Positions 1-64,000 of a stretch of 64,000 bases of DNA are shown here, piece after piece. Each line of letters starts with the position of its first letter. Positions within the stretch are counted from its first letter, which is position 1. The DNA comes from Sistotremastrum niveocremeum HHB9708 (lineage: Eukaryota > Basidiomycota > Agaricomycetes > Sistotremastrales > Sistotremastraceae): positions 372,001 through 436,000 of the forward strand of contig KV419410.1 in the NCBI GenBank assembly GCA_001630475.1, read 5' to 3'. Below the pieces are notes generated by a model that worked only from the letters and a program-made list of their open reading frames with translations, searched no databases and had not been told where the DNA came from. A program made the translations under genes and the position numbers.

Positions 1-496
1 TGAAAGGATTTTGGCTTTTGCGGGGTTTCCACGTGCCAGAGAAGCCAGATATCTAGCCCTGTGCCGAGGGAAACAGGGAAACGGCATCGAGCTGCCAGTT
101 CGCCGCGTCATATCGGGCACGACGGTATTTCTTTCTTGACTGTACCGTCACCTGCTCGATAGGAGGGCGTGATGCGAACCAACACTCTATCGTTGCTTCA
201 GACCTTTGTAAAAGAATCAAGACCATGTACGAGACAATTGCGAGGAAGGGCTGATGGCCGCTGTACGACTTTCACAAAACGATCTATCTCATCTCATAAT
301 ATTAATATCACGGTGAGCTTTATGGTGCTGTATTACTGTGATGACGAGGTCTCATTGATATCCAACGTAGAATCCTAAACCTTGTGCTTTCCCTACCAAC
401 ATTCGAACGGTCTCGTCAGTTGCTCAAAAGAAAGTGGGCAATTCATCAGCGCACGAGACCATCCGCCCTACGAACACACGAGATCCGGCAATCGCT
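1..496. other. 5' flank of trimethyllysine dioxygenase gene, possible leader exon
   Basis: No complete gene is visible here. An ATG at 172 opens a stretch of 47 codons rich in Arg, Ser and Thr with no acidic cluster, which resembles a mitochondrial targeting peptide. A GTGAGC donor at 313 and an AAG acceptor ending at 430 would join it in frame to the ORF that continues into the first supported exon of the dioxygenase. This leader exon is an inference; the gene also has a usable ATG at 497. Confidence 0.3.
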
Positions 497-2040
497 ATGA
501 AACCACAATGTACATTCGACGAGAAGAGAGTATCAGTCGGATGGGATGCGACAAACTGGTCGAAATTGTGAGTTGCATATACTCTTATCTGGAACGGCTC
601 GATAACAACTTCTTGGACAATTGCAGCCATCATATCTGGCTGAGAGATCATTGTCGATGTCCTTCGTGTTTCCATGAGATCACGAAACAGCGGCTGGTGG
701 ATACGTTTGATATCCCGAAGGATATCCATCCGTTGAAGGTCGAAAGTACTGTCGAAGGATTGCAAGTGCACTGTGAGTCGTTTCGAACCTGTACATCTGG
801 AAATCTAAATACCAGTTGAAGGGCCCGCCTCTCAAGCTGAAGGACCACATATCTCTGTATACCCTTGGAGCTGGTTGTACGATAATTCTTATGATCCGAA
901 ATTCGATATACCGCCCCTCGTTGAGAACGGGCCAGAGTGAGTTACTTTTCTATACACTTAAGCAGCATGTACTGATGGATCTAGAAAAATCCTTTGGTCA
1001 TCAAAGATCATGGAAGATCCCCCAACTGTACAATTTAAGGATGTAATGTATAATGATGAGGCATTGTATGCATGGTTACGCAAGATTGTGAGTACATTTG
1101 GCACATGCCGATTTAACGTCCTTCAACTGTCTGTTATAGGATCGATTTGGGTTCTCTTTCGTGCAAGGCGTACCGCATAACACCGAGGAAACTGAAAAGC
1201 TGGCCAGGAGAATAGGGTTCATTCGCGAAACACAGTGTATGTGATTACCTCTCCCGAACAACCTACGACTGATGTTTCGCAGACGGAAGCTTTTGGGATT
1301 TTAGCTCGGATCTGGCACATGGCGACACAGCCTATACAGATCTTGAACTTGCGGCACACACAGATACGACATACTATACCGATCCCTGTGGGCTACAGCT
1401 TTTCCACGTGCTGAAGCAATCTCCGCAAGGGGGGTCGACGCTATTGGTGGACGGGTTCTACGTGGCGTCGCTGATGCGATCACTTCACCCGGAGCTGTTC
1501 GAGACTCTAACAAAAGTTCGCGTGCCTACCCACTCGGCTGGGTCGGAGGAGAGCTTGTACTGGAACGGGAGTGGCCGACCTGTTCTAGAGCTGGATCGGG
1601 ATGAGGTCATTGCTGTGCGATGGAACAACGACGACAGAAGTGTGATGCGAGAATACGGAGAAGGAGGCGTCGAAGAGTGGTCAGTGATCGAAGACTGTTT
1701 TCATTAAGCTTTGTGGCTGATCAGGAACCAGGTATGAGTCCATCCGGATGTGGAATCAGCTTCTTCGGAGTGCAGACTCGCAGGTATGGGTTCCCCTGCA
1801 GCCGGGAACTGCCGTGGGTGAGTGTCCGAACTTGGTGGTATGATACCTCGAGGCTAATGTGTTATAGTTGTGGACAACCACCGGGTGTTGCATGGACGAT
1901 CTGCGTTTGTAGGACAGCGACGGATGTGTGGTGCATATATTGGCAAGGATGAGTTCAGGTCACGGCTGGCGGTGCTAGCGGAACGATACGGAGGGAAGGG
2001 CCTGGGTAGCGGACGGAGTATCTGGCATGCACTGCTCTGA
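497..2040 (+). CDS. Trimethyllysine dioxygenase (carnitine biosynthesis)
   Basis: Fe(II)/2-oxoglutarate dioxygenase that hydroxylates N6-trimethyllysine, the first step of carnitine synthesis. Eight exons join in frame: 497-567, 627-772, 816-936, 985-1087, 1140-1236, 1283-1679, 1732-1817, 1868-2040, giving 397 aa, about the family length without a presequence. The N-terminal small zinc domain is seen as WLRDHCRCPSC. The catalytic domain has YGSFWDFSSDLA, then AHTDTTYYTDP, which supplies the iron-binding HxD pair, and DNHRVLHGRSAF, which supplies the distal His and the 2-oxoglutarate-binding Arg. These motifs fit trimethyllysine dioxygenase better than gamma-butyrobetaine dioxygenase, its close paralogue. 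The start at 497 is chosen because it is the only ATG in the open frame of exon 1; an upstream exon from 172 could add a mitochondrial leader. The introns are 43-58 nt with GT-AG ends. Confidence 0.88.
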
Positions 2041-2158
2041 ATTTAGTGTTTCACGTTCGTAGTCGACTCGAAAGACCCGCTCGCACGTTTCGTCGCCGTT
2101 CGGCACGTTCACTGCCTCGGCACCGGTGATTGGTGGACTTGGGCGCCGGTTCGAGTTG

Positions 2159-2166
2159 GCTCAGCC
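2159..2166. repeat. Left target site duplication GCTCAGCC
   Basis: The eight bases directly left of the MITE are repeated exactly at 2642-2649 directly right of it. This marks the insertion boundaries. Confidence 0.85.
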
Positions 2167-2641
2167 AGGACCCCTGGTAGTACTGAAATATCCCTGATCC
2201 GATTTTTCGAATCTCGGGTGCCTTTTACCCTAACGCAAAATCGACGATTTTGGGCCTATTTTACCCGAAAATCGGATCTGACTCGGGCCGGAGGCCTATT
2301 TTACCCGTCCGGCGTTAAGGTTCTGAAGCTAAAATTTCCGTTTTGGGGCACATTTGGACCCTAAAAATCGCTCCGCTGCTGTTTCCGGTCATTTGTAGCT
2401 TATTACGGCGCTGTTGAAGCAACAATTGAATATAATCGTCATTTTCTCGGCTCGGCGCTTGGTTTGACCCTCATATTCCCCAGAAATTTCAGGATTTGCC
2501 CCTTCCTTTACCCTAACAATGGACGTGGCTTTTGCGCAAAATTGGGGCATTTTACCCGTCAAAAATCTGGGAGCGGGTCGCCCGAAGGGCGAGTTTTACC
2601 CGTTTTCGGATCAGGGATCGACCACCACTACCAGGGGTCCT
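2167..2641. mobile_element. Non-autonomous hAT-like MITE, 475 bp, with terminal inverted repeats
   Basis: The ends are inverted copies: AGGACCCCTGGTAGT at 2167-2181 and its exact complement at 2627-2641. A 9-bp unmatched spacer separates these from a second perfect arm, TCCCTGATCCGA, at 2191-2202 and 2606-2617. The element is flanked on both sides by the identical 8 bp GCTCAGCC (2159-2166 and 2642-2649), a target site duplication of the length made by hAT transposases. The interior has no credible ORF but carries six same-orientation TTTTACCC-type motifs near 2223, 2259, 2299, 2507, 2549 and 2594, several followed by G. The intact duplication and matching ends imply a fairly recent insertion. 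The superfamily call rests on TSD length and the CAGG-like ends, so other 8-bp-TSD families remain possible. Confidence 0.85.
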
Positions 2642-2649
2642 GCTCAGCC
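2642..2649. repeat. Right target site duplication GCTCAGCC
   Basis: Exact copy of 2159-2166. It abuts the last base of the right inverted repeat and lies about 150 bp before the ATG of the glycosyltransferase gene, so the element sits in that gene's promoter region. Confidence 0.85.
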
Positions 2650-2743
2650 GCGCGCGTTTATCTCTCCGGGAGCAGGCGCGATTATCCGTTCCCGAGTGTG
2701 CTGATCTGTATCCCTTGGGGCTTCGAGCCTCCCTGCCTTCACC

Positions 2744-2750
2744 TTTATAT
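2744..2750 (+). promoter_or_regulatory. TATA-like box before the glycosyltransferase gene
   Basis: The sequence TTTATAT lies about 50 bp ahead of the ATG at 2799, between the MITE and the gene. The position suits a core promoter, but no transcript data support it. Confidence 0.3.
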
Positions 2751-2798
2751 CATGTCCACATCGAACGTTCTCATCCCATCCATCCCTACCTCCCGCCA

Positions 2799-4786
2799 AT
2801 GCAGTCTCTCCCAGGCGACTTCCCCCCCGACGCGCTCTCCCTCCAGAACGCTGCAATCTACAAGCGCAGAATAGTCCCAAGACGCAAGCAAATGCCTCCT
2901 GGAAAGCTCAGGATAGCAATCGTTTGTGGTCAGCATCTCGTCCGAGCCCTGATTCTCGCGCTGAAGTTTCGTACAGAGAACCTGATGCCCAAGGTCGACG
3001 GTGTTACCAGATGTCTGGCGCGTCTGCTCGCACATCTGCGAAAGCAAGGGCACGAGTGTGTGGTATTGGGCCCTGAGAGTGGCATGAAGGAGTACGAGAC
3101 ACACCCTCTCGTTGGAACGGCAGGGGTACCCCTGGTGAGCCCCGCGCGTCTCGTTATCAAGACTATCTTGCTGACCTCTTCAAAGGTCCTATACCCAGGA
3201 CTCAAGCTCAACTTTCTGAGACCGCTATTTCTGCGAACCATAGCCGACTTTGTATGCCTAGTTCAACTGCGCAGTCCCCTTGATGGTCTGACTTGCCCTC
3301 CAGGATCCCGATGTTATCCATGTCGTTGACCCTATTTGGCTTGGCGCTCAAGTGCTCTGGGCAATGGAAATGGGTATGTCCATATCTACAACCCGCGCTT
3401 AGAACCCCGCTGATGTCTACTTATTCCAGGTTGGTGCGGCGAAGAGTGGACACTGGGGCGCAAGCCCGTAGTCGCGAGTTATCACACCAACCTGCCCACA
3501 TATGCTTCCTTATTCGGTCTCTCCTGGCTGGAACCAGTGCGTTGAAACATCGTGGTTCAATAGCTCATCCTTCTGATGGTGCCTATTTTAGGTCATGTGG
3601 CATCTCCTTAAAACCCTTCACGCAAAGTACGCTTTCTTGGTTTTCATCTCCGATCGCGTCCCTGACAGCTGGCTCGTCAAGGTGTCTCTTGACAGCCTGT
3701 CCTTCTCAGTCAACAGCAGACATTCTTACCGCGCGAGAGTTTGGACAAGTCAGAATTTGGCCGAGAGGCGTTGATCTTTCCCTGTTCGGCACGCGTCGAC
3801 GGCAACCTGCGTTGAGGAAGAAATGGGGCGCGACGCCAATCTCCGATGATCTTTCATCTTTGGATGTTAGCAAAGATGTTGTTTTCCCACCAACACCGCC
3901 TCCTTCGCCCGACTTGCTTCCTATTGACGACAACGAGGCCATTGTTGTTCTCTACGTTGGCCGGATGTACGTAGTTTCCAACCCTGTGCCTGATTTCGCC
4001 CTTATGTTTTCCTAGATCACACGAGAAGAACCTCATGCTTCTCCTTCATTCATTTTCGAAAGTCCTCAAGTCCACTCCGAGCTGGACAGTGCCACCTCGG
4101 CTAGTTTTTGTCGGTGATGGCCCTGCGAGAACAGGGTTGCAAGCCGAGGCCACCCGATTAAATGTTGATGTGGTATTTGCGGGCCATATTGATGATCCAA
4201 AAATACTTGCAGAGCATTATGCGAGTGCGGACGTTTTCGGGTCAGTGGTGCCTGTTTTGATCCCGCGCATCTTATTGACCGTCCGTGCAGGTTCCCGTCG
4301 TACACGGAAACATTTGGGCAGGTTGTCTGCGAAGCTCTTGCTTCCGGACTACCGGTTGTTGGACTCGACGCCGAAGGAACGCGAGATCTCGTCACTCACG
4401 AGCGGACTGGGCTTCTCTTGACGAAATCGAAGAAAGACGAAGAATGGTGCGATCTCCTTCGAGATCCAACATCGCAGAGCTTCAAAGATGCCGTTGAGAC
4501 ATATACCGGCCTTCTCTCCAAAGTGGTCTTTGACAGACGGCTACGGAAGATCATGTCGAGACGCGCATGCACGGAGGGTATCGAAGGACGCACGTGGGAC
4601 GAGGCGATGGAGAAGATGGTGGATTGTTACAGGGAGGCGGTAGAGACTTCGGAGAAGATTCAGCAAGATCCCTCGTTGAAGCCTAGTAGATGGAGAGGCC
4701 CGCCCGACCACTGGTGGAGATTTAGAGCGCTGCTGGCTCTTTGCATGGCCCTCCTTTCATTTGCGATCTCGAAGACCATTTTCTGA
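2799..4786 (+). CDS. GT4 family glycosyltransferase with C-terminal membrane anchor
   Basis: Retaining glycosyltransferase of the GT-B fold, GT4 family, similar to SQD2/GPI-GlcNAc-type enzymes. The N-terminal acceptor half shows [19 protein letters not shown], the usual loop opening, then [14 protein letters not shown] and [17 protein letters not shown]. The donor half shows [19 protein letters not shown] followed by [15 protein letters not shown], and the nucleotide-sugar site spread over [16 protein letters not shown], which contains the E-x7-E type region. The last 21 residues form a hydrophobic segment ending ISKTIF, probably a tail anchor. There are several short introns, with the reading frame shifting between exons near 3245-3303, 3375-3429, 3950-4015 and 4240-4291. 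The start at 2799 is the first ATG in frame; 2892 is an alternative. The sugar donor and acceptor cannot be told. Confidence 0.8.
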
Positions 4787-5146
4787 TACCATAGAGGTTA
4801 TCTCGTTGTGTGATATAAAGGGAAGAATTATGTATGTATTTGTATGATCTGCTATAATCATGTAGAATCGTTTGTATGGCTTAGGTACTGTAATTGGACC
4901 TTGGATGAATTATGTTATGTGTATATATATAGGATTTATGTTCAGTGTGGAATACTTGTAATGTATGTATGTTATGCATTACAAGTGCGTGTTCGGACGA
5001 CACTCGTGGAGTCACCTTCAAATCTGTAGTATGGGAAGGCAAAAAGACTTTCGAGTCAAAAGCACATGAGCGTTTCGGCCGAAATCCCGCTGCTACAATT
5101 TTTCTTTCGGCAATCGGGAACAGACCCCAACTTGACTCGAACCACA
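4787..5146. other. Intergenic, AT-rich 3'/5' flanks
   Basis: The AT-rich 3' flank of the glycosyltransferase gene, with TATATATATAG near 4921, runs into the promoter of the ketol-acid reductoisomerase gene. The open frame upstream of 5147 is short and looks like 5' leader. I see no gene. Confidence 0.5.
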
Positions 5147-6690
5147 ATGGCCTCTCTAGCAGCTCGTACATCCTCTAAAGCTCTCAAGAACGTCTCTCGC
5201 ACCGTAGGACGCTCGACTGTCTCCCCCTTGGCTGCCTCGAGAAGCTACTCTCTCCTGGCTCGCAGCACCGTCGCTGCTAAGCCTAAAACCACTTTTGAGG
5301 TCTGTCAATGTGGATAGAGGTAGAGGATGTGACTGACGTGTTTGTTTAGAACGTTCGTGGTGTCAAGACTCTCGACTTTGCTGGATCAAAAGAAGTCGTT
5401 TACGAAAGAGCAGACTGGCCTCTGCCCAAACTTCACGAATATTTCAAGAACGACACTCTTGCTCTCATTGGCTATGGTTCTCAAGGACATGGCCAAGGTC
5501 TCAATGCTAGAGATAATGGATTGAACGTCATTGTTGGTGTCCGCAAGGACGGTGCGAGCTGGAAAGAGGCTCTTGAAGATGGCTGGGTAAGTAATTTGCT
5601 TTTACGATTTTTCGTGCGTCATTTAAACCTGCTTTTGGAACATAGGTCCCTGGAAAGACTCTCTTCCCTATTGAAGAGGCCATTGACCGTGGAACGATCA
5701 TCATGAATCTCCTTTCTGATGCTGCTCAGTCGAGCACTTGGCCCCAACTTGCACCCCTCATCACGAAGGGAAAGACTCTGTACTTCTCCCACGGTTTCTC
5801 CGTTGTCTACAAGGAGGATACCCATGTTGTCCCTCCCACCGATGTTGATGTCATCCTCGTTGCACCCAAGGGCTCTGGACGAACTGTCCGCACTCTTTTC
5901 AAGGAGGGACGTGGCATCAACTCTTCCATTGCTGTCTTCCAGGATGTGACCGGAAAGGCCAAGGAAAAGGCTATTGCCCTTGGTATTGCTGTCGGTTCCG
6001 GTTATCTGTACGAGACCACCTTCGAGAAGGAGGTCTACTCCGATCTTTACGGCGAGCGTGGTGTGGTATGTTGTAGTCGTCTTTTATTCATTGCGCGAAC
6101 TAACTTCTTTTCGTAGTTGATGGGTGGTATCCGTAAGTTTCTGGTCCTCGGTATCATGAAGGCTCTAGCATCTGATTCGTTCCTCAGAGGGAATGTTCCT
6201 TGCTCAGTACAAGGTTCTCCGCGCGAATGGCCATTCCCCGTCTGAAGCCTTCAACGAGACTGTCGAGGAAGCCACTCAATCCCTGTTCCCCTTGATTGGC
6301 CAGCACGGCATGGTATAAACAACACATCTTTCGATTATACGTTCCGATTATTAACGTTGACTGAAGGACTACATGTACGCTGCATGCTCAACCACTGCTC
6401 GTCGTGGAGCTTTGGACTGGGCTCCCATTTTCGAGGCTGCCAACAGACCCGTCTTCGAGAAGCTCTACGAGTCTGTCAAGAACGGAACTGAGACTCGCAA
6501 ATCCCTCGAATTCAATGGAAGATCGACGTACCGTGAGGATCTCGCCCGTGAACTGAAGGAGATCGACGAGCAGGAGATCTGGAGAGCCGGTACGTTTCAT
6601 TGCCCACCGCCGAATTCTATTTGGTCCTGACCACTATTTTGTTTTCTAGGCAAGACCGTGCGTTCTCTGCGCCCGGATTACAAGCAGTAG
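5147..6690 (+). CDS. ILV5: Ketol-acid reductoisomerase, mitochondrial
   Basis: Second enzyme of valine, leucine and isoleucine synthesis: NADPH- and Mg-dependent isomerisation and reduction of acetolactate in the mitochondrial matrix. The N-terminus ([15 protein letters not shown], then Arg/Ser-rich) is a typical presequence. The NADPH-binding Rossmann loop reads [19 protein letters not shown], followed by [14 protein letters not shown]-like sequence, [11 protein letters not shown] and [11 protein letters not shown]. The knotted C-terminal domain supplies the metal ligands in the YSDLYGERG and [15 protein letters not shown] regions and the final [19 protein letters not shown]. There are about six exons, with small introns near 5300-5350, 5587-5645, 6065-6118, 6133-6187, 6313-6366 and 6590-6650. 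The stop at 6688-6690 follows RPDYKQ. The gene appears complete and shows no oddity. Confidence 0.95.
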
Positions 6691-6878
6691 ACTTCAGGAG
6701 AAGTGGAACTGCGCTCGAAGTGATGTATGTGGTTAAAAGTACGCCTCTTGTAGGAATTATCTACATTCGATGTACACCCTTTTTGGCATCTATTTTCATT
6801 CTATCATCCGGAGAGATGTTTGGAGATTTTGTAGTAATATTAGTATCAGGGAGCATTGCTTATATAAGCATCGAAGTC

Positions 6879-7768
6879 ATGTCTCCGGTCAACGTTCTCG
6901 TTTCCACATTTCAACCATTCCCAACTGTCTCGCTCAGTCTCTCGGAAGATACAGAGCTCAACGAGATCCCCGAGCTGATATGTGCTCGATACCCGCAATT
7001 GAACTGGAATGACCTGTTCCTGAGCTCGCTCTCCGGGAGGCCGCTCCCACCTACGACTCCTCTGTCATCTCTTGCCGAAGAGAACTCCTTTGTCTCTCTT
7101 CGGATTAGCCCTCGATTGTATGGCGGAAAGGGCGGTTTTGGATCGCAGTTGCGAGCTGCTGGCGGCCGCATGAGTAGCCAGAAGACGAGCAACAATGATT
7201 CTTGTCGGGATCTAAGTGGCAGACGGCTGAGCACCGTGAAAGAGGCCAAGAAGTGAGCATCGTGTCTCATGCTATCCATGCCATTGTATACTGATTTTGT
7301 TCTTGAAGGCTTGCTGAGTACATCGAGAGCGAGCCTGAGCGGAAGAAAGCTGCAGCTGAAGCTCAGAAGGAGAAACTCGAGAAACTGGAAAGGAAGCTTG
7401 GTATCGATCCTGCCACCGGGGAGCCCATAACTGGTGTCAAGAGACGTTTGGACGACACGGAGTACCTCGAACAGAGTAAAGAGATTGTGGATAGTGTACG
7501 GAACGCCGTTACTGCAGGTATGTTTGACAGCGCTCTTCATTTAGTCTTTTCCTCCAATCCTAATCTATCGCATTGCCTAGGTCTACTCAAGAAGAAGAAA
7601 AAGGCTAAGCTGGAACAGCCAGAGAAAGCGAAGACTGTCGAGAGCGCTCCAGCTTCAACAACCGTCGAAGCCGAGCCCTCGACCGTCGCCGAAAAGATTG
7701 TCGAATCGGCGGCAACTGCACCTGCCGTGGCTGTAGCCTCTGTCGCTGTGGCTGCTGTTAGCGGCTAA
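6879..7768 (+). CDS. SDE2: Sde2-family protein (ubiquitin-fold precursor, splicing/genome stability)
   Basis: Sde2 proteins are made as precursors whose ubiquitin-like N-terminus is cut off after Gly-Gly; the C-terminal part starting with Lys joins the spliceosome in fission yeast and acts in genome stability. Here the UBL part runs from [11 protein letters not shown] to about residue 85 and ends in [14 protein letters not shown], the diagnostic GG-KGG cleavage site. The middle holds [20 protein letters not shown] and a charged coiled region, and the tail is Ala/Val/Glu rich. Introns lie at about 7254-7310 and 7519-7580. The start at 6879 is chosen because the UBL begins there; the open frame extends upstream from 6600 only by chance. 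The gene sits 188 bp after ILV5 and 160 bp before the fusion gene, all on the same strand. Confidence 0.88.
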
Positions 7769-7902
7769 CTGTACTATCTATGTATCAATCATGTGTACGA
7801 GTAGTTTTGAAGGCGCTTTGGATTTCATATTTGTGAAACGGGTTTCTTCGTCCGAAGCGAATTCTCACGGTGCTCACGCCATCTCTTTGGCTTGTGCATT
7901 TC

Positions 7903-7909
7903 TATATAA
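7903..7909 (+). promoter_or_regulatory. TATA box candidate of the fusion gene
   Basis: TATATAA lies 19-37 bp upstream of three ATGs (7912 out of frame, 7928 and 7940 in frame). If transcription starts about 30 bp downstream of the box, the first usable start is 7940, which sits in a strong ACCATGG context. Confidence 0.4.
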
Positions 7910-7927
7910 CAATGGGGAACTCCTCCT

Positions 7928-10900
7928 ATGACTCTCACCATGGCCGATCACAACTTACCAACTCCAGAGCCCGACTCGCCCGCTCTTAAAAATCTTAACC
8001 TCAAAAGAAACTATCACTTCTCTACTCAATGCGTTACCATCGATAGCCCAGACGCCGGCCACAAAGATCAGCACGGCGCATCGTCTGTGCCGATTTACCA
8101 ATCTGCTACCTTCAAAGGCGTTGGTGGTGAATATGACTACTCGAGATCTGGAAACCCTACCAGGACACACCTGGAGCATCATCTGGCAAAGATTTCTGGT
8201 GCTCGACATGCCTTCGCTGTGTCCTCAGGCATGGCGGCGCTCGACGTAATTACGAGGATGCTAAAGCCTGGTGACGAAGTGGTCGCAGGAGACGACTTGT
8301 ACGGCGGAACCAACCGACTATTGACCTATTTGAAGGTCCATGGAGGTGTCAAAGTCCACCACGTCGATACTACAGATCCTACCACTTTGTTACCTCTGCT
8401 CGGACCCGGCACCGCCATGGTGTTACTCGAAAGTCCGACCAACCCTCTGCTCAAAATAGCCGACCTTCAGAAAATAGCAGCAGATGTCAAGGAACGTGCA
8501 CCCCAGGCTGTCATTGTGGTTGACAATACCATGATGAGCCCTTACTTGCAGAGGCCCCTCGAGCATGGCGCAGACATCGTTTATGACAGCGCTACGAAAT
8601 ATCTTAGCGGCCATCACGACCTCATGGCAGGTGTCATTGTGTGCAACAAGGATGATCTTGCCAAGGTATGTATTGCAGTCGATGCCTATCTCGCGTAACT
8701 AATCCCAAATGTAGCAAATGGCATTCGTTATTAACGCCTCTGGGAATGCTCTTACTCCCTTCGACTCCTTCCTGCTGCTGCGGGGCACAAAAACATTAGC
8801 CATCCGCATGGATCGCCAACAATCAACCGCTATGTCTGTAGCGTCGTATTTGGACCAGCTTGGCTTCAAGGTCAACTATCCGGGCTTGGCGAATCACCCA
8901 GGCCGTGAGATTCACGAGCGTATCGCCAATGGCCCTGGCGCGGTTCTCAGTTTCACGACTGGCGATACCGCCTTGAGCGAAAGGATCGTGGGAGCCACTC
9001 GTCTATGGGGCATCAGCGTGTCTTTTGGAGCCGTGAACTCTCTCATCAGCATGCCCTGCGTCATGAGCCATGCATCTATTGACCCGAAGGTCCGAAAGGA
9101 ACGGGGCCTGCCTGAAGATCTAATTAGGCTTTGTGTGGGTATCGAAGATCCAGCCGATCTTCTTGCGGATCTCGAGACTGCCCTCCTCGAGGCTGGAGCT
9201 ATCAAGGAAGAAGATGTTACGAACGGAATTGGAATCAGCAGAATTCTTCCGGGCGGAGCGAGGGACACGGTCGTCAGCCGTGCCGTCGAGAAGCTCAAGT
9301 TCGAAAGCAATAGCGACAGTCTGGGCCTCGAAAGGGACCAACGGAGAAAAGAACTCTTGGTCAGCGCTCCAGGAAAAGTCATCCTGTTCGGTGAACACGC
9401 CGTTGTACATGGTGTCGTAAGCAATTTCGTTATACATTTACTATTCTTGACTCAATCGGTATCCAGACTGCCATAGCAGCCGCCGTGGATCTTCGTTGTT
9501 ATGGGCACACGACACCTCTTCCTGCGGGTCAACTGAGACTCACATTCCCGTTCGACGAGCTCGATCACTTTGACCAAACTTGGGTTATTGACAAGGATCT
9601 GCCTTGGGACGCCGTGCCCACAAGCGTTCCCACCCCCGATGTGTTAGATGCAAAATTATTGGGGGCCATCCAACAATCGTTGCTTCATCATGACCAGAAT
9701 GAGACACCTGCACGAGCCCGAGCAGTCTCCGCAGCTCAAGTTTTCTTGTACATCTATATGATCTTGGCCAGCCCTGAAAATCGGTATGTCACTCTATCCG
9801 AAAATCAAGGTCACCGTGCTAATGCCGTCCCATAGCCCCTCACTTCACTTGACAGTTCGATCGACTTTACCACTGGGAGCTGGTCTTGGCTCATCCGCCT
9901 CTTATTCTACTTGCGTCGCATCTTCTTTACTCCTCAAAACCGGCCACATCTCAGTGTCCACACTCTCTCATTCAATTTCTTCCGAAGATGCGGAGGAAGT
10001 AAATCGCTGGGCATTCACGGGCGAAAAAATCCTCCATGGTAATCCAAGCGGCGTCGACAATTCGGTTGCCGTATTTGGTGGTGCACTAGCATTCACCAGA
10101 TCTGGATTCGGTCGTCAGGGAGGCATGGAAAAAATCCAAGGGTACGTTTCATTCTGATAGAAACTGTCGGCAAAGATTAACGTCTTCGATCAGGTTCCAG
10201 TCTGTCCGGTTCCTTCTTACCGACTCAAGGGTCTCGAGGAATACAAAGAAGTTGGTAGAGGGCGTAGCGCTTAAAAAGGCCCAGGTACTTGGTTCAGCCA
10301 CCTCAATTATTGAGTGGCATTCTGAATTAATTCTCTCAGGAACCTGAGCTCGTTGACGGGGTTCTGCGGTCTATTCAGGAGATCAGCGACAGAGCAAAAG
10401 CATCCCTTGCTGATCCGGCTCTGTCTCGTGCTGGCCTATTTACTGAGCTTGAGGTATGCTCGTGCACTCCTCGTATTTACTTCACTCCTGACAACGTCAC
10501 TTTTCTACAGCATCTCATTGAAAAGAACCACGACCATTTGGTCGTTCTCGGTGTCTCACATCCCGTCCTGGAGGATATTCGAGCGAAGACTCGGGAACCT
10601 CACGGATTGCGAACTAAACTTACTGGAGCAGGAGGTGGCGGTTGCGCTGTTACCTTGGTCCCCGATGGTAAATACAACATATTCGACTGCAGCGAGTTTT
10701 TCTCTAATCGTTCTCCTCAGCATTCCAAGAATCCGCTTTACAGGATGTACAAAAGTCCTTGATCGAAGCCGGTTATAAGCCTTACACTACCTCGGTTGGA
10801 GGAACTGGACTTGGTGTTCTCTGGCCCACAGAATCTGAAGCCGCCGGACCAGATTCTCCCATCGCCACTCCGCCTCAAACACCTCACTCTGAGCAGCTCC

Positions 10901-10998
10901 CGGCCGCCGGAATCGACTTAAAAACTGTTCTTGCGACGGGTTCGGATGAAGACTTGGCAGACAGAATCAGTAGGGCGGGGAAATGGATTTTTGTTTAG
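7928..10998 (+). CDS. Cystathionine beta-lyase - mevalonate kinase fusion
   Basis: Eight exons (7928-8665, 8715-9416, 9467-9783, 9836-10141, 10194-10284, 10340-10453, 10511-10667, 10721-10998) join without a stop into 900 codons. Residues 1 to about 440 are a full PLP-dependent cystathionine beta-lyase, cleaving cystathionine to homocysteine: YDYSRSGNPTRTHLE, SSGMAALDV, and SATKYLSGHHDLMAG with the PLP lysine. From about residue 459 comes a full mevalonate kinase of the GHMP family: APGKVILFGEHAVVHG, PLGAGLGSSAS, GNPSGVDN and KLTGAGGGGCAV. The junction lies inside exon 2, and no Met occurs between the lyase end and the kinase ATP loop, so the kinase has no start of its own. The linker is about 20-40 polar residues. 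The strong Kozak ATG at 7940 is an alternative start. A terpene synthase gene follows, convergent. Confidence 0.92.
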
Positions 10999-11352
10999 AG
11001 TAGTTGTTCTCAGTGTCGCTCGTCTTGAAATGTTACATGCAATCCCTTGCTTTGATGTCTTTGAAAACCCGGCTATCATCAAAAGAATCAACAAGTTATT
11101 ATTAGAAAAGGACAAACTAGCTAATGATTAGGCCGAAAGCAGAACTATAAGAAAAAGTACTAGAGCTATTGGGCTATATAAACGCCCTAAGACACCGAGG
11201 TGCTACAAGAACACATTAGGCATGTACTACTAGTATGTAGTGCGTATGAACAGAGACTATAAACAGTGATAGCAAAGAAGCGAAAGCGAGAAAAGCGAGG
11301 ACAGAGCAAATAATAAGAAAAGGAAGGGAACCTGATAGATAGTGTCTACGAG
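10999..11352. other. Intergenic between convergent fusion gene and terpene synthase
   Basis: AT-rich sequence between two converging stop codons, presumably both 3' UTRs. I see no ORF or repeat of note. Confidence 0.5.
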
Positions 11353-12515
11353 TTAGACTCGTCGAGGAAGCAGGGCGACAGATCTGTGCTCCCTTATCTC
11401 GGGGCCACGTGTGCCGAAGTATCTCTCACTTTCGAAGCTCCATTCCACGTTGGCGGTAACCCAGTTGCCGACACCCCAAATGTAATCTTTTAATTCCGAG
11501 TCAATTTTCGGTGACCAAGAGGGTAAATCATGAAACCCGGCTAAGAAGGTGTCCCGCAGTCCGTAATAGCGTCGGCCGACGTAATCCATAGCCTCCTGAA
11601 CGTCGAGGTTCTGCTCTTGCATAGCGACGGCGACGAGATTATGGGCGTCGTCTCCTCGAGACTGCTCGACATTATAGGAATATATGTCCTGAAGAAATAT
11701 TAGATGTAAGCAAACGAAGGATAAGGAATGAACATACGTTGGCCAAGATGATCATGTCAGTGGCGAGCTCGACCAGCGCGAGAACCTTGGGATGGTAGAC
11801 CACGTGATCAGGAAGGTCTTTGTCCATCTGAAGGATGTCGAAGGAGGGGAGGACTCCAATGGTGTGGCGACGCAAGATGAGGTAGTCTTCGATGCTACGG
11901 ATGTGGTTCGAGTCGCGATCGGCTGCTTGTTGGACAACGGAGTCAACGTAATTTTGGAAGTGATCGACGAAGCGGTGGGCGGCGGAGCGAGAGGAAGAGA
12001 GGAGGGCCCTGGACCAGAAACTGACAACCGGATAATAGATGAGGAAAGGTCTGAGACAATCTCGGAAGGTCAGGGCTCACCTTTGATACACTTCTCCGAG
12101 TACACTATCGCCCTCAGGTCGTGGGTCATATGGGTTGCTGCTCACATAGTAAGCGAGGAAATGGCGAGAAAGACCGTATTACATACTGGATTGCGTCCAT
12201 GATGATATCGGCTCCCTTTTGCACATCGGATGCGCATTGTTCGTCACTAATATCGTCGAACACGAAGAAAGCATTCATGAGGTCGCAGCCGGTGCGCAGA
12301 ATTTCTGGGCTGGCATTGGGGTAGGCGAGTGATGCGATGAGACCGAATTTGCACTTTCTGAAGATAGCGAGATATTTAGCGTCGAATGGGTCGAAGGTTT
12401 CGACCCAGTCTGCGCTCTCGGTGGCGACCTCTTCATAGTGAGGATTGATGGTGCGCTGCATGGGCCAGCCTGCGAGGAGATCAGGGAGTTGGACGGTGGT
12501 GGTGGTGGTGGACAT
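11353..12515 (-). CDS. Sesquiterpene synthase (class I terpene cyclase)
   Basis: Cyclises farnesyl diphosphate. Four exons (12515-12187, 12137-12081, 12020-11738, 11688-11353) give exactly 335 codons including the stop, the usual size for fungal sesquiterpene synthases. The first metal site is FFVFDDISDE, an Asp-rich DDxxD-type motif. The second is NDIYSYNVE, a perfect NDxxSxxxE (NSE) motif formed across the last intron. The C-terminal stretch ERYFGTRG followed by LLP and the N-terminal INPHYEEV look like the basidiomycete clade that includes protoilludene synthases; that clade placement is an inference from memory and the product is unknown. Its neighbour supplies mevalonate kinase, and a P450 and a reductase-like gene lie 4-8 kb away. 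The 5' leader contains a 14-bp tandem repeat. Confidence 0.92.
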
Positions 12516-12536
12516 AGCGAGAGAGGGTTGTGGAAT

Positions 12537-12572
12537 GTGGTGGGTGGTGAGTGGTGGGTGGTGAGTGGTGAG
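12537..12572. repeat. Tandem 14-mer repeat in terpene synthase 5' leader
   Basis: The unit GTGGTGGGTGGTGA is present twice head to tail (12537-12550 and 12551-12564) and then partly a third time. On the coding strand of the terpene synthase this is a CACC/CTC-rich pyrimidine tract just upstream of the ATG at 12515. Confidence 0.8.
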
Positions 12573-14499
12573 GAACGACCTCTCGTGGTCCGCCTTTTAA
12601 AGACGGGACGCTTCGATTGACAGGGATAAATGAGCAAATAACCTTGAAAATGAGCCTCGTTCCATTCGGCTTAGCCGGGTGCCAAAATTTTACGTTCTGT
12701 CGAGGGTGACGACCGCCTCGGCGTAAGCTTCATGGCCTCCCATTGGGTTCGCAGATCCTAAACAGGAACAGGCGTATAGGAACGCAAGTAATTCCAGCGA
12801 GCGCCCAGGAAGCGAGCATGAGGCTCCGTTCTGAGCTAGATCTCGGGAGTGGACGGCAATTGAATAAAAGATCGTAACAGACGAAGGGAGGGCGCAGTGG
12901 CGGAATATTTAGAGCTCTGACAGAAAGTTCCTAGAGAAGGGCAAGCGCTCCGGGCAGAATATCCAGGGCACGTGTCGGATCCGGAAATTGAGACTTAAAC
13001 CCACGCGTTTCTGCTACGCGCTGAAATTTTCTCGCTGACGCCTACAAAAGTAAAAGACGTTCCGAGAAGCTTTTGAGCATGGAAACGGCTAGGTTTCGGT
13101 CGGCATCCCGCGGATGGGAAAGGAAAGCCGAAGGCTCGGATATAATTCATCTGGTGATTATTGAGTCATTCGTTGACTTTACGTAGAGAACGTATGAGTA
13201 GTGTCTGCCCATTGCACCCACATGGGCTAGCATGTTGGAATCAAAGGACGAATTGATTAGTCCATGAATTCTCGAGCTTTTGGAAATGAAGTACGATACC
13301 TGTAGCAAAACCTGACCGAGCTACCCAGCGCGCCTCGGACAAAGCTCTTCTGCGTCACCACCGAATCCTGTGCGATTACAAGGCTTGCTTGAGATCTAAA
13401 ACAGGATTGACAGGCCGCTGGCACCGACTGGGGCCTGAAACTCTGCAGGAGATCTGGGCTCAGATCTCCCGACTGACATCCGGCGAAAAAGACGGGTGGG
13501 CTTGAATGACGCAGCTTCCCAGAATGGCATATCTTATCAAGGAAGGAGGTAACCCAAAATTTTGACCACAGTTTTATCCGAGGATGTTTGCGCAGCTGGG
13601 CATCATGCGTGCCGGATATCGCACATCTGCATATTGAATGTGGTCCTCCGCCGTGATGCCCAGGTCGACCTGAGATGCCAGGTGTGCTGTTCAACTCAGG
13701 GTCGCAAAGTAAATCTGAAAAGTTGCGACCCTTGACACGAGGAAAACTGGTCGATTGCACACCCTAAATCAACGCATGGCAGGAGTCGGCCTGATGAAAA
13801 TGAGATGGTGCAAAATCTTGATCGATAAGCGCGGATCCCCGGTGTTTCCTGATAAGGTTGAGCCAGGAAACAGACTTTAGGAGACTGTAAGACGTGAATC
13901 GCTAGAGCCGTGATCGTCGTCACACCTGATGGGGAAATTGACCACGAAGACGACGTTGGAGGCAATTGTGCTACTGCCGTTGTTTCCGGAAGGAGCTCAT
14001 AAGCCGTCCGACGGTTTGAGATATAGCAATCCACTTCCCGGACGCTTAGATCCCGATATGAAAGTGAGGTCGTCGTCTGGGTCTGCAGCGGACGCAGATC
14101 CGGCTCCAACGCGGCTCGCCAATGATGTGCCGCCGATCATGCATGCTGCATTTTGAGGACAAGACCCATTTCCAAGAAAAAGGGTAGCTTCGCACAGAGA
14201 TTTTCATCTCATCGTACGATTTATGAGGGCATGCGATGGGTGCACTGGCTGCCAACCTCTCCAAATTAGGTGGATGACCTGCAACCTAGAATAATAGCCA
14301 AGGGATAATCACTAGACTCGTTGAACATAGCAAATGGATGTTCATCCAAAAATAGCGTATGATACAACACAAGTGATCCTAGGTCTCAGCAGCGAGCGCT
14401 ATCCACAGTGTCTTGTAATCCCAGACGACGTCAGAGCGAATCAGCGCACAGCGCTCAACGAGCGTGGTGGTGACGAGTAGCATGCCAGCTGGTCACGTG
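12573..14499. other. Gene-poor 1.9 kb between terpene synthase and ThuA gene
   Basis: No family could be recognised on either strand. Open frames exist on the minus strand at 13257-13760 and 13696-14109, but their translations lack domain-like features or a supported exon chain. I saw no terminal inverted repeats, target duplication or tandem array. It may be the upstream regulatory region of the two divergent genes, or decayed sequence. Confidence 0.4.
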
Positions 14500-16170
14500 A
14501 TGGCTTTCATGGCCTGGCTCTCTCACCTGGTGGTGCTCGTCGTGCTCACCATTCTTCAAGCAAGAATGTCCTTCGAGCAGGGGAACAACCAACACACTGC
14601 TCGAATATTGATCTATTCTGCCACGAGAGACTTTCGACATGATTCTATCCCGACAGCCATAAATGCTTTGAAGCAGAAAGGTCCTAGCAATTCTCGTTCG
14701 TAGCCCAACCACGAAGCTGCAGACGCTCTTCTGAAACCATGTCTCTTTGGTACTCGTGAAACTACCTGAACTGCAGCCCCCATCATATTCGACAATACAG
14801 AAGACCAGAATTTCTTCACAACAGCCAACCTCAGTCAGTACGGTACGGAATCCCGAACGTCCCGCTCCACGTCGTACAAACGCTCTTGCTGTGCTTGTTA
14901 ATTAGATGCTATCCTTTTCTTGAGCACTACCGGCGAAGGCGAGTCCACAGTTCCGCCCGTTGAAGCTTTCGGATTGGTCTAACGAGCGCCTCGCACGTCA
15001 TCCCGACGTGAACAGTGCTTGACGCGTCCGGCAAGGCTGCTTTCCAAACCTATCTCAACCAAGGAGGCAACTTTGTCGGTATCCATAGCGCTTCGGACAC
15101 GCTTAGAAACACTACCTTTTACATGGAGGAGCTCGGTGAGTTTCATCCCTTTGACTAGTGGCACCGTATCCCTGACAGCCGTCTTAGGCGCTTGGTTTGA
15201 TTATCACCCCGCGCTCCAGAACGGGGTACGCCACTGCTACGACCTCCATCTCCGGACTCCGGACGCTCACTATATGACTCGTCGTTCGCAAATGTTTCAA
15301 TTCACAGACCGTAGTCGTATTGGACAATACACATCCGAGCACCAGTATGCTCCCCACTCGATGGCCCGTTCAAGACGAATTTTACAACTTCAAGAGCGAC
15401 CCACGGTCGGTCGGGGCCGTGGTTGTGCTTACGGTTGACGAGAGTACATACACAGGCGGGTGTCGGAGCTTCCGCCGTCGGCCGATCCGGGTATCTGATC
15501 TCTGGATCTGATGTTAGATGATGGCGTCCGAAAATTCGATCAGGGCACGCCCCACCCTATCGGTACGCAGCGAAAAGTCCCCGTAGAACGTTCCTTTCTG
15601 AAATGTTGATCTCACAGCTTGGTATCAAGAACGAGGCGCAGGGTCGCAAGAAACCGAGACAGCTGGACGCAGTTGGTACACAAGTCTAGGTCATTTGAAC
15701 CAAACTTGGGAGGTCTTGTTCTTTCTCGATGTTTTGAAGTAAAGAGTTGTTTGTTGACATGCACACGCGCCTTGCTTCATTTAGGATGATCTTTATCTGC
15801 AACACGTGATGGGTGGTATTTCCTGGACGTTGGCCGGCAACACGACTAAAGCCTTCTCGTCGAATGCCACAGTCGGCAACGCAAATAGTTTAGACGGGAA
15901 TAATCCGAGCTCGACTATCACGAGTATTAGCACGAGCAAGAGCACGAGCACGAGCGTCGAAAGCACCGTTCCACCTTCGTCGAGTTCCGGAAGCACCTCG
16001 TAAGCTTTACGTCGCGTCTGAAACGCGGTATTCTGTCTGACTTTTCTACCATTTCATCTAAATTCAGCGCCGCCCCAGCCCCGTCGTCGGACACGGCACG
16101 ACATCAAACTGCGTCTGGCACGCTGTTATTATCATTGTGTGTCGCGCTTCTCGCATTGATGTATTTGTGA
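14500..16170 (+). CDS. Secreted ThuA-domain protein with Ser/Thr-rich stalk and GPI-like tail
   Basis: The translation starts with a hydrophobic signal peptide (AFMAWLSHLVVLVVLTILQA) and continues HTARILIYSATRDFRHDSIP, the typical opening of ThuA (trehalose-utilisation-like, class I glutamine amidotransferase fold) proteins. Later exons give FLSTTGEGE, ASGKAAFQTYLNQGGNFVGI, HSASDTL, GAWFDYHP, VVLDNTHPST, VQDEFYNF and QHVMGGISWTLAG, all ThuA-like. A stalk of about 60 residues rich in Ser/Thr (STSKSTSTSVEST) leads to a final hydrophobic segment LLLSLCVALLALMYL, as in GPI-anchored proteins. At least six short introns shift the frame between 14690 and 16070. The exact start among ATGs at 14464, 14482 and 14500 is uncertain; 14500 gives the neatest signal peptide. 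The substrate is unknown; fungal members are thought to act on sugars or cell-wall material. Confidence 0.75.
15921..15960 (+). repeat. Short CACGAG simple repeat in the stalk
   Basis: A run of AGCACGAGCA-like units codes for the STSKSTSTS part of the Ser/Thr-rich stalk. Such tracts often vary in length between alleles; that is not testable here. Confidence 0.55.
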
Positions 16171-16304
16171 CCTTTGAGGAACTTTCGACCGGACAATTGG
16201 ACAGCAGAACACTAAATCGTGTATGTTGCGATTACTACATTGTAGCGATTATTTTTGTTACACAAGAAGACATTTTTAATTACTGGAGCAAGCCGAGAGG
16301 CACA

Positions 16305-17643
16305 TTAGTCCTGTTTTGCGGGCTCTTCCCAAATCAATCGCTCCAGTCTTTCGTTGTCTCCTCTCCAAGAATGGTAGAGTTTGAGAGCTGGTGTGACGAA
16401 TGGGACAAACATAGCAACGCGCGCCTGGTACGCGCTGTATTCGATCGGGTATTTGCTGAGGGAAATAGACTCGCTAAAACGAGTCGACGCCCAGAACAAC
16501 ATGCATAAAGTGAGAGAAGGCACCAACGCCCAAAGAGGCGTCACGACATCGGGAGACAATGGATCAAGCTTATTGGAGGCTAGAACAGGGAACAAGGATT
16601 GGATGATCTAGGAAACTAAGTCAGCGGGTTGCATAACGTGGTAGGAGAATGCCCAACCCAAAATGTTTGCTCGCACGCGAAATTCGGGTGACGGGACCAT
16701 GCCCACAATCCGCGATTCGCAAAGCCTCTTTTTCTATCATGTTCGGTCCATTGAATGTTGGCACCTGGCCATTGCGTTCCACTGAGTTCCCCAGAACTCT
16801 TGAAATCATGGAAAGACCATTGTTGGTTGTCAGCGGTGAATTCAAGCGCCAAGGTGACGATCCCAAGAGAAAACAATATGTAGTCGGGTGTCGAAAGCGG
16901 TCCGTTTTCTTCGACTAGAACGCGATAGGTCGGGAGACCGAGCATGAACAAGATAATATTCTGGATGATCACTGGAGAAAGAGAGGATGACGTCATGGGA
17001 CGAACAGGGGGAAGATCGAAAAACCGACCTATGAAGGAAAGGTTGATGATTTGGAATAGCCATGCAGGCACTTTACGTCGCAGGATGGCCCAGCGGTAGT
17101 CTTCCTCTGACCTAAGAGAGGTTCTAGCACAATTCGGCCATTTCGGGGAGCGGCAAAACCCACAATGAAAAGAGGCCACGACGCCAGGTGTTGTAGCTCA
17201 GACTGGTAACACACGACAGACGTTAGAATTCTAGATAGGGATGCCGACAAGCGAATGAGCTACCGGAACATCCAAAGAGACTGAGGTGGGACGATATTAG
17301 GTGAAACAAGGTCGCGCTAGAGGTCTCGAGACTCACCTGAAGGAGAAACATCATTGCCGCTCTGGAGCTCACGCCATGAACTCGATAGAGAAAAGGAGCA
17401 GAGTCCAAGGTCGGGTAGAACGTAAACCAAGATGTGTAAATTAAGGGTCTGGGTTCATGGGATGAGGTGCAGGCTAGGCGACGAGAGAGGAGAAACGAAC
17501 AAGAAAGTCCACACTCTGTCTACTTGGGAGACGTTGCCGGTGGCCAAGGAGGCGATCCACGTCCAGGCCATGTTGAATAGGCAGAAATAGACAGGGGCGC
17601 GCAAAGGCGGGTCTAGACTAAGACGGAGAGGCGGGGACGACAT
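16305..17643 (-). CDS. DUF1295 / steroid 5-alpha-reductase-like membrane protein
   Basis: Multi-pass membrane protein of the DUF1295 family, related to 3-oxo-5-alpha-steroid 4-dehydrogenase C-terminal domains. The signature is visible as NRGLWAWSRHPNFACEQ near 16690, the conserved Trp-Ser-Arg-His-Pro-Asn cofactor region, preceded by LKEEDYRWAILRRKVP-like sequence and several hydrophobic helices. The ATG at 17641-17643 opens MSSPPLRLSLDPPLRAPVYF and an early transmembrane segment. The last exon ends WEEPAKQD at 16305. There are about five short introns. Enzymes of this type reduce C=C bonds in sterols or other isoprenoids, which would suit a terpenoid locus, but the true substrate is unknown. 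The gene is divergent from the P450 gene. Confidence 0.8.
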
Positions 17644-18465
17644 TGCGACTGACGGTCTTGGGAGCGAGAGCGCAAGGCACGACTTGGTGGTGACGAAATC
17701 GTCGGAATCGGCTCGGCTGACACGCGCTCTGTGACAGTCCGTGACAACCGCGTGACGGCAGACACAAGATCTCGATCTAACAAAAAATTAAGCGAGCTAC
17801 GCGACCCTGAACAGCAGGCACATCCACGCAGCGATCTGAATCTGCGAGATCTTGCTGGTCAAAAATGAGGCAGCAATATTGCCAGAACGGGATGAAAGAG
17901 AGAGGGTGCGTCGCATGCAGTGGCCCCCAAAATCTGAGCACGCTGCGACGAGTGGAAGATCTGGACTAGCTCATGATGCACGATCAACGAAGAAGGAAGG
18001 CCTGCTCTTCGTTGACAACATCGAATCTATGTCAGCCGGCTCCCGCAGAAGCAGATGTGCCAGATACATGAGTCAGCTTTTCGGGCAAATTTCTAGCACG
18101 CAAGGAACACGCAGGGCGGCCTGCCCCCCACATCCGGCTAAGGACGTAATTGGCGTGGACTATCGGCCGACAAGCGAAGGGAATGACGAGGCCTGCATGT
18201 CGTCTCACTCGTCCTCCCAAACACTTGCCAGCTGAGCCACTGTACGGCCAAGGCAGAGCATTACCAGAGACAGCACGGCGACTCCCGGAGATGCCAAATT
18301 CGAATTGAGTTTCCCGTTTGAACGCAGAAAAGAAGTTCCGTCGATCAATGCGCGTCTATTCCAAGCATTTCTACAGCGTTCCCACGGCCACCTTGGACCA
18401 CCTTTTGACGCTATGGGCCTGTACTAATCCCTTCCACCCCGGCCCACGCTCTCTTCCCCACCACC
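17644..18465. promoter_or_regulatory. Divergent intergenic region, reductase-like gene / P450
   Basis: This 822-bp gap separates the start codons of two divergent genes. An open frame at 17852-18235 has no recognisable product and is probably chance. A shared promoter would co-regulate the two possible tailoring enzymes; that is inference only. Confidence 0.35.
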
Positions 18466-20802
18466 ATGTTCACCCTCCTTCTCTTCGCTCTCGCTGGCCT
18501 TGTCCTCACTCTCTCAACCTCTGTTTTCTTTTACTATCAAAAATCCAACTCGCTTGCCAACATCCGCGGTCCTTTGTCCACCTCATGGCTATACGGTAGC
18601 CCTAGATCCGCTTTTCATTTCCAATCTTCTTGTCTTATCTTAAAATCAGGCAACATGCGCGAGTTCTCTCTAGGAGAATATGGCGTCCGTGCTTTCCAGT
18701 GGCAAAAGCTCTATGGCTCTGTCTATAAACTCATGAATTGCTTTGGCGTCAGTCTCATTTATTCCTTATCGCGATCTTATGAGCTCATTCCCCACTTCAG
18801 GAACGTCGCTTGGTGGTCGCGGACCAGAAAGCTCTTCAGTTTGTCTTGGGAAATCCTCAGCTTTTCCCTCGTGCACCCGAGCACAAAGAGCTCGCAAGGA
18901 TACTCATGGGACAAGGAATATTCTGGGCAGAAGGTTAGACACATGCCACAGGATTTACACTTCAAACGGACCTACATCGTTATCAAGGACCTGATCACAA
19001 GCGCCATCGAACGGTCATGCAACCTTCGTTCGCGGCAAGCCAACTAAGGGCCCTATTCCCTTGCTTCCAGGAGACGGCTCGCATGGTCCGTTCACATCGT
19101 CCCGCTCTGTCCCTGGCTAAATTCACCCCTATTAGCTGGCAAGTCAATTGCAAAACAAGTTCTCTACGAACGAGGAAAACGTCGTTGAAGATATTTGTCC
19201 ATGGCTTCATAAGGCTGCACTCGATATCATCGGCACAGGTTCTGTTCTGGTCGCCTCTATTCCTTTTTCGACAGTGCTAACTCAAAAACCTATTTCGTTA
19301 GCTGCTTTCGGACACCCTTTCAATTCCCTCCTTTCTGACGAGAACGCAGTGGCGCGCAGCTATCATAACTTATTGCATGTCTTCTCCTCTTGTTTTTCCA
19401 CTTCTGCTAACGAATGAGTGCAGAGCTGACTCCATGACTCGGGGCCCCCTTTCCATCGTCGTTGATGCCATTCTCCAATACATGCCCGTCACTCTTCTCC
19501 GATTATTCGACAAACTGCCCACCAAGGCAATGCGAAAACTACGAACGAACCGTGCCTTAACACTCGGACTCGCTAAAGACCTCGTCGAAAGAAAACTTGA
19601 AGTACTCAAGGGCGGCATGGAGTCGGAAAAAGATGTTCTTTCTCAAATTGGTAGGTTCTTAACTTCTTTTTGATCCGCATTCTTCCGTCATTGACGCCGA
19701 TGTGCCGTTCTGTCATTCAGTTCACGCAAATGTTTCTCAGGACCCTCAGACGAAGATGACCCCTGTGGAGGTTTACTCACAGGTGTCAACGATTATGTTA
19801 GCAGGGGAAGAAACCGTGGGTTCCTTTTGAATTCCTGATTGTGTCGTGCCGCTTGGACTTACTGAAGTTGTAGGTCGCAAACACTGCTATTTGGGCTCTT
19901 TATGAGCTTGCTCAGGATTCTGAGTTGCAGGATAAAGTAAGAGAGGAGATCAGAGAAACCTATGCCGCTGCCCATGCTCGTGGAGATACCGACCTTTGTG
20001 CTACCGATTTGGATAATATGCCCCTCACCACCGCCGTCATGAAGGTATATTACCTCTACATTTCTGGAGTCGCCGCTAATGCAGGGTGCACTAGGAAACG
20101 CTGAGATTCCATCCTGCACTTCCCATGTCCCTGCGGAAAGCAGCAGAAGATTCAATCGTGCCTCTTGCACAGAGTATCACAACCGTATCAGGGGAGGTCG
20201 TTAATGAAATCTTAATACCAGCCGATACGATAGTCATTGCCAATTCAGCAGGCTATAATCGGTACGATACTCTCTTTTCTTCCGTGGGATATCTGAGGTT
20301 GATTTGAGAACAGGTTGGAATCGGTATGGGGTCCTGATGCTCATTTGTTTAATATTTCGAGATGGGCAAAAGAGCGTAAAATATCGCACGATGCGACTTT
20401 GGGCATGTACGCTAACTTGTGAGTCCGAAATGTCTCTGAACGTGCAAGTCTTGAATATTATATGAAGAGCAACTTTCTTGAGCGGGCCTCGTGGTTGCAT
20501 AGGGTCAGTCCTTCCTCTCGCGATGACCATTTTATACGTTTCCTTATTCCTCTTTTCATAGCTACCGCTTCGCGTGCGTACCATTTGAGATCTAACCCGA
20601 ATGCAGAACGTCGAACTGAATAATATTTAGCTTAATCGAGTTCCAAATGTTCCTCATCGAACTCCTCAAAACGTTCCGTTTCTCGATACCACCCGGCATC
20701 CGAATCAAGCGTGAACTGGCGCTTGTCACCATTCCTGTGGTAGACGGCGACCCTACCCGATCTCAAAGGATGCCTTTGCAACTTTCTCTCGTTGAAGAGT
20801 AG
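18466..20802 (+). CDS. Cytochrome P450 monooxygenase
   Basis: Haem-thiolate monooxygenase anchored in the ER. The N-terminus MFTLLLFALAGLVLTLSTSV is a signal-anchor helix. The I-helix oxygen site reads IMLAGEETV (AGxxT-like with Glu before Thr), the K-helix ExxR is in KETLRFHP, and the haem-binding loop is FLSGPRGCIG, matching FxxGxRxCxG with its Cys ligand. The middle gives HRTVMQPSFAASQLRAL and NTAIWALYELAQD. About ten short introns interrupt the frame, so exon ends are approximate, but all core motifs are present in order and the gene looks functional. The stop at 20800-20802 follows QLSLVEE. P450s commonly oxidise terpene scaffolds, and the sesquiterpene synthase is 6 kb away. The CYP family cannot be assigned by eye. 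Confidence 0.9.
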
Positions 20803-21282
20803 AGCGGTGCATCTTTCGTTGTATTTCTTCTGCTCTCTTGGCTATCCACGCAACTTCGTTCATTATAATGCATTGTCGCAATTGTCTTCTAAAGTGAAAC
20901 TAACCTCTTTGTTTTCTTGGTAATCCTAAAGCGTAGATAAGCATTACTGTTTACCTAATCCAGTAAAAAGTAATGTGCTGGTCATGTCGAATATATCTTG
21001 TTGTTTTGATTGTTGGTAACTAGCCAACTCTAAAGACCATTTCATTGTTATATTTCTCGATTCGAAATTTATACAGAAGGGAAAACAAGAGCGGGTGAGA
21101 TCCACATATCATAGAAAGCGAGCGAACTGTGAGATAAAAGAGAGAAGTTGAGAATTTACTATGAGAGCCAAAACAGAGAAGGAATGTTGTAGTCAAAGAA
21201 AAGGAAAGGAAGATCAGCCGGGGTCCCCGCATGTAAACATGCTTATTTTCCTTGGATCTACAAAAGGAAGGTAACCGAGACT
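20803..21282. other. Intergenic between convergent P450 and Ras genes
   Basis: AT-rich sequence of 480 bp between two stop codons. I see no gene, tRNA or repeat; it is probably two 3' UTRs. Confidence 0.5.
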
Positions 21283-22271
21283 TTATACAACGACACATCC
21301 AGAGCAGCAACCAGCGTCATGAGGTCCATCTTCCATGCCGGGGGGACCACCGAATGCACCCACAGGGCCGCTCGGAGCCATGGTCGCAGGACGTCCGGTC
21401 TGTTGTTCCTGTAAAGAGATCAGGCCGGGAGTTCCGTCGGGTTTGGGCTTACATACCTTGTTGAATTTGCGAATCTCTCGAACAAGGTTCGAAAAGGCCT
21501 CATCAACGTTGATTCGCTGCTTCGCCGAGGTCTCGATAAATTTGCAGTTGAAGTGCTTGGCCAGGTCACGGCCCTCTGACGAAGGATGAGTCACAATGTT
21601 GATTGAAACAACACTAAAAACGCACCGTTCATGCCGACTTGTCGCTCATATTCAAGGTCACACTTGTTGGCTACCACGATAACCGGGAACGCATCCTTGT
21701 CTTTTACTCGAAGAATTTGCTGATGGAAAGTGCTGATTTCTTCGAAAGAGTTCCGCGACGTTATCGAGTAGACAAGCAAGAATCCTTCTCCCGTTCGCAT
21801 ATACTGTTCTCGCATTGCGCTGCCGATGTCGTGTTAGCAATAAGCGTGGGAATCGGGCTGCGAGACGAGCTCACCCATATTCTTCCTGCCCAGCGGTATC
21901 TAACACATCCAAAAGGGCAACTTCATCATCGATGACACATTGCTTTCTGTAAGAATCTGTCGAGTGCGAGATGAGCTGTTTGATCAGATAATGGTTGCCT
22001 AGCGGTCGGCTGACCTTCGATAGTAGGGTCATACTCGTCAACGAAATGACTTTGGATGAATTGAATGGTCAGAGCGGATTTGCCAACACCTAGGCAGCAC
22101 AAGAGAAAAGCGAGTGAGATTTTGATTGCAGAGAACGAGAGACAAGGCTCATACCACCACCACCGACGACGACGAGCTTGTATTCGCGAAGGAACGAAGC
22201 CTGAGCAGCAGACTAGCGACGAGTGAGATCAAGATAGAGCCGCAATAAACAGAAATACTCACTCTCGACAT
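21283..22271 (-). CDS. RAS1: Ras small GTPase
   Basis: Membrane-tethered signalling GTPase. The first coding exon is only nine bases (Met-Ser-Arg, 22271-22263), followed by a 50-nt intron and then [20 protein letters not shown]-box motifs are all intact: GGGGVGKS (P-loop), YDPTIEDSYRKQ (switch I and effector), [12 protein letters not shown] (switch II with the catalytic Gln), NKCDL and ETSAK. The hypervariable tail contains a Gly/Pro-rich segment and ends CCSGCVVV, a CaaX box (CVVV) preceded by further cysteines for palmitoylation. Glycine occupies the positions equal to human Ala11, Gly12 and Gly13. Fungal Ras1 acts upstream of adenylate cyclase or MAP kinase signalling, mating and growth. 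About seven short introns. Confidence 0.95.
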
Positions 22272-23139
22272 TGTGAAGGAGGAGAAGGTGGTGGATGGAT
22301 GAGAAGAGGGGGCGACCGAATTGATCCCTTTACTATTGTACGGCTAAGTCCGGATGGAAGCCTATCCATCTCAGCCGAGCGCCGCTGTATCACTTTGCTG
22401 TGTCCGATGGCTCTACCTCGTCACATCGTAGCATCTTCATCTGTCCATCGCCGCGAACACTGAGCGTTTCTGTAGGGCGTAAACACTAGCCTAAATAATT
22501 CGTACACCCCAGTGGCCAATTCAGACAGCCCCCCGTTTCTCTACTGCTGAATACCGCCGGTCACCAAGACGAGCGAGTGTACCTCATGCTCGGTCCTATA
22601 AAGACCATTATCTTATTATCTAGATGTGTGCTCGGACAGTGTTCCCATGGGCTCATAACCGATCGCATTGCTCGACGTTCGTTCTGGAGGAGTGGAGTTT
22701 TGTCGGATATTCCAAAAAGACCATAGCCGCGATAACAAGCTTGTCCAGGAACACATAAATATACCCGTCCTTGGCGAGTAGCTTTTGGCGGAAGGTTTCC
22801 GTCTGTGTTGAGTGAGCTAAGTAAAGGGAGAACGCTTCTGAGGCCATCGTGCACCGCGGTGCGTTCGATTTGGGCAGCACTGAGTCACGATCACTCGCAG
22901 AGCAACTTCTGAACCGCGATCAGTTTTCCTCACAGAAATTCTCGGATAAAACGAATAAATTAAATAACTGCCTTCCTGTGTTTGGTGTCAGGCACGATCA
23001 CGCGAATAAACAACGCTTTTATCCTCTGCCGAACGAACCCAAAGTAGGTAAAAGTTTACAGGGTGCACGGAATGGACACTATCCTAGTAATGGTAGTACA
23101 AAATGTATAAATAATCAACAGCTTGGCTATGAAATGCAT
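22272..23139. other. Ras promoter region and 3' flank of polymerase eta gene
   Basis: 868 bp between the Ras start codon and the stop of the next minus-strand gene. It holds the Ras promoter and one possible small ORF annotated separately; otherwise I see nothing. Confidence 0.45.
22653..22847 (-). CDS. Possible small ORF, 64 aa, unknown
   Basis: An ATG at 22847 opens MASEAFSLYLAHSTQTETF and closes after NVEQCDRL, with a hydrophobic middle KLVIAAMVFLEY. Codon choice (many C/G third bases) looks somewhat like the neighbouring genes, which is why it is listed. There is no recognised domain, it lies in the Ras upstream region, and it could equally be chance or part of a longer spliced transcript. 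Confidence 0.2.
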   Translation of the reverse strand: MASEAFSLYLAHSTQTETFRQKLLAKDGYIYVFLDKLVIAAMVFLEYPTKLHSSRTNVEQCDRL

Positions 23140-25814
23140 TCATTTGGGTTGGAAGAATTTCAGTATTCCGCCTTCTTTCCGTTTCTTCGCCGGAGGTCTG
23201 ACGTTTGTTCTTGAGCTCTCTTGCCTTGCCTCCTGCCTAGCGAACCGCTCGGCAAGGTCTTGCGCCATGTGTTCGTCCTCGTGTATCGTCTTGAGCGTAG
23301 CCAATGCTTCCCCCGGAACCGTGAATGGGTCATCAGATTCTGGAACAGTGACCACTTTCCGACACTCTGGACACGTCCACTGGGTATCCGCCTTCGCTAG
23401 ATCCTGATCTCCCGGAACAGAAATCGACTCCTTACGCTTGCGTTTCTGTGGACTTTGGGCTCGTTTGTCCGGAGATTGGAGAAAGTTATCGATGTGTCGT
23501 TGTCCGGCACTTGACGCTTCGACGCCTGCAAATGCCAAGCCCAGATTCGTGATGTTAATAGAGGTGGAGTTGATGCCGACGAGCTCATCCCACAGCTTGT
23601 CTCCGGCCTTCGATATATCGTCCGCTGTCAAGTTGCGAACAAACGGGAAAGGTGCCTGTTTGGAGCGTGACGTTTGCCATCCTATCACAGAGAAACACGT
23701 CCGAGTTAAACTCAATAACGTGTACAGCTACGAACTTGTGGACGAACCTTGTCGGATGTGAAGTACTATAGTCTTGGGCCATACGCCGGGATAGGTTTCA
23801 CGAAGTTCGAGAAGTCGGAAGGCGAGTTCAGAAGCCATCAACCTGATCCAATGGTATCCGTCTTCCCGCTTGGTCACCGGTTTGCCCAGGTTCTTTGAGG
23901 CACCCATGCTCTTATTGAGAGTAGCCTTCTCTTTAACTTGACATCTTTGTCAGACATATATCTGCAACTTGAAATGGATCCTACCTTCGCTTCGATCAAT
24001 GCCCCTGGAGCACAGTCAGACGGTGAGCTGTGCGAATCTTTGTTCATGACATACCGCAGGACCTCATACACCCAGATACTACCCTCTCCGAACTTGTTTT
24101 GCAGATCTTCTGATTTTTCCGTCAGTTGACTTGGCCTAAAATGCGTGTCCTTTCTATACCTAAGGGAACCTTGCTACGCCAATCAGCAGGAGCAAGTGTC
24201 TTTGACGAAGTGGACATCTTACTCACAGGAGATCTCCTATCGTGGACACATCATATTCGTTTGCAAGTTCTGTTCCGAGTTTTCCGCCAAGAAATCGGAT
24301 CTATAGAGCGCTTATAGGGCTACAGGAAGCTCTGTCGTAGCGAATGTACCTTCTGAAATTCCATAGGTCGCAGGTAATTTGGGATGGCGGCGTTCCGGAG
24401 GATACTCTAGAGATGACTCTGCGTCAGGACCTCGAGACTCGTAATCGACAAACATACTTGAGTGTTAGGTTTCTTGTAGGATGCGACTAACTACGAATCC
24501 ATTGAGCAAAATAAACAAAGCTCATCTAAGACGATGAACTTACCTTAGCAAGAAACTTGTTTCGAGCAATGCCCTAACATAATCATTCAGTTCAGATTGC
24601 CAGTATTGCGAAGGCCTTCCAACTAACGGCTGAGGTAGTATAGCCAAGTTCTCCATGGATTCGTTCTCTCGTCGGTTTCATTAGCGATGCCCCGATCGAG
24701 AGAGCGAGGTCGTGCCAAGATGGAACGGTAGGAACATCGACTGTTGCATCTTGGCTAATCTTCTCTTTTGAATCGGGTTCGGAATGCGTTTCAGACTGTT
24801 CAGCATCGGGGGCGATGGGAACTAGCGCTCCAAGATCCTCCCACAACACCGTTGGCGGTGCAGGAAGAGGTGTATCCAGACTTCCGCCCTCAGGGACTTC
24901 GGCTAAGTTGGGATATCGACGGAGAATCTCCTCTCGAACCGGTTGTGTTAAGTCTATGAACGCCTCGTCGATTGAGGCTTTCTCTATCCGCACATGGCAT
25001 GAGGTGTCGAAGGCGGTTGAGTTATAGAACGTACGTACCGATCTCAGCACCAGGTAGCCCTTCTTTGAAAATATTGATGATTTTCATGCTCTCCCGGCGA
25101 TAGTGATCCAGTGATACCTATCATGTCCGAGTAAAAATTTGAGACGCTGGGACGTGCGGAACATATTACCTTGTGCGTCATTGAGTCGGGTTCGTCGACG
25201 TACACCGGCTCATTCTCTCCTTCTTTATATGTAGCGACATGAACGACGCGCACATGAGGGCATAACCTCTTCGCATCTGCGATCTTTAGCGCACCATATC
25301 AGTGGCATATCCAGTTGCAAGTAGAAGCACCCGACTTTACACATTCGATTGATGCCATATTTTCGCGCTGTGATGATAGTAAGGGCGATGATACCTGAGA
25401 TCGCAATTAATGAACACACCAGGATAGTTTACAGCGATCTTGACGAAGTCGCCTCGTCAAATGTGAAGTTTGGTACAGGGTCGACTTACCAGCAAATTCC
25501 ATTGGCGTACCACTAGAGGAATACCTGGTAGACATATGAGTGATGCGCCGACGTAGCAGAGGCTCAACCAACTTGGGTCCAATCCTAGTCGCACTTGTTC
25601 ACAAGCTGCGTAGAACGCGTCCATGTCGCATAACGCGATAACTCTAAGAGGGTTTCTTGATTACAAGAGTATCAGAAATAGATCGCCACTCGATGAACAG
25701 GTGGACATACTTCACTCCCTGTCCTTGCGAGAGTAAATGTCTGTATGTGATGACAGGAAATAGATCAGACTCGTCCTGAGGCTCGCTCCGGCTTGATCCA
25801 GGTTTTGAGAACAT
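23140..25814 (-). CDS. RAD30: DNA polymerase eta (translesion Y-family polymerase)
   Basis: Nuclear Y-family polymerase that copies past UV photoproducts. The N-terminal palm carries ALCDMDAFYAACEQVRLGLD (metal-binding Asp) and later IEKASIDEAFIDL, with the catalytic Asp-Glu pair. The thumb and HhH region reads FLGGKLGTELANEYDV followed by SIWVYEVLRGID. The little-finger domain follows near SKNLGKPV. The tail has a Cys-x2-Cys zinc motif (TCPECRK, then TIHEDEH), resembling the UBZ ubiquitin binder, and ends GGILKFFQPK, a PCNA-interacting PIP-like box. About ten exons; the start MFSKPGSSRSEPQDES at 25814 is the first ATG of the open frame leading to the catalytic core. Its start lies 264 bp from the divergent STAND gene. 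Confidence 0.92.
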
Positions 25815-26078
25815 GGTTCAGATGTTGTTGTCGAGATGTGCAACTGCGGATGGGGTATTTCTCAATGAAAAGAGCTTACATGGATATATACATCGAAATA
25901 GTTCGAAGTGGCTCAACCAGTGAGAGTGACGTCGGATCGGCAATCGGAAGATACCCTTGTTCCAAGGCTTGAGGTTTAGATGAATTCGGGTTACAACACC
26001 TTCGACTTTGCACTACTGTGAGGATGAAGGTCAGCTGTACAGGTATAACCTTCATCTCTCCCATCTTTCATCTACTGA
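25815..26078. promoter_or_regulatory. 264-bp divergent promoter, polymerase eta / STAND gene
   Basis: Only 264 bp lie between the two start codons. Any promoter elements must be shared or overlap. No clear TATA box was found. Confidence 0.4.
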
Positions 26079-29000
26079 ATGTCAATAACAGTGCTGACGG
26101 CTACAGGCACGCCTGCGAAACTGAAAGTGCACGGAAGCAACTTGAAAGTGAAGCCATATATCACTCTGCAGGTGGACAACCTGGGTAGTGGCTATCCCAC
26201 ACAGGTATCCAAGAGCAACCCAGATCCCGTATGGAATGAGCCAATCCCATTGGCCGCCGAACTAGACAGCATCATTCAAATCACGATGCTGCACAAAAGG
26301 AGTTGGCCACGATCAGACATCCCTTTGGCCGGGTGTAGACATACGCTCAAAGAAATGTTGAGCATGAAAGGTCAATCCGCAGGTGTGCCTGGTTTGCGAT
26401 GGTTTCCTGAGTCTTCACTTAAGTCTGTAGAGATTGCTCTTAGCTTGTCGCCTCTTGTGGACGAACTAAGGAATGTCAAGATTGTGCTCAGCCTGTCTAT
26501 TTCATCACCATCAGAATCTTCTTCTCCTGTCACCGAGAATGGAGAAACTTCCCTCCAGTCGAGCCTGTACCAGGCCCTTGGACCCGTGAAGCCTCACATA
26601 CCGCTCCCCAACATCAATGCCAACTTGCCAAACGTTGAAGTCAGCAGTGACTCTTGGTGTACGATCATCGACGCGCTCGGAAAGCTCGGTAATGTCATGA
26701 AGTTAATGGACGCAGTTGCGCAAGTATGTTGTTCGTGCGCGGTCGTACTCCGTCTGTCTGATGATGCTTTCAAGATTCATCCCTATGTCAGCCTCGCCTG
26801 GAGCTTCCTTTCTGCCGCGTACCAGGAATGTGCCTTGTAAACAATCGAGCATCAAAACTGATTTAGACCAGATTGTCGGCGCTCAGCAAGAGCGGGAACA
26901 GAATATCACAAGATTAATCGACAAGATGTGCCGGCTGTATGAGTTCGTCTCAGACATCGATGCTCAAACGCTTGGCATCAAAGTTGGCAACATTCTAGAA
27001 GATATAGTCAAAGAAACTACCAGATGCGCCAACTTCATTTATGAATATTGTCGTCAGAAATATCTCAGTCAGTTCACGACAAATTTTTCGATGGAACGCT
27101 TGTAGCTGACAAATCTGCAGAGCGGATTGTTGCCAGCGTATTAGGGAACGTAGATGACCAAATTAACACCTTCTACGAGAACTTCGACATCCTTCAAAGA
27201 TTCCTGAACACAGGGACCGCACTAGAGAGTGTTCGTTTACTTAAAGGGATGCACGTCACGCAAGGCAAATCTTTCCATGATTGGTGCTTGTGGTAGCTAA
27301 ACCAAAACAGACTTCAACCTGCTTGGAACATACTTGAAACATGTATCCGCATCTTGGGAGTCTGGTCTGTGCTGCCTACCTGGCACACGACAAAGTCTCT
27401 TCGAAGATATCGTCAAATGGATATCGGGGGACGTCAAAAATCCTGAGGATGAACCTCGGATATTCTGGCTCACAGGCATTGCAGGAGGAGGCAAGAGTGC
27501 AATTGCTCACTCCGTAGCGAAGATTTGTTCCGGCAGCGGGATCCTTGGCTCCTGTTTCTTTTTCCGTTATAACGCCCCTGAGCGACGCAGTCCCGACCAC
27601 GTATTCACAACATTTGCCACCGACTTCGCATCCTTTGATCAGGGCATTCTTGAAAAGCTCAGACAACTGATTCAAGCCAATCCTTCCGTCTCTGGTCTGG
27701 AAAGACAATTTCAGACATACATACTTGAACCACTCCGTTCAGTAAACATGCTCAGCAGAGCCGTCATCGTCGTGGACGGCCTGGATGAATGTGGGATAGC
27801 CTCCGAACGACAGGAGTTTCTACGAGTATTGACGCAGGGCTCACAGTCACTCCCGACCAACGTTAAGCTATTCTTGACCAGTCGGGGAGACGACGACATC
27901 AAAGAGGCTTTTGATCTATTACCCTCTCAGGCTTATGCTCGTCGAGATCTCAATCTGAGTTCAACAGAGAATACCGATGATATAACTCGATACATTTTCT
28001 CCGAATGCTCGCGCATAGCGGTGAAGAAAAAAGGGCGGCCGAATATCGATGATGACTGGCCGGGACCGCATCGGAGACGTTTGTTTCTAGAACGGACGGC
28101 AGGGCTGTTCATTTGGGCCTCGACAGCGTTCAGGATGCTGGAATTGGCAAGAAACCCAGATCTAGAATTGATCGACTTGTTAAAAGCCACTCCAACAGGG
28201 TCTGGGGCTCAGGATTCTCTTGATGCCCTGTACAAGCGCGCCATCGACGCGATTGGTCATTGGAATGAGAGTGGCTTCGGCGAGGCTTTCCGCACGTCCA
28301 TGGGTGCAGTCATCGTTGCTATGCGCCCTCTCACTTTAAAGTCGATCGATCGGTTGGTCGGAGATGAAATACAGAATGATCGTGCCGGTCAGATACTTAT
28401 AACCCTTGGGAGTGTCCTCACGGGTGTCGATTCACCAGAGGAACCTGTGAAAGTTCTCCATCCCTCATTCTCTGAGTTCATCACCGACAGCTCGCGTTGT
28501 TCAGATCCCATGAAAAGGATTGACCGCAAAGTTCATGATCGCAAGATGTCAGTGCGATGCTTGCGAGCTCTCTGTTCAGCAGACGTTCTGCGGCGAAATA
28601 TTTGCGACCTGCCCGATGCCTCTATACCGAATAGCAAAATAGAAGATCTACAGAAGCGGCTTGTAGAGCGGCTTGGAGAAGAGATCCGATATTCTTGTCT
28701 ATATTGGGTCTCACATGTCCTGCGATGCAATGCCATGGATATCGAGCTCGAAGAGTTGATTTTCGAATTCCTGTCCGACCATGCGATCCACTGGCTTGAA
28801 GTTATGAGTCTGCACTCCGAGGCACCGAGCCTCGTCCCCTCGTTGACATCTCTACGCGCACTCCTTCTGGTAAGTCTATTTCACGCACATTTAGGTCTGC
28901 CAAAACATGTCACTCATTGAGCTCACGTACAGCAAAGTTCTCCCCAGGGTTCTGATCTGGATATTTTCTTGAGAGATCTCATTATGTTCTGCGTGAAGTT

Positions 29001-30972
29001 CTCTACGGTAATCGAAGCCAATGCTCTGCAGATATATCGTTCCGCTTTGCCGTTCGTACCCTTAAAGTCCCCCCTGGCCGCATTCCAGGATATTTATCAC
29101 GACATACCAACATGCCGTATTGGTCTTCCTCAAGCATGGATGCCATCCTGGAGTCCGCCGTCTGTCCACGAACAAGTGTATACAATGGCGTTCTCCCAGG
29201 ACGGCACCCGCCTAGGCTGGCTCAACTTAGACGGTAGAGCCCTTTCTATCGTGGACACAACCCCGCCTCAGACTGTCTCTTGCACGCTCAAGAGTACATC
29301 ATCTCCATTCAGTGCAATGACCCTCTCTCGAGATGGCAAGGTCGTAGTGACCGGTTCCGAAAATGGGGCCATTTCTCAGTGGTCATCTAAGAATGGCGCC
29401 AGACGTTCGGATTCCCCCCAAACTCACCAGGATGAAGTGACTTGCGTGAGTTTCAGTAACTCGGGCAATACAATAGCGTCTGGTTCACGGCGGGAGCTCT
29501 TTGTATGGAAGGCCACAGGGCAACAGCTCCTCAAAAAGTACCATCCCTCTGGGAAAGTCGTCGTCGTCGCGATAAGCCCGAACGATGACCGCGTTGCGTG
29601 TGTTGCATCCGACCCTGACAACGACTTTTTGCTGTGCTATGATAATAACGAAGAGGACACGATGCATATCTTTCAACACCAATATCCTGATGATTTCGTC
29701 GAGTCCCTCAGTTGGGCTGATGACGACACCACCCTTCTCGTGGCAACCAAAGAATACCTTAGGTTGATCTCAGCGATGTCCGGTCAAGTGATGAGAGAAA
29801 TAAAATATGGCTTTACGGCCCATCTGGCCCATTTTATAGCCCAAGGTACCCAATTAATGGCTCAATGCCGTGATTGCGGAGCGTTCGTCAAGTGGGATAT
29901 CACTCCGAACTCGTCAAATACTGACCAAACGGTCTTGACGATATCAGGAACTGTTGACCCTTTGGACTTTGGGGACGCCGCAGTCGATAATTTCGCCTTC
30001 GCAGCCGGACATCTTGCCATAGTAAACCAGCACCAGATATCTTTTCACGAGTCCTTGAACTGGATTGATCAGCATAGCCATGACCTCAATGCTGACACAC
30101 GTCGCGACGCTTTGGACCGGCCTATATTCTCCCTGAATGGAGTACTCGTTGCCGTTCCTACGGCTGACGGTCTCATAATTTGGGACACTGAAACAGGCCG
30201 AGAAAAATTGCGCCTGCCGACGCATTCCGCCCCAAAGACTTGCGTCTCTTTCCAAAGTCGCAATAAATTCATAGCCTGCGGTTTCAAAGATGGCGCTCTC
30301 CAAGTCATGGGCGTTCGCAGAGATGGGGTCAATCTTGTAGCCCGCGTGGACGAGCGAGAAGTTCGAGATGTGTCTTGGCACCCAAGGGGGTCGAAACTAG
30401 CCACTTACTCGGTCGGACCAAACTCCCATTCGATTCACATTTGGGACGTCACTTCAGATTCTATAGAATCTTCAAAAATGATGTGCCACAAAACGAGACT
30501 CTCAGACAGACTGCATGTCGTCTTCTCTTCTCAAGGAGACTGTCTCGCAACAGCGTGTTCAAACCCGTCAGGTACTGAGCTTAGCGTTTGGAATATTTCA
30601 GAAGGAACCCGTGTGACGACGTTAGTCCGGGCACTTTCCAGGCCTGCCCAATTGTCATTCCTGTCGGATGAATCCGCAATCTGGGCTTTAGATGAGCAAG
30701 GCACCCAGGCACTGAGATGGGATTTTCGGGCGGGTCCAGATACTCGATGGGTCTCCGACCTGGGGCCTCGCTTTAGACTTTGGGATTCTTATAACTGGGT
30801 GACCCAAGGGGACGAAAGCAATCTGTTCAAAGTACCATTCCAATATGAACACCCTCATTCGCACTCCCACGTCATCCCCGTCAAGCCAAGCTTCGCAACC
30901 AGTGGAAAACTGGCTTACTTTAGAGCGAGTCGTCTCGTCTTAATCGATTTTCACAAGCTATTGTCTGCTTAA
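26079..30972 (+). CDS. C2-NACHT-WD40 STAND (NLR-like) protein
   Basis: A fungal signal-transducing ATPase of the kind linked to non-self recognition and cell-death control. The N-terminus begins AKLKVHGSNLKVKPYITLQV and contains NPDPVWNEPIPL, the strand pattern of a C2 domain, which may bind membrane lipids. A helical middle region (IVGAQQEREQNITRL) leads to a NACHT domain with Walker A GIAGGGKSAIAHS and Walker B AVIVVDGLDECG, and then LFLTSRGDDDI. After a helical linker, the last 600 residues form WD40-like repeats: FSQDGTRLGWL, SRDGKVVVTGSENGAISQW, VSFSNSGNTIASGSR, WHPRGSKLATYS, LSVWNISEG. Introns lie near 26725-26770, 26828-26870, 27064-27120, 27257-27308 and 28870-28933. The WD repeats are diverged, not the near-identical type. 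All ATPase motifs are intact. Confidence 0.88.
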
Positions 30973-31083
30973 ATTGCATTCTCAAGCAGGGACGGACCAT
31001 GAAATGATAAACGCTGATGCCTTAATATGTAAAATACAGGAATATACACCACCAAGACTGTAGATACCACACAAGTTGCCCAA

Positions 31084-33783
31084 CTATGATCCAGTCCCAT
31101 CCTGACTTCTTTGTAAAAATGATTGCATAGCTTCAGGTGGGAGATTGAGAGAAAACCCTCCTCCAGACGGCGTTCTTTGGTGAGAGACGGAGCCATGGCT
31201 ACCGGTAGATAGAGCCGGCGACGCCGTGTTTCCGGTGTTGTTAAGAAATTGCGCTAGGTTGAAACCTGCACCACCTGCGCCAGGAGGACGACCAGCAGTT
31301 TGAAAGTATTGTTGAGTCAGAGCGATCTGCTGCGCGGTCATGGCAGCAGACATGTTTGGTAAGGGTACTGCTGGTGCCAAAGGCCCCCCTGGGGTCGGCT
31401 GCAACGGCTCGCCCTTAGCACGGTTCATGGGCGTGATGGCCCCGTAAAGGCCTTCTGGGTTGCTTTGAGGGCCCGGAAATATCAGAACATCGAAGGGCGA
31501 CGTTGTCCCATCGTCCTCTTGGACGCTGTATTGTGATACTGCACACTAAAAAGACAACCATCAGGGGAGAGGGCGCAAAGATCGCAAATGAGACATACCA
31601 CAGACTTGCTGATCAGGAGCATGCGGAGCATAGTATAATAGTTCTGAGAGTTGGCCAGCTCCTCTGGACTGTCACCATGGGGGACAAAGTGGCAGATCGT
31701 GGCACCCGATTTCCGCACCCACCCAAGAACTTCTGCGAGCCCATTTCTTCGGGCCGGTACTAAAGAAAACTGAGGCGGCCACTTGGCCATTCCGCTGTAC
31801 AAATTGGTGATCAGACAGAGCAACAACAAGGTCGAGCGAGTATTTACCAATCGCGGCTCGGATCCGTATTTCGAGCCTTCACCAACGCAGACATTTCTTT
31901 TCGTTGTTTTGTACCAGGGTCTGCACCAGCCCACATCAACCTTCCGAACCAAGTAAAAGGAGGTTGAGAAGCAGGCGTTGACGATTCCTGGGCTCCTGGC
32001 AAGGGAACAGTTGGGACGGGTGGAAGTCCTACTGATCCTCCACCGCTGCTCGCGACAAGCTTCGCCATTTGCGATTCCATTTCCAGAGACCTCGTTTGAA
32101 ACATGGCTGCAGCGGCTGGTTGAGAAGTAGGAGGATTGGATACAGTGACAGCTGGCGTGGGCTATAAGGGTTGCATCAGTCTAACTGCCGGAATTGACAT
32201 AGATCGGGGGACTCAACGGCTTCGCTTGATGATTGCGACTGTGATTGGCTTGGTGCAACTGAAGAAGGTGGCACCGGAGCTCGCTTTTGAGGAGGAAGAC
32301 AACTTTCCACTACTTGGCCTGGCTGCAGCAGCCCAAGGGCTGTCAGCACTGAGCGATGACGCTGATCATTCAGGCTGTTTCTCATGGCCTCATACGTTCG
32401 GATTTTGGGCCGCAGTTCCTGCTGCAAAGTGGTGACCAGGGCATTTGGCGCCCCCTGCTGTCTACCAGCCGCAAGGCGCACTAAGGATTGTCTGATTTCC
32501 GTCTCCAAAGCTTTAAATTGTTTGAATATTTCGTTGACTTTCTGTCCCAATTCTGATTGTGTTGCAGAACTTTCTCCGTTGGTCTGGGGTGTGGCATCAT
32601 TCTGAGAAGGTTGTGATTGCGATGATTGTGACGAAGGGAGAGGCGTCGTTTGTGACTGGACCTGAGTTTGGGATTGATTTGGCGTCGGCTGCCTTGGTTG
32701 AGACGACTGGGACTGAGACGTCGGTGTAGATGTTGATTGAGACTGTTTCGGAGAAGCAGATGATGGCTCCTGCTTCGGCTTTTGATGCCGCTCGGGGGGC
32801 ACTTCAGGAGAGGCAACGGCAGCGATGCTCCTTTTGTTATTCGGAGCTGGGGATTGCTGCGGATGACTCTGAACGCCATCTAGCTGAACAACGTGCCCTT
32901 GCTGCATTGGGAACCAAGCATTATTTGGGCTAATCGCACTCTAAGACATAGATAACTCAGATCGGAATCAGCCGTCAAAATGCTCCATACCTTGCTCCAG
33001 AATTCTTGAAGTTTCGGGATTGGTTCAGACAGAATTATGCTGAACCTAATCTTCCGCTATTGGCAGCAGGTCAGAAATCCCTTGGTAGTCAGTCAACAGA
33101 CGTAAATGAACCTTTTGGAATTCCTCTGGCAGTGTATCCCAGCTCACATCGTCCAAGTTCTGATTACCGTTCCACATAGGTCGTGTAGCGGCGTTGGGAG
33201 GATTGCTTGCGAAGAGGAAGATGTGACACGCAGAAGGCTTGTTCAGGCCTAGGCAGAGACGTAAGAAACAATGACCTCAGGCGATATCATGTCGACCAAC
33301 TTTGAGTGAAGAGAGTATCGAACAGCTATCTCCAGAGAGCACGATGTCACTGAGCGCGGAACGGAACAATCTGAGATCTACACTCACTTCGAGTGCAGCA
33401 ACAATCCCTTCCAAGGCAGCCATCCCATTCCTTGGATCTGGAGGACTCATTCCAATGCCATATTCCCTCTCGTCTTTGAGCTGTCGGGTCACGATATGGG
33501 GTGGTCCAAAGAACCTCTTAGCGATGACAGGACTCGGGCGAGTGTCCGCAGATCCATATGTAATGATGGCTATTCTGAAGAGTTGAAGTTTCTCATTAAT
33601 GGCAGCTTGTGAATGGGGAGATCCAGACGCTGGCAAGCTGAACGATGAGGCAATGTGTGTCATTATAGGCGGAAAGTATTGAGTGAGCATTGTAGTCCAG
33701 TGCTTCGCCAGAGTCGTGGAGCTTTCAATAACACAAGCGACGGCGATACTGTCCTGCTGCTGGGGCTGCTGGGGTTGCGACAT
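31084..33783 (-). CDS. Mediator Med25-like subunit, VWA domain
   Basis: The protein opens MSQPQQPQQQDSIAVACVIE and continues with a von Willebrand A-type fold: TLAKHWTTMLTQYFPPIM, RIAIITYGSADTRP, and NGMAALEGIVAALE, which parallel the N-terminal VWA of Mediator subunit 25. The long middle is a Ser/Gln/Pro-rich low-complexity tract (PTPNQSQTQVQSQTTPLPSS) and a coiled segment VNEIFKQFKALETEI. A second folded part contains FSLVPARRNGLAEVLGWV and ends with a Gly/Pro-rich tail with MTAQQIALTQQYFQT. There are about seven exons. Med25 relays activator signals to RNA polymerase II. The assignment rests on the VWA start and on the Gln-rich architecture, so a related VWA protein is possible. Confidence 0.7.
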
Positions 33784-34186
33784 GGTGGACTGAGCGAAAG
33801 AGCAACGGCCCAGAAGTTGCACAACTCTCACATGAAGTGATCGGGCTGGCTAAACGGGCGAACCCCTGAGCGCCGCGCGTCTCATTTAGTATAGTAGACG
33901 CAGTAGATCTTTGTTATCTCAAATCCTGATTTGTGACCGACAAAGCAAGTAGACCAGCTATAGCCCTACCAAGAAAAGGATCGTGTAGAGGATGCTATTG
34001 GGAAACGAACGACTAAAATGAGATCGGTAAACTAAAAAGAAAAGCCAAAGAAAAGAGCAATTCGAGTGCCTTGTGAAGATGCAATCAGCTTCGTTGAGTG
34101 TAAGTAGAAATTAGGGGCACTCACGAGATTCTGGTGCAATGGAGAGCAGGGGTATCATATGAATGCATAGCGTAGGATAGGGTCGA
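33784..34186. other. Intergenic, Med25-like promoter and 3' flank
   Basis: 403 bp between two minus-strand genes. It contains the upstream region of the Med25-like gene and the 3' UTR region of the next. I see no gene. Confidence 0.45.
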
Positions 34187-35847
34187 TCAAAACTCGTCTG
34201 GTATGTCAGCGACATCATCGGTCAGCTTCACCGCCAGCGGGCTGGGTGAGCGTCGAATCCCTGACTCCAGCATGTGAACCATGCTCTCCAGATCGTTATT
34301 GGAATCATGTGAGACGGAAGTTTTGTCCTCAACCTCAATTGTGGTAGACCTTTCGGCTTCCAAGAAATCGGGGTGCACAACTTCATCGGGCTTGTTTTCA
34401 TCGGCTGAATATGCTTCTTCCGATGGCTTTATAATAGCAGACGGTTCCTCTGACCCAACGACGAAGGGATCATAGGTCGAATCAACGTGGCTTGAAACAA
34501 GCTCCTCTGCAGGGGGAGCTTCAGATACGTCCTCAGGGAAATCGGAGTCATAGCGCTCGATGTCCTCCTCGTGTTTTGGCTTCGCCTCATCCACAAGTTC
34601 TTCGTTCGATTGACCGAAAGAAACAACATCGGGTGGGAGCGTAGCGTCCCCCGCCTCCTCGTGCGGCGAAGAAACCTTTTCGGTGACTTGATCAACATCA
34701 ACCGCCGGTGAGTGTGAGGCCGACGGTTCTTCTGAAGATTTCAACTCTTCTCCATTGGCTTGACGTTCTTGACGCGCACTCTTTGCGGCCGCCAGCACTG
34801 CTCCAGGTTTTTGGGCCTGTTGCTTCGCGCGGGCTATTATTCTTGGATTCACAGTCTTCGAGGCTACGGTAGTTCCAGCATTTGATCCCGATGAAGGCGA
34901 CTTCGACAAAGAGCCGGAAGCAGCTTTAGTCTGCGCGACAGGAGCTCTCGCCTTCGAAGCAGACGCGGCGGTAGGCTTTGATAACGAAGGAGATGGCACA
35001 GACACGGAAGCCGTGCGTTTGGGAGTGGGCGTTGGCGATATGGCACGTCGGCTACGTGCTAATGAAGCAGCTGTGGGAGCATATAGGCCCGAAGAAGGAG
35101 AAGCAACAACGGCAGGTCTGACAGGCGTCGCGCTTGGCGTTTTGGGACGCGACACACCCGCCCCGGCAGAGATACGTGGCTTGGCTGTACGAGAACTAGT
35201 AGAAGTGACGGACTGTCCTGTATGCTGGGGCTTTAACGCAGCAGGGGCTGATTCGCGTGGTTTCGAGACTGATCTAGCCTTTACCGCCGGCTTGACAGGT
35301 GTAGCTTTTACGGTGCTCGATCGACCAGTCGATCTGGGAGGAGAGCCAGCCGATTTGGGAGCTGGACTCTTGCTCTTGGTCGGAATGGGTTTCGGTGGAC
35401 TGGGCTCAGGCTGGGCAGGGGACGCGACTGGTTCGGGTATAGGCTCCTGTACCTCTGTGGCAGGCTCTAGAACAGCGGGAGGTGTAATTTCTGGAGGTGA
35501 AAGTACCTCAGGGGGAGGTGGGCTAGGGGATTTCGGTAATGGAGCCTCAGTGGGTGCGGTGGGTTGTGGGTTTAGTTCTGGGGCCGGCTCAGGAACTGGA
35601 GGTTTGAACAGTTCTTTCACCCCAACCTGTGAAGAGATGCTACTCGTCTGACTAGTAGACTTTGCCAAAGACACGGTAGGAGGCAGAACAGGCACGTTTG
35701 AGCCCACGTTTGAAGTTCTCCTGTTCTGCTGCTCGAATCTGCCAATGAGATTGGCGACGCTCTGGCGCGGTCGTTCATCAGGCAACGGCCTTGTATATCA
35801 TATAAGTCCTCAATTTATTCAATCTAGATAGAGCACAGAACGTACAT
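34187..35847 (-). CDS. Disordered Pro/Ser/Ala-rich protein; start codon split by an intron
   Basis: A single large exon (35789-34187) encodes 532 residues with no stop but also no ATG before its far end (ESMVHMLESG). The frame is closed upstream by TGA. A consensus donor GTACGT at 35845 and a CAAG acceptor ending at 35790 would remove 56 nt and join AT (35847-35846) to G (35789), creating ATG in the right frame: MPLPDERPRQSVANLIGRFE, 534 aa. The first 40 residues hold a compact SVANLIGRFEQQ motif; the rest is Pro/Ser/Lys-rich in the middle (many SP and TP pairs, likely phosphorylated) and acidic at the C-terminus. I do not recognise a family. A cytoskeleton or scaffold role would be a guess. 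Its 5' end is 158 bp from the divergent hydrolase. Confidence 0.7.
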
Positions 35848-36005
35848 GTCACACTGGAAGGTGAGTATAAAGGAGCGTGTAGTGCGGCGTGTTGAAGGAT
35901 GAAGATAAAGACGTATAGTATTTGGTCACCGTTGGCTCGTTGTCCTGTTGCCACCACCAACCTCGGCCTCTACAAGTTCATCAGCCGCAGGTTTAGTCTG
36001 AAACG
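35848..36005. promoter_or_regulatory. 158-bp divergent intergenic region
   Basis: Lies between the proposed split ATG at 35847 (minus) and the hydrolase ATG at 36006 (plus). Part must be 5' leader of both transcripts. No motif stands out. Confidence 0.35.
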
Positions 36006-36820
36006 ATGGCATCACAATTAGTCCCAATGCCTCAAGGACACAGTCTTGAGGCCATATTTACGCCTCCACCAGTTTCTGGTCCTGCTCACCCTCCTCGTTT
36101 GGCTGTTCTGCTTCATCCATGGTCATGGCTCGGTGGACGAATGCATGACCAGTGAGAATGGCTTTTCGTCAACATTGGGTACAATATCAAAGGCTCTGTT
36201 ACTTCTAGTGTCATTCAGACCCTCTCCTCTTCATTCATACAACGCGGATTTCATACTATCGTCTTCAATTCTCGTGGAGTTGGCGCGTCTACTGGAAGAG
36301 CCTCTTTTACCGGTTTTCTAGAAGTTGAGGACCTCAAGGAGATCATAAAGTGGGGAGTATCAAAAATCCAAAATGTCCCATCGGTGACTATTTTGGTCAG
36401 TAGCTTTCCAGCGAGACATCCCATCTGCAGGACTGGCTAACGCAGACGACTCAGGGATATTCGCATGGCTCATTGATCGCATCCCTTCACCCTTTATTGG
36501 ATCCGCCGATTAGCACATCGCATATCTTGCTTTCATATCCCCTATCGACACGATCACTCCTAACCCTTTTCAAATCATCAACTTATTCATCTGGACTTCG
36601 GAGTCTTCTTCAAGAACCTTCATCCAACGTTCTCATTATATATGGAGATGAAGACAATTTCACTTCAATTAGCCAGTACAAAAAATGGACCGGAGAACTT
36701 CTCAAGATTACGAGAGGGCGATTGAAAACATACGAAGTAGAAGATGCAGATCATTTCTGGAGGGGAGAAAGTGGTGAACGTATGTGGGAGCGTATAGAAT
36801 CCTGGCTGGACGAGTCTTAA
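36006..36820 (+). CDS. Alpha/beta hydrolase
   Basis: Small serine hydrolase of the prokaryote-like alpha/beta type with no signal peptide. The start MASQLVPMPQGHSLEAIFTP runs into RLAVLLHPWSWLGG, the oxyanion-strand region. FHTIVFNSRGVGASTG is the typical RGxGxS loop. The nucleophile elbow is GYSHGS with Ser in GxSxG. The acid is in IIYGDEDNFT and the His in EDADHFWRGE, so the triad is complete. The carboxy end is IESWLDES. Three short introns (around 36119-36216, 36260 and 36390-36450) shift the frame. About 225-240 aa. Close relatives are annotated only as generic hydrolases; the substrate is unknown. Confidence 0.8.
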
Positions 36821-36870
36821 GATATGTTATCCAGCACTATATATTAATGTGTCAGACCAATCCAGGCTTT

Positions 36871-39630
36871 TCATGAGCAGCGGTTATGTGGACCCTCTCC
36901 AGCTGGCTGCAGTGCAAGCTGTAAAGAAGCGAATGAGCACTTCCTCGCAAAAAAGACCAGTCGACGTACTATAACAGTCTGGACACTTGTATACACAGCC
37001 GCGACCAGACCAAAGACAATTAATAACCAATCCGTGATCTTGGCCCGTCGAGTTCTGGCACAAGCCTTCAGATGCAACATCGCGGGATAGACGTAGCACA
37101 GCGGAACACTGGAACACTGTCTTAGAACGTGAAGGGATGCAGAAGTGTTTGACTAACCAAGCGAAGCTTCCAATGAAAGCAACGAATTTATCAAGATCTG
37201 CGGCACCAAGCCAGGCAACGATCGAACAGAGTATGACCAAGGATGCTCTGAATCCATTCTTCTCCCATTTAACTCTTGGATCGACTTTACCGGACCGCGT
37301 CCACATCGCATTCTCCATAATTCTGATAGCGGGGAATAATTGCAGGGGAGCAGAGAGAAGAATGGCCAGGGAGTAAATGAATTGCACCTATGTAATCTCT
37401 TAGAGAACATTCGTCCATGAATGACGATTGACCTACTGATTGTACAAATCTGCTGTCTTGCGGCAGATTAACAAGAACGACTGCTTGAACTTTGGATCCA
37501 AAGGTCAAGTAAGACAAGGCGCCGGCGCCAGCGAAAAGGACTGCGATATCGAGGGTATAGTCAGAACACGCGCTTTTTGATCAACCCAAGAATTTCAGTC
37601 AACTTACACATCAAGAAGATCATGACACCCGATAACGCTTTGGGAAATTTGCGGGGCTCTTTCATTGCGTCGGTAATGGGAATAACCTTGGCATGATCAG
37701 AATGACATGGAACACTGGGTGAACCCAACCTACCAAACCAATGCCTTCGAAAGAGAACACAGCAGTTCTGCGAAAGCAGTCAGATAGACAGCGGAGGGTG
37801 AGAAGGACGATCATACCCAATCAGGAGCGAGAAATCCTTTGGATTGAACATTTTGACATCTCCAATGCCGTTATCCGCGATGTGTTTGACTTCAGACCCA
37901 AATATGTATATCAACCCGACCAAGATGAATGCGTCCGCGACAAGGGCGGTGGTGCTGAGCTTCGCCAGGTTTCGTATAAATGATAGGGGGAGGAAGATGA
38001 CCATCTGACAGGCGATGAAGATATATATAGGAAGATACGTCTTGCAATTAGACACGGCCAATACGAATGCTTGGAAATTCTCAGCGACGAAGATCGTGTA
38101 TGCGGTGACGAAGCCGAGTTGGGAGAGAACGATCGAGAACAAAATACACTGTCGCATCCAATTTCCATAGAGGATGCCACCAATATCTGTCTCATTCATT
38201 AGTTTGATTCCTTATAAATAGTTGAATTGCATACCTCCAAAGCTACCACCAGTAACCCATTTGACTTTGACGAGCAGAAGGAATGAGTATAGGGAGATGA
38301 GGGCGATAGCCATCACAGTGATGACGGAAAACAGGAGACCGCCATTGTAGAACCTGCACAAGAATGAGCACCTCAATCCGTCATACTCTGGGTCACAGGA
38401 CGCACGCCTTGCCAAGAAAGAGTACACCAGTTCCAATAAAAGATTTCAGCAACTGAAAAAATAATCAGCAAGACGGTGCGCATATATATTGATACACATA
38501 CCATAAAAACAGCTTGCGTGACTGTAGCGTCGCCATGAGGGCCAATACTCGATCTTCGTCTTCTGCGACTCTTGGCACGTGTCTCAGCAGACGATTTGAT
38601 CGTTCTTTCTACCCGTCGTCCAATCAGAGGAGAGGTCTCCGAGTCAATGGGCTCCAAAAGGGAATCCTTGCGTAATGGCTCGGTACTGCGCTGTAACAGT
38701 CTGTTTCGTTCATCTTCGGGTAGAGCACGATACTGGGACCCGCCCGGGGCTATACGTCTAGTAATGCCAGCTTCTTCATCCGTCTCCTCCGAGAACTCTT
38801 CGTCTTCCTCCAAGTCTTCTCCTGCCTAAGCATTGAGCTGAGTCAATGTATGCTGCCGTGGGAGGAAGCTCGCTTACAAAATGACCAAATAGGTACAGGA
38901 ACTCGATAAAGTTATTCGAAATAACAGGTTCGTCCAAGCCTTGCTCGTCGGCCCTTGTCAAGACGTATGCTCTTCTGAAACCACCGGGCTCTCGAATATG
39001 TTCGAATACAGGAGGTCGGGGATTCGAAGGACCAGAGAAGGAGCTGGCTCGAGGACGTTGCTGCACAGCAGCTTGCCACTTGTACACATCATGAGTTATA
39101 TCGCCTCCAGGTGCATCATACGGTAGCGGAAATGGTTCGTTGTCTTCCGCTGCATGTTGAGATCCTCTACCAGAGGAGTTCGCGCCGGGATTAGATATGT
39201 AATCGTCCGGGTCAAACTCCAAGTCTACACCGGGCGAGGCACGGCCCTGTCTTTCCTGTCTAGAGACCAGATGTTTTCTAATGATCTTGGCCTTTTCCTC
39301 ATCTGTCAGAGCGTCGAGATCAGGTGGTGTATGGATTGAGCCCCGCGAGCCCGAGCGGTGTATGGCTCCGAGTGAAGGAGAGCCGGGGCGAGGCGAGGGA
39401 CTAGCAACAGAAGGTCGTCTAAGCTGGTTCATTCGGGGAGATGCTGATAGATTTCCGGAGGGAGAGCCGGTGAATGGAGGGATGGGTTGGGTAGGAGGCG
39501 TGCCCCCATAGCGAGCTCGCAATGCACGAAGATCCGGAGTGCCTACTTGAGATGGAGTCGTGATGCCCTCTTGAGAGTCAGACGACGGGGCTACTATTGG
39601 TATAGGCCGCGAGCTGTTTGGAGTGGACAT
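36871..39630 (-). CDS. Vacuolar amino-acid transporter, Avt3-like (AAAP family)
   Basis: Amino acid/auxin permease family protein with a long hydrophilic N-terminus. The first ~300 residues are Pro/Ser/Gly-rich and acidic (EEDEEFSEETDEEAG) with SPLIGRRVERT close to the membrane domain, as in Avt3-type vacuolar exporters. The first helix region reads AVFMLLKSFIGTGVLFLGKA, followed by FYNGGLLFSVITVMAIALIS, SQLGFVTAYTIFVAENFQAF, LPLSFIRNLAKLSTTALVAD, FSFEGIGLVIPI and the last helices near TDWLLIVFGLVAAVYTSVQT. About ten membrane segments over ~14 exons. The ATG at 39630 is the first real ATG; the preceding in-frame TTG is not used. Stop at 36871. The role is export of neutral amino acids from the vacuole, inferred from the family. 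Confidence 0.85.
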
Positions 39631-39745
39631 TTGCAAGAAAAGCAGATGGTGGTGGTGGAGGAGAGAGCAGCTACTACCATGTCCGCTTTAGTCACATGCA
39701 AGTACAAGTTGCGTAAGGCGCTCAACGGCGACCTTGACTCGGACC
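39631..39745. promoter_or_regulatory. 115-bp divergent promoter, transporter / FRA10AC1
   Basis: The two ATGs at 39630 (minus) and 39746 (plus) are separated by only 115 bp containing a GGT/GGA-rich tract near 39645-39670. Both genes must share it. Confidence 0.4.
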
Positions 39746-40614
39746 ATGTCGCTCTATCCACCCAGGAAACACGTTCCAGAGTTTCGACGAACAGAGCTCG
39801 ACGTCCTCAAGTCGTCCCTCAAGTCGGTCTTACTTGATCACTCCACTCACTCATCTGACACGCAATCCAGATTTCTCAGAGACGACGACGAAAAGGAGCT
39901 AGACTGGGATGACGCAATCGCGAAGAAATATTATTCAAGTCTTTTCAGGGAATTCGCTGTATGTGACCTGAAGCACTACAAGAGTGGAAACGTACGTCTA
40001 GTCATTGGCTCTGCGGAAGAGACGCTGATGGCGGTGATCAGATCGCATTGCGGTGGCGCACAGAAGACGAGGTCTTGTCCGGCGCTGGAGAATCGACTTG
40101 TGGCAATACTCGATGTGAACACCATGCCCCTCCGACCCAATCACAGCCCACTTCATACCGCCGATGGGATGATGACACCGAGCCCTCAACCAGCACTCAC
40201 AAAAAGACCAAGCCACCGAAACTGATTACGCTTGAACTTCCTTTTGCATACGAAGAACAAGGACAAATGCTGAGTGCTCTTGTCAAGGTCGTGGTGTGCA
40301 GTCGATGTCGAAAGAAAATCGACTGGAAGCGCCAGCACGATAAGCAGATGCTGGCTACCGAAGCGCCAACTGCAGGAACTTCGCCACCTCAGGATCTACT
40401 CGAAACCCATACGCCGCCTGAGGCAACAGTGACGGAAAACTTGGACGATCTCCCGAAAAGGTCCACTCAGCGGTCAAATCACCGTAGACACGAAGAACGT
40501 ACAAAACGACCGAACCACTCCCGGTCACGCTCACCCAGAGCCAGACGGCGGCGTTCTAGATCGCCCTTATATGGGCGCGCCCATGACATACGTGAAGCTT
40601 GGATGCCATCGTGA
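39746..40614 (+). CDS. FRA10AC1 homologue with RS-like tail
   Basis: Nuclear protein of the FRA10AC1 family, found with spliceosomal complexes in animals and plants. The conserved core reads AKKYYSSLFREFAVCDLKHY, then after one intron (about 39991-40041, GTACGT...CAG) IALRWRTEDEVLSG and STCGNTRCEHH. LELPFAYEEQGQ, ALVKVVVCSRCRKKIDW completes the two CxxC pairs, a likely zinc-binding site. The tail is rich in Arg-Ser pairs (SRSRSPRARRRRSRSP), as in splicing factors. The start at 39746 (MSLYPPRKHVPEF) is preferred over the upstream alternative start because it begins the conserved part. About 270 aa. Divergent from the vacuolar transporter. Confidence 0.85.
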
Positions 40615-41022
40615 CACTTCTTCACGCCTGAACTTCGAAGCTTCGCGACCGATTAACCCGAGTTTTCGTTCTCATCCTAATTTTTCTGATCATGCTATCA
40701 ATGGTGGACCATTCTTCAGGATAGTATCTAATTGTAAAAGTTTGGCTGTTGTATACCTATATCGTTTATGCAGGCCTGTCTATCACTCACTGATAGTACC
40801 GTAGTATTCATACCGGATCACGATTTATTCTGGATATTGCGACGAAATATGAACACAGGGGGGAATTTTTAATAGCACCCAACAACACCGATTTCCTTTG
40901 CTGCACATACACCATATGGGAATCAACAGCAGGCCGTACACCTTTTGTGCACATTGACAGGCGAAGACAAGATCCTGACACGCGTTCCATCACGCGTTGT
41001 CACATCAGGGTCATCTTCAGCC
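40615..41022. other. Intergenic between FRA10AC1 and ORC1
   Basis: 408 bp of AT-rich sequence holding the 3' end of one gene and the promoter of the next. No gene recognised. Confidence 0.45.
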
Positions 41023-43694
41023 ATGTCAACTCCCAGACGATCCAAACGCTTCCAGCCTCTGCTCAGCAGAAGACCAGATCTTCTAAAGGAGAAATGCCAC
41101 TATACATGGATCGGCGAACCAACTCTCGTTCGTCCGACAGAGGACGCGGATCACACTCCCCCCGACGAAGACGAAGACGAGCGAGACAACGATCAGGAGA
41201 CGACTTTCTATGGAGGCTTTACCAGACATTCGAAAAATGTCAAAACATCTGGGTCTATTTCTGACCGATTCATGCTCGGCGACACCGTCCTTGTAAAGAC
41301 GATGGCCAGAGTGCCAAGTGTTGCCGTCTTGGTTGCTATGTGGCAAGTTCAGTCAAGGGAGGGAGGGGACGAGGTGCCAGAGATGAGGATCAAAGTTCAT
41401 TGGTTCCTGAGACCTACAGAACTACCTGGTGTAAGGGCTAAACGAAAACATCGACCCGTGCGTGTCAGCTTCAGTCTCCTTTTGTGCCTCGACTGAACCT
41501 TTCTTAGAACGAGATATACTATTCGCTATCCTGGACAGACGTCATTTCTCCCTCCCAGATTCTTGCTCGCTGCTCAGTCGCTAGCAAAGAGGGCGACGGT
41601 GAAGCCCCAGCCTCTTTGGAAGATGCGCTGAGCGAGGAGAACTTGTTCTGCAGTCTTGCTATCGACTCACAACGAGGCCTTTACTACGATCTCGACTGGG
41701 ACATACATCACAAATACGCCTTAAAGACAGCACCGCCAGGGGAGACTATCGCTTGGGATGTTCAAGTGAGAGAAACGGATGCAGACGCGTCACATATCAC
41801 CTCTTCCAAGACGGGCAAATCGACTCAGTCTGCCACCTCCCGATCACCAGCTAAGAAGACTTCCTCCGAACTGGACGAAGAGTCCGAAGATGAGGAAGAC
41901 TCATCGAGTCTCAGTTCCGCACACAGCGAAGACAGCGAGTCGGAAGCCAGTGTCTCTTCAGAGCTAACGGACGTACCCATGTCTTCCGTTGAAGACTCTG
42001 AGGCAGAGTCAGAACCCAAAACTCCCTCCAAGAAACGCAAGCGATCTACTCGTTCCGATGCTCCTCGTGCCAAACGGAAAGTGGCACCTACACCACATTC
42101 GAAAGCAGCTCTACGGGCTCGGCGGAAATTCCTCCATATCAAACCTCCTCCTCAGAAACCTCAGCCACTTTCATTGGAACATTTACCGGATGATCCTAGA
42201 TTGAGATTGCTTAATGTTCTTCATGTCGGAGCACGGCCGAATGTTTTGCCTTGTCGAGAGGATGAGTACGCCGATGTTCTGGGTGCTATTCTTGGGCTCT
42301 TGGAAGAAGGTTCGGGGGGTTGCGTGTGTGAGCTGCAGATTCTACTGTCTCCCTTCACCCGTTAATTGTCCGCAGATATTTCTGGTGTTCCGGGAACTGG
42401 CAAGACCGCCACAGTTCATGCTGCTGTACGCGAGCTTAAAGAAATGGCAGAGAGGAATGTGAGTTAGTAACAATGCCTTTCTTGCTTTCATTCTGACGGT
42501 ATGGTTCAGGAAACAAATCCATTCACCTACGTGGAGATCAATGGGCTGAAAATTCCGGAACCTGCAGCAGCTTATTCACTGCTATGGGAGGCCGCCGCAA
42601 ACCACGATATTGAGAATGAGGGGCATCTTAACATCAGCCCCAAAGAAGCTCTCAAGAACTTGAATAGACATTTCTCGGAAGGAACACGAGCAGGACCTGG
42701 ACGTCATGCTTGGTATGTCCCTGGCTAATCACTTTAGCATATTCATTAACTCTCTTTTACAGTGTGGTTTTGATGGACGAACTCGACCAGCTGATGACGA
42801 CAAAGCAAGATGTCGTTTACAATTTTTTCAACTGGCCCTCCCTAGCTGCTTCGAAGCTAGTGGTAGTGGCAGTCGCGAACACCCACGATCTGCCTGAAAG
42901 AGCGATGAGTGGCCGAGTCCGAAGCCGGCTTGGAATGATCCGGATCAACTTCAAACCGTATACAACGGCCCAGCTACAAGAAATTGTCACCAAAAGACTG
43001 GAAAGTGCCAAGAGCAAGCCCTCGGACGATGTTGCGAAGTTCATGATTCCGGATGCTATCAAGTTCGCAGCCATGAGAGTCTCTTCAATCAGCGGAGACG
43101 CTCGAAGAGTACTGGATATATGCAGGTCAATCATCTTTCCTTGTCTCCTGTATTGAACTGATGAAGAGACCAGACGTGCTGTTGAGCTGGCCCAAGATGA
43201 CAATGGCGTTCTCAAGACTGTAAAGATCCCCGAAGTGAAGAAGGTCATCGAATCGATGCAGAATAGTCCTACAGCGATCTTCCTGCGTGAATGCAGTTTG
43301 CACGAAAGAATGATGCTCGCTTCCCTATTAAAGTGCATTAGAAAGAGTGGTGTTGACGCGGTAAAATGGTCTGATGTGAGTATATTACATTCTGATCTTG
43401 GGCAGTGTCTAAATTTCTACATAGGTCAAGCACCAGCACCTCATATATGCCAATCTCCTTACAGGCGATCGAGATCCCATCATTAGGCCAACTGATCCAC
43501 AATTGGCGCTCGTGCTTGAATCGCTGACCACATCACGAGCATTGATATTTGAAGACGGACCTGCGGTCGCACGAAAGGCATTGGGAGAACGCAGGCTTAT
43601 GTTGATGGTGGAGCAAAGCGAAGTCGAGCGGGTACTGAGTGATGTCGGAGGTGATAGATGGAAAAATGTACTCGGAGTCGGGCACATTTCCTGA
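41023..43694 (+). CDS. ORC1: Origin recognition complex subunit 1
   Basis: Largest ORC subunit, binds replication origins and ATP. The start MSTPRRSKRFQPLLS at 41023 begins a basic region. A BAH domain follows: FMLGDTVLVKTMARVPSVAV, KVHWFLRPTELPGV and NEIYYSLSWTDVISPSQIL. An acidic, Ser-rich linker (SEDEEDSSSLSSAHSED) and a basic patch (PSKKRKRSTRSDAPRAKRKV) lead to the AAA+ domain: Walker A ISGVPGTGKTATVH (spliced near 42322-42374), Walker B VVLMDELDQL, sensor I VVVAVANTHDLPERAM, sensor II region SGDARRVLDIC. A winged helix follows to VGHIS. Six short introns. The gene is complete. The BAH domain is expected to read nucleosomes; whether it binds H4K20me2 as in animals is unknown. Confidence 0.95.
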
Positions 43695-43793
43695 CATTAA
43701 GTATAACATAAAATCGGCTTACACAAAAGAGAAGTTTTACATGTCGCTCACATCAACGGTATTGGAATGATAGTGAAAAAAATGCAAAAGTAA

Positions 43794-43888
43794 TGACAAG
43801 ACTGGGATTCGAACCCAGGCGGTTATTCACCATGAGAATGGAAGCTTTCGCTTGAGTCACACGCCTTAGACCACTCGGCCATCTTGCC
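43794..43888 (-). tRNA. tRNA-Leu(CAA) with ~14-nt intron
   Basis: On the minus strand the gene begins GGCAAGATGGCCGAGTGG at 43888 and ends with T-arm GGTTCGAATCCCAG and acceptor strand TCTTGTC. The acceptor stem pairs 7/7 with one G-U. The D-arm GTCTAAGGC is leucine-type, the long variable arm is class II, and discriminator A fits Leu. The anticodon loop reads CTCAAG, giving anticodon CAA; the stem TGTGA pairs with TCATG (two wobbles) after removal of about 14 nt, the usual intron site of tRNA-Leu(CAA) after position 37. An A box and a B box (GGTTCGAATCC) are intact. Confidence 0.92.
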
Positions 43889-43963
43889 CATGGATTGCTG
43901 TCCTAACAATACCTATATATCCAGATGCCATGACAAAGAGCTAAGAAACTTGTTACATCGGTG

Positions 43964-44983
43964 CTACAAATCTCGAAAACCACGAAGAGTGTCCTCTGCT
44001 TTCTCTTCCTGATAAGTTTTGGACAGTAGCTCGACAATTATCATTCTATCTCGACCTTCCACTTTCCCTGCTTCGCACCACTGCATCGCCTGCTCCTGAG
44101 ATGGCGCTTGTTTCTTTTCGTGAATGGTGGGGACGCTTGTGTCAATCTCGTACGTCCGGGACCCAAGAGAAGGAAACAGAGGGTTTCTGGAACGGTTGAG
44201 AGCGCTGAATGTGTCAGCCATAAGATTGAGTGCATCTGCGGTCTTCGCACAGACTGCAGGTCCAGCGGCGCATGCTCGAAGCGATTCACCAACAGTAGCT
44301 ATGTAGATCGGAAGAGAACGGTATTGACTAGCTTCTAAGGCAGCGGACAAGGCGTCTTTGACGAAATGAACAGCTCAATCAGATGAAGAATACATGCACG
44401 TCGCCAGTGACAGACCTCTTGGGCGGCCGGTAAGAAGGAATGCCTTTGATGCGGTGAGAGCAAGAGTAGGGACCTGTTTCCACTGCGATACCAGATCAGT
44501 GAAGATTCTCCAGTTGAGATGTCGCCAACTTTTGAGCGGCTTCTTTCTGCCAGTTCCAGTGCCGAATCCTTATCCTGACATTCAAGGCAGCATCTGAGTC
44601 CGATATCCAACAGTTCCCGCTCGTTGGCCTCAAAACTTTCGCCTCGTTTATGAGGAATGTCCAATTGAGCCTTGGTCAGAGCGAGAGCCTCGTTATACCT
44701 TCGACTTGCGAACAGATGATTGATCGTGAAATCGACGTTGAGTGGCCCGCTCTGTGTTGCTGAGCTGTGTTGCTCCAGATACCACTTGAACCCATTTCAG
44801 TATGATAGATCGATCAACCGTTGAGATAAAGGACAAGACCTGTGACGTTATGTACTTAAATTCATTTTTATAGGCATCCTTGCTTTTCATGAAAGCTTCT
44901 TCCATCCGTTTCTCTCTGGCAGAGGACTGGACATCTTCATCCTCAAACGCGAATTGATCGAGAAACCCGCTATCTGGATCCAT
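43964..44983 (-). CDS. Conserved-looking helical protein, unknown function
   Basis: An ATG at 44983 opens MDPDSGFLDQFAFEDEDV. Exons then give MEEAFMKSKDAYKNEFKYI, RRYNEALALTKAQLD, LLDIGLRCCLECQDKDSALE, a segment with QWKQVPTLALTASKAFLLTG and finally GESLRACAAGPAVCAKTADA and TLRGFRDL. The repeating helix pairs and the spaced Ala/Leu residues resemble TPR-like helical hairpins, but no canonical TPR consensus is present. I do not recognise a family. The frame continues upstream of the ATG to a GTG but has no other ATG. The gene lies only about 130 bp after the stop of the cysteine-rich gene on the same strand. Intron ends are approximate. Confidence 0.6.
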
Positions 44984-45111
44984 TGAGGAAAAGTGAACAA
45001 ATACACGCGGAGCGAGATAATAATGATAGAAGTAATCGACAAGAGGCTTCGGATGTTCCCGGTACGCTGACCACCATGTCACAGCTCAGTTCAGCTCTCA
45101 GTGAATGGACT

Positions 45112-46240
45112 TTAAAACTTCTCAAAAGACTGTGCTGTCTCTGGGATGGCTCCTCCATGCAGTGAGATAATGGACTGACGGTACCTACGCACGCGTTAGA
45201 TGAAAGGTTTTTTTCCTGGAATTTCGGCGTCGCAGACCTTGTCTGCTCTCGATAATAGTCTTGCATTTCGGTCCACTTATGCAGGCGAATGCGCCGGTGT
45301 ATCATCAAGAGAATGCCCACGACACAAAGATCAGCTATATGGTCATTTTTCAGCGTTCGATCAGATTCGACGATGCCCAACTAACCGGTTACGATAGCCA
45401 ATGTGGTCAGAACATACTGCCATGTAGGAATCATGACAGGCTCTCCCGGTGCAGTATCGCAGACGTTGTTGTTCCCACAATCATCCTGTACTAGAATCAG
45501 AAAGATGAAAGATATGGCACTTGTGCGATATCTACGCTTTGGCATTCACTATCCATGCTGCAGCTCGCTCCGGTGGGCTTCGTCATTTGACAGGTCGTAT
45601 TGCTAGGGTCGCAGTAGCTGCCGGGTTTTACACAGTTATCACGAGTGACGTTGCTTGTCAGTCGCTCTCCGTTTGGACCAGAACCCGAATAAACTGTTGT
45701 GTCGATGATGCATGGAAGACCAAGCGTGACGTTGGCATAGCTAGTCAAAATCAAGGGTCAATCTCGGACGAGAAGATATTATCGTACAAGCATGTTGATC
45801 GGAGACAAATTGACCCGTTGAAGTTTTGAGAGCTGGCATACGTAGCGGTGTTGGGGCCAGGGGCGCATTCATCTGAGCAGGATTGGAGCAATGGTACACC
45901 GGAACCCATGACGCATACCATCTCGATTCATCTGACACGGACTCCCAACCGGGATCAAAGGTTTACATGCATCCTCTTCGTCTGGACAATAGTTCCCAGT
46001 AGCGCATAGAGGCGGGATGGTGACACCATCCGGATAACCGAAGGGCCATGAATCGCGACGGCAAAGCCTTGGAACACATTGTTGTAGGGTTGGCGAACAG
46101 AAAGTCTGCGCATCGCAATCCGACATGAGAGCATGTGTAATGGGGTTGAGACGAGTATGTACAGTCGAACAGTTGCCTCCTTGACCGACGGTGCCAGCGC
46201 AGGCTTGAAGAGCAAAAGAGAAACCTAGAAGCCAAAGCAT
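45112..46240 (-). CDS. Cysteine-rich single-pass membrane protein with tandem Cys modules
   Basis: A signal peptide (MLWLLGFSFALQACAGTVG) precedes an ectodomain of about 210 residues with roughly 22 cysteines. Two copies of a module with the spacing C-x6-C-x9-C-x5/7-C can be read: around GNYCPDEEDACKPLIPVGSP and around GSYCDPSNTTCQMTKPTGAS. Several N-x-S/T sites (NCST, NVTLG, NVTRD, NTTC, NGSIC) suggest glycosylation. One transmembrane helix follows (WQYVLTTLAIVT, then LCVVGILLMIH across an intron) with positive RRIRLHKW on the cytosolic side, and a short tail ending ETAQSFEKF. The topology is thus type I, like a receptor or adhesion protein. No named family is recognised; the pattern recalls EB or dickkopf-type modules of animals without claim of homology. 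About five exons. Confidence 0.7.
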
Positions 46241-47244
46241 TGTACGGACAAGGCGAGGTCGAATGAAATAAGCAAGCCTCGCAACGATATATCCTTTTTC
46301 GATGACACCAGGAATAAACTGCAATTGAAGGCCACCAAACGGGAACACTCTCAGTTTTGAGCAAGGGAATAAAACAGATGCGACACAGAGAAAGAGGTGA
46401 CTTGTTCAAATGCGTGCCAAATTTCTTAGAAATGAGGGCAACCAGTTCTGGGCGAGGATCTCGAAGGCCTTGATGGAGGTTTGAACTGGAACGGAGTCTG
46501 TATCCGAGTCGACTCGGGACTTTTGTTTGTCTTCTCCCACTCAGCTCCGATTCCATCAACTGCTGGCATCCTCATTTCTCGACCCTCGAGACCAAGGTCA
46601 AATTTTAATCTCAGATATTGTTGAGTGATCTCTGTCTGTTCACTCAATATTTCTTATCGTTCACGGTCCGTGTCATCGGCACCTGGATAATCTAAGCCGT
46701 ACTGGACTACCGGTATGTCTGATGTTGTGGCTTCGATACAGTGTGGCTGATCTTCCCTTTTGAATGCAGTCTCTAAGACTCACTCTCAGATATGCAAGGG
46801 GCGACGACGTTGCCTAAAAGCCCAGCAATGCTTGATTCCCAGTCGTCTCATTGTCGAACTTCGATGGACGCCCGAAAAAAAATGAGACCTGCACCGTTGT
46901 GCCTAAAGTCCAGTCTTATATTCACCGTACGCTCTGCATTTTCATTCTCCGGTGATGCTGAAGATACTGCCTTGGCTTCTTGACAGTGACACGGATCCAA
47001 GGGGCACCTGCCACACTCCGGTGTTCACGTCTGGATCGAATTTAAAGCTCTAATTGTCTTCAGGGTAAGCAGCTTTAGGAACGCGGCGGCGTGTAGACAA
47101 AGAGCTGACTTGATACAGGTATAATACATCGGAGGAATAAAGCAAAGTAGTTTACCGAAGATAGAAGGTGCGTAGAAAACCGATTTAAAACCAAAATATT
47201 ACAGGGGAAACGATTACAAGACATGGATTATATGGTAGTGGCGG
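46241..47244. other. 1-kb intergenic region
   Basis: Holds the upstream region of the cysteine-rich gene and the 3' flank of the acetyltransferase gene. Short open frames on both strands (for example 46426-46647 minus and 46792-46983 plus) show no domain or splice chain and are left out. Confidence 0.4.
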
Positions 47245-51100
<3,856 letters not shown>

Positions 51101-51583
51101 TGGGAGATTGACGGCCTCAGCGTCGAGCAGCGCGACGACGCCTGACTAACCGGATTCAACGCCCGCAAACAACTCCGCAAAAAGAATTTCTCAAAAATAT
51201 TCTGTTTCCAAGCGGTGCTCATGCAGATTCGCAAAGAAAGACTACCAACATGTATATCGTTCCCTTGCCATCCGTGAAAACCAATGACAGCGAAAAGAGC
51301 AATTACAAAAGTAGGAACAGCGATAAACTCCGCAAAAAGGAAGGCGACGCAAGTATCAGAACGAGCTGATTGCTGAAAAATTGGCATGCGGCAAGTAGGG
51401 CAGGGACGGAACACGGATTACTCTAGTAAAAGGCGAGAGTAATTGACAAGTTGCACCATCCCCATGCCGCCGATAAATAGGGTGAAATGGTACTCGGCGT
51501 CAACTGAAAATTCGATTGTGAAAAGACTCGGGTGACTCTCGCTAACTTACTTTGCCTGCAACTCCGATACGCCGTCTTCCACA
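51101..51583. other. 483-bp divergent intergenic region
   Basis: Separates the acetyltransferase ATG (51100, minus) from the complex I subunit ATG (51584, plus). Minus-strand open frames at 51097-51414 and 51423-51608 look protein-like but lack an ATG-led exon chain that I could verify. They may be noise or an undetected small gene. Confidence 0.35.
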
Positions 51584-51926
51584 ATGAACGCAGCGGACAG
51601 AGAAGCAAAATACGCTGAGCTCAAAGGCAAAGGCATTCCAAACACATCTCAACTCATGCTCACTGTCTAGACAGACGTTCTGGCCGCTCGCGACCATACG
51701 ATCCGCGAACAATGGGTCAAAGCAATGGAACTACGTCTTGTCCGTGAGGAGCTCGAGAAATGCCAGCAATCAGAAGGGGTCAATGGATATGAGAATTGCA
51801 AGGACTTTGCTCAGCGCTATCTCTCGATGTTGAAGGATCACCGAGTGCGTCATCACTGTCTCTGAATCTGACCCAATTATTCATTCTGTATCCTAGGTCG
51901 TTGGATACAAAGTAGTCGATACTTGA
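51584..51926 (+). CDS. Complex I accessory subunit, NDUFB10/12-kDa-like, read with a GC-AG intron
   Basis: About 80-aa subunit of mitochondrial NADH dehydrogenase. The conserved part is DHTIREQWVKAMELRLVREE, then EKCQQSEGVNGYENCKDFAQ, with paired cysteines as in the twin-Cys family. The C-terminus VVGYKVVDT comes after a GTGCGT...CTAG intron at about 51846-51897. The ATG at 51584 starts MNAADREAKYAELK, but an in-frame TAG precedes the conserved part. No GT donor is available between them, so the intron must use a GC donor: 51627-51674, AAAG|GCAAAG ... TAGACAG|AC, 48 nt, which restores the frame (AELKDVLAARD). The assignment comes from memory of fungal homologues. It ends 22 bp before the RPB5 stop. 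Confidence 0.8.
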
Positions 51927-51948
51927 ACACGGTCGATATTCCCGAGCT

Positions 51949-52777
51949 CTACCAGCAAATTCTATAACTCGCATATCGCCCCGCTGTCTCACTTGGTCGT
52001 GTAATCTTCACCACATTCCCCCGCCGCAATCCATAATAGCGAGCTACGGGATCCGCGAGCTGTATTCGAGGCAGCTGCGTTTCTTTTAGTCGGCTGCATA
52101 CTCAATGAGCTTCGGAACACGAAAATGGACGAATAGACGAACTATTTTTGCAATAATTCTGCCTTTTGTGCTGGCGTCAGCAGACTGTGTTGTGGGACGA
52201 GTGTATGATGTGTGATGTTGACCAGAAGATCAGCCTCTGCGAATTCTTCCAGCTTGAACTGCTGCGCCATTGCGACGATCACCTTCTCTACATCAATGCT
52301 GGTTCCATCCCATTGCCCAATTGTTGGACTCACCTTCCGCGCCGAAGGCGTCATAGTCTCAGGGAAGACAATAATACCCCTCTGAATGGACCGTTCCTCC
52401 AAGATTCCCAGTAGCTTGCGCATAGTCTTCACGCCAACACTTCGTTCGTTCGAGAAGAACACGAACAAGTGGTCATTGGGGTCGTTTTTCGAATTGGTGA
52501 AAAAGTTGAGAGTTTGTCGACTGCAGAATCATCTTCAGCTGGAGCACGAAAGAAACAGATCAGATAGCACACTCTAGTTCTCCACTAGCTGTACAATGGG
52601 TCTGTTTGAAGGTGGCAAGGTCCATATGCACTTCTTCCTCAGATACTTGAAAGCCCTACCAAGCTCGGTCAGCATTTGATACCCGAAAAGAACACATACA
52701 CGCACCCGATCCTCTACCAGCTCGTGTATAGTCCTATTGACCTTCCATAATCTTGAGATTTCATCGCTGGGGTCCAT
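51949..52777 (-). CDS. RPB5: RNA polymerases I, II and III shared subunit RPABC1 (RPB5)
   Basis: Common subunit of all three nuclear RNA polymerases. The N-terminal jaw domain starts [20 protein letters not shown] and continues over introns with [20 protein letters not shown] and [17 protein letters not shown]. The conserved assembly domain reads [30 protein letters not shown], then after a GTTCGT intron [40 protein letters not shown] and the terminal ASYRICW. The length of about 220 aa and the invariant C-terminus match the family exactly. Five or so exons. Its start is 73 bp from the divergent SWD2 start. Confidence 0.95.
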
Positions 52778-52850
52778 CGTTCAGGTCAACTGAGTTCAAG
52801 GATTCCAAGTTTCTAACTCAGCGCTCAGCCTTGAGTCGACCACTCAGTCT
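52778..52850. promoter_or_regulatory. 73-bp divergent promoter, RPB5 / SWD2
   Basis: Only 73 bp separate the two start codons, so the leaders are very short or overlap. Both genes serve RNA polymerase II transcription, which would suit co-expression. Confidence 0.4.
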
Positions 52851-54225
52851 ATGCCTCCACCCAACCCAAACCCCGGTTCCGCTACAAAAAAGGCTGATCC
52901 CACATTCTCACTTTCCTCTGCGAACTTGGTATGTCATTATCTAAGGAGTGCATGCGAAAAGTGACGAGTGCGGAAACCAGGCTCGTTTCAAACCAGCGAA
53001 GATATTCAAGAATGCAGTCCAACAACCTGACCCGGAGAAATTCTCGCCAGGTCGCATGCCACCCCCGAACCAAATCACTGGCATGTCATTTGACGATAGA
53101 GGAGACTATCTGATTACGGCTGCGGAGGATGAGTGTTTCAAGTTGTGGAATTGCAAAACTGGCAAGCACGTTTCTACATTGATCATCCGACAGAACGCGT
53201 CGAGCTGACAGCTTACTCCATAGGTCAAGTAAAGTCTTGTATTCGAGGAAATATGGCGTAGATCTTCCCCGCTTCTTGCATACCAGCAGTACAATCGTCT
53301 ACGCCAGTACGAAAGAGGACGATACAGTACGATATCATTCGCTGCACGACAACAAATTTCTCCAGTATTTCAGAGGACATACACAAAAGTATGTTGAAAG
53401 GCAGAAGAGCGCAGCACATCTGACGCTTGGTTTAGAGTTATCTCCTTGGAAGTCTCGCCCCAAGCGGACACAATAATGTCTGGCTCTCTCGACAACACTG
53501 TCAGACTCTGGGATGTCAGAACACCCCTGTGTCGTGGTCTGCTACACACTCCATCAACACCCATCGTGGCCTACGACAACAGCGGAATGGTGTTCGCAGT
53601 GGCATTGAACGGCTACAATCGAATATGTCTCTACGATCAAAATAATTTCGATAAAGAGCCCTTTCTCACCATTCACCTCGACGACATCTCCCTCAACAAA
53701 ATTTCCTTCCCACCCAGAATCCCTTTCATTTCGAGTTTGAGCTTTAGCAGTAACGGCAAATGGTTACTTGTCGGTACTTCGAGCAATTGTCATTATATCC
53801 TTGATGCGTTCGACGGAGCGCTTTTAGCCAAGCTCGTGGGCTTCACAGGGCTGGAAGGTGGAAAGGGTCCCAACCACGCCATCGGCGTAGTCCCCGCTCA
53901 GGGGATCAGCGGAGAAGAATTGACATGGACTCCGGACTCCAAGTTCATCATCAGTGGCACTCAAGAAGGGAAGCTGGTCATGTGGGATATCAGTCCCGAG
54001 AGTGGGAATGACAAGAAGTTGATCGCCACGCCGCAAGGCAGTCCTCCGTTCGAAATGGGACCCTCCATAACTCTGGACGGACATCCTGGACCAACAAGAT
54101 GCGTCAAGTTCAATCCTCGATTGGCAATGATGGCAACCGCTGGGTTAGAACTGGCGTTCTGGCTTCCGGATACGGGTGGAGTTGAGGGTGAAGTAGAGTT
54201 GAAGAAGCCGTATAAGACGGGATGA
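52851..54225 (+). CDS. SWD2: WD40 protein Swd2/WDR82-like (COMPASS and cleavage factor subunit)
   Basis: WD-repeat protein shared by the Set1/COMPASS H3K4 methyltransferase and the cleavage-polyadenylation factor. The start is [17 protein letters not shown]. First repeats: [20 protein letters not shown] with [62 protein letters not shown] with VRLWDVRTP. The Swd2-type divergent repeats follow: [55 protein letters not shown] and the end LKKPYKTG. Three introns (about 52930-52980, 53175-53224, 53390-53436). The spacing between repeats and the SFDDRG and HGxxT-like motifs identify Swd2 over other WD proteins. Convergent with the VPS71 gene 32 bp away. Confidence 0.9.
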
Positions 54226-54257
54226 GGTGCGTGTCTACGCCGACAGAGACTATGCTG

Positions 54258-54902
54258 TCAAATGACCCTCTTCTCGCAGCGAGTTTCATCGTGGACCGTC
54301 TGACACTTCATGTCACAATACGGGAATGCACATCTGCGGCACTTATAGTGACCCCAGTATCCGCAGACACTACAGATGAGTCTTGCGGGCTCCCTTGAAG
54401 GGGCTGCCACGGCGGTTAGGTATGTTGGCGTCGAGCGCGGAAGATTGGCAATTCCCTGTGTACGAGTATCAGTGTTGTATCTAGCTTGTACGTTTGAGTG
54501 TACATACACTCTCTTCAATGAGATGGGTCAGCGGTTTTCGGTACAACAATGCAGAGCGGACGGCCATCGTCGATTTCTTCTTTGAAGTAGAGATTGTCGA
54601 GCGTGCGGCGGCGCGATCCTTGGCCGTGCCGCCGAATTCAGCTTCACCATCTGCTCGCTGTGCGAACAAAGAAGCTGATGATTCTACATAATTTGAACGC
54701 TACAGGTAGGTGAGTTCCTCGTCATCAATGGGAACGACTCGGACTCACCTCGAGCTCGTCAAGCTGTCTCTTCTTCCTTTTCGCAACAACACTGGGATCG
54801 ACGACCTGGGGAGCAGTAGTGTTGGTCTGGCGTTCAGCTATGACAAGACTTAGTGAAATCCACGACTATAGTCGTACACTTACTTCGTCGCCTGGGCGGC
54901 AT
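54258..54902 (-). CDS. VPS71: Vps71/Swc6-like HIT zinc-finger protein (SWR1 complex)
   Basis: Subunit of the SWR1 complex that deposits histone H2A.Z. The start MPPRRR at 54902 is the first, tiny exon (introns near 54835-54885). The middle has ERQTNTTAPQVVDPSVVAKR and KKRQLDELE, then TSKKKSTMA-region sequence. The zinc-finger HIT domain at the C-terminus reads ICSVCGYWGHYKCRRCAFPY followed by CDMKCQTVHDETRCEKRV, with all eight zinc ligands. About 160-180 aa. The pattern CxxC-YxCxxC-YCSxxC-H-C is the HIT finger; membership in SWR1 is inferred from the family. Its start is 79 bp from the divergent TRAP-alpha gene. Confidence 0.85.
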
Positions 54903-54981
54903 GACTTCCGGAAGGAGGCTCGCTCAGAGCAGGCCCACTTTCTTTCCCACGGATCATTAGCTGTCAACATTCTTCAAAACG
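54903..54981. promoter_or_regulatory. 79-bp divergent promoter, VPS71 / TRAP-alpha
   Basis: The two start codons are 79 bp apart. No TATA box is visible. The pair has no obvious functional link. Confidence 0.4.
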
Positions 54982-56128
54982 ATGAGGTTCATATCACTGG
55001 CACTGGCTTTCTTCGCCGCGCTCGTCGCTGGTAAGTCGTTGATGAATGGCGCATAGATACCTTCCTTTGACTTATTTGATTTGGGGCTTTACTCTTGCAG
55101 CGCAAGAAGAGGTTGACGTGGTCCCTCCTGAAATTTCTGTCGTGGCCTCCTTCCCAGAGGACAACCCGTTTGGCCGTAAGTCTTCTTTCAAGCTCTTCAA
55201 TGAAGTCTTACAAACTTATTATCGACAGATGTCACCAACGGCGAACGCAACAAAATGTCTGTCAGTATTGAGAACACCTCGGAATACAATGTCACCGTCA
55301 TTGGTGTTGGAGGTTCCTTCCATAAAGTGGAGACAGATGCGCTCATCAAAAATGTGAGTGGCATTCTCATCACACGTCAATCTAATCTCACCACCCATCT
55401 ACCGCTTTGCAGACGACTGGTTTGACATATGGTGTTTACCTGATTCCTGGAGCTAAAATCACTGTCCCCTATTCGTTCCATTCTGAGTGCGTGCCTCACG
55501 ATAGCCCTGTCCTGATAGACTGGTTGAAATTGATCACCTAATTCTGTAGATTGAAAGTAAGAATCCGCGCGATTCGACCCTATACCGTCCCTGACCTATT
55601 GACCTCCCCAGCCCGGCGAGACACGCCTTCATATCTGGATTGATCACGCCGTCTCGGTGAGCCTTCCTCGAGGCACCCTAAATTATCCATGATCTCAGTC
55701 CAAAAATCCAGGGAACCAAGTATCGTGTGACCGCCTACGACTCCATCGTCACAATCGTTGAAGCACCCCTGTCAATATTCGACTGGAAATTGTGAGCCTC
55801 TCAAATCTTCTTCCCTCACCATGTTCCAACGAACGAAATTAGGGTCTCCACGTACATCATCACTCTCGGCCTGATCGGTGCCTTGGGATACTTCGCATAC
55901 GACTCCTTCTTCCCGGCTTCCTCGACCAAACCCAAAGCTCGCAAGCCCAAGCCTCAAAGCATCAGTTCTCCCGTTGGAACTGTCACTGCTACTGGCGCAG
56001 GCGGATATCAAGAAGAATGGATCCCTGCACACCATCTTAAGAAAACTAAGGGCGCAAAAGGCAACAGGAGCGATGGAGGCGCTTCTAGTGGGGATGAGCT
56101 CTCCAAAAAGGGAAAGAAGAAGAATTGA
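54982..56128 (+). CDS. Translocon-associated protein alpha (TRAP-alpha / Irc22-like)
   Basis: ER membrane protein that binds the Sec61 translocon and helps nascent-chain insertion. The signal peptide MRFISLALAFFAALVAAQEE is cleaved after Ala. The lumenal domain reads VVPPEISVVASFPEDNPFG, NGERNKMSVSIENTSEYNVT (two N-glycosylation sites), GVYLIPGAKITVPYSFHSE and GTKYRVTAYDSIVTIVE, an immunoglobulin-like fold. One transmembrane helix STYIITLGLIGALGYFAYD precedes a basic cytosolic tail (TKPKARKPKP; ELSKKGKKKN). About seven exons of small size, with frame shifts between 55025 and 55850. Length about 250 aa, typical of fungal members. Confidence 0.9.
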
Positions 56129-56427
56129 GGGCTTGAGTCAAATTGTTGGCGGATTTGGCAAGTTCTTCATTCTTTTCCTCAAAGTCGCCCAAAATGGTCG
56201 CGAGTGGGCCAGCAGGACAAATTAGCTTTCTGCATCGTGCTTCCTCTGAATATGACGTATAACTAATGGATCCAAAAGTGTATTTGTTACTTGCACATTG
56301 ACTAATGACACAAAAGATTCTGATACAAAATGCAAGACTGTAAATGGGTCAAGCGATATAGGCCCTTCCCTTTTGATGATGAGGTAATAAGATTATGTAC
56401 AAGTGAATGAATGAAAGTTGGGTCGCC

Positions 56428-58218
56428 TCATGCGACGGCATCGACAGGTTGTGGGGTGCGACCCATGGGTGATGCTGAACTTTCACGATGTCTTGACAGC
56501 AATTTATCGAAGATCTTGGACTCGCCGACAACAAGTTCTCCGCTCTTGATTCCGGTGTGGTAGACACGAAGCACAGTGTCGACATCTTCCATGCTTTGAG
56601 GACGAACATCGGCCAGCTCCTTGATCTTGGCAGTCGCATCCTTAATCTGCGGCAGTATTAGCATACATATTATATGATGGGATAGCATACTGACCTGCTC
56701 ATCTGTCAATTCAAGCTGCAATTGCTCCACGCGGCTCTTGACGGCATTCCAACCAGTCAGACGGTGCCTGGATTGAGAGTTAAGCGAAATTTCGGCTGAT
56801 GGATTACTATGCATACCCAATGGATACATATCGGGTGAGACCAAAGTCTTCGGGCTTGAGGATTTCGTAGGTGCTAGGATTATTCAGGATAGCCTTAGCA
56901 TGAATACCGGCCTTGTGGGTGAATGCGCAGTATCCGCTATTTTCCCATGAGATGATGCCCTGGACAAAGGATAGCAAGAACCTACGTGATGGGGTTGTTG
57001 AAGGGGACGTTGACTTCAACGGCCGAAGCCACCAAGTTTTCAATTTCTCGGAGCATGGAAAGATTGTACTTGGATTTGACATATTCCGGATTTGCGGCGT
57101 ACAAACAAGCCACCAAACCACCGAGAGGGGTAATGCCAACCCGTTCGCCGATGCCCAGGACAGCTAGCACGGAATCAGAAAGAAGAGAATGCATCGGGAA
57201 AAATAGGACTCACAAGTATCAATGTGAGTAGCGCCGGCTTCAAGTGCAGTGTAAGCATTAGCGATAGCTGGGATAAATAATTCAGAATCAGAGAGTCGAT
57301 AAGGTGTTCGGCCGACATACCCATTCCGGTATCGTTGTGCAAGTGAATTTCAATATCGCAGCTCACAACACCCCTGAGTGTGCGAACGAGGTCGTATACT
57401 TGTCGAGGGTTGGCGCAGCCGACGGTATCAGCAACTCCAACACGATTAACGCCAATCTTATCGACAGTTTGATAGATCGACAAGAGATCGACAAGATCTG
57501 AGCGGAAGCTGTCTTCTGATGAGAAGCGAACTTCGATGCCCTTGGACTTGACATATTCGATGACTTCGATGGCAGTCTTGGTGATGTATGCCATATCCTT
57601 TCCATGGGAGAATTCACGGAGGAAGGAGGAGGTTCCAATAACGACATCGACACCATCAACACCTATCAAATGTGAGAATAGTGGAGACGTAGCAACAGGT
57701 GAACTAACCAGTCTCGACAGCGATGCGAGCATCGTCCATGTGACATCTGATGTGGGTCAAGATCTTGCTCTTAAGACCCAGCTTGCAGATAGCTTCACAG
57801 TCAGCTCTTGACTGTTCAGATGCAGCGGGAGAAGTGAGCTCGATGTATTCAACACCGAAGGCATCCAAGGCCTTCGCAATTTTGATCTTGGTTTCGCGGT
57901 CGAAGAAAGCATTAGCGAATTGCTCGCCCTCTGATTGGGTGATTGTCAGCCGTGATAGGGTACGGTTAGGAGGAGCGTACCTCGTAATGTGCTTTCGATG
58001 ATGTTGAAATTTGAGACGTTGCTCAGGAAGTCGGCGTATCGAGGAGCATAGGGGTTCTTGGGAGCTTCACTTCGAGATCGTGAAGAATGGCCGTTGACAC
58101 CATTGGTTCCATTGATACCATTTGTCTTTGCAGGAGATGGTCGAGATGATAAACCATTGACGGGCACCATGTCTTGTTGTTCGACAGGAAGAGAATCACC
58201 GTTAGCGTGTGGGCACAT
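56428..58218 (-). CDS. LYS20: Homocitrate synthase (lysine biosynthesis)
   Basis: First step of the fungal alpha-aminoadipate route, joining acetyl-CoA and 2-oxoglutarate. The N-terminal leader [15 protein letters not shown] is hydrophilic; the TIM barrel starts [10 protein letters not shown], the DREG-like catalytic loop. Substrate and metal sites follow: [62 protein letters not shown] and the metal-binding HxH motif EIHLHNDTG. The carboxy half includes [16 protein letters not shown] and [16 protein letters not shown], the HxGIH motif of the family. The tail ends [10 protein letters not shown] without a peroxisomal or mitochondrial signal. About nine exons. LYS20 and LYS21 type both possible. 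Lysine feedback on the enzyme is known in yeasts. Confidence 0.95.
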
Positions 58219-58891
58219 TTTGGAAGAGATGAAGAGATCAGATGAGTTACAGCAGAAGAAGACTTGATATACTCTCGAGAGGAGTCACTTTTTTTTACAG
58301 CGTCAGCATCTCTCGGCCGAACAATGCCGCGCCGGAGTTCCAAGAGGCGCCAACGATCATGACGCCGACAAGCGCCGACATCTCCGCGGATCCGTTTACA
58401 CCCAGAATTCATGATGGGGTCGAACCGTCGAAGTAAGAAATCGCGAAACATTTTGTTCAAAATATAGAACGAAAATTCGCAACAAGATCTTGACCGCCCT
58501 CAAGAACCTGAAGCAAAAAAAAATGCCACTACTTGGCGAGGTTGCCGTTGATCATCGGCTGTTGAGTTTGCTCCCCGCTTTGACATGGAAAATCAAATTT
58601 CAGTGCCGAGTGCTTGTACTAAGGCTCTTACGTTTACGTCGACCCGAACCGATCATGATGGAACCCATCACCCATGAATGACATTAAAAGGAGGAGACCA
58701 CAAATAATCCTGGGGAAGACAGAGGCAGACAGCCCGGTATATAATGGATACAGTGACTACGACGTGATGTAGAGATGGAATATAACATATGATGTGGATT
58801 GAATAAAATGTTGACAGCGCGAGGTGGAAGTGAACGTGAATACGATGATTGAAATGCGGAGGAGATAATAACTTAAACAAGAGATGTATTT
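58219..58891. other. Intergenic between homocitrate synthase and kinase 3' end
   Basis: 673 bp holding the homocitrate synthase promoter and the 3' flank of the histidine kinase gene. Short open frames show no domain. Nothing else seen. Confidence 0.45.
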
Positions 58892-61800
58892 TCAAGAAAT
58901 TCCCAGCTGATGGAACATAGCGTCCAGTGTTTTGAAGGCCACAGGTTTCACGAGACTAATGGACGATGAGAATAAGGAAGCATGAAAACTTGCAAATGAC
59001 TTACTACCCGTCGACACCGGCTTCAAAGGCTTTCCGTTTGTATTCAAGAGAAGACATGCCAGTTAGTGCCAATATTCGTGTAGCTCGTAGCTGTAGAACA
59101 GTCCCAGAGATGTTTTCCGATAGAGCTTTAGCGCGTCGCTCGGCTTCGATTTGACGTATCTGAGAAGTCGCCTGGACGCCTGAATATAGTCGTCAGATAT
59201 AGCGATTCTGGGCGCTTCGCTGGCCACTCACCATCGAGGACGGGCATCGAGAGATCGAGAAGCACGATGCTAGAAAAGAGAATACTGAGCAAACGCTTTG
59301 GCTCTCTTCAACGCATTACTTACTCGAATTTTCCCTTGTCTCTGAAAACGTTGACACCATCTTGGCCATCAACTGCCTCGCAGTGCTCATACTTCTTCGT
59401 CACCAACCATTTAGCCCTGTGACGTCATTAAGATCTCGATCGACGATCAGAAGATCGAAAAAGCTTACAACAGCGACCGAAGAATCGCGTTGTCCTCGAT
59501 AATCAGAACGCGAGGACTCGGGCCCGCATTGACTGTGCCAATTGACGATTTTAAGAGCATACCCCCAGTACCCACCGGAACGGTCAGACCCGGGCTACTG
59601 GGGCCACTTCCTGAGATACTCGACGCTGGTGAATTGGCCAGAGGCTCGTCCTTTTTCCAGTTGATCGAAGCGTTGTGGTAGGTCGTGCTCCGAGCTGACA
59701 TGGGTGGTCGCTGAAGGGCCTTGCGTACTTCATCAGAACGCCGCCGCTGTAGGGGAGCAGGGGCAGGATGCCCTGTGATATCAAAGGAGGGCTGTAACGG
59801 TGTTGGGGGTGAAACGCCTTGCGCGCTACTCTCCTGTTGGATCTCAGGCGGAGGCTGAGGACGAGAACCCCTCAGATTGATGTAATGAACGCATAATTTC
59901 AACATCTTCCGCAAACGTGACGGCCCCCCTGGCTTGAACAACGCACTGTCGCCGGGTGAGAAACTACAAACCAGTATGACTCGAGAAGCTCGACTCACCG
60001 ACATAATCCCCCTGCCCGTTCATAGGCTTCCAATAGTGACAGGAGATATGAATCGCCACGTGCTGAGGATAACACTATGACAGGTCGGAGTGTTTCCCTC
60101 GAATCGTGGGTTTCCGCGAGGTAAGAAGCATTCTCGTTGATCAGAATGATATCCACAGTCGAGTCAAGCTCAGACACGACGTTGAAACCCCACCAATCGT
60201 GAAGGTATCGCGTGATAGTCTCCTTGAGCAACTTAGTGCTTCTGAGAGGCATATCAAACCCTAGCAGACAGATCGTCAAGGTCGAGTTTTGACCCTCTTT
60301 GAAACGAGGTTCGTCGTCGATGCCTTCGAAATTGTGGTCGTTCACGGCGTCAGCCTCCAGGATAATCTTGATCTCAGTTCCCACACCCTCGGTGGAGGAA
60401 ACTTCCAACCGGCCACCTACGGCTTCTGAACGTACGATAGAGTGTACAATGGCTAGTCCTAAGCCTGTACCCGTCTGCAACGGATTCTCTTGAGAGAATG
60501 GGTGGAAAAGTTGATTCTAAATGTGAGGTTACATCGGACGACAATTCATAAACGAGACAACAGGAAATACCTGTAGGAAATCCTTGCTGATACCCTGCAC
60601 AGCGTGAATATTCCAAGCATTTCCTGAAAGTGGAGAAAAGGCGCACCTTTCCAGTATCGCTCACGCACAATTCAAGGCGAATTTTTGAAGGCGGCGTTGT
60701 TTCCGAAGGTGGGAGTTGGTTCAAGGAAACATGGATATATCCGTCCTGAAGGATGATAAGTCACAGTCTGTAATAATTTTGAAGATCCTACTTTCGTGAA
60801 CTTGAGGGAATTGCCAATCAGGTTCATGAGTATTCTCCGAATGCCCCCTTTCTCGCAGATTACAGTCCAGCCCTGGAGAAGCGTTGAGTGCGGATAAAGA
60901 AACTAGTTGACCGACAAACCTGCTCTCGCTGCCCAATGTCTACCACCGTCTCAACTGTATTGAGCGGGCGAGAAACGGTAGAACTCAAAACATTCGGTGG
61001 TGAGTATACCGAACCAATTTCTGAACCACCGGAGGCAGGAGTTCGAGCGCGAAATCCGATCCAGCAGCCCTCAGCAGCTTCCTCGACAAGTTGCATCAAA
61101 TCCACCCTTGGAAAATATGAATAAGTGATTTCCTGTAACCAAAAAAAAGGTCATACTTCGCAGGCATTATAACGTTCTCGACGCCTCCGGCTTTCGTGTT
61201 GCCGCTGAGTTTGGTGTAATCGAGAACATGATTTACAGTTTCAACTAAGGAAGCCCCGCAGGCTTGGACGGTTTGCAAGAAAGATTGTTGGTGATGATTC
61301 AACGCAGTATCAGACAATAATTCCGCGGCAGCGAGAATCTGAATGAGATCAAATAAGAAAAAAAAATCATGAGGCTTCCATAATGACACTGACTCCGTGC
61401 AAAGGTGTGCTGGAAGAAGACTGCGTCAGACAATAAAATGTATGAAAAAGGTGTGACTGACCGTAACTCATGAGAAATGCTGCGAGAGTATTATGGTAAG
61501 TTGGGGCTACACGTCATAGAAGTGACTTACTTGGAAATGAACAAGCTCTTGGCTTTATCCGCAAGGATCATGCGCCGTTTAAGTACAGCACTTAGTATAA
61601 TTACACCTGTTTACGACGTTTGTGAGTGATCTCGCGAAAAAAATCGCGTGTAAACATACCAATTGCGCGCAGATATGAGAGCTCGTGACCATCCAGCTAT
61701 ATACATGTGAGATTGGAACGTAATAGACACGGGCTTACTTACGAAGTTTTTGCTTACTGCGGTTGTATTGTATGCACAAAGTAAAGCGAAGGGGTGTTGA

Positions 61801-63990
61801 TCGATATTAAATATTGGTACAACTGCTCGCAGTACTCATTAGACTGGCAATGTCGAGCAAAAAAGACAAGCTCACTGAGGGCGTGCATGATATTAGGGGG
61901 TAAGATATTTTGAAACCATGAAGGAATGACGCTGTCCGCCACTATTCCATCCGGATGCCTTGTGAAGAACTCAGTTATTTTAGAGTATTCCTCGTTCGAA
62001 AGAGCGTGTTCTTTGGAAGATTCTGCGATGTCGGCACCGTGAAGGAGGACGCTCATGTGTCCTTCGGAACTGTCAGTGGTCTCTAGAACTTCGAACCTTG
62101 ACACGTCCATGACACACGCGCCCTCAGCATCTAAAGTTTTCTTGACAAGCTCGGCAGCGCGTGAATAAATCTTCTCCATTGCGCCACGCCTGAAGAGCGC
62201 TGCCGGATCTTTTGCAGACTCTGCCTGTGAATCAATTTGAAGACATTCCCTCGTGAATTTCTCCATCTAACAAAGCACCGTCAGTACATGTTACAAACAG
62301 CTGTGATGGTACGTACTGAAGACTGAATGCGATCTCGAATCCTAAGCTGAATCTGTAGATAACCAATGAGAATGATTGACGGAGCAGAACGCAATATTAA
62401 ATACCTTGTCCCGCCAGAGCTCCATTTCCCGCATGACAACCGCCTAAGTATTTACCCTCAGTCAGTAGACCAAAATGACGCCACAAAGATTTGTTTTACC
62501 GCAAACTCCTTGAGAGTATGTCTTTGCCTAGGGGAGAATTCGCCCCTGGGATGATCATCAAGAAGACATAGACTGGGTAATTGATGAGCCGGATGCGTTT
62601 TTTTTCTTGGGTATTGTCAGACTCACGATCCGATATTCAAACCGTCTGCTGTCCGGAGTGGTGCGCCAGCATAAAAGCGCATGTTTGGATCTTCAATGAC
62701 AAAAGGCTACCCAAAATCCATGAGAACGAAATCGCATTCGGGGTGAAAACAGACATACATGACGAGCGAACCTCCAATCCTTTCTGAGATCCAGGACGAC
62801 CATCGGTTCGTCGCTTCTATCTTTCAGTTAGTTTATAGTTTCGAACCAAACAATACGCGGTACACACTTTTGCAAAACAGTGTGCGAACAGAAGGAGTAA
62901 TCGCGATGAATGGGATCGATGGACATGCCGGCTGAATATAATAGGTGAGTGCTCTGATACTTACCAATGTCTGAACGCGTGCCTTGTGCCTTTGACCACC
63001 TTCACGAGATCAGTTAGAAGGAGAACCCAACGTTGATCATGATACCACTCACTGGTCATGGGTGTCCACCAAGCTGATGGCAACCAACTTCGTCTGGAAA
63101 ACTAATTTCACCAGATGCACAATTCGGTCGAAGTGAGAGTCTTTATGAGTGTACAGTATATTGAATCTGTATCTCTCTTAGAGATTGCCTGACGCGTTTG
63201 GGTAAAGGGCTCACCGATACAAGGCACGTCGCCTGTCTGCCTCATTGACAGGGTACGGCGCGCAAAGCCATCCATTGGAGGCAAAAAAATCTTGGATATT
63301 AACATTCTCGCTTACAAGTAAGCCTGATGGGAGGAATGGGGATACTCGATACCCATTGTCGGACGACGCCGACGAATATGAGGTTTGACGAGAAGCTGCT
63401 CCCAAGAGAGCGTTCGGTGGTAGAACCGGCTCACTACGTGGATGTCTACCCATTGACGCGTCGTGTGGCCGGGTAAAGATCTGACTCGTTTTGGGCGAAG
63501 ACGATGAGCCTCTCACATTGAAGTAATCCACTTGGTCATCATCATGAGATGGAAAACAATTCAAAGGCGCAGATAGTGACATAGATTGAGTCGGAGCCTT
63601 CGTCGACTCTTGCGAGCATGAAGATACAGGGACTGGGATTGATACCTCCTCTGCAGGTGATGGAGAGGGCTTGGCCTCTTCTATCGATCCTACATCCTGC
63701 GTACCCTGCCAAAATTCGTTCAGACGAGGCTTCGGCACTCCTCCAGCATCGACCCCAGGGGTTGTACCTGGCGTACCAGGGATGCACGCCGTGACTCCTC
63801 TCATGGGGTCGACTAACTCAAATTCTGGAGAGGGTAGGGCAAGCGGTGCGACCGTCACATTGGAACCAGCCAGCCGCATCGTAGCGGCCAATTGAACCGA
63901 GTCCCGCGAAGTAGAAGCTTCGGCGCGACGTGAGTGCCTTTTACGAGATTCGGCTGTTAGTGATGGTGAAGGCAGCATGGTATCAGACAT
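58892..63990 (-). CDS. Hybrid histidine kinase, GAF - HisKA - HATPase - (degenerate REC) - REC
   Basis: Phosphorelay sensor. A long disordered N-terminus (MSDTMLPSPSLTAESRKRHS) is followed by a GAF domain (FDRIVHLVKLVFQTKLVAIS, WHKAQGTRSDIGMSIDPIHR, DYSFCSHTVLQ, MRFYAGAPLRTADGLNIGSL, CLIDDHPRGEFSPRQ). The kinase core has the H-box SNISHELRTPLHGILAAAE, the N-box LMNLIGNSLKFTKDG, the G1 box CVSDTGKGIS and the G2 box GTGLGLAIVHS. Then a receiver-like segment with ILINENASYL at the place of the phospho-Asp lies before a second, complete REC at the end: RVLIIEDNAILRSLL, VLLDLSMPVLDG and LVKPV. The kinase signals to the phosphotransfer protein of the HOG-type relay. The signal is unknown. About eighteen introns. 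No phytochrome PHY region was seen. Confidence 0.88.
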
Positions 63991-64000
63991 TGATCCCCCG

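Follow-up and report, generated by a model that had tools for sequence, protein, structure and literature searches.

The joining of a cystathionine beta-lyase to a mevalonate kinase (MVK) in a single fungal protein has been in print since 2012 (PMC3342255, PMC3468542). Liu et al. 2012 named the fusion metC-MVK and described it in 12 basidiomycetes, with a mean length of around 886 amino acids; those fungi had no other MVK homologue and no other protein with metC as its best hit, and Laccaria bicolor was given as an exception (PMC3342255). A second survey reported that basidiomycete STR3 orthologues carry around 450 extra C-terminal residues that resemble mevalonate kinase, with Postia placenta as the exception, and its account of the fusion states that the basidiomycetes surveyed yielded no separate mevalonate kinase (PMC3468542, 2012). 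The ascomycete proteins Str3 and Erg12 belong to the same two enzyme families, but are encoded by separate, unclustered genes (PMC3468542). Later reports include a fused unigene in Pleurocybella porrigens, presented with a citation of a Ganoderma report (PMC3720577), and GME67_g of Lignosus rhinocerotis, a single fused gene that encodes 918 amino acids and is described as the only MVK match in a genome of 34.3 Mb (PMC4129116). The meaning of the fusion was left for further study in the relevant passages of three of these papers (PMC3342255, PMC3468542, PMC3720577).

Other papers bring up mevalonate kinase, in the excerpts available, without a lyase fusion (PMC4393869, PMC9810662, PMC7396576, PMC9020118 and PMC8242266). 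The mevalonate kinases of Xanthophyllomyces and Ustilago are listed with no mention of fusion in the sections concerned (PMC4393869, PMC7396576), and the Inonotus obliquus study can be read, from the part that treats the pathway, as reporting two mevalonate kinase genes, which complicates the simple picture (PMC9020118).

Here we analysed a window—the whole stretch of 64,000 nucleotides of Sistotremastrum niveocremeum DNA presented above—and describe a metC-MVK-type fusion gene on its forward strand (7928–10998, +; contig C17), with eight exons, short introns and a spliced product of 900 amino acids plus a stop (901 codons). The original prediction of an in-frame lyase–kinase fusion holds for the join, for its layout and for the identity of each half, all of them borne out by the open frame and by family matches. 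Its further statement that no enzyme of this layout was known to have been described does not hold, given the reports from 2012 onwards (PMC3342255, PMC3468542, in the portions that describe the fusion). The lyase–kinase fusion is thus real, but already known.

As far as the published descriptions go, the resemblance is close. The order is that of metC-MVK, with the lyase N-terminal and the kinase C-terminal, and the length class is shared (mean of around 886 amino acids versus 900 here), with about half of the protein given to each enzyme (PMC3342255). In the protein described here the lyase match spans residues 32–407 and the kinase starts at about residue 460. The trait of being the only MVK homologue, noted for metC-MVK, is found here too, in an assembly of 34.7 Mb (PMC3342255). 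A conserved insertion of 16 residues in the MVK part has also been described in seven of the metC-MVK fungi (out of 12 according to the text, out of 13 according to a figure legend; PMC3342255). The STR3 orthologue survey, in the part describing the fusion, covers other species than this host and shows the same fused layout (PMC3468542); the Lignosus protein, compared by its description, is 18 residues longer than the one reported here (PMC4129116).

Gene structure and the join between the halves

Splicing was evaluated by combining every GT..AG intron of 40–90 bases in seven junction regions, which gave 3264 combinations. Only 24 of these leave the frame open between 7928 and the stop codon (10998), with products of 890–900 amino acids (in an earlier, hand-picked subset, 8 of 256 were open). 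Each of the 24 open models retains the PLP motif of the lyase as well as the later motifs of the kinase; eight of them interrupt the ATP loop of the kinase. A single open model yields 900 amino acids, and it is the one originally put forward, with exon 2 at 8715–9416; the predicted eight exons, with phases that give 901 codons, stand as the sole solution of that length. We prefer this model because the spacing of its ATP loop matches that of the best solved mevalonate kinase, 1kvk, without a gap. All seven of its donors start with GTA, and its acceptors all end in TAG or CAG. No N bases occur in 7500–13000. The first ATG is at 7928, and position 7940 holds a second one in the same frame (context, CACCATGGC); the actual length of the protein may thus be 896 amino acids.

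In the preferred model, exon 1 (7928–8665, +) encodes the N terminus and the PLP-binding part of the cystathionine beta-lyase. Exon 2 (8715–9416, +) carries, in one open frame, the remainder of the beta-lyase, the linker and the ATP loop of the mevalonate kinase. A linker of 56 residues (404–459; 9186–9353, +) separates the lyase domain, as delimited by Pfam, from the kinase, and the ATP loop, APGKVILFGEHAVVHG, occupies residues 464–479 (9366–9413, +). The mevalonate kinase continues, on the same strand, through exon 3 (9467–9783, +), exon 4 (9836–10141, +), which holds the GLGSSA and GEKILHGNPSGVDNS motifs, exon 5 (10194–10284, +), exon 6 (10340–10453, +) and exon 7 (10511–10667, +), which holds the KLTGAGGGGCAVTL motif. 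Exon 8 (10721–10998, +) encodes the C terminus of the kinase, a tail and the stop; the tail extends around 56–58 residues past the portion that can be aligned to solved mevalonate kinases.

The join itself therefore lies inside exon 2, in an uninterrupted open frame with no N bases. Residue 363 is the final Met of the lyase half, and none follows until residue 578, past the ATP loop; in the spliced frame there is no in-frame ATG between 9063 and 9758. The original prediction that no Met lies between the halves is confirmed by this gap. Given the position of the ATP loop at residues 464–479, no AUG in the interval could start a whole kinase. A separate kinase started at an AUG was accordingly ruled out, as a start at residue 578 would lose the loop.

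Two separate proteins could in principle still be made, with the full transcript yielding the lyase and an internal transcript, a near-cognate start or cleavage of the linker yielding the kinase; we consider this improbable. Near-cognate codons do occur in frame after Met 363 and before the ATP loop (for example, CTG at 9108, CTG at 9321 and TTG at 9357), and residues 404–458 yield no Pfam match at E 0.001, as expected of a spacer. Against this stand the absence of any Met between residues 363 and 578, with the loss of the ATP loop (464–479) that a start at 578 would entail, and the result of a search of 7500–11000 for one TATA pattern, a weak test, in which the sole match lies upstream at 7903. 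The unigene from Pleurocybella, as described, is also fused (PMC3720577). The single fused polypeptide remains by far the better reading.

Codon usage, scored after training on the remainder of the same gene, ranks the frame of the fusion above both other forward frames in all five stretches between 9099 and 9416. In four of the five, one reverse frame scores slightly above it, which is presumably a mirror effect rather than the sign of a gene. By itself, codon usage would leave the coding strand at the join undecided; it is decided by the family matches on either side.

Family identity of the halves and other copies in the genome

The N-terminal half belongs to the cystathionine beta-lyase family. 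The spliced protein scores 537.6 bits against the cystathionine beta-lyase equivalog model TIGR01329 (cut-off, 487.5 bits; residues 32–407) and, among the best 25 of the 52 models matched, the other 24 fall under their own cut-offs. Positions 12–380 of the 381 in PF01053 are aligned at residues 46–403. The best solved relative is the cystathionine beta-lyase 1ibj (E 3.8e-110; query 17–402), which we take to be an Arabidopsis protein. The lysine of the SATKY motif, to which we assign its usual role, is kept at residue 224.

The C-terminal half belongs to the mevalonate kinase family. Once spliced, it scores 220.3 bits against the mevalonate kinase equivalog model TIGR00549 (cut-off, 163.05 bits), and Pfam places a GHMP N domain at residues 585–668 and a GHMP C domain at 749–814. 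Mevalonate kinase 1kvk, presumably the rat protein, is the best solved relative (E 6.7e-64; positions 1–383 of the 441-residue half), and 2r3v, another mevalonate kinase, is also among the best. The counterparts of K13, S146, E193 and D204 of 1kvk, to which we assign their usual roles by assumption, are kept as K467, S606, E649 and D660. With nearly all of PF01053 aligned (12–380 of 381) and both GHMP domains present, the two halves are near full length, as had been proposed.

We searched the genome assembly (34.7 Mb, 111 contigs) exon by exon, so the scores of individual exons, including those of the fusion gene, all fall short of the TIGR01329 and TIGR00549 cut-offs. Used as a query, the kinase half matches only the fusion locus at E ≤ 1e-3 across the 34.7 Mb, so that no second mevalonate kinase was detected at this threshold. 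One further match, on contig C27 (E 0.34; 61 residues aligned at 26% identity; three stops), looks like chance. The GHMP_kinases_N domain is found at five places, which correspond to the fusion gene, a homoserine kinase, a galactokinase, a diphosphomevalonate decarboxylase and a phosphomevalonate kinase. The homoserine kinase and the diphosphomevalonate decarboxylase exceed their model cut-offs; the galactokinase and the phosphomevalonate kinase are named by the best model on one exon and score below the full-length cut-offs. TIGR00549, taken to E values of up to 1, returns the same five places, the fusion gene and the other four. The check for stand-alone copies that accompanied the original prediction thus leaves the fusion, in this genome, as the only mevalonate kinase found.

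Nor was a better beta-lyase found elsewhere in the assembly among the classified places of the Cys/Met family. Four of these were scored on one exon each: the place on C67 fits best to cystathionine gamma-synthase/gamma-lyase models, that on C9 fits best to O-acetylhomoserine sulfhydrylase, and those at C3:645934 and on C35 fit weakly to gamma-synthase. In all four, on that single exon, TIGR01329 scores below the best model. Two more Cys/Met-family places, on C60 and at C3:119094, are absent from the TIGR01329 matches at E 0.001.

These results also bear on whether one half has become inactive and now merely scaffolds or regulates the other, which we regard as highly improbable. Within the literature searched, outside which most subscription journals lie, the accessible texts yielded no enzyme assay of the fused protein or of either half, as such a role would allow. 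However, the catalytic motifs are kept in both halves, both halves pass their equivalog cut-offs, and the genome search found no other mevalonate kinase gene. A chimera of two genes created during assembly, conceivable where a single assembly is used, is so very unlikely as to be negligible, given that the junction falls within one uninterrupted open exon without N bases, that the genome search turned up neither a second kinase copy nor a lyase match of equal quality, and that several groups have published, in the descriptions available, a matching order and length class from other species (PMC3342255, PMC3468542, PMC3720577, PMC4129116).

Proposed function

On the strength of its sequence, the gene very probably encodes the basidiomycete metC-MVK (Str3–Erg12) fusion, most likely a bifunctional enzyme in which each active site acts on its own. 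The N-terminal half would be a PLP-dependent cystathionine beta-lyase supplying homocysteine for methionine synthesis, and the C-terminal half, a mevalonate kinase of GHMP type, would phosphorylate mevalonate on the way to isoprenoids and sterols. The two active sites are most likely to be independent because, judging from the pathways, neither produces the substrate of the other; we would accordingly expect no channelling between them. One transcript would yield both enzymes at 1:1, a ratio predicted to be fixed because they share a single polypeptide. This gene is probably indispensable for making sterols, since the genome search uncovered no second mevalonate kinase.

Sterol synthesis uses S-adenosylmethionine for C-24 methylation. 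A possible benefit of the fusion may be joint control of the supply of methionine and S-adenosylmethionine and of sterol synthesis. It is a rather unlikely proposal that selection keeps the fusion, that it is no frozen accident, and that it couples homocysteine and methionine supply (and so S-adenosylmethionine supply) to the flux into isoprenoids and sterols, perhaps with cross-talk between the domains. If both activities were confirmed on one protein, the mevalonate pathway and methionine synthesis would be tied to one gene, unlike in ascomycetes, with a bearing on terpenoid engineering in mushrooms. The fusion matters for annotation as well, because a pipeline may name the gene after one half only.

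A fusion of a sesquiterpene synthase to an HMG-CoA synthase is reportedly found in Stereum hirsutum. It is likewise fungal and involves an enzyme of the mevalonate pathway, but the partners differ.

Neighbouring genes

Of the open frames in the window, 30 were selected and scanned for protein families. Just downstream of the fusion, and tail-to-tail with it, lies a terpene synthase gene (Terpene_syn_C_2; 11353–12596, −), with 354 bases from stop to stop. It contains DDISD and, by eye, an NDIYSYNVE-type motif across a GT..AG gap, both of which we take to be metal-binding motifs of terpene synthases. In the genome as a whole, PF19086 has 30 matches, at around 19 gene-sized places by eye, on contigs C18, C50, C41, C4, C70 and C17; many of them lie close together on C18 and C50.

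Directly upstream of the fusion and co-directional with it is a gene for the splicing regulator SDE2 (6552–7765, +), with GGKGG after its ubiquitin-like part. Ketol-acid reductoisomerase frames (KARI_N; 5350–6113, +) lie upstream of SDE2, and a glycosyltransferase-like frame is also found upstream of the fusion. Membership of the fusion in a terpene cluster was considered and rejected: we do not read it as a cluster gene, in view of these upstream genes and of the 30 terpene synthase matches genome-wide.

Elsewhere in the window, an open frame of 536 amino acids (34190–35797, −) has no Pfam match at E 0.001. DUF6533, a family that we presume to be typical of mushrooms, has 40 matches in the genome; together with the 30 terpene synthase matches, this agrees with a basidiomycete host but is no proof of one. 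At 27301–30969 (+), a frame of NACHT/NPHP3-N type (539 amino acids) is followed by one TGA and then, in frame, by a WD40-repeat frame (683 amino acids); the break could be an intron, a boundary between two genes or the mark of a broken STAND-type gene.
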